This document shows, piece after piece, positions 1 through 64,000 of a stretch of 64,000 nucleotides of DNA; the stretch's first letter is position 1; each line of letters begins with the position of its first letter. A program made the position numbers and the translations under genes. The notes under the pieces were generated by a model. That model did no database searches and had not been told where the DNA came from. It saw nothing but the letters and a program-made list of their open reading frames with translations. The stretch comes from Bathymodiolus brooksi (Eukaryota; Mollusca; Bivalvia; Mytilida; Modiolidae): NCBI GenBank assembly GCA_963680875.1, contig OY804590.1, positions 17,730,886-17,794,885 on the forward strand. Reading direction: 5' to 3'.

Positions 1-1010
1 TAAAGCAAATATTTGCGTGTTAGGAGTATCAAACAAACAAACAAACAAACAAACAAACAAAACAAGTCGGAAATATAAAACAAATATGTGTGTGTTAGGA
101 GTAACAAACAAACAAACAAACAAAACAAAACAAAGCAAGTCGGAAATATAAAACAAATATTTGTGTGTTAGGAGTAACAAACAAACAAACAAACAAAACA
201 AAGCAAGTCGGAAATATAAAACAAATATTTGTGTGTTAGGAGTAACAAACAAACAAACAAAACAAAACAAATCAAGTCGGAAATATAAAACAAATATTTG
301 TGTGTTAGGAGTAACAAACAAACAAACAAAACAAAACAAAGCAAGTCGGAAATATAAAACAAATATTTGTGTGTTAGGAGTATCAAACAAACAAACAAAC
401 AAACAAAACAAATCGGAAATATAAAACAAATATTTGTGTGTTAGGAGTAACAAACAAACAAACAGAACAAAACAAAGCAAGTCGGAAATATAAAACAAAT
501 ATTTGTGTGTTAGGAGTAACAAACAAACAAACAAACAAAACAAAACAAAGCAAGTCGGAAATATAAAACAAATATTTGTGTGTTAGGAGTAACAAACAAG
601 CAAACAAAACAAAACAAATCAAGTCGGAAATATAAAACAAATATTTGTGTGTTAGGAGTAACAACCAAACAAACAAAACAAAACAAATCAAGTCGGAAAT
701 ATAAAACAAATATTTGTGTGTTAGGAGTAACAAACAAACAAACAAAACAAAACAAAGCAAGTCGGAAATATAAAACAAATATTTGTGTGTTAGGAGTAAC
801 AAACAAACAAACAAAACAAAACAAATCAAGTCGTAAATATAAAACAAATATTTGTGTGTTAGGAGTAACAAACAAACAAACAAACAAAACAAATCAAAGC
901 AAGTCGGAAATATAAAACAAATATTTGTGTGTTAGGAGTAACAAACAAACAAACAAACAAAACAAAACAAGTCGGAAATATAAAACAAATATTTGTGTGT
1001 TAGGAGTATC
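1..1010. repeat. 69-bp minisatellite, about 14-15 copies
   Basis: Tandem units of about 69 bp, each with the core AAGTCGGAAATATAAAAC, then AAATATTTGTGTGTTAGGAG, then a variable (AAAC)n/(AAAAC)n stretch. The core starts recur near 66, 139, 207, 276, 345, 412, 481, 553, 622, 692, 761, 829, 901 and 970, so the period is 67-73 bp, mostly 69. The array begins at or before base 1, so its full length is not visible. Because 69 is a multiple of three and the unit has frames without stops, long open frames arise on both strands. They repeat a 23-residue unit and are not taken as genes. Confidence 0.95.
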
Positions 1011-1407
1011 AATTTCGCCTCTTTCTACGATTCTTCTATGGGATTTAGAGCTGTTTCGACATTGTGTTATTTTTTGTTTTTCAATTAATTTTTTCAAAAT
1101 TGTATTTTCTGATATCATGTTAAAGCCTACATATATTTAATACAAATCAGATCAATACCTTGCAATGCATCTGTCATAATCATACCATGGATACATGTGG
1201 CGTCCTCATACAAATGTGTTTCAGAACTATGTAAATGCGTAAAGGAAATATTTTATTTAGATGGTGAAAATACAGTTCACAGTTTTCATTTTTTGTAGCA
1301 ACGCATGATTATGTAACTAAGCAATTACATGTATACTAGTTATTTCATCAAAATATGCTCAGGGTACAATATACATGCATCATTAACAAAGACCATAATT
1401 TGACACT
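1011..1407. other. Non-coding, no feature seen
   Basis: AT-rich sequence following the minisatellite. I see no coding frame, RNA gene or repeat here. Confidence 0.5.
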
Positions 1408-1690
1408 ACTACCGGTGAACTGATAGTCTGCTGATGATCATATATCGGTCCTTACTTGAAACACTGTTGTCAATGTAGAGTGTATGATCCGTCCAGTAGT
1501 GTATGTTTCGGCACTGATGTGATGTATGGGATGTATTTATCATTGATAGTTACAGTTCCTTATTATTAATGTCATATTAGTTTTCATATCCTTCCGATAT
1601 AGGTAACATTAGCCAATTTGGCTATTCTGTTTATGCTATTCACAAGTCTTGCTTCCAAAGACTTAAACACCAAACTTAGAATTATTCAGT
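1408..1690 (+). repeat. Dispersed family C, body only
   Basis: Matches the body of the repeat seen more completely at 22268-22585. Shared order: a 'ggtgaact..tagt' block, a 'cggcactga' block, a 'tagttacagttcctta' block, then 'ccttccgatataggtaacatta'-like sequence (22 bp in pieces: CCTTCCGATA, TAGGTAACATTA). The hammerhead-like tail of the family is not recognisable here. Old and diverged. Confidence 0.5.
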
Positions 1691-3055
1691 GAAAGGACAC
1701 CATCAATATGAAAGAACGTGAAATTAAAGGATCGAGTTGTTAGGAGCCCCTTGCATGAAGGATGCCTCATACAAAAACAGGAACAAGTCGGAAAAAAGAG
1801 GAGCTAAGTTGGTACACATAGAAATGCAGATGTCCTATTGAAAAAACCTACACCAAACACAATAAATATCTTGCAAATCAAAATATGGAGCATTTGGATG
1901 ATAAGTTTCAGAATTTGTTTTATTAGAATCAGAGTGGGTTTTTACATTGATACTGTCTGTTGATCTTATATTGTGAATCCCATCATATATCATATATACT
2001 AATGAGGCATTGCGTATGCAACTACATTTGCACTTAAAAATGTATTTAAAAATAATTACATTACTTCCGTTTTTCATTGAAATGTTACAATATGATTGCT
2101 TATGAAGTGGCTACATGATTATAAAAGAGATGTTTTACATCCCAATAAAACTCAAACCTGAACTTGCACGTGCCTCCATGACGACGTCAGATGTAAACAA
2201 TCAATGGCGTAGTAATTTCCAACAGCAAATAATCTAACACAAATACAATTCACAACGAAAAATTCAACTATATTAAATTTTGCTGTGATTTAAATGTAAT
2301 TATAACAATTGAATGCATTTTGTTTTTAATAGACGCTTTTACATGCCAATAAAACTACAAAAAAAATGCATTCAATTCTTAAGTATTGATCTTGATTTAT
2401 CGAAATACCCTTGATGTTCGCTCATCGCTTCAATACATGCAATATTCACCAAAAGGAACTGTTTTAATCTTCCAGGAAGGTAAATTTGTTTCGTCTTGTG
2501 TAAATTCAATAAATAGCATCTTTTTATATGAATTCACTTATCGCATATATCCCTTTCCATTTTCCTCAAGAGAGAACAATTGAAAATTATGGTGAGCATT
2601 ATGCATTCAAATGCAATAGAGATAGAAGTGACACGGGCACGTTCGCTATTCCAATTTAATTGATTGTTTTTATCTTGAAGAACAAGAGTTGATTCCAGGA
2701 AAAGGAAAATGATTATTTAATTTCAAAGTTTTAATTAAGGATCCTGTTGATTTTGACAAAATGTCGACTGATCAATCTAAATAAAACCTCATCAGCATGC
2801 CATGCATGTTAATCCATCAATCTGTTCTTTATTTAACGTACAAATAGACATACCAAGTCCGTATTTTTGAAACTCCACGTTGATAGAGTTCAGGGATAGT
2901 TTATGTTGAATAATTATTAGCTTGCCTTTCTGTAATTACGTTGTATATGGTAATTTAAAACAATGGACGATCCTTCTGTCACTAGAGGTTACTCCGTATC
3001 AAATGAAAGTTTAAACGGCGGTGATCAACAATCAACAAAAACCAACAAAGCGAAA
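1691..3055. other. Non-coding, no clear feature
   Basis: AT-rich. Two short related blocks, TTTTACATCCCAATAAAACT near 2132 and TTTTACATGCCAATAAAACT near 2338, form a direct repeat about 206 bp apart. Short open frames here show no domain and are not called. Confidence 0.5.
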
Positions 3056-3740
3056 CAATCACAATAACATTAAATCATTAGACTTTTCTACCATCTACAT
3101 AAGTATACCCCATTCAAGACTAAACGACAGATTAAAAGAATTAGTGCAACTGTGTATTAATAAAACGAATGGCCAACCTTGTCATATTAAGAGACAAATC
3201 TGATATCATCAAAATGCCCGAGTTTCTGATGGACAACATATTTGTTATGTATGGTGGACGTCATTTCTATGGGTACAAATTGTCCTCCCCTTTTCGCCGA
3301 CTCCCCTTTTGGCAGACTTGATACATGGGTTTCTCAATTAAAGCGAAAAAAAGCTAGCCCTGTCCTTTGATTTCACATTGCGCTATATATATGATGTCCT
3401 TTTTACTAAATAATTCTAAGTTTGGTGATTTTATTGATTGCATCTATCCCATTGAGCTTGAAATAAAGGATGCCACATATAGAGCTAGGGTTGATGCTTA
3501 TCTCGACATTAACCTCGAAATTGATAGTAAAGACAGCTAAAGAACGAGACATTACGACAAAGGAGAAGATATCAATTTTCCCATTATGAACTTTCCAATT
3601 GTATGTAGCAAAATTCCAGCAGCCCATCCATATAGAGTGCATGTCTCTCAGTTGATCAGATATTACAGGAATTCTGGTTCCTATCATGATATCATTGACA
3701 AAGAATTACCGCGAACAATAAAGCTGCTGATCAATAAATA
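3056..3740 (+). pseudogene. Very old Naiad-like reverse transcriptase remnant
   Basis: Recognised by aligning its translated pieces with the RT of the better Naiad copies in this window. In order: LDFSTIYISIPHSRLNDRLK near 3078 (motif A, aspartate kept); LMDNIFVMYGGRHF near 3222; a broken GTNCAP-like block near 3275; FDFTLRYIYDVLF near 3370, where the catalytic YIDD has become YIYD; YPIELEIKDATY near 3450; then the C-terminal INFPIMNFP and VHVSQLIRYYRNSGSYHDII near 3640-3700. Many stops and frameshifts separate them. It is more diverged than the other copies and may be a different subfamily. No nuclease or linker part is seen upstream. Confidence 0.7.
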
Positions 3741-3882
3741 AAATAAATAAAGCAAGGCTTCTTAATTTCTAAGTTGAAGTCATCATTTCGAAAGTTTACG
3801 GTCTGCACCTGGCTAATCGTTACTGAATATATGTGTCACAAATGACTAGAGATATATTCCATTTATTGTTATCACAAGCCTG

Positions 3883-4131
3883 TCCTTTCCTCATTCATGA
3901 CATATCACCGCCTTTGTGACAAAAGTAACACACTGAGAGCGACTAGTAGTGCAAGAACTGCTAATTCTTCCAGAAAACCTGAGTTCACCTTCGGTTTTAG
4001 TGGGGTTCGTTTTCCGCGCTTTTTTGTTTTCTGCGTAGTGTTTTGTAGATTATTGTTTGTCTTGTTGTTTTTTTCCATTTGATCATTGCATTGTCTGTTC
4101 TGCGTCCATGGACGGCTTCTGATTACCTCTT
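3883..4131 (+). repeat. Dispersed family B copy
   Basis: One of at least eight diverged copies in the window. The family runs TCCTCATTCATGACATATCA, ..GAGTTCACC.., GTGGGGTTCGT, GTAGTGTTTTGTAGAT, TTGTTTGTC.., CATTGTCTGT, CGGCTTCTGATT, CTTTGGTATCTT. I recall very similar sequence in mussel genomes and transcript ends; that is memory, not a search. Its 3' tail is amplified in the adjoining 35-bp array. Confidence 0.7.
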
Positions 4132-4424
4132 TGGTATCTTAGATTTACGGCTTCTGATTACCTCTTTGGTATCTTAGACTTACGGCTTCTGATTACCTCT
4201 TTAGTATCTTAGATTTACTCTTTTGATTACATCTTTGGTATCTTAGATTTACGGCTTCTGATTACCCCTTTGGTATCTTAGAATTACGGCTTCTGATTAC
4301 CTCTTTGGTATCTTATATTTACGGCTTCTGATTACATCTTTGGTATCTTAGATTTACGGCTTCTGATTACCACTTTGGTATCTTAGATTTACGGCTTCTG
4401 ATTACACCTTTGGTATCTTCAAAC
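4110..4424 (+). repeat. 35-bp minisatellite, 9 copies
   Basis: Units beginning ACGGCTTCTGATTACC start at 4112, 4147, 4182, about 4217, 4251, 4286, 4321, 4356 and 4391. The unit is the terminal segment of dispersed family B, and the array ends in the normal family continuation (TCTTCAAACTTTTCT), so it looks like an in-place expansion of that tail. Confidence 0.95.
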
Positions 4425-4579
4425 TTTTCTGTCCACATATCATCTCAAATCATTGAACACAAAAACACCACGACATATTGCGTGGCAAATCCAGGTCTTA
4501 GTGATAGTGCTGTACATGTGATATGTTATTCTTTATAATAAACGAGATGAGAACTGTACATTTCTTATTGTGTAAAAAG

Positions 4580-4735
4580 GGTGGTCGGTGTCGGAGTGGT
4601 TAAGGTCGTTGAGAAGACTATCATCATGAACGTGTGTTTGAAACTCGATACATGACCCTAATTGTTGTGATTACCAGAGACCCGTCCAATTTCAGTGATC
4701 ACTTTAGTATAGCTGCTCAGTAACGTCCCTTAATG
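4580..4735 (+). repeat. tRNA-derived SINE, Ser/Leu-like head
   Basis: A pol III box A-like string GTGTCGGAGTGGTTAAGG lies near 4590 and a box B-like GTGTTTGAAACTC near 4637, the spacing of a class II (Ser/Leu) tRNA. The 3' part of the acceptor stem does not pair well and unrelated tail sequence follows, so this is read as a SINE head or tRNA pseudogene rather than a tRNA gene. Confidence 0.5.
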
Positions 4736-4736
4736 T

Positions 4737-4812
4737 CTCAACCACATCGCTGGTTAGCGTGCTCGTCACGGGTGCAATAGATTGTGGATTCGAGCTTTGG
4801 TCAGGTCAATAA
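4737..4812 (+). repeat. SINE-A head fragment
   Basis: CATCGCTGGTTAGCGTG, then AGATTGTGGATTCGAGC, matches the tRNA-like head of the SINE at 33255-33625. It stops where Naiad copy 1 begins, so the Naiad may have inserted into it. Confidence 0.6.
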
Positions 4813-4836
4813 ATTCCTTTTAAAAAGTCTATTTAA

Positions 4837-5760
4837 ATCCCAATATTTCAAATATGCTCGAATTACTCGGCCTTGCATTACGTTTTTCATACACTCTGTG
4901 GACTTTTGTATGTTGGTGAAACTCGTCAAACATTGCGAAGTAGGATGAGCCAACATCGATATTATGCAAAAGATCCCAAATACAGGATTTTGTATAATCA
5001 TTTCAATCAACCGGGTCATGACCGCTGTTTGACGATGAAAGTTCGAATCATCGAGAAGATTTACCATCATACAAACAGTCCTATACTTAATACACCTTAC
5101 CGTACCGATAGAGAGTTGCTTTGGATAAAAGAATTAGGCACTGCAATGCCTTACGGTTGCAATGATAACATCAAAGGAGTGGGAAATTTGTCAAGTCCTG
5201 GATGCAACGAAATCAACGTGATGAGCCTTTTTAATACTATTCCAAGAACGGAACGTAGCCATGGCCATAAAAGAATTCTACATCCTAATGTTAAAATGTC
5301 CTCTAAACCAAGAACGTTACAAGATACTTTTAATGATTTACTTTCTAATATACAGAAACCTTTTGGAATTCATCATATTCGTACAATCTTATTTTCACTA
5401 CTTGTAAACTACCTCAAAGATCTTAGGGATTTTGGACTTGACAAAGGAGGCGTAGATCCTTTTTCTCCTAAGTACAGATTGTCTAGTATTATATGTGACG
5501 TGGCGTCCCTTCGTCTTTTTAAACCAGTTCGATAAGAACCTCTTCATGATAACAACAGAAAATTCCTCCATATTCCGTTTGCTAACAAAGGAATCGATGC
5601 TATTAACATCAGCAACATTTTTAATAGAAAAGAGGTCGTAAACGAAATTCCCCCATATTTCAAAAATCAATCTGTTCCCATTATCTCCTATAGCTACACT
5701 AACAGCATTGGCCGTAAAAATTTCAACTACAAAGAAGTATTGCAAGATATTAACATATAA
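4837..5760 (+). pseudogene. Naiad N-terminal GIY-YIG endonuclease, broken
   Basis: In Penelope-like elements the GIY-YIG nuclease nicks target DNA for insertion. The core is visible as LCGLLYVGETRQTLRSRMSQ (4900-4960): Cys, the degenerate 'GLLYVG' form of GIY-YIG, the Arg of the TLRSR helix, and the following His. NHFNQPGHD near 5020 supplies further His residues, in keeping with the CCHH pattern of these nucleases, and ELLWIKELGTAMPYGCND (near 5113) is the C-terminal part. An open stretch continues to a TAA at 5533-5535, then the same frame goes on to a second TAA at 5758-5760, just before the CxC linker. No start codon is credible because the 5' end is missing: the frame is open only from 4837, after the TAA at 4834-4836. 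Confidence 0.85.
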
Positions 5761-5975
5761 GAGTACCTTAAGAACCCTCTGACTTGTGACTGCTCCCACT
5801 CTCCTTTTCAATACAACCCATCTGGACATGTAATCACTGTTGATCTGAATATCATTCAACATGAGAGTCTCCGTAAGGTGATTTCTCATGTTCCTAAATT
5901 CAGAGAACCTCAACACATCAATTGGAAACATAATTTCAAGATAATTATGGATGCTGTTGAAGATTATTGCCAGAA
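5761..5975 (+). pseudogene. Naiad CxC linker domain
   Basis: Continues in the nuclease frame after the 5758 stop. It contains LTCDCSHSPFQYNPSGHVIT, with the CxC cysteines at 5785-5787 and 5791-5793, then VISHVPKFREPQHINW and VEDYCQKV. The CxC motif between nuclease and RT is the hallmark used for the permuted Penelope-like clade. The frame is lost near 5975, where the sequence must shift by one to enter the RT frame. Confidence 0.8.
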
Positions 5976-7468
5976 GGTGGACAAAGAGAGAAGTAGACCA
6001 AGATCCTGAGTTAGAGTCCTTGTCAGACTGGGTTAGAACAATTAGGTCTCTAGTACAAGGTCGGATTCACAAACTCAAAAATTGTGTTAATAGTCGACCT
6101 ATGCCTGTATTTAAAGACCAAGAAGCTGTTAAGTGTCTTTCCTCTCTTCATGACAAATATGTTATCGTTCCTGCGGACAAGGCTTCCAACAATATCGTGT
6201 TTGTATGTAAATCATATTACTTCGAATGCCTAATCGAGGAATTAGGCATAAATAGCAACACCTCTAGTAATACCACATACAAACCTACTTCGTTCGACAA
6301 AGATGAAATCCTAGCTAACGACAGATCATTCATGATCTCTTTAAACATTCCCTCTGGTAAAGAGTCTGAGGATTTACCCTATTTATATTGGATACCTAAA
6401 CTCCATAAGACACCATGCAAAGAAAGGTACATAGCGGGATCATCAACTTGTTCGACGAAAGAATTGTCTATTCACCTGACAAAGATTCTGTCTGCAGTAA
6501 AAGAGGGACAACAGAAATATTGTGAAACTGTTTACTCGCGTAGTGGCATAAATCACATGTGGATTTTGAAAAACTCTAAAGATCTTTTGGATAACCTGAA
6601 ATCAAGATCTTTCTCTCAGGTATCCTCCATCAAAACTTTTGATTTTTCAACTCTATATACCACCATACCGCATGACAAATTAAAAAACCCGCTTAAAAGA
6701 AACAATTCATAAAGCTTTCAGTCATAGAAATTATGGCTCAAAATGTGTTGTGTTAGGCTACAATTCCACATATTTTTCAAACAAAATTCAAAAAGGTAAA
6801 ACATGCTACTCCGAGGAACAAGTGATCAGTATGCTGGAGTTCCTCATCGATAACATATTTGTCTCCTTTGGAGGGACACTGTTTCAGCCGGTCGTCGGCA
6901 TACCAATGGGTACGAATTGTGCCCCTCTTCTAGCCGTTTTATTTTTATACTCATATGAGTCGGAGTTTCTTCAAAAGCTTGTAAAAGATAAGAAGATTCA
7001 TGAGGCTAGAGCCTTTAATTTCACATACAGGTATATTGATGACGTTTTATCTATCAAAAATTCTAGATTTGCAGAATTTCTTCCATTGATATATCCTCCA
7101 CAGCTGGAAGTTAAAGAGACCACCGATACAGCTTCGTCCGCATCATTTTTGGACTTATACCTCGAATTTGACGACAGTAGTCAACTCAGTATTTTCCAAA
7201 CATGTGCAGCAATATACCAGCTTCTCCTGCATATGGTATTTACATCTCGCAATTGATTCGCTATGCAAGGGCCAATAGCAATTATTCTGATTTCCTGAAA
7301 CGTCATCTTCATCTGAGAAACAGGCTACTGGACCAGGGCTATAAAAAGATTCGCCTTATTCGATCTCTTAAAAAGTTTATATTCCGATACCAATATCTTG
7401 TCGAAATATATTCCGTCTCTGCAGAAAAAATTATAAGCGATGCATTTTCATATAGTGAAAATGTATAA
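5976..7468 (+). pseudogene. Naiad reverse transcriptase, frameshifted
   Basis: Penelope-type RT copies element RNA into DNA at the nick made by the nuclease. Seen in order: ELESLSDWVRTIRSLVQGRI; PYLYWIPKLHKTPCKERYI (fingers); motif A FDFSTLYTTIP with its aspartate (about 6638); then a one-base insertion in an A-run at 6682-6688 that ends the frame at 6712; PMGTNCAPLLAVLFLYSYE (motif B, with ADLF changed to AVLF relative to copy 2); RYIDDVLSI (motif C, about 7030-7053, catalytic DD intact); FLDLYLEFDD. A 46-bp deletion after ..DDSSQLS shifts the frame again. The C-terminal part from MCSNIPASPAYG to FSYSENV is in the frame starting at 7202. Both palm aspartate motifs survive although the gene is broken. 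Confidence 0.85.
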
Positions 7469-7845
7469 AGATAAAGAAGTCCAAATGTCAAGGATTTTTT
7501 TTTTTTTTTGTCAATGTGTGACGTAAAAATATTTTTGACATTTACGTCACCGAATATGGTACTGCTTTGACAACTATTTTACCTATTTTGTTCCTGTATT
7601 TAAATACTGTTACAGTGTCAGCCGGAACCTTTGAACCGTAATGAGATCGGGAGGTTTGGCGCCTTAAAATCTGATTCAACCCACCATTTCTTTAGAAATG
7701 CCTGTACCAAGTCAGGGTCATTACGGTTTTCACAGTTTTCCGGTTGTTGACTGATTTTGTCTGTTTATATAATTATGAGTTTTGACTTTCCCTCTGTAAG
7801 ATTGTTCGGAGTTCGGTAATTTTGTTATTACCCTTATTGTTCATA

Positions 7846-8674
7846 TGTCTTTAAATTTAAATTGTAATTGTTTTGACTTAATACAAAATATTAATTAAAT
7901 GCTTTAATCGTAGTTACGTTGTTACAATAATATCAACCTTATGTTGAAAACCTGAATTCTCATATGACATAGGTTTATGAGTATTTAACTCCACATTGAA
8001 CAATACGTCAGTCATATCCTGGCGGTCGGTTTTATATTGTGCGCAAATCGAACTCATATCTTTAGTTAAGTAGTGATATAATTAATTACGTAGGACGATG
8101 ATAATCCAATTATATGATATAATTAATTGCGTAGGAAGATGATAATCCCATTATCATATGATCACGACCCATGAATTCCACTTGATGACAAATTAAATCA
8201 CGTTAAGCAAATAAGGGTAAATATTTTATGCGATAGTCTCAGTTGAAAAAAGTGAAGATGCTTATATGGGTCATCCTAGGAAGAATATTAACTATAGAAT
8301 ATAGTTGACATCGATTTCAGTACAGTGATTTTCTGGACAGAGCTCAGCTTTTGACCCAAAAGCTACTCAAATAAGGTAAAATTGTCTAGAAATTCCCTGT
8401 ACTGGCACAAGCTCTAGAGTAACATATGAGTTGTGACAAATGACATTTCACAAAGTAAGATTTGTCTCTACCAATAACAAGATACTGATACTTTTGTTCT
8501 CCGTTCGGCGTTGATAAGCAACGCTGATTCAATTCTTTAATTCTAGATTTTAGTAGCATATATGGATGAGTGGTATATAAGGTCGAGAAATCAAACGTTT
8601 CACAGTTACATGACCTGTGAGCTTTACATGGAAGTAATCATAGGTAAATTACATATACTTTTTGTGAAAAGAAA
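7846..8674. other. Non-coding with a 41-bp tandem duplication
   Basis: No coding signal. Two adjacent units beginning GATATAATTAATTRCGTAGG lie at 8075-8115 and 8116-8156. A stub of the SINE-B tail (TATCCTGGCGGTCGGTTTTA) is visible near 8015. Confidence 0.6.
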
Positions 8675-8802
8675 GTTTAAACAGTGATGGTCAGTAAATC
8701 CACTAATGCAATGTCAACAACCTCTCATCTTAACTAAAATCTACTTAACTCGCTGAACATAGATATGACAAACGACGTTGGAAATCCAGGTTTGGCTTGT
8801 AC

Positions 8803-9286
8803 CGGTGTCGTATAGTAAACCTTCGCATAGGAAACCTTCCCCCGGAATGTTTACTATATAGTAATCCTTCTCCCAGATACTTTACTATATAGTAAATATT
8901 CCCCCGGGGGAAAATGTACTATATAGCAAACATTCCCCCATCCATAGCCGATCATCCCCCCTGATAGTTTGCTATATAGTAAATGTTCCCCCTTAATCCG
9001 GATAATTACTATTGATACGGAATTTAGCACCTTAATCGTGTTAATTTTAATTGCTATATACCATTAATTATATCCGGTTATGATTAAAAGGTTAAAAAAA
9101 TGTACGGAGGCATCTTGCAGTATTTGAGTAGGTAGGAAGGTTTACTATGCGGTAAAAATACTTGACTGATTTTGTCTGTTTATATAATTATGAGTTTTGA
9201 CTTTCCCTTTATAAGATTGTTCGGAGTTCGGTAATTTTGTTATTACCTTTATCTACTATGGGGGAAGGTTTACTCTATGACACCGG
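8803..9286. mobile_element. Non-autonomous TIR element, copy A
   Basis: Begins CCGGTGTCGTATAGTAAACC and ends with the inverted counterpart GGTTTACTCTATGACACCGG, giving terminal inverted repeats of about 20 bp with two mismatches. The interior is a series of CTATATAG palindromes separated by runs of C or G (ATTCCCCC). No transposase frame, so it would depend on another element. A clear target-site duplication is not visible. A Naiad 3' fragment sits inside at 9158-9251. Confidence 0.75.
9158..9251 (+). mobile_element. Solo 3' end of a Naiad element
   Basis: Matches the last 94 bp or so of the Naiad 3' untranslated region (TTGACTGATTTTGTCTGTTT to GTTATTACC). In copy B the corresponding place holds a different sequence of roughly 28 bp, so the fragment arrived, or replaced that stretch, after the 2.4-kb duplication. 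It is an extreme 5' truncation. Confidence 0.9.
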
Positions 9287-9289
9287 CAC

Positions 9290-10367
9290 ACACATACAGA
9301 TATGGCGGTTAATGTGATACCAATCCTCCCCAGTGGTTTCACTGTGATTTGTTTTATATTATCCATTTGACATTTTACTATAGCAATTATATTGATTCCT
9401 CCCCATGTAACAATTACCTCTTTAGAAATACATAGTAGATATAATGCGTTCTAATTACTAAATTATAATGATATCAATTATGGGAGTAAAACAAATTGTC
9501 ATTATTGGTGTGATTCTTTAGTAAAAATGTTTTAGCAGTGTTTGGCAAACTATGGTCCCATGCCAATTTAAAACACTTTGAAGATACAAAAGGCCACATG
9601 GTTAATAAAATGTTAACATAATTTCGATTTGCCGTACATTGACGAAAGCCATCCATCTTCCATATACGAGGCTGCAAAAATCACATACCAGTTTGAGAAA
9701 TCGTTTGTGATTATTTACGCACATCAAAATGTTTTTACATTTGATGTGAAATTAGATAAAATACATGTCAATGTGTTTTATATGTTACATTTGCCCATAA
9801 AGGAAGTTTTAACTCGACCACCGTACATGAACCAGGAAGTAATATAACAATGTCAAACATGGAGTATTTTTGGAAATCATTTCCACGAAATCATTTCAGA
9901 ACGTTCATTTAAACAATTATCTAATGCACTTCCTTGTTCTAATGTCTTTGTTATGTAACTTATACTAGAAGCCCTTCTTCCTTGTACATGCATTGTATAT
10001 GTAATGACTATTAAATTGTTAAGAATGTGTTGGTGTCAAGGTTTGACTAGGAAATAACTTTGATAGAAATATCAAATATCGTACGAACTATTCAGAATGA
10101 TGAAATTCAAGATCATAACTATAATTACAGCAATTCACTTTGAAGCTTAATCCATGTACAAAAGAGGATGCGTCAATTACTTGACTGTTTGTTAATACAG
10201 TAGATTTATACAATATCAACGTTGCTCACATAATATTTTACCGTCACGACAGATCAGATCGATTAATATTTCTACGTCATGAAGTAAATCTAATACACAG
10301 ACGTACTAATATATCACCATCCTTGAATGACGTCATACATGTAGCATGGCAATGAATATTAGGTTGG
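9290..10367. other. Non-coding part of duplication copy A
   Basis: Short open frames (for example 9629-9847) are disrupted in the matching part of copy B (around 12000-12220), which argues against a conserved protein. Nothing else recognised. Confidence 0.55.
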
Positions 10368-10510
10368 GGCGTTAGTAGGATTCGCGTTTCTCGATCTATA
10401 TAATGTTTTGCATATCGTTGTTTGACCTTTTGCCCTTAAGTTTTTTACCATTGTATGCTCGAGTTACGGCTTCTGGTTGCCCCTTTGGTATCCTCAAGCT
10501 TTTCTCAATT
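10368..10510 (+). repeat. Dispersed family B copy
   Basis: GATTCGCGTTTCTCGATCT, TTTTGCATATCGTTGTTTGA, TACGGCTTCTGGTTGCCCC, TTTGGTATCCTCAAGC. The same copy is present in the duplicate at 12730-12875. Confidence 0.75.
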
Positions 10511-10774
10511 AATTTGATCATCCCCACATAATAATTATTAAGACAGTTATAATTGTTGATACAGACATTAGTGCTACAAGTAGAACAGCAGCGAGGTAAA
10601 TAGGACGCGCAGTGATACACGTTGTAGTTATCTATGTCGATACCTTTAAATCTGACGTTACTGTTTTACTGATTAAGTGATAATGTCATTGACGTCATAC
10701 AGAACGATACTCTTTTCAATACCGGAGTCAATATATTGTTATTAATATTATCCCTCAGTGAGATCAAAGGAACA

Positions 10775-10905
10775 ATGTATGATAATTTTGAAGATACCAA
10801 ACGGCTGACAAGAAACCGTAATTCGAAGAAGGACAGACAAAGCAATGGTCAAATGAAAGAGGACAAACAAGATTCTACAAAACACTACACAGAAAACTTT
10901 AATTA
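10775..10905 (-). repeat. Dispersed family B copy, inverted
   Basis: Reverse complement of the family B tail: GAAGATACCAAACGGC, then AAACCGTAATTCGAAGAAGG, ..CAAAACACTACACAGAAAAC. Together with 10368-10510 it forms a loose inverted pair about 265 bp apart. The pair is repeated in copy B at 12730-12875 and 13155-13275. Confidence 0.7.
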
Positions 10906-11215
10906 CCCACAGAATATAATATCATTGAAGTAGCATTGCATTGTTTAAATATAATTAGGTAATATAAGGTATTACGTTTATAACATAACATGTCTCGAAC
11001 AAGCCACTTACACTATAGTCTGACACTCACAAGATCAATAGCACACAGTTCTCACAATACCTATATTGGGACATGTACAGAAATGTTGGGTTAAACAGTG
11101 ATGGTCAGTAAATCCACTAATGCAATGTCAACAACCTCTCATCTTAGCTACAATCAGCTTAACGCGCTGCACATAGATACGACAAACGACGTTGGAAATA
11201 TAGGTTTTGCTTCTA

Positions 11216-11665
11216 CCGGTGTCGTATAGTAAACCTTCCGCACTTTCCCCCGGAATGCTTACTATATAGTAAACATTCCCCCTCGGAATAGTTGCTATAT
11301 AGTAAACCTTCCTCCCAGATACTTTACTATATAGTAAATATTCCCCCGGGGGAAAATTTACTATATAGCAAACATTCCCCCAACCATAGCCGATCATCCC
11401 CCCGGATATTTTGCTATATAGTAAATGTTCCCCCTTAATCCGGATAATTACTATTGATACGGAATTTATCACCTTAATCGTGTTAATTCTAATTGATATA
11501 TACCATTAATTATATCCGGTTATGATTAAAAGGTAAGAAAAATGTACGGAGCCATCTTGCAGTATTTGAGTAGGTAGGAAGGTTTACTATGCGGAATAAA
11601 TACTATCTAGTAAATCTTCCGGGAGGTTAATCTACTATGGGGGAAGGTTTACTCTATGACACCGG
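11216..11665. mobile_element. Non-autonomous TIR element, copy B
   Basis: Same terminal inverted repeats as at 8803-9286 (CCGGTGTCGTATAGTAAACC and GGTTTACTCTATGACACCGG). It retains the internal segment that copy A lacks, ACTATCTAGTAAATCTTCCG near 11608, and several TTTACTATATAGTAAA-type palindromes between 11260 and 11425. It is therefore the better guide to the uninterrupted element. Confidence 0.8.
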
Positions 11666-12729
11666 CACACACATACAGCTATGGCGGTTAATGTGATACC
11701 AATCCTCCCCAATGTGTTCACTGTGATTTGTTTTATATTATCCATTTGACATTTTACTATAGTAATTATATTGATTCCTCCCCATGTAACAATTACCTCT
11801 TTAGAAATACAGAGTAGATATAATGCGTTCTAATTACTAAATTATAATGATATCAATTATGGGAGTAAAACAAATTGTCATTATTGGTGTGATTATTTAG
11901 GTTTTAGCAGTGTTTGGCAAACTATGGTCCCATGCCAATTTAAAACACTTTGAAGATACAAAAAGCCACATGGTTAACAAATTGTTAACATAATTTCGAT
12001 TTGCCGTACATTGACGTAAGCCATCCATCTTCCATATACGAGACTGCAAAAATCACATAACAATTTGTTTGAGAAATCGTTTATAATTATTTACGCACAT
12101 CAAAATGCTTTTACACTTAATGTGAAATTAGATATAATATATGTCAATGTGTTTTATATGTTACATTTGCCCATAAAGGACGTTTTAATTCGACGATCGT
12201 ACATGAACCAGGAAGTGATATAGCAATGCCAAAAATGGAGTACTTTTGGAAATCATTTACACGAAATCATTTCAGAACGTTCATTTAAACAATTATTTAA
12301 TGCACTTCCTTGTTCTAATGTCGTTGTTATGTAACTTATACTAGAAGCCCTTCTTCCTTGTACATACATTGTATATGTAATGACTATTAGCGTGTTAAAA
12401 TGTGTTGATGTCAAGGTTTGACTAGGAAATAACTTTGAAAAAAATATCAAATATCGTCCGAACTATTCAGAACGATGAAATTCAAGATTATAACTATAAT
12501 TACAGGAACTCTCTTAATCCATGTACAAAAGAGGATGCATCAATATCTTGTCTCTTTATTAATACAGTAGATTTAAGCAATATTAGCGTTGCTCACATAA
12601 TATTTTACAGTCACGACAGATCAGATCGATTAATATTTCTACGTCATGAAGTAAATCTAATACACAGACGTACTAATATATCACCATCCTTGAATGACGT
12701 CATACATGTAGCATGGCAATGAATATTTG

Positions 12730-12875
12730 GTTGGGGGTTAGTGGGATTCGCGTTTCTCGATCTGTAGTTTTCTATATAATGTTTTGTATATCGTTGTTTG
12801 TCCTTTTGCCCTTAAGTTTTTTACCATTGTATGTTGAGTTACGGCTTCTGGTTGCCCCTTTGGTATACTCAAGCT
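12730..12875 (+). repeat. Dispersed family B copy in duplicate B
   Basis: Counterpart of 10368-10510 inside the second copy of the 2.4-kb duplication. Confidence 0.75.
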
Positions 12876-13154
12876 TTTCTCAATTAATTTGATCATCCCC
12901 ACATAATAATTATGAAGACAGTTATAATTGTTGATAAAGACATTATTGCTACAAGTAGAACAGCAGCGAGGTAAATAGGACGCGCAGTGATACACGTTGT
13001 AGTTATCTATGTCGATACCTTTAAATCTGACGTTACTGTTTTACTGATTAAGTGATAATGTCATTGACGTCATACAGAACGATACTCTTTTCAATACCGG
13101 AGTCAATATATTGTTATTAATATTATCCCTCAGTGAGATCAAAGGAACAATGTA

Positions 13155-13275
13155 TGACAATTATGAAGATACCAAACGGCTAACAAGAAACCGTAAATCG
13201 AAGAAGGACAGACAAAGCAATGGCCAAATAAAAGAGGATAGACAAGGTTCTACAAAACACTACACAGAAAACTAA
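13155..13275 (-). repeat. Dispersed family B copy in duplicate B, inverted
   Basis: Counterpart of 10775-10905. Confidence 0.7.
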
Positions 13276-13478
13276 ATTACCCACAGAATATAATATCATT
13301 GAAGTAGCATTGCACTGTTTAAATATAATTGGGTAATATAAGGTATTAAGTTTATAACATAACATGTCTCGAACAAGCCACTTACACTATAGTCTGACAC
13401 TCACAAGATCAATAACATACAGTTCTCACAATAAATTGTAGTCCTATATTGGGACATGTACAGAAATGTTGGGTTAAA

Positions 13479-14340
13479 CCGGTTATCCTGATCACAATGA
13501 GCTACTTTTGATAATTAGATATCTAGTGGATTTGACAGGTTATATGAAAAAAGATGATGTGTTTGATGTTCGTGTAGTTATATACATACATTAATATATA
13601 TATATATTTATATATATAATAAAATGTTTCATTTTTTATTGCATTTTTTTATGACTCCGTGTGAACCATCATAAGCCAGGGTTATTGTCGAGTGATAATA
13701 TTCCTAACAAAGATCCATTATAAGGTAGAGACAACCTCAACACAAGTTGTCTTACACAAGATTGACATTTCTGACTTTTTGTCAATAATACAATAAGGCG
13801 ATATATTAGCTAAATTATAAGGCTCTATTACATGAAGGCTACTTCTACAGGGTACCTCCTAACAGTAAACACTTCAGCTTTAATCTCAGTAATTGATGTC
13901 TCCCTAGAGATATAATAACTTGTTGCGGCTTCGCTTTTAATGTGCAGAGTTAAGCTGCTGGACGTACAATGTAATGTGTGATGAATACAGTTAACAGCCA
14001 TCTATCAAATACGTCAAATTTCGCAAATTGCTCGTGACAATACTTTATCATTTATTATATCAGTGCTATGATTATCGCATATTTGACCGTAGAAACTCTT
14101 AGGAATGACACCTCCTTGTTTGATCAAACAGGCGGTCGTTTAGTTTAAATTTTTAACAATCTCTACATATATAATTAGTAATACGTCGATTGAAAGATTG
14201 AAACAATGCAATTGCATTGACGGTAAATGTCAACTGTTGTTCGCACTAAATTTCATATTGTGTTGCTATGACAATACAGTCATTTTTTTTTTTTGTTTTT
14301 TTTTTTTTTTTTATAAAAAATTACTTATTTTGATGATCTA
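13479..14340. other. Non-coding; (TA)n and poly(T) tracts
   Basis: A TA-rich tract lies at about 13592-13620 and an interrupted poly(T) at 14283-14313. Nothing else recognised. Confidence 0.6.
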
Positions 14341-14460
14341 AATTTTAATAAAGATGCAGATATCTAATTTAGTGCGGACGACGCGTTTCTGGAATAAACT
14401 GGGGTTATTTTCATTCTGCGGACGACGCGTTTCTGGAATAAACTGGGGTTATTTTCATTC
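14341..14460 (-). repeat. Dispersed family C tail with a 44-bp duplication
   Basis: Reading on the minus strand, TTCCAGAAACGCGTCGTCCG and ACTAAATTAGATATCTGCAT match the conserved end of family C. The segment GCGGACGACGCGTTTCTGG.. is present twice in tandem (from about 14373 and 14417). The CTGATGA box of the hammerhead-like core is lost here (AACCCCAG instead). Confidence 0.75.
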
Positions 14461-15114
14461 TATTTCGAATAGGTGCTTTTACTGTGTATATATAGACATT
14501 ATTAGTGCAGCGTCTTATAATATGAAATTTATGTGTATGAGGCTTAAAAACTGGGATAAAGGCGAAGATCACCGAGCCTTTCCTTTTTTGTTGTGCAGAA
14601 TACGCATAAACATTAATATTTTAAGATACTGAACTGATATTGTGTTTATCCTGCAGACAAATCACAATAATCCATAGAAGTTTATATTTGTAACAAAACA
14701 ATATCCACTCAATGCAATATGCCTTCTCAAATAGAACAACTTATGACATAATAATGTTCTCTTTAATAGAGGAAAAAAACAACACCTCGTAAACTTTCAA
14801 AGCACCAAGAATATCAGCCAGTTACATAAGAATGTATATATGTGTTATTAAAATGCAATAAATTGATATCGTCAATCACAAATGTAGCTTTTCTTTAATT
14901 TTGTTGTTGACATTTTATAATTATTCTAGTAATTTATTGGATAATGATTCAAATCAGAAAATTGCTTTTGCTTAATGTATGGTTTAGTCTGATCGTAAAT
15001 TGTATAATTGATTTGGTAGCAAAATGTCATTAACAATTTTTTGTAAGCATGGCTCAACAAGTATTTCGTGGTTTTTTTTGGGTTTTTTTCCCTTTGGTTT
15101 ATGGTGTTTAAAGC
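14461..15114. other. Non-coding, no feature seen
   Basis: AT-rich. A T-rich run lies near 15070-15090. Short frames without recognisable domains. Confidence 0.5.
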
Positions 15115-15355
15115 CGCTTTCGTCAATATTTGAGCTATATCATGGCGGTCAGTTTTATTGATGGTGGTAACCGGAGAACCCGGAGTAAATCTCCGACCTG
15201 TCGCATATCACTGACAAACTTTATCACATAATATTGTATCGAGTACACCTCGCCATGAACAGGGTGTGAACACACACCTTTGGTGGTGGTAGTCGTTGAT
15301 TGCACAGGTAATTGTAAATCCAACTACCATAAAATCACGACCACAACGGTGCCCG
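15115..15355 (-). repeat. SINE-B copy
   Basis: Minus-strand tRNA-derived SINE. On that strand: a head GTCGTGATTTTATGGTAGTTGG (in pieces GTCGTGATTTTATGG, TAGTTGG); a body GACAGGTCGGAGATTTACTC; and the shared tail CCGCCATGATATAGCTC, AATATTGACGAAAGCGGC. Box B is degenerate. Confidence 0.8.
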
Positions 15356-16539
15356 ATGCTAAACCTTTCAATGTTGAAGAATTTTTTCAGAGCTTTTCTT
15401 TTATCGTTTATTTTTATATGTATTGCCGTTGGAGATACAGTTATAAAGAGGAGAGGGCTTTAACCGGTTTAAACCCGCCACTATTTTGTGCCTATCCCAA
15501 TCAACTACCTGGATCTCCAACGTCATATGATGTGGTCCCCTTTGTGTATTCAGACAATCAGTGTTTAAGCTTTGTTTTCAAAATATCGAATATTTTCCCT
15601 TTCGATACACTGGTTGCAATGTTCGGAATATTAGATAGGGTAAGAGATACAAAACCTATACTCTTTCGTCACCGATGGCTGATATAGACTAGGCTAGTAC
15701 TAACATTGACGAATAACAAAAACAACTCCTCGGAATATAGTAAATCATACCTTTCAAAGATTTGAGTAAATCCTATAATCAAATGTAATCTATGTAATGT
15801 ATACAAAAGTAATGTATACTATTTCTGGTTTATTTTGCTATGTATAATATATAAAGTGTTAGTAAACATTTTATCAATGTTTTTTATGTCAAATATTTTC
15901 CTTAATATCCTTATTAGTGTCTTTCTATTTTATAAAATAATGAATTTTGACATTTTTGATAGGATTTCAAAAAAGAGATTTTCTTAACTTATCACGTTTT
16001 AGCTAGTGATCGTTTTGACAGTACATTGATAACTGAATGTAGGAGTATAGCTATATACAGACATATACTGGTTAAATGATAATAAATATTTATACAAAGA
16101 GAAATGTTCTAATTAATCCAAGATAGCATTTATTGAAATGAAGAAAAACGTGGGTGATGAAAAGGTTAATGTTTTGTCGTAATAAAACGTAGCTATCAAT
16201 TTTTTTTTGTAAGTTTCGGAAAGGATGTTAGAAGAAACAAATTAACTATTTTATTAAATGGGAATTTATTGTCTGATATTGTAACTAATAAAACAAACTG
16301 CCCTATCAGAATTACTTAGAATTGAGTCTTATTCATCTTTAATTGTGTATCCGTAGCCGCGATACATTAGATGATCTTATGACGTCTATGCAATCAGTGT
16401 ATATCATCATTGTCTCTTAATAACTGTTTTTGTATTCTTCAAAAATCAAAATTATTTTTATTCTGACCAAAGCGTAGTATAAATGGCTTTTTATTCAACC
16501 CACCTACATAGTATAACGTATATTATTTAAAAAAAATTG
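15356..16539. other. Non-coding, no feature seen
   Basis: A frame of about 110 codons (15356-15687) is open but continues out of the SINE and has no recognisable domain, so it is not called. Otherwise AT-rich and featureless. Confidence 0.5.
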
Positions 16540-16645
16540 ATATATTATTTTACTTTCCAATATCTGTAAATTGAGTGTACCTGAAGAAGGTTATGCCAGA
16601 AACGAACCGTACCCACTCAGTTTGATATATACGTTTGTATTAGTG
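16540..16645 (+). repeat. Dispersed family C tail with hammerhead-like core
   Basis: GTGTAC (16575-16580), CTGAAGA (16581-16587), GGTTATGCC, GAAAC (16599-16603), then CGTACCCAC. Box one fits the CUGANGA rule. The cleavage triplet is lost (ACC in place of GUC). The downstream strand GTAC still pairs with the upstream GTAC. Confidence 0.7.
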
Positions 16646-17149
16646 CAATCTTACGACTCGAAATTTAAATCAACAAGAGAATGAATACACATTATTAATC
16701 AAAACATAACCAACACGAAACTTTAAAAGGTTAGGGAGTAAGAGCCACGCTCAGCATTTCCTGTCCCGTAGATACCACCTGTCGTGTAATGATGGAATTT
16801 TTCAAAATCGAGTTTACGATGACACGTTATATTCCCTTATATTTACAATTATTAACTAAGCGCTCAAAATCACCGGATAAAGAATACGGTGTTGCCTATT
16901 ATAGCACATGTAACATTTTCATTCTAATTTAAACTCATCTGGTTGGAAAGTATGGCGTTTTCATCTCTGTGGGTGTGTTGTACTCCCAAGTGATGGTAAT
17001 AACCCAGAGACTTAAATTAAGATCAGGTGGGCTAATAGAAGTAAAACAAAAAGACATAATGTTCTTCAATGTTGTTATATATTAATACTTGACTCTAACA
17101 TACGTTGTATTAATAATATTTGTTTGTCTATTAGAAGTATGAATAATGG
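16646..17149. other. Non-coding, no feature seen
   Basis: No recognisable signal. Naiad copy 2 begins at its right edge. Confidence 0.5.
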
Positions 17150-18539
17150 GTCTGAGTTAGAGTCCTTGTCAGGCTGGGTTAGAACAATTAGGTCTCTAGT
17201 ACAAGGTCGGATTCACAAACTCACAAATTGTGTTAATAGTCGACCTATGTCTGTATTTAAATACCAAGAAGCTGTTAAGTGTCTTTTCTCTCTTCATGAC
17301 AAATATGTTATCGTTTCTGCGGAAAAGGCTTACAACAATATCGTGTTTGTATGTAAATCATATTACTTCGAATGCCTAATCAAGGAATTAGGCATAAATA
17401 GCAACACCTCTAGTAATACCACATACAAACCAACTTCGTTCGACAAAGATGAAATCATAGCTAACGACAGATCATTCATGACCTCTTTAAACATTCCCTC
17501 TGGTAAAGAGTCTGAGGATTTACCCTATTTATATTGGATACCTAAACTCCATAGGACACCATGCAAAGAAAGGTACATAGCGGGATCATCAACTTGTTCG
17601 ACGAAAGAATTGTCTATTCACCTGACAAAGATTCTGTCTGCAGTAAAAGAGGGACAACAGAAATATTGTGAAACTGTTTACTCGCGTAGTGGCATAAATC
17701 ACATGTGGATTTTGAAAAACTCTAAAGATCTTTTGGATAACCTGAAATCAAGATCTTTCTCTCAGGTATCCTCCATCAAAACTCTATTTACCACCCTACC
17801 GCATGACAAACTAAAAACCCGCTTAAAAGAAACAATTCATAAAGCTTTCAGTCATAGAAATTATGGCTCAAAATGTGTTGTGTTAGGCTACAATTCCACA
17901 TATTTTTCAAACAAAATTCAAAAAGGTAAAACATGCTACTCCGAGGAACAAGTGATCAGTATGCTGGAGTTCCTCGTCGATAACATATGTGTCTCCTTTG
18001 GAAGGACACTGTTTCAGCAGGTCGTCGGCATACCAATGGGTACGAATTGTGCCCCTCTTCTAGCCGATTTATTTGTATACTCATATGAGTCGGAGTTTCT
18101 TCAAAAGCTTGTAAAAGATAAGAAGATTCATGAGGCTAGAGCCTTTAATTTCACATACAGGAATATTGATGACGTTTTATCTATCAATAATTCTAGATTT
18201 GCAGAATTTCTTCCATTCATATATCCTCCAGAGCTGAGAGTTAAAGAGACCAACGATACAGCTTCGTCCGCATCATTTTTGGACTTATACCTCGAATTTG
18301 ACGACTGTGGTCAACTCAGTACTAAAATTTATGATAAAATCGATGACTTCAATTTTAAAATCATAAACATGTGCAGCAATATACCAGTTTCTCCTGCATA
18401 TGGTGTTTACATCTCGCAATTGATTCGCTATGCAAGGGCCAGTAGCAATTATTCTGATTTCCTAAAACGTCATCTTCATCTGAGAAACAGGCTACTGGAA
18501 CAGGGCTATGAAAAAAATTCGCCTTATTCGATCTCTTAA
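17124..18539 (+). pseudogene. Naiad RT, long open frame but catalytically dead
   Basis: A 471-codon frame, the longest Naiad frame in the window. The first few codons (before about 17153) are flanking sequence and there is no credible own start. It contains PYLYWIPKLHRTPCKERYI, PMGTNCAPLLADLFVYSYE (motif B intact, unlike copy 1), and FLDLYLEFDD. Two defects matter. First, a 15-bp in-frame deletion near 17783 removes the FDFST of motif A (SIKTLFTTLP where copy 1 has SIKTFDFSTLYTTIP), and with it a catalytic aspartate. Second, motif C reads NIDD instead of YIDD. One extra A near 18515 shifts the frame and replaces the normal C-terminus (..SLKKFIFRYQDLVEIYS) with NSPYSIS. Openness here does not mean activity. 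Confidence 0.88.
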
Positions 18540-19005
18540 AAAGTTTATATTCCGATACCAAGATCTTGTCGAAATATATTCCGTCTCTGCAGAAACGATT
18601 ATAAGCGATGCATTTTCATATAGTAAAAATGTATGAAGATAAAGAAATCAAGAAAGATGTCAAAGATATTTTTTTATCAATGTGTGACTTACAAATGTTT
18701 TTTACATTTACTTCACTGAATATGGTACTGCTTTGACAACTATTTTACCTATTTTGTTCCTGTATTTAAATACTGCTATAGTGACAGCTGGAACCTTTCA
18801 ACCGTAATGAGAGCGGGAGGTTTGGCGCTTTAAAATCTGATTCAACACACCATTTCTTTAGAAATGCCTGTACCAAGTCAGGGTCATTACAATTTTCACA
18901 ATTTTCCGGTTGTTGACTGATTTTGTCTGTTTATATAATTATGAGTTTTGACTTTCCCTTTGTAAGATTGTTCGGAGTTCAGTAATTTTGTTATTATCCT
19001 TATTT
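17150..19005 (+). mobile_element. Naiad copy 2, 5'-truncated
   Basis: Homology with copy 1 starts at GAGTTAGAGTCC (about 17153), just after the linker, so nuclease and CxC linker are absent. It then runs through the RT and the complete 3' untranslated region to ..TTATTATCCTTATT near 19003. Cutting at the 5' side with a fixed 3' end is usual for target-primed insertion. Confidence 0.88.
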
Positions 19006-19104
19006 CATCAGCTTTGGAAAAAAAATCATAGCGACCATATATAGTGGTGGGCAAAATTAATCAAACATCAACATATATAATTAATGAAGTATCACCAATG
19101 CTTC

Positions 19105-19315
19105 AGGGGCAGACGTGGTCGTGATCGTATGATAGTTGGATTTACAACTACATGTGCAATCAATGCCTGTCATCACCAACGTTGTGCGTTCGGACCCCGT
19201 TCATGGCGAGGTGTAATAGATACAACATTATGTGATCAAATTTGTCAGTGACTTGCGACAGGTCGGTGGTTTTTTCAAGGTACTCCTGTTTCCTCCATAA
19301 ACCAATCCAACCAAT
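19105..19315 (+). repeat. SINE-B copy
   Basis: tRNA-like head GTGGTCGTGATCGTATGATAG and TTGGATT, box B-like GCGTTCGGACCC, then GTCAGTGACTTGCGACAGG and TCGGTGG, which is the conserved body. Confidence 0.85.
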
Positions 19316-19600
19316 GCTTCATCTTACTTGTGTCTAACACGATTTCTAGGTCACATGTTGTTCGTGTCGATTAACAGTCAACCAAAAAGTGTCACAAGTC
19401 ACACTAGTGGTGAACGAACTGTTTACCTTTCCAGAGGAAATGGGATGACCTCCGAATTTGGTGGGGCTCGTGTTACTCAATCTGTATTTTTCTGTATGGT
19501 GGCTTGTTGACCATTGTTGGTCTTTTAGACGTTGTTTTCTTTGATTTACGGCTTCTGGTTGTCTCTCTTTTATCTTTAAATATGCCCACTATGTATAGTG
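19316..19600 (+). repeat. Dispersed family B copy
   Basis: TTGGTGGGGCTCGTGTTACT near 19460, CTCAATCTGTATTTTTCTG, GACCATTGTTGGTC, GATTTACGGCTTCTGGTTG. Several short open frames overlap it; they are repeat artefacts. Confidence 0.75.
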
Positions 19601-21419
19601 CCCATGATCTAATGTACAGGCATTGCATACATATAATCTTGCTTTCTATGCGCTCTATAATACATTTTAAGAACAAGCTTGCTTTGAATAATATCCATTT
19701 CTTTTCACATGTATTCTGTTTCTTTATTTCAGACAGCAGAATTACACAGACACGTTTGTCAGCGGTTATTAGTACAAATAGACTTGAATTATATTTATAT
19801 CTCTAATGATTGTGCCTAATGATCAAGTAAAACAAATCTAAAACATCAACTATTTGCATAGTACTCTATTGTCTTCGTCTTATATAATCCTGTGTGACAA
19901 CATTCACATGTAATTAATTCAAAAAATGATCTCATATAGACATCGTCTAGTCTTTTTTCACTATTTTGTTTCATATATATCGTCTTACTTCATATTCATT
20001 AATTCAAATAGCTAGACTATGAATATGAAATATGGCGCATTGATTAGCAAGTACAGTAAGGTATAGTTTAAGGAGTGCAGGGTTGTTGTTATAGTATAAG
20101 ACCAATAATCAAACTATTCTAAGACTGTGCATGGTAGGTCAGCAATAAGAGCGTTGTTCCTTTACTTTGGTTTCTGTCTTAAATGTAATGTTGGAGAGTC
20201 TCTCCTCTTCATTTACATCCATATCCTTTCTTTACTAATTAAAAATAAATTTGGAACGGTATTAGCAAATGCAAACATCGCTTACTGAATACGGAAAATT
20301 ATCAAAGCGATTATATCCTCTCAATTCTGACTCGAAACGTCTTTGCAAATAAAATGGAAAAACAAAAATTACCACCCTGTTAAATGAAATACCAAACAAA
20401 AGAATGAAAAATAACATGAAAAATTGAGTAAGATTGAGTATATTTAAAAAAAAAACAAAATAAAACAAGCAAACACATTTTTCAGGTATAATATATCTCT
20501 GGAATTTCGACCATAACATATATTCCTGCCACAACATATTGACAACATGATACATTTAAAGTTGTTGCATGGATTGCCCCTTGCGACCGTAGGAAGATGG
20601 ACTGGGTTGCGCAAATCTCAAGTAAACTTAAGGGTCAATTAAAATTAATTCACGCTTAAATGTATTTGGAATGTACATGAAATTAACTTACACTTGGGTT
20701 TTAATTCAGACTTAAATTTAATTTTGGATTGTGCAACTCAGTCCTGGAACTCACAACTTTAGCGATTAGAGGTACTGATTGCTGAGGGGGGTATACATGT
20801 AACAACGCTACGATCGAGGTCACGACGATGATACCTATTAAGACATGATATTTGGTGAAAGTTTGGAATTTTAGACGTCCATTTTATAAACATTCTTCAT
20901 TTCATATTCAAATAAATAGCATACCATTCCAGATAAATGTTCACATTAGAGTTTATCAATTAAACGAAAAGCTTCATATGACATTAACCGTTATAGTCAA
21001 TCCGTGATTGCTATGCAATATGAAACTTTGCACTCAAATGAATACCATTTTCTAATCATATGCAACATTAAGTACAGATTAAATTTTATTGGAGGGAAGT
21101 CTTAACTAAGATAAATTAATAACAGAGACGTATTACCGACTTACTCTAATAGGTATGGACGTGTATTTAACGGCTTAAATAGTTTATATAATAGCACCTA
21201 ATAGGGTGTATTTTACTTGAAAATGTTTACTTTTAGAGCTATTGTATTGCAAATTCAGCTTTGAACATTTGAACGTGTAATAAATCATCTACGATGTATC
21301 ATCGTTTTGTTCGATTTACATTTCGGTTTCCCTTATTGTTTGTCTTCGGTATCGTGTATTAACAACGCTAAGTAAACCAAGTCATGTAAAAACATATATA
21401 CTATTCATTGTATATTTCA
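19601..21419. other. Non-coding, no feature seen
   Basis: AT-rich. An A-rich run lies at about 20450-20465. Nothing supported as coding. Confidence 0.5.
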
Positions 21420-21605
21420 GGAGCACATGAGGTCACACGAAGTGTTTAGTGGTATTCGAGTTTCTCAATCTTTAGTGTTCTGTATTGTGTTTTGTAGATC
21501 ATTGTTTGTACTTTCGTCCTTTTTCTGTTTGCCATTGTTTTCTCTGTCCTTACTCGATTACGGCCTTCAGATTCCCTCTTTGGTATCTTCAGACTTGTCT
21601 TAGAA
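21420..21605 (+). repeat. Dispersed family B copy
   Basis: GTGGTATTCGAGTTTCTCAA, ATTGTGTTTTGTAGATCATT, GCCATTGTTTTCTCTGTCC, TACGGCCTTCAGATTCCC, TTTGGTATCTTCAGAC. Confidence 0.75.
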
Positions 21606-22059
21606 AATTAGATAGGTTTTGTTAGACCTGTTACTAAATCTCTAACAAATAAATGTTATATTTTCAGGCATTGCATGTTTATTGTATATATATATCGCCA
21701 TACTTTGTGCAGAAGGCGGACAGAAAGTAAACATGTTTTGGTATATCTAATGACATGCAACTGAGTGTAAGCATTAATTCCTCTAAAGGTTGTTGGAAGA
21801 TTTATTACAACACGGAGTACACACAATACTCAATTTAATTGCAGCGAAATGGTTGTCTATCCAACAGAGAGAATAATTTGTATACATGCTCGATGAAGGT
21901 TATTGATACGATTTTTTCATTGATTTTGCCATAATTGATGGTGTTTTCGGAAATACGATATTTCATTCAAAAACAACCTGCAAAGTACGATTTACCAAAT
22001 GTAAAGAGAACAAATGTTAGATTGCTCGTTCTTATTGTTTTATTGTTGAACTGTACAGT

Positions 22060-22262
22060 CCCTGATTTATGTAATTATTATTAACACTAGGGTTATCCCC
22101 CCTCAGGCATAGGTGACCTTAGCTTATTAGCGATCTAGCTTAAGCCCTTTGGTTTGCTTCCTCTTTAAAATATTTTACTTTACAATCTATTGCCTTTGAG
22201 CTTTTGATGAAGGTTATTCCAGGAACGCATTACATTAGATATCTACATTTTTATTAATGTCA
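22060..22262 (+). repeat. Dispersed family C copy
   Basis: Contains CCCTCAGGCATAGGTGACCT, then CCCTTTGGTTTGCTT, and the tail TTTGATGAAGGTTATTCCAG (about 22203) followed by GAACGCATTACATTAGATAT. The hammerhead-like boxes are damaged (TTGATGA, GGAAC). Confidence 0.75.
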
Positions 22263-22267
22263 AAGGC

Positions 22268-22585
22268 TCGATACATCTGCATCTGCTGGTGAACTTTTAG
22301 TTCAGAAGGTATCATCCACCCAGTAGCCAATGCTTTGGCACTGAGAATATTTATTAGACATAATTGTAATTAAAATGTAATAGTTCCTAAGTAATGTTAT
22401 CACTATTAAAGCTGTGATTCTCATCCTTCAGATATAAGCGATCTTATCGTATTTTGGCTATCTTATTTAGGCCCTTTGGTTTACTTGCTCCCAAATATTT
22501 TAAGTTATGTGGCTTTCATTCCTGTCGACGGTGAGTGTACCTGATGAAGGTTATTCCAGAAACGCGTCGTCCACCCGAGACATTA
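22268..22585 (+). repeat. Dispersed family C, best copy, hammerhead-like tail
   Basis: The most complete copy: 'gctggtgaacttttagtt', a 'ggcactgaga' block, a body with GCCCTTTGGTTTACTTGCTC, and the tail. The tail at 22533-22575 reads GAGTGTAC, CTGATGA (22541-22547), AGGTTATTCCA, GAAA (22559-22562), C, GC, GTC (22566-22568), GTCCACCC. These are the two invariant boxes and a cleavage triplet of a minimal type I hammerhead ribozyme. The 3' strand of stem I is mutated in this copy. Confidence 0.75.
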
Positions 22586-22760
22586 GAAGAAACCATATAA
22601 CGTGGCCTCGCAATCAGACAAGATTTACATTGGAAAAGCTGTGTATGCTTGCTCTGCCTGAGTAAAGATCATCCTTGAGTTGTCATGATGGATAAAATAG
22701 CAAACGTTAAAGGAGCTATGGGTATAAAGGACAGACGTATGTCACCCTTGCAAGAATGAA

Positions 22761-22772
22761 ATAACCACACAA
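22761..22772. repeat. Target-site duplication, 3' side of LINE
   Basis: ATAACCACACAA, directly flanking the poly(A) tail. Identical to 28598-28609. Confidence 0.7.
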
Positions 22773-23038
22773 TTTATTTTTTTTTTTTTTTTCTTCATCA
22801 TAATATAGTTTATTCAAAATATCCTGTTTACAATAACCTTAATGCCCCAGGAGTGAACATTAAGGGTCCCTGTTTTACATAAATCTCACTTGTCCAGGGG
22901 TAGCAAGTGAAAATAAAAATAAAAAGTCCACTTAAACATATTTCATATTCATTTGTTTTTACATTTCATTATAATATATACAATTGGACGATACAATTAT
23001 TACCATGCATTAGCTTTATGTTCATAAATAATAAATAC
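22773..23038 (-). other. LINE 3' untranslated region and poly(A) tail
   Basis: On the minus strand it runs from the ORF2 stop (23041-23039) to the A-tail. An AATAAA signal is present on the minus strand at about 22813-22808. A small hairpin, CTTAATG..CATTAAG, lies near 22840-22865. Confidence 0.75.
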
Positions 23039-26000
23039 TCATATGTTATTCCGAAAAAGTTCTAATTTGTTTTTATCATTTTCATTAATATGCGAAGTTT
23101 GTAATGTGCATTGTAAATGTTTTTTAAAATTATTTTTCCAAGTGTTGAAAATTGTTTGATCTCCAATTCGGGATTGGTTATATTTCACCTTATTACGTAT
23201 TTTCCATATTTCCCACTTTGAGATAAATATTACGGTATTACAAATGACGTCTAAATCCTCACCCCCATATAGCCCTAACATTATATTTAATTCCTTGATT
23301 TCTATATTAGCTGTTAATCCAGATCTGTTAAATATTGCTTCTATTTCTTTTATAATTTTGTTCACAGAAGGACATTTAAAAAATAGATGCTGCATCGTTT
23401 CATCGTTGTCTCTTATTTGGCAGAGATGGCATCTTCCGTTTGACAAATTCATTTTTTTCAATCTATGTTCTGTATTATTTATATTATGGAGACATTTCCA
23501 CTGGAATTCTTTGACCTTATTAGTAACTTTGATTTTCTTTAATTTTGTCCAAATTTGTGTCCAATCAATATTACCCCCGTACTGTTCTTCCCACTTAATC
23601 TGACATTTTGGTTTTATATTTTGTTTAAAGATTACCTGAATTACTTTTATTTTCAATTTATCAGGTGATATAATTGTATTTGACTCATTTAAAAATTGTA
23701 GCTTATCGTTGATATTTAAGGTAACTACGTTCTGGTACTATTGTAGTTTCACCTTTTAAGACTTTTATGAACTTTTCGGGGATTGCTTTTTTTATCTTAG
23801 AAAACTCTGAAATACAGTTCCTCCTATCTATTAATAAATTGTATATATCATGACAACTTTTAAAATTTGTATTATTTGAATCCCAAATATCGTTTATAGT
23901 TCGTAAGTTACTTTGCAGAAACGAGGTAAACCCTAATGGTTTGTTTTTAAAAGTTATTGAAGAGTTACAAAATATTCTGGTTTTTAGAATGGAATCAATG
24001 TCATTATTACACAATTGAATAAGTTCCTGTAATTTTGACCATGATTGGATACATATTTTGTAAAAAAAAATGGTAACATATTTAAATTTAGAGTTGATAC
24101 ATTAGAGCACTTACATACAAAATATTTTTCATTAAACTTGATGTCTAACTTACGGAGCCAATACTTACCAATTGCATTCCAACTTTCTAATGGTTCATGT
24201 AAAATTCGGTATAGAAGCTTAATTCTTTTGCTGTCAATAAACTCTTGTATGTTAATCATACCCATGCCTCCATTTTCTACTCCCAAGCAGCAAACTTTCC
24301 TATCTATTTGATTAATACCCCCTCCCCAGATAAAACCCCATACCAAAGTTGTTATTTCTTTTACGTATTTTTCTGGTATTCCCCGCATTTCAATTTCGTA
24401 ACCACAAAGAGAGATCAAGAGATTTTTCACTATTAAAGTTTTTCCTGTATATGTCAAGTTTCTACTTTTCCAAACGTGGACACAATTTTTCATTTTATCT
24501 ATTATTGATTTCCATATCTCATCATTTTGTATATTATAACCATGATGAATGCCAAGAGTTTTAACATTATCCTTTGTCCAAACTATTTTTGTAAACTTGG
24601 GTCTGTTATTTTTAGCCGATCCAATATACATACCTTTTGTCTTTTCATAATTGACTTTTGAACCAGAGGCTTTTTCATATATAGTTAAAATATCAAAAGA
24701 TTTTTTGACAGATTCATCATTTTTATTAAATAGCTGAGTGTCATCTGCAAACATGCAGAGCTTAGTCTCGATATATTCCCCATCTTTCCCCCCAGGTAAT
24801 TTGATTCCTTGTATTTCACTATCTCCCCTTATAGCACAGGCTACAGGTTCGGCCTGTAGTATGTAAACAAGAGGCGCTATTGGACACCCTTGTCTACAGG
24901 ACCTTGAAATATTGAAATATTTAGACACAAAACCATTGGTCTTGATACAAGTTTGTGCATATTTGAATAACATTTGAACCCACTCCCTAAATTTTTCACC
25001 AAAGTTAAATTTGCTTAATACATGATCCACCCATCCCCATTCTACCCGGTCGAAGGCCTTTTGTTGATCTAAAAATATTATGATACCGTCATCATCTTCA
25101 CGATCAGTATATTCTATTACATCTTGTATTAGACGGTTAGCTTCACTGATATTACGACCTTTTACAAATCCCTTCTGGTCCGAATGTATTAATTTTGGTA
25201 AAACAACTTTTAATCTTTCTGCAAGAATTTTTGCAATTATTTTGTAGTCACTGTTTAATAGAGTCAGTGGTCTCCAGTTTCGTATATCTTCCCACTCCCC
25301 ACTTTTATGTAATAGAGTAAGAACCCCCTTATATTGTGAAGGAGTTAGTTCTTTTTTTTCGAAAGTATCATTTACAAGCAGAAAGAATTCGTCTTTGATT
25401 TGTTCCCAATGAGTTATATAAAACTCAGAAATTATTCCATCCTCTCCGGGGGATTTATTTGGTTTCAAAATTTTTAAAACATTTTTAATTTCGTCTATGC
25501 TAACATCCAATTCGAGAGTTTCTTTTTCATCCACATTTAACTTACTTTCAATATGTTGCGTTAATTTATTAGCACTGTTTTCATCCCATCCCTCAGTTGT
25601 AAATAGCTTGGAGTAAAATTTTATCTGTTCGTCAATTATTGAATCTATATCATATTTATACTTACCTTCTGTGTTTTTAATTCGATTCCACATTTTATTT
25701 TCTCCCTGTTTTTTTTCAAGTTCAAAGAAATATCGAGTTGACCTTTCCCCTTCTTCCGCCCATTTTATTCTTGAACGAATTTTTGCGGCTTCCGCTTTTT
25801 GTGTATAATATTTCTTAATTAAATTTTCTAATTCTAGTATCTTACCTTTGATGATATCGCCGTCATCTGTACTAGATTTAAGATCTTCTAACTGTTTCTC
25901 AAATTTTTCTATGTCTTTTTTATTTTGACCTTTTTTAATTGCTTACTTATTTGCATTGTCAAATATTTAATTTTAGTCTTTGTAACATCCCACCATTCTT

Positions 26001-26856
26001 GAATATTTCGGAATCTTTCTATCTCGTTCTTCCATTTACCCCACCAAGTATTAAATGCTTTTGTAAATAGTTCACTAGTTATAGTGTTAAAATTCATTGC
26101 CCAAATTCCCGGGCCCCTCTCAATGTCATCTAATTTTAATTTAGTGGATACTAAGTCGTGATCGCTGAATGGAAAGTGTTTTATATTGGTATCAAACACT
26201 TTACTACATAAACCATTTGAACATAAAATAAAATCAATACGTGATTTTGCATTCCCTCTTTAAAAAGAATATCGTTTTTTATTTGGGTGAAGCTTTCTCC
26301 ATGCATCATATAAATCATACCTAATAATAAGATTTTGTAGTTCTATTTTGCCTATGTCGTCCGTCCGTCTATTGGGATATCTATCAATCTTTTTATCGAG
26401 AATACAATTAAAATCTCCCAAAACAATATTGTAATGATAGATACTATCATCTTCAGGGTTGTAAGAAATGTTTTGAAAAGAATCGAAAAATTGTTTTCTA
26501 TCACTGCATAGATTTGGAGCATATATATTAAAAATATGAAACACTGCATTTTCTGTGTTTATCTCACATGTTAATAGTCTACCAGTCTTGTCAGAAAAAT
26601 TAAAATTAATATCAAAAGCAAAATGTTTACTTAAAAGGATAGCCACGCCCTTTGATTCGCTAGATCCACATAACCATGCACTAGCACCGCCCCCTTGTGT
26701 TTTCCATTCACTTTCCCACCGGTTAATATCAACTCCCGTACAGTGCGTCTCCTGTAAACAAATACAATCATATTTCTTTGATACGAGCCAATTAAACACC
26801 AACTCACGTTTTCTATTATCTCGTAGTCCATTAATTGTGACAAGTTTCAATGACAT
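23039..26856 (-). pseudogene. LINE ORF2: AP endonuclease, RT, zinc ribbon (broken)
   Basis: N-terminal EEP endonuclease from MSLKLVTINGLRDNR: CLQETHCTG (catalytic Glu), YNIVLGDFNCILDKKIDR (GDFN), then an in-frame TAA at 26262-26260, and after it SRIDFILCSN and FPFSDHDLV (the catalytic SDH). A one-base shift in an A-run near 25930 leads into the RT: LKPNKSPGEDGIISEFY, NWRPLTLLNSDYKIIAK, LDQQKAFDRVEW (motif A), SRSCRQGCPIAPLVYILQAE (motif B), CMFADDTQLF (motif C, FADD). A shift in a T-run near 24062-24070 and another near 23740 precede the tail, which has a zinc ribbon CHLCQIRDNDETMQHLFFKC (C-x2-C..H-x4-C). ORF2 acts in the nucleus, nicking target DNA and priming cDNA synthesis. All catalytic motifs remain although the gene cannot be translated through. 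Confidence 0.9.
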
Positions 26857-27175
26857 TATCTAAACTATTGTCTGGGTATTTACTCACTTGTGACGGATTT
26901 ATTTTAACTTGACAATAAACACATTTAAACCTTTTCATCAGCTGTGAAAAAAATTCACATTGACCTTTAAGATAATACATTTTCATTTTAAAATTGAGAC
27001 AATATTTCCAAAAACAATTATAAATATCGTCACTGGATTCATTTATATGTACACATTTCAAATAATAATTCAATAAGAAATACAAATCTTGCAAATACAC
27101 ATACATATAACATATATTACAGTTTAAAGAAAAACACGCCTGTTTAAAGGCTACAAATTGTAAAGAAGTGGACAT
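26831..27175 (-). other. Small open frame between LINE ORF1 and ORF2
   Basis: A frame of 114 codons from an ATG at 27175, overlapping the start of ORF2 by about 25 bp in another frame. It is Cys- and Tyr-rich with one C-x2-C (FKCVYCQV). I recognise no family. It may be only spacer. Confidence 0.2.
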
Positions 27176-27317
27176 TATTATGTACAATCAAAATAATAGC
27201 AAATAATAACACATTCAACTAGTAATTACCGTCTGTTTATTTTTAATTCTTGATTGTGTATTTTCTTTAAATAAGATAAGACAAAATATAATGTAAATAT
27301 CAAATAAAGTTACTATT

Positions 27318-28597
27318 TCAATATTCAGTTGCGGATCCTAATTTCGAATGTTTTGTTTTTCTATCAACGGATGAGGGTGTCGTTGTAATGTCACTTAAGT
27401 TTCTTTTACGATCAGTATTTGTCAAATCAAATACGTCATTTGGTGCCTTGAGAAATTCACGGATTTTTTCTTGTATTTTTTTTGAACCATCAGGACCGAT
27501 GTGTATGCCACTGTGATCATTTTTATCAAACATTGACTTAACAATCGCACGCTGATTGAAGAAGTCACTGATTGTGTCAATGTATTCAACTGTTGGATCT
27601 TTCATACAGAGTTTACGGATAAATTTATTCACACTGGTAGTAGTCGCATTTAATATATTTGTGTTATTGCCGGTCCCTTTTCGTGGAAATATACCACAAA
27701 TACCAATCAAGGAGTCGGGAAAGTGACTTTTGACCTTAGCAATAGCTTGTGTCAATAGTACATTCACTTGATCACTATCATCTCTACATTTGCTCACATC
27801 ATTTGTTCCCAAACACATAACAACTTTATTAACCATGCTGTTTGTATTTTCTAATTTTGAATTTGCCCTGTCAATGCATTGATCAATGTTGTTTAGAGTT
27901 GTGCCCGATATAGATGCGTTTATAAAGTTGTCATCAAATGCGCCAAGTCGTACACCATTTGATGCACCTAACAGTATATTAACAGCACTGATTGTACTTG
28001 TGTCTTTGTTATCACCAAGTTTATTGTCTACATTATTTGTTTGTGATGTTTGTTGTGCGTCTTGTTCAGTAGTTTTCCTACCCTCAATAATTTCAGGGGC
28101 ATAGCTCCCAAAATCTCGACGTGCTTGATCAGTATCATAGAGCTCACAATCTCGCCTTATATGCCCTTCCTGTTTACAAAATGAACAAGTTGGTGCACTC
28201 ATACAGTCTCTTGCTAAGTGACCCAGATCGTTACAATTATAGCATCGCTTTTGCCATGTTGGTTTCTGTCTACATGCGTAGGATGGGTGGTTGGTTTGTT
28301 TACAGTGTAAGCATTGAGTTCGGTTATTGTCTGCGAATAACCTAACTTCAAATCGGCCAAAGTCAGTTCTATTGGGTAAAGTTGGGGCACAGTTTATGAT
28401 TTGGAGATATCTTGAACCATTCTCTATATTTGTACCTTTAATGTACCTTCTACGCACTGATCCTGGTATAACTTCTCCATACTTCATCATTTGTGTGGCA
28501 ACAGTCGCTTACCTCATAGGGAGCATCTTTGATTGTTACATTTGTGATTGTTTTTTCGACGTCTAAAAAGTTAACTGACCTGTTTTTTAGTGTTATT
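27318..28597 (-). pseudogene. LINE ORF1: CCHC zinc knuckles plus SGNH esterase-like domain
   Basis: The nucleic-acid-binding ORF1. After an RRM-like stretch ending FGRFEVRLFADNNRT come three knuckles: CLHCKQTNHPSYAC, CYNCNDLGHLARDC and CSFCKQEGHIRRDC. Then follows an SGNH/GDSL hydrolase-like domain: LLGASNGVRLG (nucleophile Ser block), SISGTTLNN (Gly block), VMCLGTND (GxND block) and DHSGIHIGPDG (D..H block), so Ser, Gly, Asn and Asp/His positions are all present. Esterase domains in ORF1 are established for CR1-like LINEs. The stop is at 27318. The open frame begins near 28490; upstream the reading continues one frame over (APYEVSD.. back to about 28653), so a one-base indel lies near 28505. 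Residues beyond 28598 may be flanking DNA if the target-site duplication is correct. Confidence 0.85.
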
Positions 28598-28609
28598 ATA
28601 ACCACACAA
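28598..28609. repeat. Target-site duplication, 5' side of LINE
   Basis: ATAACCACACAA, identical to 22761-22772. It sits inside what could be read as the ORF1 N-terminus (..KTSCVVIITLKN), so the boundary is probable rather than certain. Confidence 0.65.
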
Positions 28610-28659
28610 CTAGTCTTTCCCTCGCATGATATCTGAATGCAACTGCCGGCCACAATCTA

Positions 28660-29418
28660 TAGCAATAAGTGGCTCGATTCAAACTTTCAAAGCTACTATT
28701 TCCTCAAATATGTATGTATTAAACCAAAAAATAATGTTAACCCTTTTCAATTTTCATGGGCAACCTCTGATTTAATCTTCAGTCTGTTTAAAGCTGGTCA
28801 GTATTTTGCTACAATAAACGATAACAAAGAAAATGTTTAAATCCTGAAATCTGCACACGCTACAATGACGTCTCCTAAACTCACAGGTCAAACGAACAGT
28901 CATTGAAACAAGGTTATTAATTATATATGTGTCAATACAGTTACCATAGAAATCAGAAAGAGAAAAAAAGTAATTACTACCAACCACTTGTCTCTGTACA
29001 AGGAAAACAAAAACATCTTATGTGTTCTCCGTTTACAATAAACACTCATATACGGGCCACTTAGACTTACAAATAGCTAGAAGATATAGCTGTTCAATCT
29101 AATATTGCTATTCGTTATTATATGGTATCAACCAGAGGTCAGCGGAATAAACACAATATAAGTATGGCATATTTCATATCGACATTGATGAAAATCTTTT
29201 GGTAGTAAGTAACAATATAATATCATTTCTCACTGCGACTATCAGAGAAAGTTAATAAAAAGACGTTCTTTATTTATAAAAGAGATGAATGGTATTTAAG
29301 GCAAATAAGCACAATGAAATATGGTTGATCTTTTCGTGGTCATTAATATAAAGTGACAAGCATATAATAGGAACGTGTGAATCTAAACATCTAATACGAT
29401 GCCGTAAATAAATGGCAT
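28660..29418. other. Non-coding, no feature seen
   Basis: AT-rich gap between two minus-strand LINEs. Nothing recognised. Confidence 0.5.
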
Positions 29419-30605
29419 ACAAGATACAAGATACAAGATATTTTATTTTCCAATCATTGAGCCCAGTACTGAGCAGAATAATCATTTACAAATTAAAGAA
29501 CATAAAATACACATATGATTTGTAATAATTAAATGTAATTTGAAAACATATTAAGACAATACAGTAAAAATTATATATATATATATAAAATAAAATAAAG
29601 TTTTGGAGACACACAGTGACTCTGAAGGTCAAGGGGGAGACAACCCATAAAAGCATAATATTCTAATGTATTTATTATATTATTTTAAGTAATTCTCTGT
29701 TTTCTTTCTTTAAATAAATCAATTAATAGCTTAGATGTTAATAAAATAATTTCTTTATCTTCACATGATAGTGACCATATAAATTTATCTTCTGTTGATA
29801 AGTTCTCAAAGTTGGTATATAACCTTTTTATAATATTAAAATAGTTTGCTCTACAGTTATCTAATGGCGAGCAAATCATAAGGAAATGAAACTCATCTTC
29901 TATATTTAAATTACATGTATTGCAAATTCTATCTTCAACCTTCAAACCTTCATACCTGCCTCTTTCTATTCTTAAATCATGGGCACTTATTCTAATTTTT
30001 GCATATGTTTGTTGTTCTGTCTTAGAACCAAATTGTAAATATTCTTCAAATTTAAATAAGTTTTTAAATTTTCTATATGTTCTAAGTTTGCTTCCCATAT
30101 TACCTTGTTTGTTAGTTTCAGAGTTTAGACTTTCCTTCCATTGATCAATAAATATTTTACTCAACTTCTTTTTAACAATTTGCATTTTCTTGTTAGTTGA
30201 AATATTAGTATAATTTTTGTATAAATTTTCTAATTCTAAATATTTAAAAATCAATCGAATACAACTTAACCATGAATCTTTATTTTTCTTTTCCATATCT
30301 GAAGCCAAATTTAGGGAACTAACAAGTAATTTGTTTGATTTATTTTCTTTTACCAAGTAGCACCAATATTTTATCATGTTTATTAATATGTTGTATAGAA
30401 ATGGAATGCTGCCCAGTTCTCCTCTACAAGCAATGTTTGAAGATTTTGTCCTTACTCCTAGTGCATATTTACAAAATTTTGTATGCAATTTTTCAATTAT
30501 TAAGGAGTCTGTTTCTTTTGAGATATACTTACTGATTTGTTTTTCCCATTTACTTGCTGGGAAATAGCCCCATATTTCAGATCCAAACGAACTACCATCT
30601 GTTAA
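29419..30605 (-). mobile_element. Second LINE type, 3' part, with 7-bp repeat tail
   Basis: A 5'-truncated non-LTR element. Its coding tail is at 29685-30603, followed by about 250 bp of untranslated sequence and a tail of ATCTTGT repeated about three times (29419-29440) instead of poly(A). Short-repeat tails are usual in CR1/L2/RTE-like LINEs, so this is not the Tx1-like type. Confidence 0.75.
29685..30603 (-). pseudogene. LINE ORF2 C-terminal region, truncated
   Basis: Open for about 305 codons from 30603, where a TGA sits immediately upstream, to the stop at 29685. Begins IQLTDGSSFGSEIWGYFPAS, then IEKLHTKFCKYALGV, SSNIACRGELGSIPFLYNIL, and near the end ICNTCNLNIEDEFHFLMIC, a C-x2-C..H-x4-C zinc-like cluster. 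This is the region after the RT palm in LINE ORF2 proteins; the RT and endonuclease are absent. It is uninterrupted, but with no start and no RT it is a fragment. Confidence 0.75.
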
Positions 30606-30689
30606 CTGAATTCATTGAATATAACAAATATCACGACATATGTCTTTGGAAATCCAGTTCCTGGTTTTGGACAGGCACATGTATATAAA

Positions 30690-30885
30690 TATATATAAAC
30701 GTTGAGAAAAACCGAAGGGCAGATCAAGAATGAACAATCCAGAGACACTGACAACATTGAGCATATTAAACACAAGACGAAAACAAACAAAGCGAAACCA
30801 AAAACACAACACAATAAAGCAGACTAAAACAAATGATAAGCATGGACTCCACAACAAAACGTGGATGAACCGGGGTGCTCTCTAG
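30690..30885 (-). repeat. Repeat resembling dispersed family B
   Basis: On the minus strand: CACCCCGGTTCATCCACG, GTGTTTTTGGTTTCGCTTTG, TTGTTTTCGTCTTGTGTTTA, TTGTCAGTGTCTCTGGATT, TGCCCTTCGGTTTTTCTC. Same overall plan as family B but a different subfamily; I recall it as frequent in mussels. Confidence 0.5.
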
Positions 30886-32435
30886 GGTTAAGCTGTTCCT
30901 TCCTCTTATAAGGCACCCGCCATGTGTCTCATTTAGTTAAAGCGTGTTTGGCAACATTATGCGGAAATAAACACAAATAACAAACAAGACATGTAAAACA
31001 ATGTTAATATTTTTACATATATATTTATCAATTGATAAAGTCTCTCGGTGGAGCAAAGCAGACACCACCATCATCAGCATTTCATCAAACATACTTAGTT
31101 CACGACATAACATTATATACTCAACTGGGGTTAAGCAAAACAAAACACATCGCATTCTTTAACGTTATTTAATTCTCCTTTATTTGTCTTTATTAATTAT
31201 CGTAATTGATTGGCTTTCCAGAAATAACCAGACAAACCAGTCTAAGAAAACATTGCTATAAAGACATTAAGAACAACACCACACTTGCTTTCTAAATCAT
31301 GAGCTTTCAGACAATAAATATATTATGCATGCTAGTTTATTCATAAAACTATGAACCAAGGAGTTTTGTCTGCGATGTCTTTATTAAATTAAGTGAGCTA
31401 ACAGTATATTAATGATTATCTTGTCTATCTCATTACATCGAAATCAACTTGATGAATACATTATTTGTTCCTGTATTGGTATAATCTATTAGATGGACTG
31501 ATACATTCATGTATAATATGACTTATTTTCTTGTCCTGACGCCATTAAAGAGAATAATTGAATGGTATTTATAGTCTTTGCACTGACCAACCTCTTATGT
31601 TTCGTACCGATCTGTTTATCATAGTCCCGTATCTATGCAATATATGCACTTTGTCGGAAAATATAAAATTGCAGGATTAGAAACAGGTAAACTAAATCCT
31701 AATTCCTCGTACACAATTCCACCATACACACAAACAATACCCACCATTCCATCCATACCATTTCCCAGCTTACCATTACCCGTTACATACATTGTAGACG
31801 TTATTCCAAATAAAAATCAGAGCAATATTACACTTATATTTATCTACAGAAACGACTTCATTGATTTGAAGATGAAAATGTATATATATCCTAACATGAA
31901 GCCCTCCATGATATAGGTTTATATATATAAACGTCTAAAATGGTTTGTAAAACAACACCAAGTACAGAAAGCAAAGTGATAAAGAATTAAGCACTTTGTT
32001 GAATGACAAAATGTTCGTCTTTCTTTCTAAGACAACGTCAAATAACTGTTTGTAGTTTTTAGTCCGGGAACATAATCCAGTTTTTCTGTATGCTCTTTCA
32101 GAACGGTTAGAATACATTAGGATATCGTATTAAAGAGAATCAATCAAGTAGATGAAACGAACGAATGTAATATTCCAGCATATTAACAGATACATGCGCT
32201 AACAACAACGTACCAGATTTCCAAAATTCACATCAAACCCATATGCTAATTGTATGCACCTGGAATTTGCAACTTTTATTTGAATATTATTATTATTATT
32301 ATTATAATGGCGATCCAATAACATCTAACAGCATCTCAAATAGCGGGTCACGTCACAGACAAAGATCTTATTTCAAGAAACCAAGAAATTAGCGACGAGT
32401 CCATAAATTTTTTAAGAAGAGGATTTGATTTGATT
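30886..32435. other. Non-coding; (TTA)n microsatellite
   Basis: A short (TTA)n run at about 32287-32305. An open frame of 93 codons at 31635-31916, Pro-rich in the middle, has no recognisable domain and is not called. Confidence 0.5.
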
Positions 32436-32690
32436 TATTGTCTTTAACGCCACTTTCAGCAATATTTCAGCTTTATCATGGCGATCAGTTTTAGTGGTGG
32501 AAGAAGTCGGACTCCCCGGGGAGAACCACCGACCATGGGCAGGCAACTGGTAAACTTTATCACTTGCGCTGCGAATCGAGTGCGCCCTTTTTTGTAAATT
32601 ACAAAGCCGGGTGCGAACTCACGCCGTATTGGTGATAGGCTTGTATGAAATTTTAGGTATTCCAACTACCTACCGGGCCCTCCGAATATG
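32436..32690 (-). repeat. SINE-B copy
   Basis: On the minus strand: a head with GGTAGTTGGAATACCTAA, box B-like GTGAGTTCGCACCCGG, body GGTCGGTGGTTCTCCCCGG, and tail ATCGCCATGATAAAGCTG, AATATTGCTGAAAGTGGC, GTTAAAGAC. Confidence 0.85.
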
Positions 32691-33254
32691 AATGACCGGT
32701 TACTGGTAACACGTTGTTGTAAAATTAATCGACGGTGTGAGAAAAGAACTCAGAAACAAATGTAAATAAGATTGATCAGTCAAAGGATATTTATATTTCA
32801 GAGGGAAAACAGATCACCAGGATGTCCCTATTGAATTAGTACAATTGCATATTGATTAAAACACTTAAACGTTTTTCGAAATTTATTTTGAAGGCTAAAC
32901 GATTAATCTTATGAAAAGTTGAATCGGATAATTTTTTCCATTCTTCAATGACTATGTTCTTTAAGTTTGACCTTTTAAGACATATCTACAACACTCTTAC
33001 TCTGCAGTTTATTCCTTGAAAGTATAATCGAAATTCACTAAATGTTATAGACATATCATGTTATATTAATTGACTTTGTTAGTATGTAGTTGAGTTTTTG
33101 GTATCGAAAACATGGAGTTGCATTCTATTCATTATCTAGTAAGATTTCCAACGGTATTTATCAGTAAGTGGGTGAGTAAATGTTGTGTTACGCCAAATAA
33201 GGCACTGGGATACCATTTTCTATTTCGGAGCCAAACAGTATTTGCTCTTGCTCC
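32691..33254. other. Non-coding, no feature seen
   Basis: AT-rich, featureless. Confidence 0.5.
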
Positions 33255-33625
33255 TTGACACTGAATCGCATCGGTGATGTAATGGTTAGCGTGTTTGCCT
33301 TGAGTGCGGTAGATTGTGGGTTCGAGCCCCGATCGGGACAAACCAAAGACTATAAAATTGGTATTCGTTGCTTCTCCGCTTAGCACGCAGCGTTAAGGGG
33401 AAAGAGCAAAGACTGGTTGGCTCAGGATAATGTGTCAAAGTGGGGTGATATGTCTATCCGTGGACTGTTGATGGATTGAGCTAGCACTATGAAAATCCTG
33501 CTAAGCGTGTTGGTCTAGTGCAAACCGGACCTCATCATCATCTCATTGAAAACTAACTTGTTCTCGCCATGATATTGCTGAAAAATGCTGGGTTGGCGTT
33601 AAACAGCAATCACTCACTCACTGAC
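33255..33625 (+). repeat. SINE-A, nearly complete copy
   Basis: The head is tRNA-like: box A region GATGTAATGGTTAGCGTG and box B GTGGGTTCGAGCCCCG, 80 bp from the start. The body has ACTATAAAATTGGTATTCG and TGCAAACCGGACCTCATC. The tail is CGCCATGATATTGCTGAA, TGGCGTTAAACAGCAATC, ending in ACTCACTCACTGAC. The (ACTC)n end and the tail shared with SINE-B fit the bivalve SINEs with Meta/Deu-type conserved 3' domains. Confidence 0.88.
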
Positions 33626-34000
33626 CCCTTAACCTTTTCGCTGCCAGAATTTTCAAAAATCCAGTTGAGAGTATTATTTATGACGTTGCTGAATTTTCAC
33701 GAGAATGACGTTCCGTTCGAAATCATTGTAGCCTGTTTTTCATAAGACGTAAATATATTTTGAAAGATCTACTGATACGTTGTTTTGTATCCGATTTTTA
33801 TCATGTTTACAGATTTTTAAAGAGCAATAGTTACATTGACAAACACAACTTGTACCTTCGAACTAATTATGTTTTTAGCGAAAATTATTTAATGTTTGAA
33901 AATAATTGAAATATTTAAAAAACATAATTAACTTAAACTTTATTGTTAGATTACAATTCAATTCAAAATATGATACAACATCCAAAGATTTACGCGTTCA
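33626..34000. other. Non-coding, no feature seen
   Basis: AT-rich between a SINE and the piggyBac remnant. Confidence 0.5.
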
Positions 34001-34012
34001 AACCACAGTTTC

Positions 34013-34375
34013 TTATTCCTCTCTGCATTCTTGGTGAAGCCTGGCACATCCTCTGTGCAGCCCTCTTCCACATTGTGTACATGCTGTTCTGCTGCGCCGT
34101 CTTTGACCTCCTCGTCTCCTATCCGAACAAATGCAACAATCTTTTTCTTTCCTACCGGGCAAATTAACGACACCTCTATTTATTTGCCGGATACGCCTTC
34201 TTCGGTTGGGTTGCATATCCCCCGAAGATAAATCCTCAACAATGGACTGCAAAAATTTTACCCGTGATTTTACAGGATTGTCACTTGTATTTTTATGGTA
34301 GAGAATATACGCGTTATGAAGAATACGATGAAACAAGTGAAGAATGATTTTTTTATGAACATATAGTATAACTAA
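34013..34375 (-). pseudogene. piggyBac transposase C-terminal remnant
   Basis: On the minus strand: SFFTCFHRILHNAYILYH, then SRVKFLQSIVEDLSSG, then a Cys-rich tail KEKDCCICSDRRRGGQRRRS and CTQCGRGLHRGCARLHQEC. The NAYILY segment followed by a F..L...L stretch and a C-x2-C..C-x2-C..H-x3-C..H tail is the layout of piggyBac-type transposases, whose Cys-rich domain binds the element ends. The catalytic core is missing; upstream sequence is cut off by the palindrome starting near 34382. Confidence 0.65.
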
Positions 34376-34381
34376 TCGTAG

Positions 34382-34492
34382 ATTTTGAATATCAAAATAA
34401 GACTACGAGTGACCGAAGTACGCATAAGGATTAAATGAGTTTAATCGTTAATGCGTATTCGGTCACGAGTGATCTTATTTTGATATTCAAAA
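34382..34492. repeat. Foldback palindrome 1, arms about 50 bp
   Basis: The left arm ATTTTGAATATCAAAATAAG..GAGTGACCGAAGTACGCAT is followed by its inverse ATGCGTATTCGGTCAC..CTTATTTTGATATTCAAAAT with a loop of only about 10 bp. A few mismatches. Confidence 0.9.
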
Positions 34493-34744
34493 TGTATGAT
34501 TTAGCTAAGCTGTTTATTATATAGACTTTCAAAATTTCTGATATATTATATTTGTTATTTGTATATTTTATTCCACGCGTGTAAATCTACGAGCAATGAT
34601 ACTAAGGGGTTCAGCTGGAAGGGTCTGCCATCTTGAAAATGTGAAATTCTACATGTCATATTTACAACTATGCACAAAAATAATTAAAATGCTTACCTTG
34701 AAAACTTATTTTAGGTAAATTTGATCAAATTGAACCATACACGA

Positions 34745-34918
34745 AGCCAAATAAATATACAATATTGGTCTGTTGACGGTAAATATAGAATTTATTTGAC
34801 AAGGCTGAGAAACGGGGTGAAAGACGAGCTTCTAGCGAGTCTTTCTCTCCGTTTCGCGCCGAGTCAAATAAATTCTATATTTACCGTCAACAGACCAATA
34901 TTGTATTTATCCTGCAAT
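34745..34918. repeat. Foldback palindrome 2, arms about 45 bp plus inner stem
   Basis: ACAATATTGGTCTGTTGACG..ATAGAATTTATTTGAC (from about 34758) is repeated inverted at 34862-34908, practically without mismatch. The part between (GAAACGGGGTGAAAGAC..TCTTTCTCTCCGTTTC) folds again, so nearly the whole segment is one hairpin. An open frame across it is an artefact. Confidence 0.93.
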
Positions 34919-35202
34919 CCACGATGTCCTAAAAAATAATCTTAACTCGTAAAAATGCATTTTTTAATGCAACGGAATCCTCACTATTTGGCGTAGTAAA
35001 ATACCAGATTTTTTTGGCCGACAAAAATTCGCGAACAAATAGTTCTCAAAAGGAAGTGAAATAACTTTATTTAAGTGAAGATTTATTGATTAAGGTGAAA
35101 ATCTATATAGAAAATTGATAGTTTAGAACCTGAAATATATATATTTAATATGTTTTTCATAGATATGAAAACACATTAATTTAGCGATCATACGTCACAT
35201 GC

Positions 35203-35465
35203 GGTCATACTTAAATACGCCTGCAGTAGTAACCAGATAAATATATACGCCTGTGTGAAAAGGTATACGCCTGCAACTATATGGTTCACTTTTATTTTTA
35301 TTTTTTTATATCAAATAATAAACATCCGATATATTCCTTTTACTAGTTTATATTAAAAAAAAAATAAATAAAAAAGAACCATATAGTTGCAGGCGTCCAC
35401 CTTTGTATGACACACAGGCGTATATATTTACCTGGTTACTACTGCAGGCGTATTTAAGTATGACC
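35203..35465. repeat. Foldback palindrome 3, arms about 85 bp
   Basis: The left arm TCATACTTAAATACGCCTGC..GCCTGCAACTATATGGTTC and the right arm GAACCATATAGTTGCAGGCG..GCAGGCGTATTTAAGTATGA flank an AT-rich centre of about 90 bp. Each arm has three ACGCCTG/CAGGCGT blocks. A few mismatches. Confidence 0.92.
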
Positions 35466-35657
35466 CACACAATTTGTAAACATGTGCAAGCAATACACAC
35501 ATACATGTATAGACGATTCGAGTATGTTTTAAGTAAACTAGGTAGAGTAGAGAAAACAGAAAGATTAATCATTTATCTCAACAAACTGAACTGATTCACG
35601 GAAATGTATTTAACAACGATGTCAAACACTCAAATGCTCAGTTATTGGGATATTTAG

Positions 35658-35990
35658 TCATTTGTGAAAATTGTGTACACATTCACCATTTGTTATGGAT
35701 GACCACGCCGTAATACATAGAACTAATTTGACTTGACATATTTGTATTGGAACTGTAAGAAGGAACATCGGGATTGCTTCGACACGAAACATCAGAAGTG
35801 CTACTGGCTGTAGAATTTGTGGAGGTTTTACGAGGTAAGTTTGCTGAAAAGCATTTCTGTTAGTTTCACTTTCAGTGTTGCTGAGGATGTTTGATATTTT
35901 CTTGTGTCTTTCCTCACTCAATGTTGAGTAATTATTAATAAATGCCACATTTTTATGCCCTGATATTTGCATAATATCTATCCCCTCCAC
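35658..35990 (-). pseudogene. Crypton-like tyrosine recombinase C-terminal remnant
   Basis: On the minus strand, GIDIMQISGHKNVAFINNYS followed by TLSEERHKKISNILSN matches the C-terminal catalytic block of Crypton-type (DUF3504-like) tyrosine recombinases: the His of SGHK and the nucleophile Tyr of NNYS. The rest of the frame is non-specific. It belongs to a different family from the copy at 45751-47477, whose block reads SGHKSETSIKSYSR. Confidence 0.65.
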
Positions 35991-35999
35991 ATTGTTTTC

Positions 36000-37880
36000 T
36001 CTTAACTTCTGGACGGGATAAGATATTTTCTGGCACTGATTGATTAATGTCTAATTTGCAACTATCCTTCATTTTTTTTCATGAGACTGGAAAGTTTTCT
36101 TTCATGCACTTTTCTACCTGTTTCTAAAGCTCGTACAAATAAATTATGTATTTTGCGACAATGCAAGTATATAAAGGAGGAGAAGCTAATACCAATCTTC
36201 TGGACTTTACATAGGTTTCAATGGAAAATTGGAATTTATTTTTATAGAATAAAATAAAACTTTCATATATACACGGTAAATTGAAGAAAATCAAAATAGA
36301 GATCTGATTTAGTGTCAACAAGCACCAGATATGATTTTAATAACTATATTTAACTTCTGTTTGTATATCATAATCAAATGAATTAATATGCATTGAAGTC
36401 TACATGTATGTAGAATCCCCACCAACTATTTTCTTCATATCAAATTTGCTATTATTAAACCATAATCCATTGATTGGTAAATTACATAATGCGATGTCAC
36501 TAAGGAACCAAGAATATTATGGACATAGGTTTATGGCATAAGTGTTGTGACCAGAAAAATATTAGAGTGAAGGATATATTTTTCTGGAATGAACAATATT
36601 TACATGATAATGTTGGCTGTTGCAGTAATGACTAATGTGCGAATATATTTTCTGAGTCGGATCATACAAAAATGCTTTATGAAAGCTTGAAGTTTCAAAT
36701 ATTCAAACATTGCTAATTTAGTCTGCATTTTGTTCCTTTTTTCTTGTTATTTTATTAGTAAATATATAATAACATGTATTTTAATTATAATCAATGCTAT
36801 ATTAATGTCTTTCAGATGCATGGCTGGATTAATGGTTTAACAGTGTACAATGTACATGTGATGTTTGAAATAAGTGCAAAGACTATATATATGAAAGAAA
36901 TAATTGCATAAAAACCTATGAACGTTTTATAAAGATCTGATTAAACAAAGGACATTTTTCAAGAACTATCACTCAGTTGTTGCATACAGGCCAGGGGTAT
37001 GTGAATCAGTTTCAAATGGAATTGCACAAAATAAAAAATGTACTGTAATCCTGATCAACAGTGAGTAGAATTCCAGCAGATAAAACACTAGTTTCAACTG
37101 ACAAATTATACAACTTTGTTGGAATTTTGCAAAAGAAAAAAATGTTTTAAAAAAAGATGATTGGAGGAAGTGACTGAATACAATTATTCCAAATGGTTAA
37201 AACAAATTATATAGATATTTTGTGGTGTCATAAAGAATTCAGAATATAAAAAATTATCTATAATTTTAAAGTGACTTGATGCAATAGCAGGAATATGTGT
37301 TATTTTCACCTTGAAGAAATCTACTATCTGATATGTTGAAGTAATTGATGTGAATTAATTGAACATTTAATATGAAGAAATTTTATAATAAAATATATGT
37401 AGTAATCTTAGAGTTTGATGTTCAAACTGTACTGAGTTATTTAACCATATAAGTGTGTTTAGTAAAGATTGTGGTGTGTGACTGCCCAGAACGTTTCTGT
37501 TATAAAGGATGTTAATTTCCTCAACTGTTGGAGGGCATGCCCTCTTTGGTTTATTCCCTTTGTCCTGTAGTTTTAGTTGCTTTTGTTTTGTTTTCAAAGC
37601 TTCCCTGTCAAGTTATAAATGATTCGGATTTGTTTAAGATTTTTGTTTTGTTTTTTATTGACTTCTAGGATTTTTTTTATCGTAAAATATGTATAAAAAA
37701 TATGAAATTTTAAAATTATTAGTTTAATTTTGTCGGTTTGTAAATTTACAAATAGTGAGAACAAAACATTTATTAGAAAAAGACGACGTCGATTATTGAC
37801 ATAGGTTACGGTTAATATTTTAACTCCTTCACAGGAGAGCAAAAACACAAAAAAGTAGTTCCGGAATCTATGGGCGGGGC
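36000..37880. other. Non-coding, no feature seen
   Basis: Strongly AT-rich. Short frames with no domain. Confidence 0.5.
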
Positions 37881-37972
37881 TTAAAAGTTTATTCGTAGGT
37901 TTAAAAGTTTATTCGTAGGCTTCAAAAGTTTATTCGTAGGCTACGAATAAAGCAAAAATTTATTCGTGTGGT
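37881..37972. repeat. 20-bp tandem repeat ending in a palindrome
   Basis: AAAAGTTTATTCGTAGG recurs three times, then TTTATTCGTAGGCTACG followed by AATAAA makes a perfect palindrome of two 11-bp arms around one base (about 37930-37952), and a further TTTATTCGTG follows. Confidence 0.85.
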
Positions 37973-38324
37973 ATATTTGTACAGCAAATGTACTGATTGC
38001 AGGATAAAGTATAATCTTTACGTTTCAAAATGGAGGTCTTGATATGACGTCAATGACGTCATGTTGGTTATGTGTCAAAGTCGCCAATGACATTTCGCAG
38101 AATTTTTTCAATTTACAATCGTATGTGTGTTCACCTTAACACAACACGGGACGTAACCACCACACTTATAGTTATGCAAAAGTAGTTCCGGCGGGAAAAA
38201 ACTTATATTTCACATGTGAAATACCGGAATTTATTTCATGGATAAATCCCCATAATTCACACCTATCTATATAATAATGCACGTTTAGTGGTGAATCTGT
38301 AAAATTCAATTTTTAGTCTTTGAT
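37973..38324. promoter_or_regulatory. Two overlapping CRE-like sites (possible)
   Basis: ATGACGTCAATGACGTCATG at about 38044-38063 contains two TGACGTCA palindromes, the site bound by CREB/ATF bZIP factors. No gene start is seen nearby, so function is unproven. The rest of the stretch is featureless. Confidence 0.25.
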
Positions 38325-38405
38325 TCGACTGTACAGGGACTCGTACTCACGATCTACCACACTCAGGACGAGCATGCTAACACGCTGTTCTGTAATTTTC
38401 AGCAA
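38325..38405 (-). repeat. SINE-A head fragment
   Basis: On the minus strand GCGTGTTAGCATGCTCGTCC, TGTGGTAGATCGTGAG, TACGAGTCCCTG matches the tRNA-like head of SINE-A. Confidence 0.65.
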
Positions 38406-39679
38406 CACTAACAATTTACATAAAGTTTATTTCATCTAAACATGATACCTTCTGTTCAACCTATTGTTTGTCCACAATTTATGTCAATTGGTAATCCCGT
38501 TATTTGTTTAATATGAACTATTTTTCCCGCCTACTGGATACTGGTTATTCGTGATACATTCTTGAATCAAATGCCCAACTTGCAATGAACACGAACCGTA
38601 AATGAGGAGTAACATGGTGGTTGTTCGTAAAAAAAACTTGCTGCAGTTCTTAATGGTCAATAGTTTAATGAGAGTTGTCGATTTATCCCTTTGCAGGCAA
38701 AACGATTTCGACCCTATCCATTATATAATCTTTTTTTCCCTTTGCCATTCTCACCTTTCTGTTCATATGCCCATCTTGTTTTCGTCATGACAATAGCTGA
38801 AATACCGGTTACTCTATTTCATAAAACAATCGTTCAGTAAATATTAAACGTTTGAAAGAGCCATGAAAGTTCAAAGCACCTCGTCACAGTCCATATTTTC
38901 TGTGAAAGTGCTTGTGGTTTTACCTTCTTATTATGCTCGCAACATCCCGAGGTAAGTTCAATCGAGCCACAGACCCTCTGCAGATGCGATTGTGTTCTTA
39001 AAATGTTTCTTAATCTCCATCAATTTGTCCGCATCCTTTTACTGTGGAGGCACTTGTGGTTTCAATTTACAACTGAGATGATCAACTACAAGTATTGCCT
39101 TAGGTTCTTTCTTCTAGCGTAATACGTGGTGTGTTCTTTTCTTCCTTCATTTTATGGATGCCATTTACCACGGCACATCCAAGCTTTTTTGTTAAACTTA
39201 AAACGTACAAATTGATCATCATCTGTGGGTTTCTCATTAATCATCTTCTTGTTCATATAAAACAAAAAAACGCACAATAGTTTTTATCTCTCTAATCATA
39301 GAAAGAAAAATCTCATTTTAATTGAAAAATTTCAAATAAATATTGTTCGTAATTTCAAAATAAAATTGATAACAGTCACATATTGTTAATTTCGTCTGTT
39401 CTTGACATTTTATCAAATAAAATACTTTAAACGTGTTCTTTTGTCGCCTTCTCAGCTTTATCAAGATTTATCATTTGTAAAGCATAATTGCATAAGACTG
39501 CGATTTCAGACGAATTTAAAGAACAATGTGAGTGAATTCTATTGAAATGTTTCCTTAGTTTGAAGTTAGACGACTGTTTTTGTGATTCAACAACACAAAT
39601 GCCACGTGCTATATATTTTTTTATTTTTTTATTTATATATAATATTCTGTATTCTATGCCTGCATAAATAAAATGTCAC
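38406..39679. other. Non-coding, no feature seen
   Basis: AT-rich. Nothing recognised. Confidence 0.5.
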
Positions 39680-39905
39680 ATCGTGGTCGGGATGACATAG
39701 TAGTTGAATTTTGTCATCTACCAATGTAATCTGTTAGATTACCGCCTACTGCAAGGTGTACTTGATTCAACGCTATACGTGAGTTACTAACTAACGGTCG
39801 GTGGTATTTCCTGTTACACCATTTCATCAACCAAACAATCTAATAGCCACACTATAACTGAAAGTAATTGAAAGTGACGTTAAACGCCAATAACTATAAC
39901 TATTA
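39680..39905 (+). repeat. SINE-B copy, diverged
   Basis: GTGGTCGGGATGACATAGTA, GTTGAATTTTGTCATC, AACGGTCGGTGGTATTTCC, then GAAAGTGACGTTAAACGCCA and a TAACTA simple tail. Confidence 0.7.
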
Positions 39906-40147
39906 TCGTAATACATACTGTACATAGAAGAGGGGGGAAATGGCATTTACCATCAAGCGTCAACCGCCATATTCTCACAACTGCTTGCGTTATATGGAAC
40001 TAGATTTTATACAGTGACTCGTCAAACCCGATTTTTCAAGCTATCGTTATTGTCAAATGTAATAAAAGACAAATGTATCACTAACTTTAAGCGAATGCGT
40101 GAGTGGTTGTTGTCAAGTGAGCAATTTTCCAACTATATAATGACGAG

Positions 40148-40440
40148 ATCACGTTAAATTCGATGAGATGATGATGTCAGCTTTGTATCAAACCAACAGC
40201 CTTAGTTTGATAGTGCTAGCGTTCTGCGGGTAAACATATCGTTCCACTTGGACACATTATCCTGATTTCGAGCTATTCATATTTGCACTTACTCCTTAAT
40301 ACTGTGTTCTTAGTAGAGAAGCAACAAATACCAATTTTATAGTCTTTAGTTTGACCCGATCGGGACCCCCACGCGCGATCTATCGCACTCGAGGCGAGAA
40401 CGTTAACCATTACATCACAGATGCGGTCGTTAACGGTAAT
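40148..40440 (-). repeat. SINE-A copy
   Basis: Minus strand head: CATCTGTGATGTAATGGTTA and box B region GGGGGTCCCGATCGGG near 40360. Body ACTATAAAATTGGTATTTG. The 3' tail toward 40148 is diverged. Confidence 0.8.
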
Positions 40441-40445
40441 TAGAG

Positions 40446-40578
40446 AACACATTTACCGTAAGTCGTTCCACACGCTGCCACCTATTCACCCTTACATTTA
40501 CCGTAAATCGTGCCACACGCTGCCACATATTTACCCTCTATTTGCCGTAAGTCGTGCCACACGCTGCCACATATTCAC
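40446..40578. repeat. 45-bp tandem repeat, 3 copies
   Basis: TTACCGTAAGTCGTKCCACA, CGCTGCCACMTATTCACCC, three times with a spacing of about 43-46 bp. Confidence 0.9.
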
Positions 40579-40681
40579 CCTCTTATCGTCATAGTATATT
40601 TTTAATTAATGCATTTTAAAGTGATACAGTTTTAACAATTGTTGTATTTGTAAACTTTCAAATATCATTTTAACAATCTTA

Positions 40682-40905
40682 TATAAGGGTAATAACAAAA
40701 TTACCGAACTCCGAACAATCTTACAAAGGGAAAGTCAAAACTCATAGGTATATAAACAGATAAAATCAGTTAACAACCGGAAAACTGTGAAAACCTCAAT
40801 GACCCTGACTTGGTACAGGCATTTCTAAAGAAATGATGGGTTGAATCAGATTTTAAAGCGCCAAACCTCCCGCTTTCATTACGGCTCAAAGTTTTCTGAC
40901 GGCGG
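40682..40905 (-). mobile_element. Naiad 3' end, inverted fragment
   Basis: Reverse complement of the Naiad 3' untranslated region (AAGGGTAATAACAAAATTAC through GCGCCAAACCTCCCGC). It ends at the same 3' terminus as the other copies and is cut at its 5' side near 40905. It lies about 100 bp from the 45-bp tandem repeat, in keeping with the reported preference of Naiads for simple repeats. Confidence 0.9.
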
Positions 40906-41261
40906 TTTTTTTCCCTATAAAGCATTAACGTTTTAATCCTATGGAGTTGTCAAATATTTAATTATTAGTTCTATCTTAAATTGATTGCTCTTGAAAGCAG
41001 GAGATATAGTTTCAGTATTAAAAACAGGAAGTAGCCTTCAACAGCTTGTTTAATTCCACTTAAGAATTTCAACCTTACTGCACCATCTAATGATATTTAG
41101 CATTAGACTGAAGCAACTATAAGAGAAACGCGATAAATCGTGGAAAATCAAGGATTGAATTTAAATGACATTAGTTTTGGCGATTTAATATCATTATTAA
41201 AAAATATAATAAAAACGAATCTGAAATTATTTCTTCCCTTGACTTACTTTAAGATAAAAAA

Positions 41262-41410
41262 AAGTTTAAAGATACCAAAGGTGTAATCAAAAGACGTTAT
41301 TTAAATGACAAGCAATACAATGAACAAAAGGACAAACAATTGCAGACAAAACACACCATAAAAACTTAAGATCGAGCAACAAGAACCCCAGTAAAAATCG
41401 AGTGTGGTCT
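41262..41410 (-). repeat. Dispersed family B copy
   Basis: On the minus strand GGGGTTCTTGTTGCTCGATC, GTGTGTTTTGTCTGCAATTG, TTTGTCCTTTTGTTCATTG, TTTTGATTACACCTTTGG, TATCTT. Confidence 0.8.
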
Positions 41411-41524
41411 CAATTATAGTTTGTTTATTTACACATACTCTTTAACTCCTAACACGAATCCATATATATATATATGTTATATATGTTTGTTGTAAATACA
41501 AATGTTTACAGATTCTGAAATAAC

Positions 41525-41600
41525 CAGTCGTGGCTGCGAAGGTGTAGTTATTCGGTTTGTATCTACCTGTGTAGTCAGTGCCTATATCTTATTGGTCATT
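41525..41600 (+). repeat. SINE-B head fragment
   Basis: CAGTCGTGGCTGCGAAGGTG, TAGTTATTCGG, CTACCTGTGTAGTCAGTGCC. Followed by T-rich low-complexity sequence at 41624-41656 and 41752-41786. Confidence 0.5.
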
Positions 41601-42400
41601 AAAATTAAATGCCACTAGGCATTGGTTTTTTTTGTTTTTGTTTTTGTTTTTTTTTTTGGCACTCACTTATTAAAGTACCTTAGTTTCCAGTATTTCAAGC
41701 TAAAATGTCCAAACTATCCACAAAATGTTGGTACTAATTTGTTTATTTGTTTATTTTTTTTTTTATTTTTTTTTTTTTTTTTTTTTGGTGGGAGGGGGTG
41801 TTTGGTGGATTTAAATATATGTTCCATTTAACCTAGCCTCTTTCTAAGGGCATAACACATGTAGTAAAGAAACTAAATTTCTAAAATTTGTATAAAAAAA
41901 AATAAAAATACGCCAGGATTTGCTTTATATTAGTCAAAAGTTGTTTTTTTGCATTTTTCGTTTTATCTATCAGTTATTTGTATTACGTCAGTTATGTGCT
42001 ATTTTCTAATTCTTCTCATCACCACTTTAAATCGTTACATTCTACATTAAAAAAAACTTCTATTCATCATTGCTCTTCTGAGATACGTGAGTTACGTGAG
42101 TTAATCAGCTATGTAATGTAATGACAAGTTTAACATGCTAATACCACCATCAGATAACTACATTAATATGCTGGTCTGAATACATTGTAATAGACACGAG
42201 ATTATAGAATTAACTTAAGATTATTCCCATTGAAGATCTAGACATACGAAATCCTATCCCTAACACCATCACATGAATGAATGCATCTTACCACTCATAG
42301 ATTGTGTAAACATTATATGTCAACGTCCGACTAGACGAAACATTAAATCAATGCCACAGGTTTAGTCAATGTGAATCCCATACACAATATAACATTACAA

Positions 42401-42855
42401 ATGTGGCATCGCACGAAATAGACAGATACACCAGTTAAAATGAAAAATGTGACCGAACGTACAATCTAAAATGGGGAATACTCAAAAACTATTCCTGTCA
42501 AATCTGGTTGTTAAAATTGGTTGAGTAAATTTATAGATTTTTTGGCTGAAACATGCACTACATTTGCATTTCAATAATCAATAAAGGTGTGACGAAAACC
42601 CCTAACAATATAATGGCACCTTATCATGTCCTTAATGCTGCAAATAATTCTCATGAGGCCCAATTAAGAATGTTATATGCATAGTAACGGTGGCCATATT
42701 GTGTGATGTTCGGACCGATATATTATAATTTTTAATGGGGATTACCCAATAAACATTCCTGTCCAGTTTGTTTCATCAAGTGGTTTCTGATGTGAAGTTT
42801 AAAATGTTAAAAATGTGACAGACATTGAGGGCGTCAGTATAAGGACAACTCGCTC
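42401..42855 (+). repeat. Dispersed family D, copy 1
   Basis: About 455 bp shared with 61957-62425. Blocks include CACGAAATAGACAGATAC, TGACCGAACGTA, CTGGTTGTTAAAATTGGTTG, CATTTGCATTTCAATAATCA, GTAACGGTGGCCATATTG, GTTCGGACCGATATATTATA. Non-coding. Confidence 0.92.
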
Positions 42856-43649
42856 ATCCGCAGATTACATATTAACCATGAAAATATCTAATAATAGAAG
42901 AAAAAACAACAAATGAAATTTTTTCAAGTAAATGAAGAAAGCAAATTACAGAGAAAAGGGCATTAACACAAGAAAAGTAAAAACAAAAACATGTCGCACT
43001 GATAATAACGATCTGGAAATCCCGAGAATTGAAAAGCGGTGCAGGTAATTGTTAATTCTAATGTAGTTGTTTAATATTCCTGGTTTGTGATTGGACAATG
43101 CTGTAATTTTCACTGTATCAATTCCATGGTTGAAATAGCATGAGATATTTTTTTAGAATTTTAGCCGCTTACGTCATCTTGTCAATAATGTGGCAATACA
43201 CATCTATACACATGATTACCTTACAATGGAGATAACTGCATTTTATTTGGAAATTTCACGGTATTAATTGTCGATTTAATGGTCTTACATGAAACTACTT
43301 TTTGTTCACGGACGAAGGAATGTTTCCACTATTCACTCATCTGTCAGCTGATTACCGCTTACGTCATATTGTCAATAATGTGGCAATACACATATATACA
43401 CATGTTTACATTAGAATGGAGATATTTCCTAAACGTCAGTATGCTTAATGCCTAGACACAGGTTCGCTTAATATATGGGAAATTTGAAAAACTAAGTATA
43501 ATATAAATGAGATGAACTCTTGACGTAAAATATAAAGTACAGGTGGCGATACTATCGACCAACAATACACCTAATCATGATCACCACAAATGACATGGAA
43601 CGACGGGTCTTTATCACAAATGTTTTTTTCTGAGGAACGATTTTGATCA
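42856..43649. other. Non-coding with a 75-bp direct repeat
   Basis: CCGCTTACGTCATMTTGTCA, ATAATGTGGCAATACACAT, CTATACACATG.. occurs at about 43165-43236 and 43353-43427. Nothing else recognised. Confidence 0.7.
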
Positions 43650-44685
43650 TACCCCAAGTTCGGCATTAACGTTAATAGTAGTCGTACATTACGTACAGAA
43701 CAAAGTAATTCTGAAATTGACGAATTAAATTTTTTGGATAAGACTGCTATAGAAAAAGTTCACCTAGGCTTTTGTAAAAGTGCACCAGTAGAAGTGAAAA
43801 AGAGCTCCACCAATTTAGCTGTTCGAGCAGAACTTGGTCGACTGCCATTAGAATCTTTTATAAAAACTCAGACTTCTTTAAATCTTCTCAGACTTAACAA
43901 TGATAACATCAACCCACTTGTATAAGATGCATTTCATTAAAGTAAAATACTGGACAAAGAGGGGTTCTACTCTTGGTTTACCTATGCTAAAATTATAGTA
44001 TCTGAAATTGGTTTTGATATTGAATCAACAGAAAATTGTCAAACAATTAAAGAAGTAAAACAATATAAACACATCATAAAGGATAGCTCAAATGATTATA
44101 ACAAAAACCTAATTTTAAATAAAATAAAAAACTTAAATGGAAACAATAAAATATACTTGTATAAATTCTTAAAGCAAAATGAAAATGAATTGGAATATTA
44201 TTTATAAATGTTAGACATATTTTAACAAAATGCATACTGAGTGAACACAAACATTTAATAGAAATAGGCAGAGATGTCAAAATACCAAAGGACCAAAGAA
44301 TATGTGCGATTTGGAATGTCTTGGAAGATGAATTTCATTTTTTCTTTGAATGCAAGAGAAATACCAATAATCGAAACATTTTATACCAACACTTTCAAAA
44401 TATATATTCAAATTTTCTTGAATTAAACCATGAAGAGAAACTAACAGAAATACTTAACCCGTCAACACCCGAACAAATTAGGAATGTTATGTCTTTCATA
44501 AGACAGGCATTAGAACTGAGAGAGGGAGACTCATCACAGTCATAATTGCAGTTCATGTTATTGTATTGTTTTTATGTAGTCATGTATGATTTATTTGTCT
44601 TGTCTGTACATGTATATTATGTAAATTGTAATGCTAAGACCCAAATGGGTTATTTGCGTGCATTAATAAAATAGAATATCATGTT
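43650..44685 (+). mobile_element. Second LINE type, degraded 3' part
   Basis: Plus-strand relative of 29419-30605. A coding remnant (43690-44545) is followed by a 3' end with GACCCAAATGGGTTATTTGC, an inverted CCCAAATGGG-type stem, and AATAAAATAGAATATC near 44685. Confidence 0.7.
43734..44545 (+). pseudogene. LINE ORF2 C-terminal region, broken
   Basis: IEKVHLGFCKSAPVEVKKSS, TNLAVRAELGRLPLESFIK matches the KFCK..LGV..SNIA.RGELG region of the other LINE copy. Stops and shifts interrupt it after 43925 and again around 44205-44320. It resumes as LEDEFHFFFECKRNTNNRNI to the stop at 44545. The first Cys pair of the zinc-like cluster is damaged (ICAIWN), while H-x4-C remains. Confidence 0.75.
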
Positions 44686-44699
44686 TAAGTTCTTACACA

Positions 44700-45077
44700 A
44701 ATAGTATTGCCGTGCTCAATTAATAATTGCAACGAACTATCTATGATATAGTCAACGCCCACGTTCGCGATGACTTCCACGATTTCCGTGTATTCAGTTT
44801 TTATCTCCTCATCATCAACGAAAAAAGACCAAATAATGCCTATGATTGGTTCAGAATCATAGTCATATATCCGGGTGGAGCCGGTACAATAGAAAATCTA
44901 CTATACTAACCGAGTATTCGAGTTATACGAGGCATATGTATATTATTAATACTACAAAGGAGTAGTCACAATTTTTCCTCGAATTTGCCTAGACATATTG
45001 CGAAAGCTCGAGCGAACAGCGTTTAACTGCATTCAATTGTTACGGGTGTTATCATGACATGGCTATATTTGTTACGG
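44700..45077. other. Non-coding, no feature seen
   Basis: A frame of 60 codons at 44727-44909 has no recognisable domain. Confidence 0.45.
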
Positions 45078-45395
45078 AATATCTGTGGCACAGATGTCCA
45101 CGGATATGTTCCGTTTGTCGCAGTCCTCACTTCCTGTTTCCTGACATATCGCCGGATTTTTAACAACAGTAAAACGACGGGTGCCAATAGTGGAACAGGA
45201 ACTGCCTACCCGCCCACAAAGCATAAGTTCATCCTCGGTTTTTGATGGGGTTTGTGTTGTTCCATCTTTAGTTTTCTGTGTATTGCATTAATTGTTTGTC
45301 TTTTTGTCATTTTTATTGTTTTTCCTTCTTTGATTTACCGATTCTCAGCCCACTTTTCGGTTTGGTATCTTAAAACCGTCTTCAAACATAAGAGT
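45078..45395 (+). repeat. Dispersed family B copy with upstream part
   Basis: CAGATGTCCACGGATATGTT, CCGTTTGTCGCAGTCCTCAC, CTGACATATCGCCGG, ACGACGGGTGCCAATAGTGG, TGATGGGGTTTGTGTTGTTC, GATTTACCGATTCTCAG, TTTGGTATCTTAAAAC. One of the longer copies, comparable with 58630-58910. Confidence 0.8.
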
Positions 45396-45750
45396 ACGTA
45401 GCTAAGAAGCAAGATTGCGTTGTAAACCGGCATCCTATCCAATCTCGTTCGTTCAATATATAAAATTATTATACCTCATGAATATTAATAAGGATATACT
45501 CGCTTTCTATTGGTTACGCTTTGTCATGTGATTTTATTTAATTTTCCACGGTATGACCACTAAATCTTTCAAAGAAGTCATTATTTATCACGTGATCTTA
45601 CACTGACCTGTAGATATTGACCGATTGAAAAAAATAAAATGGCGACCGATTAATCCCGTTTCGATTGAAATATGGAATATACCATATTATTGTTAGTATC
45701 AAGAAACAGACTATTGTTGTGTAAAATTACGTCACTACCTGTCTTGGAAA

Positions 45751-47477
45751 ATGGCGAACGACAGGTTTGCATCCCTGACTACCGATGAACTGCAGGAATT
45801 ATTGGAAAACCGGGACAGTTCAAGCACAAAAAATGTCATCGGAGCTGCAAAACGCATATTTCTTGATTATTGTCGAGCCAAAAGTATTAATTCTGAGGAA
45901 CTTATCCACCAGTCGAAGGAGGAAATAGAATGGGTTTTTTTTATAAATTTCTATGCGGAAATAAGGAAGAAAGATGGGGAACTGTATAGTCGTTCATCAC
46001 TGATAAACATAATATTTGGGATGCAGAGACATTTTCAGTTATTGAGCAAGTTTGATATTATCAATGATGTGGCATTTAAGTTGTGAAATGAAATGTTTAA
46101 ATCTGTGATGACACTCCTGAAACAATCAGGATAGGCGAATGTTCAACACAAAGATGTAATAACGGAATGACATGACAAAATTATATACAAGTAAGACACT
46201 TGACATAAATACAGCTCAGGGCCTCCAGTATAAAGTTTCATAGACATTATGTTTTACACTTGTCGCAGAGGCAGAGAGAATCTACGTAAAATGAGTAAGG
46301 CTGATTTTCAACTGAAACATGACAGTCAGGGACGCAGATATTACAAAAATGTTGCCAAGTACGAGACAAACAATCACAGGGGTGATGATCTGATGGATGA
46401 GGATATTGATTCGACAAGCATTTATGAAATACCAGGTAAATGGCCTATTTTTGTGATGTTTTTCCTAAACAAATTGTTTGCTAACGTGTTCTCGTCCTGA
46501 ATATAGCTGACAAAAACTACTCGCTGGACAGTAAGTAACCATTCAATCAATCAATTAATATAATCTAAAACTCGATTCAATATGTACAATGTACATACAA
46601 ACCTGAAAGTCTAGACTTACAATTAATGTATGTTCTTGATCAACTAATTGACATTTAAAACACATCACATAGTGTGCATAGCACAACAATACCAAATATT
46701 ACATGACATCGTGCACTTTGTCTTTTGTTTTTATCATTATTATATTCTATTATCTGAATGAGAATTACAGTAATTTTGATACAATTTTGCACTGTTCATG
46801 GCTAAATCTGCATTTCTTTCTTTCAGGAGATGCAAAATGTCCTGTGCTCTCATTGGAAAAGTACATGTCCAAACTTAATGGGAATAATGATAGTTTCTGG
46901 CAGCGACCAAGAGATAATGTTACAGAGAACGATAACATTTGGTACCGAAATTCCACTGTTGGTCACAACACACCTGAAAAATTCATTAAAACTATTTCAA
47001 TTGATGCAGAACTGTCCCAGTCATATACCAACCACTGCATAAGAGCAAGCTGTATAACCGCACTAGATGATGGTGGCATGGAAGGCGGACATATAATGAA
47101 TGTCAGCGGACACAAGTCAGAGACCTCTATAAAAAGTTACTCTAGAAACGTCAGTGAAAGTAAAAAAACATGAAATGTGTACTGTGCTGCATAGTGTTTT
47201 AAATCATGTGTCTGAAAATCTGCTCCTTTTATCCAAAGAACCTATCACAGACAATCTTGTTTTTGAAACTGACCAAGTTCAAGAAGTCAACGAGGCTGAA
47301 TTTTTAAGTGATATTTTAGATCAGCCTGATACCATGCATATGACCACTAACATTATCAATAAAGAAAATTTGGAAATCAATGATCTGGTCAATGCTTCTG
47401 TTCGTCCAGTGAGCACCAAATATAATGGACCGTATTTTAACAATATTCACCAAGTCCATATTCATTATCACAATTAA
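45751..47477 (+). pseudogene. Crypton-like tyrosine recombinase gene, broken
   Basis: Starts at an ATG in good context (AAAATGGCG). N-terminal part: LTTDELQELLENRDS and FYAEIRKKDGELYSRSSLIN, the core-binding half typical of Crypton-derived (DUF3504, KCTD1/ZMYM-like) recombinases. The frame stops at 46084-46086; further stops and shifts follow to about 46240. The catalytic half then reads MFYTCRRGRENLRKMSKADF (first Arg), is interrupted by an intron with GTAAAT donor at 46436 and TTTCAG acceptor ending 46826, and continues DAKCPVLSLEKYMSKL, SQSYTNHCIRASCIT (H-x2-R), MNVSGHKSETSIKSYSRNVS (His and nucleophile Tyr). An extra A near 47166 shifts the frame into EMCTVLHSVLNHVSENL and the C-terminus at 47477. 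Tyrosine recombinases of this kind mobilise Crypton DNA by strand exchange. All four catalytic positions survive, yet several lesions make translation impossible. Confidence 0.82.
46436..46826 (+). other. Apparent intron in the Crypton-like gene
   Basis: 391 bp between ..CCAG and GAGATGC, GT..AG ended, with a pyrimidine-rich TTTCTTTCTTTCAG acceptor. Joining the ends restores the PGDAKCP reading in phase 1. The conserved protein resumes exactly at the acceptor. Confidence 0.75.
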
Positions 47478-47683
47478 CAGACATGTTTTTTTTTCAAATT
47501 CTAATTAAACTGTGCGGAATTTTGTTATCTGAACACATTACAATGGTGTTCGAGTTTTTGTTATTTGCTAAAAGTTTGTTGTTATTCAACATAAATGATC
47601 TGAACATTCTTAATGTTTCAATTCATACTTAGTGCCTTGTCCAGTTTATTTCGGTATAATAAAACAATTGATTACTACCTAAG

Positions 47684-47755
47684 ACTTGTCACTCTCGGTG
47701 ACCTGACCTGACCTCGGCCGTTGGCCTTGGTCAGGTCAGGTCACCTTGAGTGCCA
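47684..47755. repeat. Palindrome with nuclear-receptor-like half-sites
   Basis: GGTGACCTGACCTGACC, a 15-bp GC-rich loop (TCGGCCGTTGGCCTT), then GGTCAGGTCAGGTCACC: a perfect 17-bp stem, extended outward by CACTC/GAGTG. Each arm holds AGGTCA-type half-sites. Confidence 0.9.
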
Positions 47756-47907
47756 CGTCTCGAGGTCCTCATATCCTGGTATTGACTTCTTAGGGAGTAA
47801 TTAATTGTATAATGTAGAGTCAAACAGCGGTCAACATTTAACGCAATGGGCAAATATTATAGTTCATCAAGTTCTTGATGAAACGTTTTTAACGGCAAGT
47901 CAACAAA

Positions 47908-48198
47908 ATGGTATTATTTTCTTCTATGACAAACGAAGAGGTTAATAAATTGCTTCACATGCCATTGCTTACGACAGAGATAGATGATGTTTATCCATTG
48001 ACAAAATGGGGTTTATTTTGTTATTTGATTAGTATACAACGAATAGCAAGTTTGTCCTACTTGATAAGATGTGATATCAATACAGATTCAATTCAAGTAA
48101 TAACTAAAAATTGCATTTACTGTGAACGCTATATACGTAGTAATTTATTTAAGATTTGTAGCTTTATTGGCGTCGTGGCCGTGATTGTACGAGTTTAA
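47908..48198 (+). other. Open frame of 96 codons, unrecognised
   Basis: Starts MVLFSSMTNEEVNKLL at an ATG and runs to 48198; the last part overlaps a SINE-B copy. No family recognised and no relative in the window. Probably not a gene. Confidence 0.15.
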
Positions 48199-48492
48199 TT
48201 TACATCTACATTAATGTAATCGGTACGTATCACCACAAAAGGTGGTAGGACGATATTATACCACAATCTCCTCGTACAAGATTCTAGGGATTCGATTCAA
48301 CAACTGAGTGTATTTATGCGGAACCGGTTATGCTTTCTGTGTGCGGAGAGTAGCTATTCTCATGTGGTTGTGTATTCTATACAACATCACGTGATAAAGT
48401 TTGTCTGCGAATAGTAGCAGACCTGTGGTTTTCTCCGGGTACTTCGGTCTTTCAACCAATAAAACTAAAAGTGACATTAAGCACCAATAATC
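48160..48492 (+). repeat. SINE-B copy, diverged
   Basis: GGCGTCGTGGCCGTGATTGT head, then ATAAAGTTTGTCTGCGAAT, CCTGTGGTTTTCTCCGGG, CCAATAAAACTAAAAGTGAC, ATTAAGCACCAATAA. Confidence 0.75.
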
Positions 48493-49654
48493 AGGGTCGG
48501 CCTTAGGAGGTGTGGGATCCCATACAATTATATAAGCATTGCTATTCTCTGTGAAACCTGCAGTGTCTTGTTGTGTGTACTGGAACAATCGAGGGGAGAT
48601 AACTCTAACGCGGAACCCCTTAGGCACGATTTCAATTGGGAGCAATTGGTCCAATTGGCTTAAGGCTGGCCCTGCCAATAACCATTACTAGAAAAGGGTT
48701 TCACACTGATTTATTAATATATGTATTTAATAATCTTATTTTTGTTGACATTTCATTCCCATTTACATATTTGTGTATATAGTAATGTATTTCCGTATTA
48801 CTAGTATTTTCTATAATCTCTGGATAACTTGAGAAACACTTAAATGAATATTTAAATGAAATAATACTAGAAAACATGTAGCAAATTATAAATAATAAGA
48901 TTATCACAAACTTGTCGAAACATTCCATAAATTACTGGTAGCGACGACATTATAGGAACTACATAATAAATACTTTCTGAAAGCTTTCGCAAATAGCGTA
49001 AATAATGGTTAAAAAGAAGTGTTGTTGCACTTCCTGAATCCATCTTACATAATAATCCTAGAAATGTAGAATTAATACTGTCCTTGAAGACTTCATGATG
49101 TCTACTCAGAGTGTCTTCTGAAGCCAAATTGTAGGTTGTAATATCATTGCTACAAATCCAGATAGAAATGCTTTTGATATTGATGTCTTTAATACCTTGA
49201 TAGACACACACATCCGATTAGAACATTGATGACATTAACATAGCAAGGTTATATAAATACAGATCTAAAATTCTAACTGAACTATAAACTAAGGTTTATT
49301 TTCTCGGTTTATAAACAAGAAATGACAGTGATAACAATTTGCTCTGAACCTTTATCTGTTAACTGATTTATCTGCCAAAGGTGTAACTGTAGATTTATCG
49401 ATAAAAATCGAAGAAAACCATCTTAGATAGAACGAACGTGGATTTCTCCTCTGCTACAGTTTGATGCAAAAGTATTATTAAAACAGCACTTGTATGCTAA
49501 AACTTTACGTAGCATTTGATTCTGTAGTTCGAAATTACAATAGCGTAAAGCAAATAGCATTTTAATCGAGATCCCATCGAATACGAGAGATAAAATATGA
49601 TTTATTTGCGTATGTTATTGTAGTGACACTTGGCAGTGACTAAAGTAGTATATA
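48493..49654. other. Non-coding; weak minus-strand frame
   Basis: A 114-codon minus-strand frame at 48867-49211 (contains EDTLSRHHEVFKDSINSTFL) overlaps another at 48701-48928. I recognise no family, so neither is called. Confidence 0.4.
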
Positions 49655-49935
49655 TGTGGTTACAAAGTCACATTTGCGGAGGTGGAGCTACCGGACGTGA
49701 CGTCACCGGAAGTGGCCCTAACCGGAAGTCGTGTGACCGTAAGAGGCTGCCTTGAAGTATGTTCTGCGCATGCGCGGATTTTTCCTGCGTTTTTTTTTTT
49801 ACTAGAGTAGTAGTACAAAATGTTGGTACACGTGATCCCGAAGGGGTTCCCTTGGGTGCGCGCATGCGCAACCGGGTTTTCCCCCGTTTTTTCGGGTATT
49901 TTGACTGGAAATGACGTTACCCTTAGGGCTAAAAA
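49655..49935 (-). repeat. GC-rich repeat E, copy 1 (inverted)
   Basis: A CpG-rich island in AT-rich DNA. On the minus strand: TAACGTCATTTCCAGTCAAA, TTGCGCATGCGCGCACCC, AAGGGAACCCC, GCGCATGCGC again, then ACTTCCGG motifs and CACCTCCGCAAATGTGAC. GCGCATGCGC resembles the NRF1 site and CTTCCGG the ETS site. Matches 58072-58420 in the opposite orientation. Confidence 0.85.
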
Positions 49936-52204
49936 AAAATGAAAAAAAAAATAAGAAAATAATTTAAAAAAATTAAGTCATTAATTGGACAGAGCAAGGT
50001 GCATTAAATATCTATAACCTTAAAATGACATCAATGTTAAAGGTCATGAAACCGGAAGTTGCATTTTGATGCAAAGCAGTGCCTAGCAACCATATAATTT
50101 TAGAATCAGGATAAGGACTATCAAGTGGGAGTGACATTTTTAAGAAACAAGATTTTTTAAATGTCCCTGGTAGCCAAGAGAATGTGGTATTGGCAAACAA
50201 ATATGTACCTTTCTATTTAATAATTTTACAAGAATACCTTTAATTTGATAATATTTCATATCATATAGGAAATAAGTATTACAATCTTTTCAAGCAGGTG
50301 ACAGCCATGCAATATATCTACCAACAGGATCCCGAGCTACATTAAATATTTTTTATGTAAACGTCTGGACATTGAACCCATCACATTTGCTTTGTATATC
50401 ATTAATGCTTCGTCATTCCATACCCCATACAATATATCAAAATTGATGCGTTATGTTGCTATCATATTGAATATTCAAAACAATTATATTGTATATGCCA
50501 CATGTACACACGCTTCAACACGTGTCTTATGTCTATCACTAGATTCGCCTTATAGAACAATGTAGCACTATCGACTATTGAAGCTATATTTTATAGTGGA
50601 TATATATTGGGCTCGAATCCCGTTGAGGGTAAAACAAACAATTAGCCCAGCTTAAAAATCTAACTCGTAAAAGGTTTAATTTCCAAATGTTATATTTAAT
50701 CTTCATCCATACCTCCAGTAGAGGAGATATGTTGTATGATTGTCACTGACTTAGACGATTGGATAATATACTTTATTTTCTGTGAATGGATGGTGAATTC
50801 GTCTTCATCCTATGCAAACAAAAAATCTCCTCAATAAAAACGTATATATCAAATCTAGTGTGCACGGCGATTTAACACTAACACTTCTGCGGAAACAATT
50901 ATTGCTATTTCACCTGAACACATCCTGTCTCAGTGAAAAATGTTAGTGCAATGGTAAAGTTGGGTTACCGTTAACCAATTTAATCTCGCCACATTGTTGT
51001 GCCTGTCTCGGGGCCTGGGTTTCTATCACTAAATGATGATAATTTGTTGTGTTCAATGATTTGGGGTTGTTTGTTTTGTTTGGTATTTGTAGAGCTGTTT
51101 ACCATCTATTTTATTTTCGTAATCAAAATGACGTACTTAATAACATATAGCTTCGCAACTTACAAAACACGCTACATATTGTCACCATATATGTACATAC
51201 ACGCGCACACACAGACAACATATTTTGAAATATGCAAACACACTGCATCAGTATTAAGTTATGTTATGCCACACACACACAATAATAAAAACATTATGAT
51301 AACTTAGATAAAGCTTCAAATAATAAATGTCCGAATTATATTTCCGGTGATAGATAGCCCAATATATATAATGAACGAGTTCAAGACGCATACATCTTGT
51401 TAGTTATATTTGCACAACTTCTTGAGTGTAATGATAAGCTTCTAATGCCATGAAGGACCAGTGTAGTTTAGTGCATATACAGATACAAATTGTATTTAAA
51501 GTCGGAGTATAAAAACATACAACATAAGCTCTGAAGAGCTTTAAAAACCGACATATTATTGCTGTTTTTTTTACCATAAAACAAGCATAATACCACAGTG
51601 GTTGGTAACAGTCCCGATATCCTACTTCAAGTGTTCAGGCTGGAGTTGTAGTGAACAATTTGATCTAACAATATTACTAACCTATAGGTCATATTCATTT
51701 TGCATATCAGTTGATAAGATAAGTTTAAACAAATTAATCAAATCATTACGTCATTAGAAATAATAACATGCTGATTCATTCCTATTTATTTCATAATTAG
51801 TGTTAATTCAATAGCTTAATTAGCCTACAGTAACATGAAGAAATCTATTTGTAAGATTTCTAAGTGTAGTCTGAGTGTGGTCACATGTACGAACATATTT
51901 TATACAGATACAATTAATTAGTCTAGAAGTACGAACATTAAATTGGTTTCTCATAAAATATCTGAATTATGTATTTGTAATCCTTAATCACCCCCCCTCG
52001 GGAAGGCAATTTACTTAGATTCTTTTGCATTTAACAATGATCGTATCGTCATTAAAATCTGTCTGTTTTAATCCGGTAATAAAACTCGTCCTTCATACCA
52101 TCTTGTGCAATGTATGCATGTCCACAAGTTGATGAGGCCTGTAGGTAGACAATTGATCAGCATCACGTTGACCACTAAATCTGGTATAAATAAATGTTTT
52201 TTAT
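49936..52204. other. Non-coding, no clear feature
   Basis: An A-rich run is at 49930-49960, a tRNA box-B-like string GGGCTCGAATCCCGTTG near 50609, and short (CA) runs near 51200-51290. No coding signal. Confidence 0.5.
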
Positions 52205-52535
52205 TACTATCAGTGGGCGGACTAGTAGCCCCGATTGCATCATCCGACGCAGTAGTCAGTATTTCGTCACTGACATTGTTTATTATATATATTTATTACT
52301 GAAATTTACTGAAATTTACAGTTTCTAAATAATGTAATTATTAATAAAACTAAGGTTCTCCTCCATCAGACATAGGTGACCTTAGCTGATTTTGACTATC
52401 CTGGTATTATTGCTCCCAAAACTTTAAATTATTTAGCTTTCCAATCTTTTCTTATTTAGCGTACCCGATGACGGTTATTTCATAATGGAGGCGTGTGCAC
52501 GAAATTAGATATTTACGTTTTTATTAGTGCATTTT
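52205..52535 (+). repeat. Dispersed family C copy
   Basis: GCATCATCCGACGCAGTAG, TAATTATTAATAAAACTAAG, GACATAGGTGACCTTAGCTG, AATTATTTAGCTTTCCAATC, tail GCGTACCCGATGACGGTTAT and ATTAGATATTTACGTTTTTA. The hammerhead-like boxes are damaged (CCGATGA; GAAAC missing). Confidence 0.8.
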
Positions 52536-53614
52536 CAACTTAGCATTTTTTCGATAGGTGGTACACATATACAATGTATCAATCATTATCTTCTGTCAAG
52601 AATTATTCACCACATTAATTTGTATTTTTATGCAACATATAAAATATCCTGTCGTCTGCTCACATCAAAGACGAAGCATTTTTGTTTGACACATGCTCTT
52701 TGTTATGTCATTAAGTTCCTGTAGGATTATTTCTACGTATTGTATCACTTTTTGTATAAAACAAGCTAAAACGTTCTGTTCCCTTTGACATTTAATGCAT
52801 CGCCATTTTCTGCAATATACATTCTAAACAACGATTTATGAAAGAAATTGGTCGACAAATTGGAACTAAATTACAGAAATGTTTTGATATGTGACATCGC
52901 GCGACTGCATACGGCCTGGAGTGTCTGTTGATTATGAAAAAAAATGTCACTGGCTTTTATATGAAAACATTATTGAAGGTGTAATTAAATATCTAGTCAT
53001 TTTATTTATTTTATTTGTCATTTTGAATTGAAGAAATGGGAAATTGTGATCTTTGTCCTATAAAGCTAGTTTCTACTTTGAATCTTTGTAATCTGTTATG
53101 CATTGCACTGTTTGGCGTCTTTCCATGACACAGAAATCTTATAATAGACATTTTACGCAGGAAATTAATTCACAGCCACCTTGGAATTGAAGTATGCATT
53201 AAGCAGAATACAGAATAATAGCTTTTATCTTCTATTTTCTATTGGCAGATACATTTACTACTATGTTGGTTACAAAAAATCAGTATTGAACTGTTACATC
53301 AGTAGGGATTGTGATCCCTAATTTATACCCATCTAGTTTTAGCATGCTGGGTAATTGAAGGTTATATGTATCCTCATCTAGGTTTATCATGGTGGATTCT
53401 ATCTCACCGCGCTCTAGATTTTTATTTTTTTCTTCCAAAAGGAATATTCATCAAAGTTTATTCGTATGCTAAAAGGATATATTTTCAGCATACGCTCTTA
53501 TTGATAACTGTTTAGCTTCTATTACATTCCAAGTTGAACACTCAAAAGACCTAATCTTTATTTGTTTTCCGTTTTAAGTATCAATATTCCATCACTTCCT
53601 ACACATGGCGTTTT
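52536..53614. other. Non-coding, no feature seen
   Basis: AT-rich. Nothing recognised. Confidence 0.5.
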
Positions 53615-54735
53615 TGTGTCCTAGTAAAAAAATACGTAGATAATGAATTTGGTGTGCGCGACGCGTTTCTGGAATAACCTTCATTGGGTATGATTATAAT
53701 AACCTTCATTGGGTATGATTATAATAACCTTCATTGGGTACGATTATAATAACCTTCATTGGGTATGATTATGATAACCTTCAATGGGTATGATTATAAT
53801 AACCTTCATTGGATATGATTATAATAACCTTCATTGGGTATGATTATAATAACCTTCATTGGGTACGATTATAATAACCTTCATTGGGTATGATTATAAT
53901 AACCTTCATTGGGTATGATTATAATAACCTTCATTGGGTATGATTATAATAACCTTCATTGGGTATGATTATGATAACCTTCATTGGGTATGATTATAAT
54001 AACCTTCATTGGGTATGATTATAATAACCTTCATTGGGTATGATTATAATAACCTTCATTGGATATGATTATAATAACCTTCATTGGGTACGATTATAAT
54101 AACCTTCATTGGGTATGATTATAATAACCTTCAATGGGTATGATTATAATAACCTTCATTGGATATGATTATGATAACCTTCAATGGGTATGATTATAAT
54201 AACCTTCATTGGGTATGATTATAATAACCTTCATTGGGTATGATTATAATAACCTTCATTGGGTATGATTATGATAACCTTCATTGGGTATGATTATAAT
54301 AACCTTCATTGGGTATGATTATAATAACCTTCATTGGGTATGATTATAATAACCTTCAATGGGTATGATTATGATAACCTTCATTGGGTATGATTATAAT
54401 AACCTTCATTGGTATGATTATAATCAAATGATTGGAAAACCAAATAAAAAAGCAGATTTTGGGATCAGGTAGACCAAAGGACCTAAATAGGATAGACAAA
54501 TTGGGTAAGGTCACCTATTCCTGAGAGAGGAGAACCTTGGTTTTATTAATAATTACATTATTTAGGCACTTCAAATTTTAATAATAGATATATTTAATAA
54601 ATATGCTGTCGAAACACTGACAAAAGGTCGGATGATACCCTTAGGAACTAATAGTCTACCAGCAGTGATGTCAAGGCAGTGATAAATTGATACTGATATT
54701 CTGGAGCAAATCGGTTCTGCGTATTCGTTATTTCG
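53615..54735 (-). repeat. Dispersed family C copy split by a minisatellite
   Basis: The tail TTCCAGAAACGCGTCGCGCA (minus strand, about 53674-53655) and the body AGGAATAGGTGACCTTACCC, GTCCTTTGGTCTACCTGATC (54425-54735) belong to one copy. Between them lies the 25-bp array at 53676-54424. Confidence 0.85.
53676..54424 (+). repeat. 25-bp minisatellite, 30 copies
   Basis: The unit is AACCTTCATTGGGTATGATT plus ATAAT, with very few variants (GGGTACG, GGATATG, CAATGGG, TTATGAT). The total of 749 bp is 30 units with one base missing in the last. The unit includes the AACCTTCATTGGGT of the family C tail, so the array looks like a local expansion of that spot. Confidence 0.97.
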
Positions 54736-54756
54736 TAACCGAAACCACCTCGTTAC

Positions 54757-55620
54757 TATACACAAAGAAAAAAGTTAAGCACCCATTGTGCTATATTAAA
54801 ACATAATAAGTTACACTAAGTTTAGATTCTAATATTTATTTTGATTATAGCAAGAACAATGTTCCATTAAAAAGATGTGCTCACACAGGTGTGACCGTTA
54901 TGTCTAATACCGACTAGTCATGCACGCGAACCATGCCTCTCACGCATTTCTCAAAATTCAGTATGTTCACGCTTCGAATTTGGGTATTTAAGTCGGGTGT
55001 TTGAAAAAATTATTAATTCACAGTAAGCATGGTACGAAGGCGAATATCAGAAGCACAAAGATGGCAAATAATCGGCATGCATACAACAGGGATGTCCTTC
55101 AAAGCTATTGGACGTCAGATGGGCTACCACTATACTGTAGTCAGCTGACTGGTGAGAAAACACACACAAGCCAACAATGTGAAAGACTTGCCAAGATCCG
55201 GCAGACCATCGGTAGCATCTGATCGTGACAACAGAGTATTGCAGAGTTTGGTTAGACGGATGCCAATCACAACCAGTCCCGTACTCAAACAAAACTGGCT
55301 GCCCAATAGACGTCTGTCAACAAGAACAGTTAGAAACCGTTTGAAATCAGCGGGATTTAAGTCAAGGAGAGTCATTGAACGTCCACTGTTGGCAGACCGA
55401 CATCGACGATCACATTTGGCATAGTGTTTAGCACGACGTGGTTGGAATTTAAGGACATGGCGCAAGATCCATTGGTCAGGCGAGAGCCGGTTTCTGCTTC
55501 ATGTAACCGACGGCCGATGAGGGTTTGGAGACACAAAAATACAGCCTATACCCGGTGGAGGCTCAGTAATGGTTTGGGGGTGTATCTCTCATGACTCCAA
55601 GCTGGATTTAGTCACCATTC
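54757..55620 (+). mobile_element. Tc1/mariner-like transposon, truncated
   Basis: The transposase remnant at 55029-55615 is preceded by about 270 bp that begins with AAAGAAAAAAGTTAAGCACC near 54764, a string of the kind found at Tc1 ends. The right half, including the end of the transposase and the other inverted repeat, is missing. Homology stops near 55615. Confidence 0.7.
55029..55615 (+). pseudogene. Tc1-like transposase, broken
   Basis: DDE transposase that cuts and pastes Tc1 elements. N-terminal HTH pair: MVRRRISEAQRWQIIGMHTT, GMSFKAIGRQMGYHYTVVS, then a TGA at 55146-55148 where Arg is expected (CGA to TGA), LVRKHTQANNVKDLPRSGRP with the GRPR-type linker, and the second HTH TVRNRLKSAGFKSRRVIERP. 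A TAG at 55422-55424 stands for an expected Trp. After it come RRGWNLRTWRKIHWSGESRF, where the first catalytic Asp of the usual SDESRF has become Gly, and GGGSVMVWGCISHDSKLDL after a frameshift. The third catalytic residue region is absent. Confidence 0.88.
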
Positions 55621-56184
55621 CGGTCACGTCACTTCCGGCAATATTTTTCTACACTTGTTCCTTTTTGTATCCTGTTTTCTGATTGGCTCTTTTTGCTGAT
55701 TTCTGATTGGTTCATGGACACTGGATTCTGTCATCTCATTTGTTAAAAATCCTGTCATTTGATTGGCTGGACACATTCAATCCGTTTTTGTCAACAAACG
55801 TCTACACTTAAACAGCAGCAGCCATACACGTTTACCCCAGAGCAGTGATGCGTATCCACCACCACCATCACCACCACCTCCGCCGCTGTCGCAGGAGCAG
55901 TAGCAGCACTTACGAATACGGAAAAACAAAAAACAAAAAAATAATTTAAAACATAAGCGTAAATTGAATTTCTTAATTTATTCCATAATACGTTCTAAAT
56001 TAAACGTGTGGAATAAAAGACTCTTTTTTTCAAAGATTAATACCCTTGGTCTTCTTTAGACATGCCACCGGGTTTAACTGAATTTTATTTCTCATTTTTT
56101 TAATGCAGCTTTTGATCGTATTTACTGATAAGTGTGCCGGTTGTTATTGACATTCTATTTTTAAACATGGCATTATATAAAAAA
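55621..56184. other. Non-coding; trinucleotide-rich patch
   Basis: Starts with CGGTCACGTCACTTCCGG, reminiscent of repeat E. An ACC/GCC-rich patch at about 55857-55905 follows. No gene seen. Confidence 0.5.
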
Positions 56185-57285
56185 AAAAGATAGGGAAAAT
56201 ATCGAAGAAAAGTAAGTTGAATAATGAAAAGATATGGAAAACATGGAAGAAAAGAAAGTTGAATAGTGATACGATTTGGAAAGTATGGAAGAACAATAAG
56301 TTGAATAGTGAAAAGATTTCGAAAATATGGAAGAAAAATAAGTTGAATAGTGAAAAGATATCGAAAATATGGAAGAAAAATCAGTTGAATAGTGAAATGA
56401 TTTGGAAAATATGGAAGAAAGGTAGGTTGAATAGTGGAAAATACAGAAGAAAATAGTAAAAAGATAGGGGAAATATTGAAGAAAAATAAGTTGAATAGAG
56501 AAAAGATATGAAAAATATGGAAGAAAGGCAAGTCGAATAGTGAAATGATATGGAAAATATGGAAGAAAATTGTGAAATGATATGGAAAATATGGAAGAAA
56601 AGTAAGTTCAATAGTGAAAAGATATGGAAAATGCGGAAGAAAAATAAGTTGAATAGTGAAAAGATATCGAAAATATGGAAGAAAGGTCAGTTGAATAGAG
56701 AAATGATTTAAAAAAAATATGGAAGAAAGGTAGGTTGAATAGTGGAAAGATTTGGAAATATGGAAGCGTTCCCAAATGTGCCGGTACGACAGACAACCGT
56801 AATGCAAGATCTACTTGTCCGACATCAGTTTTCACTGGTACGGAACAATCGGACAAACGTTAATGTAGAGGCCTGGGAAAATATGGAAGAAAAGTAAGCT
56901 GAATAGTGAAATGATATGGAAAATACAGAAGAAAAGTAATTTGAATAGTGAAAAGATATGAAAAATATGGAAGAAACCCAAGTTAAATAGTGAAAAGATA
57001 TGGAAAATACAGAAGAAAATAGTGAAAAGATATGGAAATTATGAAAGAAAGATAAGTTGAATAGTGAAAAGATTTGGAAAATACAGAAGAAAATTATGAA
57101 ATGATATGGAAAATATAGATGAAATGTGAAATGATATGGAAAATATGGAAGCAACGTAAGTTAAAAAGTGAAAAGATATGGAAAATATGAATGAAAAGCA
57201 AGTTGAATTGTGAAAAGATATGGAAAATATGGAAAAAAGGCAAGTTAAATAGGGAAATGATATGGAAAATATGGAAGATCTTAAT
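56185..57285 (+). repeat. 42-bp minisatellite, about 23 copies
   Basis: The unit is AAGTTGAATAGTGAAAAGAT, ATGGAAAATATGGAAGAAAA plus 2 bp; unit starts at 56216, 56258 and 56300 show the 42-bp period. It is interrupted at about 56757-56875 by unrelated sequence containing CGGTACGACAGACAACCG. Being a multiple of three, it gives long open frames on both strands (unit KLNSEKISKIWKKN on the plus strand), which I treat as artefacts. Confidence 0.93.
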
Positions 57286-57297
57286 TACACCCAAAGA

Positions 57298-57398
57298 AAC
57301 CTCCTCCTCCCCCTTCTCCTCCTCCTCCTCCTCCACCTACTTCGCCTCATCCTCCTTCCCGTCCCTCCCTCCTCCACCTCCACCTCCCCCCGCTATGC
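57298..57398 (+). repeat. CT-rich (CTC)n low-complexity tract
   Basis: Almost pure pyrimidine stretch of CCTCCTCC type, directly beside the purine-rich 42-bp array. Confidence 0.9.
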
Positions 57399-57575
57399 AT
57401 AAATATACATTGTTTTTCAGAATTGAGAAGAATCATCCTGGAATAGTTTTTGTTATAGACTATGCAAGTAGGGATCAAATTTACCATTTCATTCATTTGA
57501 CTCTCACGTTATTTAGTAGAAATACCACAGTGAGAACGCAGACGTGATAGACTACTTGGAGTACTACACAACATA

Positions 57576-57911
57576 GTCTATATCCGAAAACACCCTAACA
57601 AAATGGTTGTGTAATTATTGAAATAAACAATGTAATTATGAAAATAAAATGGCGGGAAAGGGGCAGATAACCAGTGAAAGAGCTAGAAAACGCGAACATT
57701 TCCGAAAACACCGTAGTTGAAAACCATTATTGAAATAGATAATGTAATTATGAAAATAAAATGGCCGGAAAGGGGTAGATAACCAGTGAGAGGGCTAGAA
57801 AACGCGAACATATCCGAAAACACCGTAGGTGAAAACTATTATTGAAATAAATAATGTAATTATGAAAATAAAATGGCGGGAAAGGGGCAGCTAACCAGTG
57901 AAAGGGCTAGT
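57576..57911. repeat. 112-bp tandem repeat, 3 copies
   Basis: GGCGGGAAAGGGGCAG recurs at 57651, 57763 and 57875. The unit also has CCGAAAACACCGTAG and TAATGTAATTATGAAAATAA. Confidence 0.93.
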
Positions 57912-58071
57912 TCGTAGACAATTTTAGTGGAAGCGACGGACATCGCAAAGAAATGTGTTCTGTTACTTGTTAAACATGTGCTATAAAAAAAAATGAAATA
58001 AAAAAAAGAAAGAGAAAAAAAAATGGAAAAAAATGGAAAAAAATAAATAAATAAAAATGAAAAAAAAAACA

Positions 58072-58420
58072 CCCGAATTTTCGGTTGTGCATGCGCGCAC
58101 CCAAGGGAACACCTACGGTAACGTCATTTCCGGTCAAGACACCCGAAAAAAGGGCGGAAAATTCCAAATCCCGAGGGAATCCCCTAAGGTCACTTCGGAT
58201 AGCCAAAAAAACGCGGGGAAAATCCGGGCATGCGCACGCGACCACTTCCGTGACTTCCGGTCAGGACAGCTTCAGGTGATGTCAATTCCGGTTGTCAATG
58301 CGCACGCGATCACTTCCGGTTGCGCATGCACACGCGATCACATCGGTAGCACCACTACCTCGCACCACCTTCGCAAATACGACTTTGTCCGTGCCCATAT
58401 ACTACTGACTAATGATATTC
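58072..58420 (+). repeat. GC-rich repeat E, copy 2
   Basis: GGTTGTGCATGCGCGCACCC, AAGGGAAC, TAACGTCATTTCCGGTCAAG, GGGCATGCGCACGCGACC, several ACTTCCGG, and the end CACCTTCGCAAATACGACTT, TGTCC. Inverted relative to 49655-49935. An A-rich stretch lies on its left side, as also beside copy 1. Confidence 0.85.
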
Positions 58421-58624
58421 TTAATCCCAGCACTTATTTATTTAATTATTTGTTCATTGTAAATATTTGTAAATCTTTGATTTTTCCTGGAATCAGAGGT
58501 AAATTGTTGACATGTGTAATATAGATATAATAAAAAATAAATCGAGATCCTATCGAGGCACCATACACGTCTGTCATTGTCTTCGATACAAATATTTCTC
58601 ATGATCTTATTAAACGATAGGGAA

Positions 58625-58910
58625 TTTTCTATGTCACAATGGCCACGGATATGTTCGTTTGTCGTAATAACAATCCGGTCTTTTCCTCATTCATGGCATA
58701 TCACCGGGTCTGTAGCAAGAATAACACGACGGTGGGTCCTAGTGGAGCAGAAACTTCTCACCCTTCCGGAGCACCTGAGTTCATCACCATTATGTTTGTC
58801 CTTTTGTCTTTTTTCTTTTCTTTTGGCCATTGTGTTTTCTGTCCTTTTCGATTTACACCTTCTGATTGTCCCTTTAGTATTTTTAAACTTCTCTTATCAA
58901 CTATATTGAC
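58625..58910 (+). repeat. Dispersed family B copy, long
   Basis: ATGGCCACGGATATGTTCGT, TTGTCGTAATAACAATCCGG, TCTTTTCCTCATTCATGGCA, GGAGCACCTGAGTTCATC, CATTGTGTTTTCTGTCC, GATTTACACCTTCTGATTG, CCCTTTAGTATTTTTAAAC. The best guide to the 5' half of the family. Open frames of 100-110 codons here are repeat-derived. Confidence 0.8.
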
Positions 58911-59084
58911 AAAGCCTTCAGTCACCTACATTGTAGTAGCTTAACGTACAGAAGAACAGCTACACTTATCCCGTGATGATTGCCCGACAAAATTATTTGT
59001 CTTCAAACAAAAAACATTCCAAAGTTTACAAGTTATTGTGAAGAAACTTTGTCAGGATCTATTTGTTTTAAGGCACACCACTAA

Positions 59085-60050
59085 ACATAGATTGTAAACA
59101 TTGAATCATAAGCTGCTCCAGTACACGCTATTATAGCACGAGCAATGCAATTGATTGCCTTGCTGTGTAAGGGTTTTCTGACAGCAGCAATGCATGCGGG
59201 AGAGTTTTACCAAGTATGCATGTACTTCAGTGTGAAGATACTTCCCTGTTAATACAGAGAACATATGACCTCTCTCAAAGGACGATATAATAGATGTGTG
59301 CATGACCATGAGTTACAGAAGATCCGGAGACAGATGATTGTACTCCACTACTCCATGATTTGTTTATACACGCTTATATCAAGGGACTTTCATCAAGTGA
59401 TTCTTTAGAATAAATTGTAAACTTTGAAGCAAAAGCTACTAAAATACACGCTATTATAGCACGAGCAATGCAATTGATTGCCTTGCTGTGTAAGGGGTTT
59501 TCTGACAGCAGCAATGCATGCGGGAGAGTTTTACCAAGTATGCATGTACTTCAGTGTGTAGATACTTCCCTATTAATACAGAGAACAAATGACTTCTCTC
59601 AGAGGACGATATAATAGATTTGTACATGACATTGAGTTACAGAAGATCCGGAGACAGATGATTGTACTCCACTACTCCATGATTTGTTTATACACGCTTA
59701 TATCAAGGGACGTCCATCAAGGGATTCCTTAGAATAAATTGTAAACTTTGAAGCATAAGCTGCTCCAGTACACGCTATTATAGCACGATCAATTTCTGTG
59801 TAAGGGATTTTCTGACAGCAGCAATGCATGCGGGAGAGTTTTACCAAGTATGTATGTACTTCACTGTGAAGATACTTCCCTGTTAATACAGAGAACAGAT
59901 GACTTCTCTCAGAGGACGATATACTAGATTTGTATATGACATCGGGTTACAGAAGATCCGGAAGCAACAAATTGTACAAAGCTACTCAATGATTTCTTTC
60001 TACGCGCTTATATCAACGGATTTCAATCAAGGGATTCTTAAGAATAGAGA
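59085..60050. repeat. 323-bp satellite, 3 tandem copies
   Basis: AGCT of GCTGCTCCAGTACACGC starts at 59111, 59434 and 59758, so periods are 323 and 324 bp. Conserved blocks are ACACGCTATTATAGCACGA, TTTTCTGACAGCAGCAATGC, ATGCGGGAGAGTTTTACC and ACAGAAGATCCGGA. Copy 3 is the most diverged and has lost a few bases after ATAGCACGATC. Confidence 0.95.
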
Positions 60051-60744
60051 AAATTAGAACGAACATTTAATTCCAGCTTCCGCTATGTAAGCAGAAGGGT
60101 TTGAGTGGACTGGAATAAAGGGGCACGTTAAGAGAGTGGACAAGAAAGTGAGAGGGTAAGCTTTAGAATCGGACTGCAAATGAGGTCAAGCTTTATGAGT
60201 GAACTGGAAATGGGGATGGTAAGTTTTCAAAACTGCCAAGCAAGCAAAAAACAAACAAACAAACAAACAAAAACAAAACAAAAAACAACAGTTTATTTGG
60301 TTTCAGAGCATACCAATCTTTTGCTACCGTGATTACAGCTTTTTCTATATTTTGCCAATCAAATGTGGGAAAGCATATTGTTCAAAGTAAGGGACATCTG
60401 CCCCGTTTGCACCCCTCACCCTGGTTCCTACGACCCTGATAGATGATGTTTTGTCACTAAATAATTCAAAAAAATATATTGCGCAAAGATCGATAACTCT
60501 AGATCTTACTGTAATGACCTGTACTATTAAAATAAAATACTCACTACACTAATATCCATTTCAATATATAACATGTTTTAAAATTGTTAACAGGAATAAC
60601 CCCAGAGGGAAGCTCGGTTATATAAATTAAATCTAGTTTACTAACTAAGAAATGCAATCCCTCCGAAATGGACGTCTGTCTTTTGCATGATAAATGAAAT
60701 ACACATGTAGGTTCCCTTATTAATTATAATACGGGACGAAATTG
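60051..60744. other. Non-coding; (AAAC)n microsatellite
   Basis: An A-rich (CAAA)n tract is at 60240-60290. Nothing else recognised. Confidence 0.55.
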
Positions 60745-60992
60745 AGTTTGTTTATTTGTTTGATGTTTCAGTTGTATCCTGGTGGTCAGTTTTATTGGTG
60801 GAGGAAACCGGAGTACCAGGAGAAAACCACCGACCTGTCGCAAGTCACTGACAAACTTGGTCACATAATGTTGTACACCTCGCCCTGGTCGAGATTCGAA
60901 CTCACTACATCAGTGGTGATAGACACTGATTGCATGGGTAGTTGAAAATCCAACTACCATACGATCATGGACACGACGGCCCCCGAAATTGA
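60745..60992 (-). repeat. SINE-B, best copy
   Basis: On the minus strand: head GTCGTGTCCATGATCGTATG, GTAGTTGG; box B GAGTTCGAATCTCG (60890-60905); body GTCAGTGACTTGCGACAGG, TCGGTGGTTTTCTCCTGG, CTCCGGTTTCCTCCACC; then AATAAAACTGACCACCAGG. Confidence 0.9.
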
Positions 60993-61534
60993 TTTCTGTG
61001 TGGTGAATGTCATCGCACAATATACATAGATACATTTTTGTACTTGCAAAATATGAAAGAACAATAGCTGATGGTTGATCTTTGGTGGCCCGTGGCAACA
61101 TTTTGCTCTAAAGAAACCCACACCTTTTTTTTTCCTTGTGGCTTTCGGGTCGGTTCCAGTGTCATATCTTACCAAAAAGACGTTAAGCTAAAATCGATCA
61201 ATCAATGAACTAATAGGCCTTTTCTACGCGATGCCATTTGGGTTCGGTTGACAAAAGACAAATATTTCGATTCTAATCTCCATGTAGTCGCAAAATTTAT
61301 CAATTAATTTATGAAAACCTTAGTCAGGTGGTGATGTAAGGGAATCCAGACTATATGGAGACAAAAAACATGTTTCAATTGATCTCGTGTGGAAAATCAA
61401 CTTTAATAACTTGCCACAATTTATGCATAGGACTTATATAATAATAATAACATTCTTTCAAATCTTTATATATATTATTTTTAATGTTAATGAATGGATA
61501 TAATTTTGAATACATGAATCTATTAATAAATTAT
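60993..61534. other. Non-coding, no feature seen
   Basis: AT-rich. Nothing recognised. Confidence 0.5.
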
Positions 61535-61645
61535 CTGACTTTCCAATCTTCCGATTTTGAGTGTACCTTATGATGGTTATTCCAGAAACGTGTCATGCGC
61601 ACTAAATTTGATATCTACGCTTTTATTGGGTTTTTTTACCAAGCA
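61535..61645 (+). repeat. Dispersed family C tail with hammerhead-like core
   Basis: GAGTGTAC, then CTTATGA (61567-61573, one change from CTGATGA), GGTTATTCC, GAAAC (61585-61589), GTC (61592-61594), ATGCGCAC. Downstream TGCGC still pairs with upstream GTGTA by Watson-Crick and G-U pairs. Confidence 0.7.
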
Positions 61646-61956
61646 ATTATTGGTCATTGTTGATTATGGGAAATAGATATTGTGAAACCACAACGTTGCT
61701 CACGTCCGTGGCGGCCAATAACTGCGAATATCTATTTTTATAGATTAAATCCGTTTGACAGGTCTGGGATCAGATATTGGAGATGTTCTGACGGTGAAAT
61801 ATTTATTTTTCACTTTAAGTTTGCAAAAACAAAAATAATAACACCTACCGAATTTGTAACTTTAAAGTTCCATGATAGAAATAAACCTTAAGTGTATCGA
61901 AGTGTAATATAATTAATAAAATGCTCCTTCACTTTGTTTTAAGCTTAAATTGACCG
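61646..61956. other. Unrecognised frame of 69 codons
   Basis: 61682-61891 is open from an ATG-containing region (FDRSGIRYWRCSDGEIFIFH). I do not recognise it and it has no relative in the window. Low likelihood of being a gene. Confidence 0.2.
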
Positions 61957-62425
61957 CATAGCACGAAATAGACAGATACCCGAGTTAAATTGTAAAATGT
62001 GACCGAACGTAGAATTTTAAATGGGGACCACTCAAGGACTGTCCCTGTCAAGTCTGGTTGTTAAAATTGGTTGAGTAAATTCATAGAAGATATTTTACTG
62101 AAGCATGCCCTACATTTGCATTTCAATAATCAATAGAGATGCAAATTTGATGAATACTCCAGGCAATATAATGTAACATTAGCATTTCATTAGAGCTGCA
62201 AATAATTCTCCTTAGACCCAATTACGAATTTTCTATGCTATAGTAACGGTGGCCATATTGGATGAAGTTCGGACCGATATATTATAATTTTGAATGGAGA
62301 TTACAAAAGAAAGATTCTCGTCAGTTTGTTTCATATTTCCCATGATGTGAAAATTAAAATGTAAAAACGCTAAAAGTTTGACAGAGACTTTGATGACGTC
62401 AGTATAATGATCGATAACTCCTTGC
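61957..62425 (+). repeat. Dispersed family D, copy 2
   Basis: Shares its full length with 42401-42855, with many substitutions. See that copy for diagnostic blocks. Confidence 0.92.
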
Positions 62426-62549
62426 AAAATTTAGTTTTATTCTCCTTCGCTTACTAATTACTAAACAAGGAGAGATTTGTCAAGATTTTGGTTTTCTCTA
62501 TTGTATCATTACAATTGGCATTTAGCAAAATTGTTATTTCAAATTTCAA

Positions 62550-63372
62550 AGTCTGCTTCTCATCGATAACATATTTGTCTCCTTTGGAGGGACACTGTTT
62601 CAGCAGGTCGTCGGCATACCAATGGGTACGAATTGTGCCCCTCTTCTAGCCGATTAATTTTCATACTCATATGAGTCGGAGTTTCTTCAAAAGCTCGTAA
62701 AAGATAAGAAGATTCATGAGGCTAGAACCTTTATTTTCACATACAGGTATATTGATGACGTTTTATCTATCAATAATTCTAGATTTGCAGAATTTCTCCC
62801 ATTGATATATCCTCCATCCGCATCATTTTTGGACTTATACCTCGAAATTGACGACAGTGGTCAACTCAGTACTAAAATTTATGATAAACGCGATGACTTC
62901 AATTTTAAAATGATAAATTTTCCAAATATGTGCAGCAATATACCAGCTTCTCCTGTATATGGTGCTTACATCTCGCAATTGATTCGTTATGCAAGGGCCA
63001 GTAGCAATTATTCTGATTTCCTGAAACGTCATCTTCATCTGAGAAACAGGCTACTGGACCAGGACTATAAAAAGATTCGCCTTATTCGATCTCTTAAAAA
63101 GTTTATATTCCGATACCAAGATCTTGTCGAAATATATTCCATCTCTGCAGAAACGATAATAAACGATGCATTTCCATATAGTGAAAATGTATAAAGATAA
63201 GGAAGTCAACAAAAATGTCAAAAATATTTTTTTTTATCAATGTATGACGTAAAATTGTTTTTGACATTTCCTTCACTGAATTTGGTACTACTTTGACAAC
63301 TATTTTACCTATTTTTTTCCAGTATTGTTATAAATACTGTTATATTGACAGCCGCAACCTTTGAGACGTAAT
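62550..63372 (+). mobile_element. Naiad copy 3, strongly 5'-truncated
   Basis: Begins inside RT motif B region (CTTCTCATCGATAACATATT, equal to about 6842 in copy 1) and runs through the RT C-terminus into the first 170 bp or so of the 3' untranslated region. Homology stops after CAGCCGCAACCTTTGAGACG near 63372, so unlike the others it lacks the common 3' terminus. Confidence 0.88.
62556..63194 (+). pseudogene. Naiad RT C-terminal half, broken
   Basis: DNIFVSFGGTLFQQVVGIPM and GTNCAPLLAD, then TAA (Leu codon changed, about 62656), FSYSYESEFLQKL, YIDDVLSI with the catalytic DD intact, a 36-bp in-frame deletion after IYPP, SASFLDLYLEIDD, and an intact C-terminus (RSLKKFIFRYQDLVEIYSIS..PYSENV) to the stop at 63194. 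It keeps FPNMCSNIP, which is shortened in copy 2, and so helps place the 46-bp deletion of copy 1. Confidence 0.85.
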
Positions 63373-63579
63373 GTTATTTTTACTGAACTTTGAATGAAAG
63401 AGGATCCTTTTCCCCCTGTTTAGCGGAAAAGTACAAAGGTCTATATTGTTTCATTTAATTGACAAGGTTTTAATCTCATATTTCAGACGTTTATTGAGGG
63501 ACGTGGTAGACCGGGTGATTAATGTCAGTGACACTTCTACCCACATGCCTTTACATCTCTGACGTTAGTTCGAGCACCC

Positions 63580-63612
63580 CTCCCCCCCCCCCCACACACA
63601 CACACACACCCT
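63580..63612. repeat. Poly(C)/(CA)n microsatellite
   Basis: A run of C followed by ACACACACACAC. Just upstream, GTGGTAGACCGGGTGATT and GTTAGTTCGAGCACCC (63500-63578) have tRNA box A and B character and may be another SINE head; uncertain. Confidence 0.8.
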
Positions 63613-63739
63613 CTGGTGTTAGTTCGTATCCCGATATACTCACCCCTAGTCTTTATGTATCTCTGCACATTAAAATGGCCGATTGTGTCACTGGTCAGTT
63701 CGTGGTAACTCTTCGTGCTCTCATTCTCTATTAAGACTC

Positions 63740-64000
63740 GGTAAACCTCGAACTCTAAAATGTGAAAATTTAACTATCTTGATTTGAGAAATTATCGTAA
63801 TAAACGGGAAATAATGTTAGACATTGTTTCTCTAATGAACCACTAAAAAATATTTGTTTGATTCTATTTCTCACTAATTTAACAAAATATATGGCCGTTT
63901 TTCACTTTCTCAAATCGACGAGCAATGACGTCACTGACGTATGCTTCAATTGACGTCACACCCGTTAAGGAATGTTTTTGAAGCAATGATGGAGAAGGGA
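63740..64000. promoter_or_regulatory. Cluster of CRE-like sites at the right edge (possible)
   Basis: AATGACGTCACTGACGTATG and TTGACGTCACACC at 63925-63960 hold two full TGACGTCA sites and one partial. No transcription unit is visible inside the window, so it could only serve something beyond the right edge. Speculative. Confidence 0.2.

Follow-up and report, generated by a model that had tools for sequence, protein, structure and literature searches.

The closest described systems are the non-LTR retrozymes of the mussel Mytilus galloprovincialis. PMC7229834 reports a total of ~5000 hammerheads of type I, which fall into two families and mostly lie within repeats of ~350-390 bp, together with abundant circRNA, and suggests Penelope-like elements as helpers of these retrozymes. 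In vitro, a Penelope-like element moves RNA even when no hammerhead cleavage takes place, and its reverse transcription starts at an internal site (PMC11167929).

We analyzed a stretch of 64,000 nucleotides of the Bathymodiolus brooksi genome (hereafter, the window), which carries copies of a repeat family resembling the Mytilus retrozymes. Compared by description with those of PMC7229834, the family is likewise a hammerhead-type repeat with a similar unit length (~340 versus ~350-390 bp), tandem copies, high copy number, and a mussel host; it differs from them, as described there, in its stem II (AGG...CCA with A·A at the core) and in giving no Rfam match. With the minimal hammerheads of Penelope-like elements and Terminons, as set out in PMC7761336, it shares a near-absent helix III and a probable need for a dimer. 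Some of those hammerheads lie in the pseudo-LTRs of coding elements and others are dispersed, whereas our family forms a defined ~340-bp unit for which we found no link to an RT ORF in the window. The initial annotation had drawn its parallel with these minimal hammerheads; unit size, tandems, the lack of an RT ORF, and the relatives described below favor the animal retrozymes as the closest match. The Dolichopoda pDo500 satellite is similar in that a hammerhead lies within an animal repeat and shows compensatory stem changes, but pDo500 is satellite DNA in which G10.1 and C11.1 are called conserved, with compensatory changes (PMC2837043), whereas our family is dispersed and lacks this pair. 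Going by titles and the opening lines of abstracts, we did not find the family in the literature on ribozymes, hammerheads, and retrozymes of Bathymodiolus, mussels, Mytilus, and Crassostrea.

A hammerhead-like motif in a dispersed repeat family

The motif at window positions 22533-22576 reads GAGTGTAC-CTGATGA-AGGTTATTCCA-GAAA-CGC-GTC-GTCCACCC, just as the initial annotation had read it. Its core, CTGATGAAGGTTATTCCAGAAACGCGTC (22541-22568), is flanked by arms that are complementary in part. The copies and parts of the repeat in the window are as follows.

22533..22540, plus strand: putative stem I, 5' arm GAGTGTAC; forms 5 of the 6 pairs with 22569-22574
22541..22568, plus strand: hammerhead-like core CUGAUGA / AGGUUAUUCCA / GAAA / CGC / GUC; read from the sequence, fits the genome-wide 28-nt core
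22569..22576, plus strand: putative stem I, 3' arm GTCCACCC, consensus GTGCGCAC; from the sequence and the family consensus
22039..22568, plus strand: ~1.5 tandem units of the ~340-bp repeat (partial 22039-22228, full 22229-22568); match to the doubled composite unit, 75.5%, spacing 337
22204..22231, plus strand: decayed core of the upstream tandem unit (TTGATGAAGGTTATTCCAGGAACGCATT); read from the sequence
16541..16642, plus strand: 5'-truncated copy with core at 16581-16608, CTGAAGA, and triplet ACC; match to the composite unit
61527..61627, plus strand: 5'-truncated copy, 92% to the composite unit; core at 61567-61594
52216..52526, plus strand: decayed copy, almost full-length; core at 52465
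53622..54684, minus strand: copy in which a minisatellite of 25 bp x 30 (53673-54424) has grown out of the hammerhead segment
14346..14461, minus strand: copy whose 3' hammerhead half is duplicated (44 bp x 2; 14373-14461)
1478..1636, plus strand: unit-body fragment without the hammerhead region; match to the composite unit
50833..50869, minus strand: 3'-tail fragment; match to the composite unit

The bare pattern CTGANGA-N4..30-GAAA was found 6 times in the window, no excess over the 4.14 expected (20 of 100 shuffles had at least as many), so the evidence lies in the repeat family and not in the motif alone. The 22-nt core occurred 5 times in the window at ≤3 mismatches, compared with 0 in 100 dinucleotide shuffles. 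Genome-wide, a 28-nt core pattern with one free position (N at position 7) gave 1334 matches in the 2.0-Gb assembly and its reversed-pattern control gave 0, bearing out the claim of a dispersed family. Both controls rule out a chance motif. An 81-nt query returned 939 candidates, and the 40 that were scored all matched.

In 17 sampled 10-kb stretches placed at round coordinates, profile hits revealed 10 copies of the hammerhead region, counting each array as one and excluding one hit without the core. Extrapolation gave ~118,000 copies genome-wide (Poisson range, 56,000-217,000), a rough estimate because the counts are clustered, with 11 of the 17 stretches empty. The family therefore has very roughly 10^5 recognizable copies. 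Within the 170,000 sampled bases, the repeat occupies 3187.

The initial annotation had let its reading depend on CUGANGA, GAAA, and an NUH triplet being present in the consensus. The family consensus keeps CUGAUGA, GAAA, and GUC in this hammerhead order, and so do the genome-wide core matches. The view that the initial annotation took of the copy at 16575 did not hold: the supposed compensating change is one-sided (U-G to U-A) and accompanied by a mismatch at the fifth pair, and the triplet reads ACC, which is no NUH and leaves no cleavable site as read.

Two genome-contig records, each from a symbiont bin, were hit in an exact scan: L001, a contig of a Bathymodiolus brooksi symbiont that matches at 88.9% over 81 nt, and L002, which comes from Ca. 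Thioglobus. Judged by their repeat content, both appear to carry host mussel DNA within bacterial symbiont bins. BLAST of 22380-22620 against plasmids and phages gave no match. On viral contigs, an exact motif scan and two further pattern scans yielded nothing informative; the hammerhead pattern used there, when run on the window, found none.

Unit structure and copy ends

Core-to-core spacing of tandem copies was 337 in the window, 339 in L017, 341 in L018, 339 in L040 (from hit coordinates), and 305 in L028. The resulting unit of ~340 bp is without an RT ORF, in agreement with metazoan non-LTR retrozymes, which are non-coding and ~170-400 bp long. Tandem copies, a further mark of these retrozymes, are present as well, yet most of the 30 loci that we fetched are single copies of sub-unit length. 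A 342-bp spacing in L011 was rejected as a tandem: the central part of this stretch shows no similarity to the unit body, and the copies are two separate insertions. The unit body presumably resembles a Mytilus repeat.

The 3' ends of the copies are nearly fixed. In 28 of the 30 fetched loci, they lie at unit positions 366-377 (mean 372.3, S.D. 2.4). The loci were the best matches to a query ending at unit position 364, so that shorter 3' ends were selected against and longer ones were not. The observed ends are 27-38 nt beyond the triplet, or ~33 nt downstream of the putative cut, indicating that the copied RNA was uncut there or re-ligated. The remaining two loci, L017 and L018, are tandems whose match reaches the end of the doubled query; L028 and L029, which are among the 28, are each slightly over one unit long, and at all four loci a further copy continues into the next unit body. 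The family had been said to end in the motif, a position that we refine to near the 3' end of the unit, with copies running ~33 nt past the putative cleavage site.

The 5' ends of the fetched loci, in contrast, are scattered over unit positions 6-280 (S.D. 71); these are BLAST ends, and the flanks of L023 and L032 still resemble unit sequence. Three loci with common flanks (L014, L015, and L031) are one insertion that was duplicated, and L027 is the window copy at 61539. We saw no pattern of target-site duplications at the fetched loci, where the longest shared string averaged 5.5 (control, 5.2); L005 has a single 12-nt shared string, in a flank that is locally repeated.

Internal minisatellites are frequent in the repeat copies, most of them seeded in the hammerhead segment. 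Arrays of this segment have periods of 25 bp (window 53673-54424 and L039:7134-7425), 27 bp (L002:1-369), and 43 bp (L040:6880-7296), and a different part of the unit is expanded in L045:8800-9432 (45 bp). The 25-bp units lack GAAA; the 25-bp arrays are therefore not hammerhead chains.

Pairing of stem I

The initial annotation had described an unbroken stem I of six pairs. Such a stem is present in the family consensus (GTGTAC/GTGCGC), whereas the copy at 22541 forms 5 of the 6, with a mismatch at the third position. Because the MAFFT alignment of divergent hammerheads was wrong around stem II, we read the stem I arms by hand and compared six sub-family sequences in a swap test that excluded L001 (out of register, deletion), L055 (a near copy of L051), and L056. 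Arms paired with their own partners at 27 of 36 positions, compared with a mean of 21.8 over swaps, and 8 of 720 swaps reached 27; with the inner four pairs alone, 18 of 720 reached the observed value, and as L052 and L053 are near copies, the six sequences are not independent. The own partner was uniquely best for the family only: L033 tied with the arm of L052, L051 tied with two others, and L054 paired better with a foreign arm than with its own. Pair 1.1/2.1 is C-G in the family, U-A in L033, and G-C in L051, and the two innermost pairs are C-G and A-U in the family versus U-A and C-G in L033, which constitute double changes.

Covariation across copies, whose absence the initial annotation would have taken as refuting its reading, was not found inside the family. 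We used 54 of 92 aligned hits, the other 38 having >6 gaps in the core region; these 54 comprise 31 young copies (≥76 of 81 identities) and 23 diverged ones. Young copies were paired in 176 of 186 stem I cells. Diverged copies were paired in 93 of 126 cells, compared with 96.8 ± 2.0 in shuffles, and 1979 of 2000 shuffles reached the observed value, although decayed copies of one source make a weak test. Sliding the arms by one base left 9 and 12 paired cells in the diverged set, and sliding them by two bases left 73 and 76. The predicted stem I therefore finds support in the comparison between sub-family sources but none in the decayed copies.

Stems II and III and predicted folds

Hammerheads need a pair at 10.1/11.1. 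The stem II of the family consensus has an A·A mismatch at this position, beside the core, followed by two G-C pairs and then UUAUU. The GG/CC stem II of the earlier reading retains its two G-C pairs but is separated from the core by this mismatch. In the family alignment, the loop II bases are conserved as strongly as the catalytic core.

Stem III is possible only as A-U and C-G around a 2-nt loop, and the folding program cannot close two pairs; the three stem III pairs of L033 are likewise not closed. The sequence ACGCGU is self-complementary, making a six-pair stem III possible in a dimer. In the predicted dimer, GUGCGCAC pairs with itself and there is no double hammerhead. The predicted hammerhead lies above the best structure by 5.7 kcal/mol for the main consensus, 4.0 for the C variant (whose best fold contains stem I), 3.2 for L033, and ~12 for L051 and L052. 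Predicted energy therefore does not separate the family from its relatives.

Hammerhead-bearing relatives in the same genome

The family shares CUGANGA, GAAA, GUC, and stem I, as well as their order, with Rfam Hammerhead_1 (RF00163) but differs in its minimal stems II and III. The Rfam hammerhead search proposed in the initial annotation gave no match at E up to 10 for the window and six family loci (L003, L018, L017, L001, L002, and L029), placing them below the RF00163 cut-off. In the genome, the stem II pattern GUC...GAC had one match, L033, and the wider pattern CTGANGA-N5..20-GAAACGCGNGTC had 24, with a control of 0. Among seven relatives examined, L033 (35.1 bits), L051 (34.5 bits), and L056 (34.1 bits) are above the RF00163 cut-off of 34, L055 (32.5 bits) is just below it, L052 is weak (18.8 bits), and L053 and L054 gave no Rfam hammerhead match. 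Clear type I hammerhead repeats are rarer than the family in this genome, and their flanking skeleton is similar. We also observed that L051, L055, L056, and similar matches form a separate small family with the loop GTCRTTWATAAAC and Rfam-grade or nearly Rfam-grade hammerheads.

GAG precedes stem I in the examined relatives, L054 excepted. Stem I is followed by CAGTAAATT in L033, L051, L055, and L056, by CACTGAATT in L052, by CACATAATT in L053, and by CACTAAATT in the family. Flank similarity between the family and L051 is weak (49 of 2000 shuffles reach it upstream and 169 of 2000 downstream), and for L052, L053, and L033 downstream it was not significant in 2000 shuffles. Among the relatives, the downstream flanks of L051 resemble those of L033 (14 of 2000 shuffles) and L052 (36 of 2000). 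The family profile reaches L033 at E 0.074. Judging from these sequences, the family and its hammerhead-bearing relatives likely share descent. The hammerhead reading gains from the Rfam-grade relatives and from the double compensatory stem I changes between sub-families, and it loses from the lack of covariation inside the family.

Reverse transcriptase ORFs of the window

An element with RT ORFs has three copies in the window, at 4837-7256 (ORF 5945-7256), 17016-18540, and 62658-63194. Its ORFs presumably carry a YIDDVL-like motif, and one copy has upstream what we take to be a GIY-YIG-like ORF. Searches of Pfam with three ORFs and of the PDB with one gave no match, and a scan of viral contigs for loci related to the RT ORF returned nothing informative. 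Copies 1 and 2 end at TTTTGTTATTAYCCTTATT, and a lone 91-bp 3' end lies at 9162-9252.

Origin and mobility of the family

The motif likely forms the 3' part of a family of non-coding, non-autonomous retrotransposons that belongs with the animal retrozymes. The family is probably retrozyme-like and descended from type I hammerhead retrozymes, with a hammerhead that has become degenerate. Tandem units would be transcribed by read-through, and the RNA could then undergo hammerhead self-cleavage, most likely as a dimer because stem III has only two pairs around a 2-nt loop and ACGCGU is self-complementary. Circles might form by ligation, or uncut multimers might be used instead. A borrowed enzyme would start reverse transcription ~33 nt downstream of the cleavage site and proceed to a variable extent; a fixed start and a variable run would produce fixed 3' ends and ragged 5' ends. 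Common descent with the relatives, RNA cleavage, circles, and the mobilizing enzyme are the steps that we infer in this scheme.

One version of the retrozyme explanation omits the ribozyme step. Here, the hammerhead would be a fossil in a retrozyme descendant that lost cleavage when GUC...GAC in stem II became AGG...CCA and that multiplies through multimers of uncut RNA. We regard this as quite possible, if not what we would favor: the A·A at 10.1/11.1, the absence of covariation within the family, and 3' ends past the cleavage site, where the copied RNA was uncut or re-ligated, all argue for it, as does the movement of RNA in vitro by a Penelope-like element whose own hammerhead was not needed (PMC11167929), but CUGAUGA, GAAA, and GUC are kept in the consensus and in 1334 copies, and the consensus stem I is fully paired. 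The family hammerhead, degenerate in stem II, may be weak or dead. It seems rather unlikely that this ~10^5-copy family cleaves with a two-pair stem II (A·A first) and a stem III formed only between two copies (through self-pairing of ACGCGU) while a Penelope-like enzyme, starting at a fixed point ~33 nt downstream of the cut, copies it from multimers or circles. Continued cleavage by so worn a motif would widen the definition of a hammerhead; its loss would suggest that very high copy number is within reach of a retrozyme that has no ribozyme. In either case, the near-constant 3' end beyond the putative cleavage site allows a direct test in the mussel of whether cut or uncut RNA serves as the copied template.

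Two explanations dispense with a retrozyme. A conserved hairpin (ACCU GAUGA AGGU) recognized by reverse transcriptase, with an accidental resemblance to a hammerhead, forms part of the minimum-energy structure predicted for the main consensus, and CCU...AGG is also possible in L054. We nonetheless find it improbable, as the lowest-energy fold of the C variant has stem I instead, L033 and L051 (Rfam-grade hammerheads with a similar skeleton) lack the AGG arm, and T to C at 2.5, a common change (16 of 21 diverged copies), disrupts the lower hairpin while improving stem I where 1.5 is G. The motif might also be an untranslated end of the window's Penelope-like element (RT ORFs 5945-7256, 17016-18540, and 62658-63194), given that two of the three RT ORFs have a repeat copy upstream of them, at distances of ~0.4 and 1.0 kb. 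However, the two regions match before the RT part only in the repeat itself (16536-16641 versus 61522-61627), and the homology between copies 1 and 2 of the RT element starts at 17152 and stops at TTTTGTTATTAYCCTTATT, with the motif absent. We rejected this very improbable identity on the grounds that the RT-element homology excludes the motif and that no boundary is shared in the window. The initial placement of the motif on a separate non-coding family stands, the unit being without an RT ORF and having no boundary in common with the RT ORFs of the window.

Other features of the window

A LINE-like element lies on the minus strand at 23039-26859, with endonuclease-like and reverse-transcriptase-like ORFs recognized by eye. 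A long inverted repeat at 35249-35419, which gave a plant MIR530 hit on both strands below the cut-off, is probably a small hairpin transposon. At 59087-60046, there is a tandem repeat of 324 bp in 3 copies.
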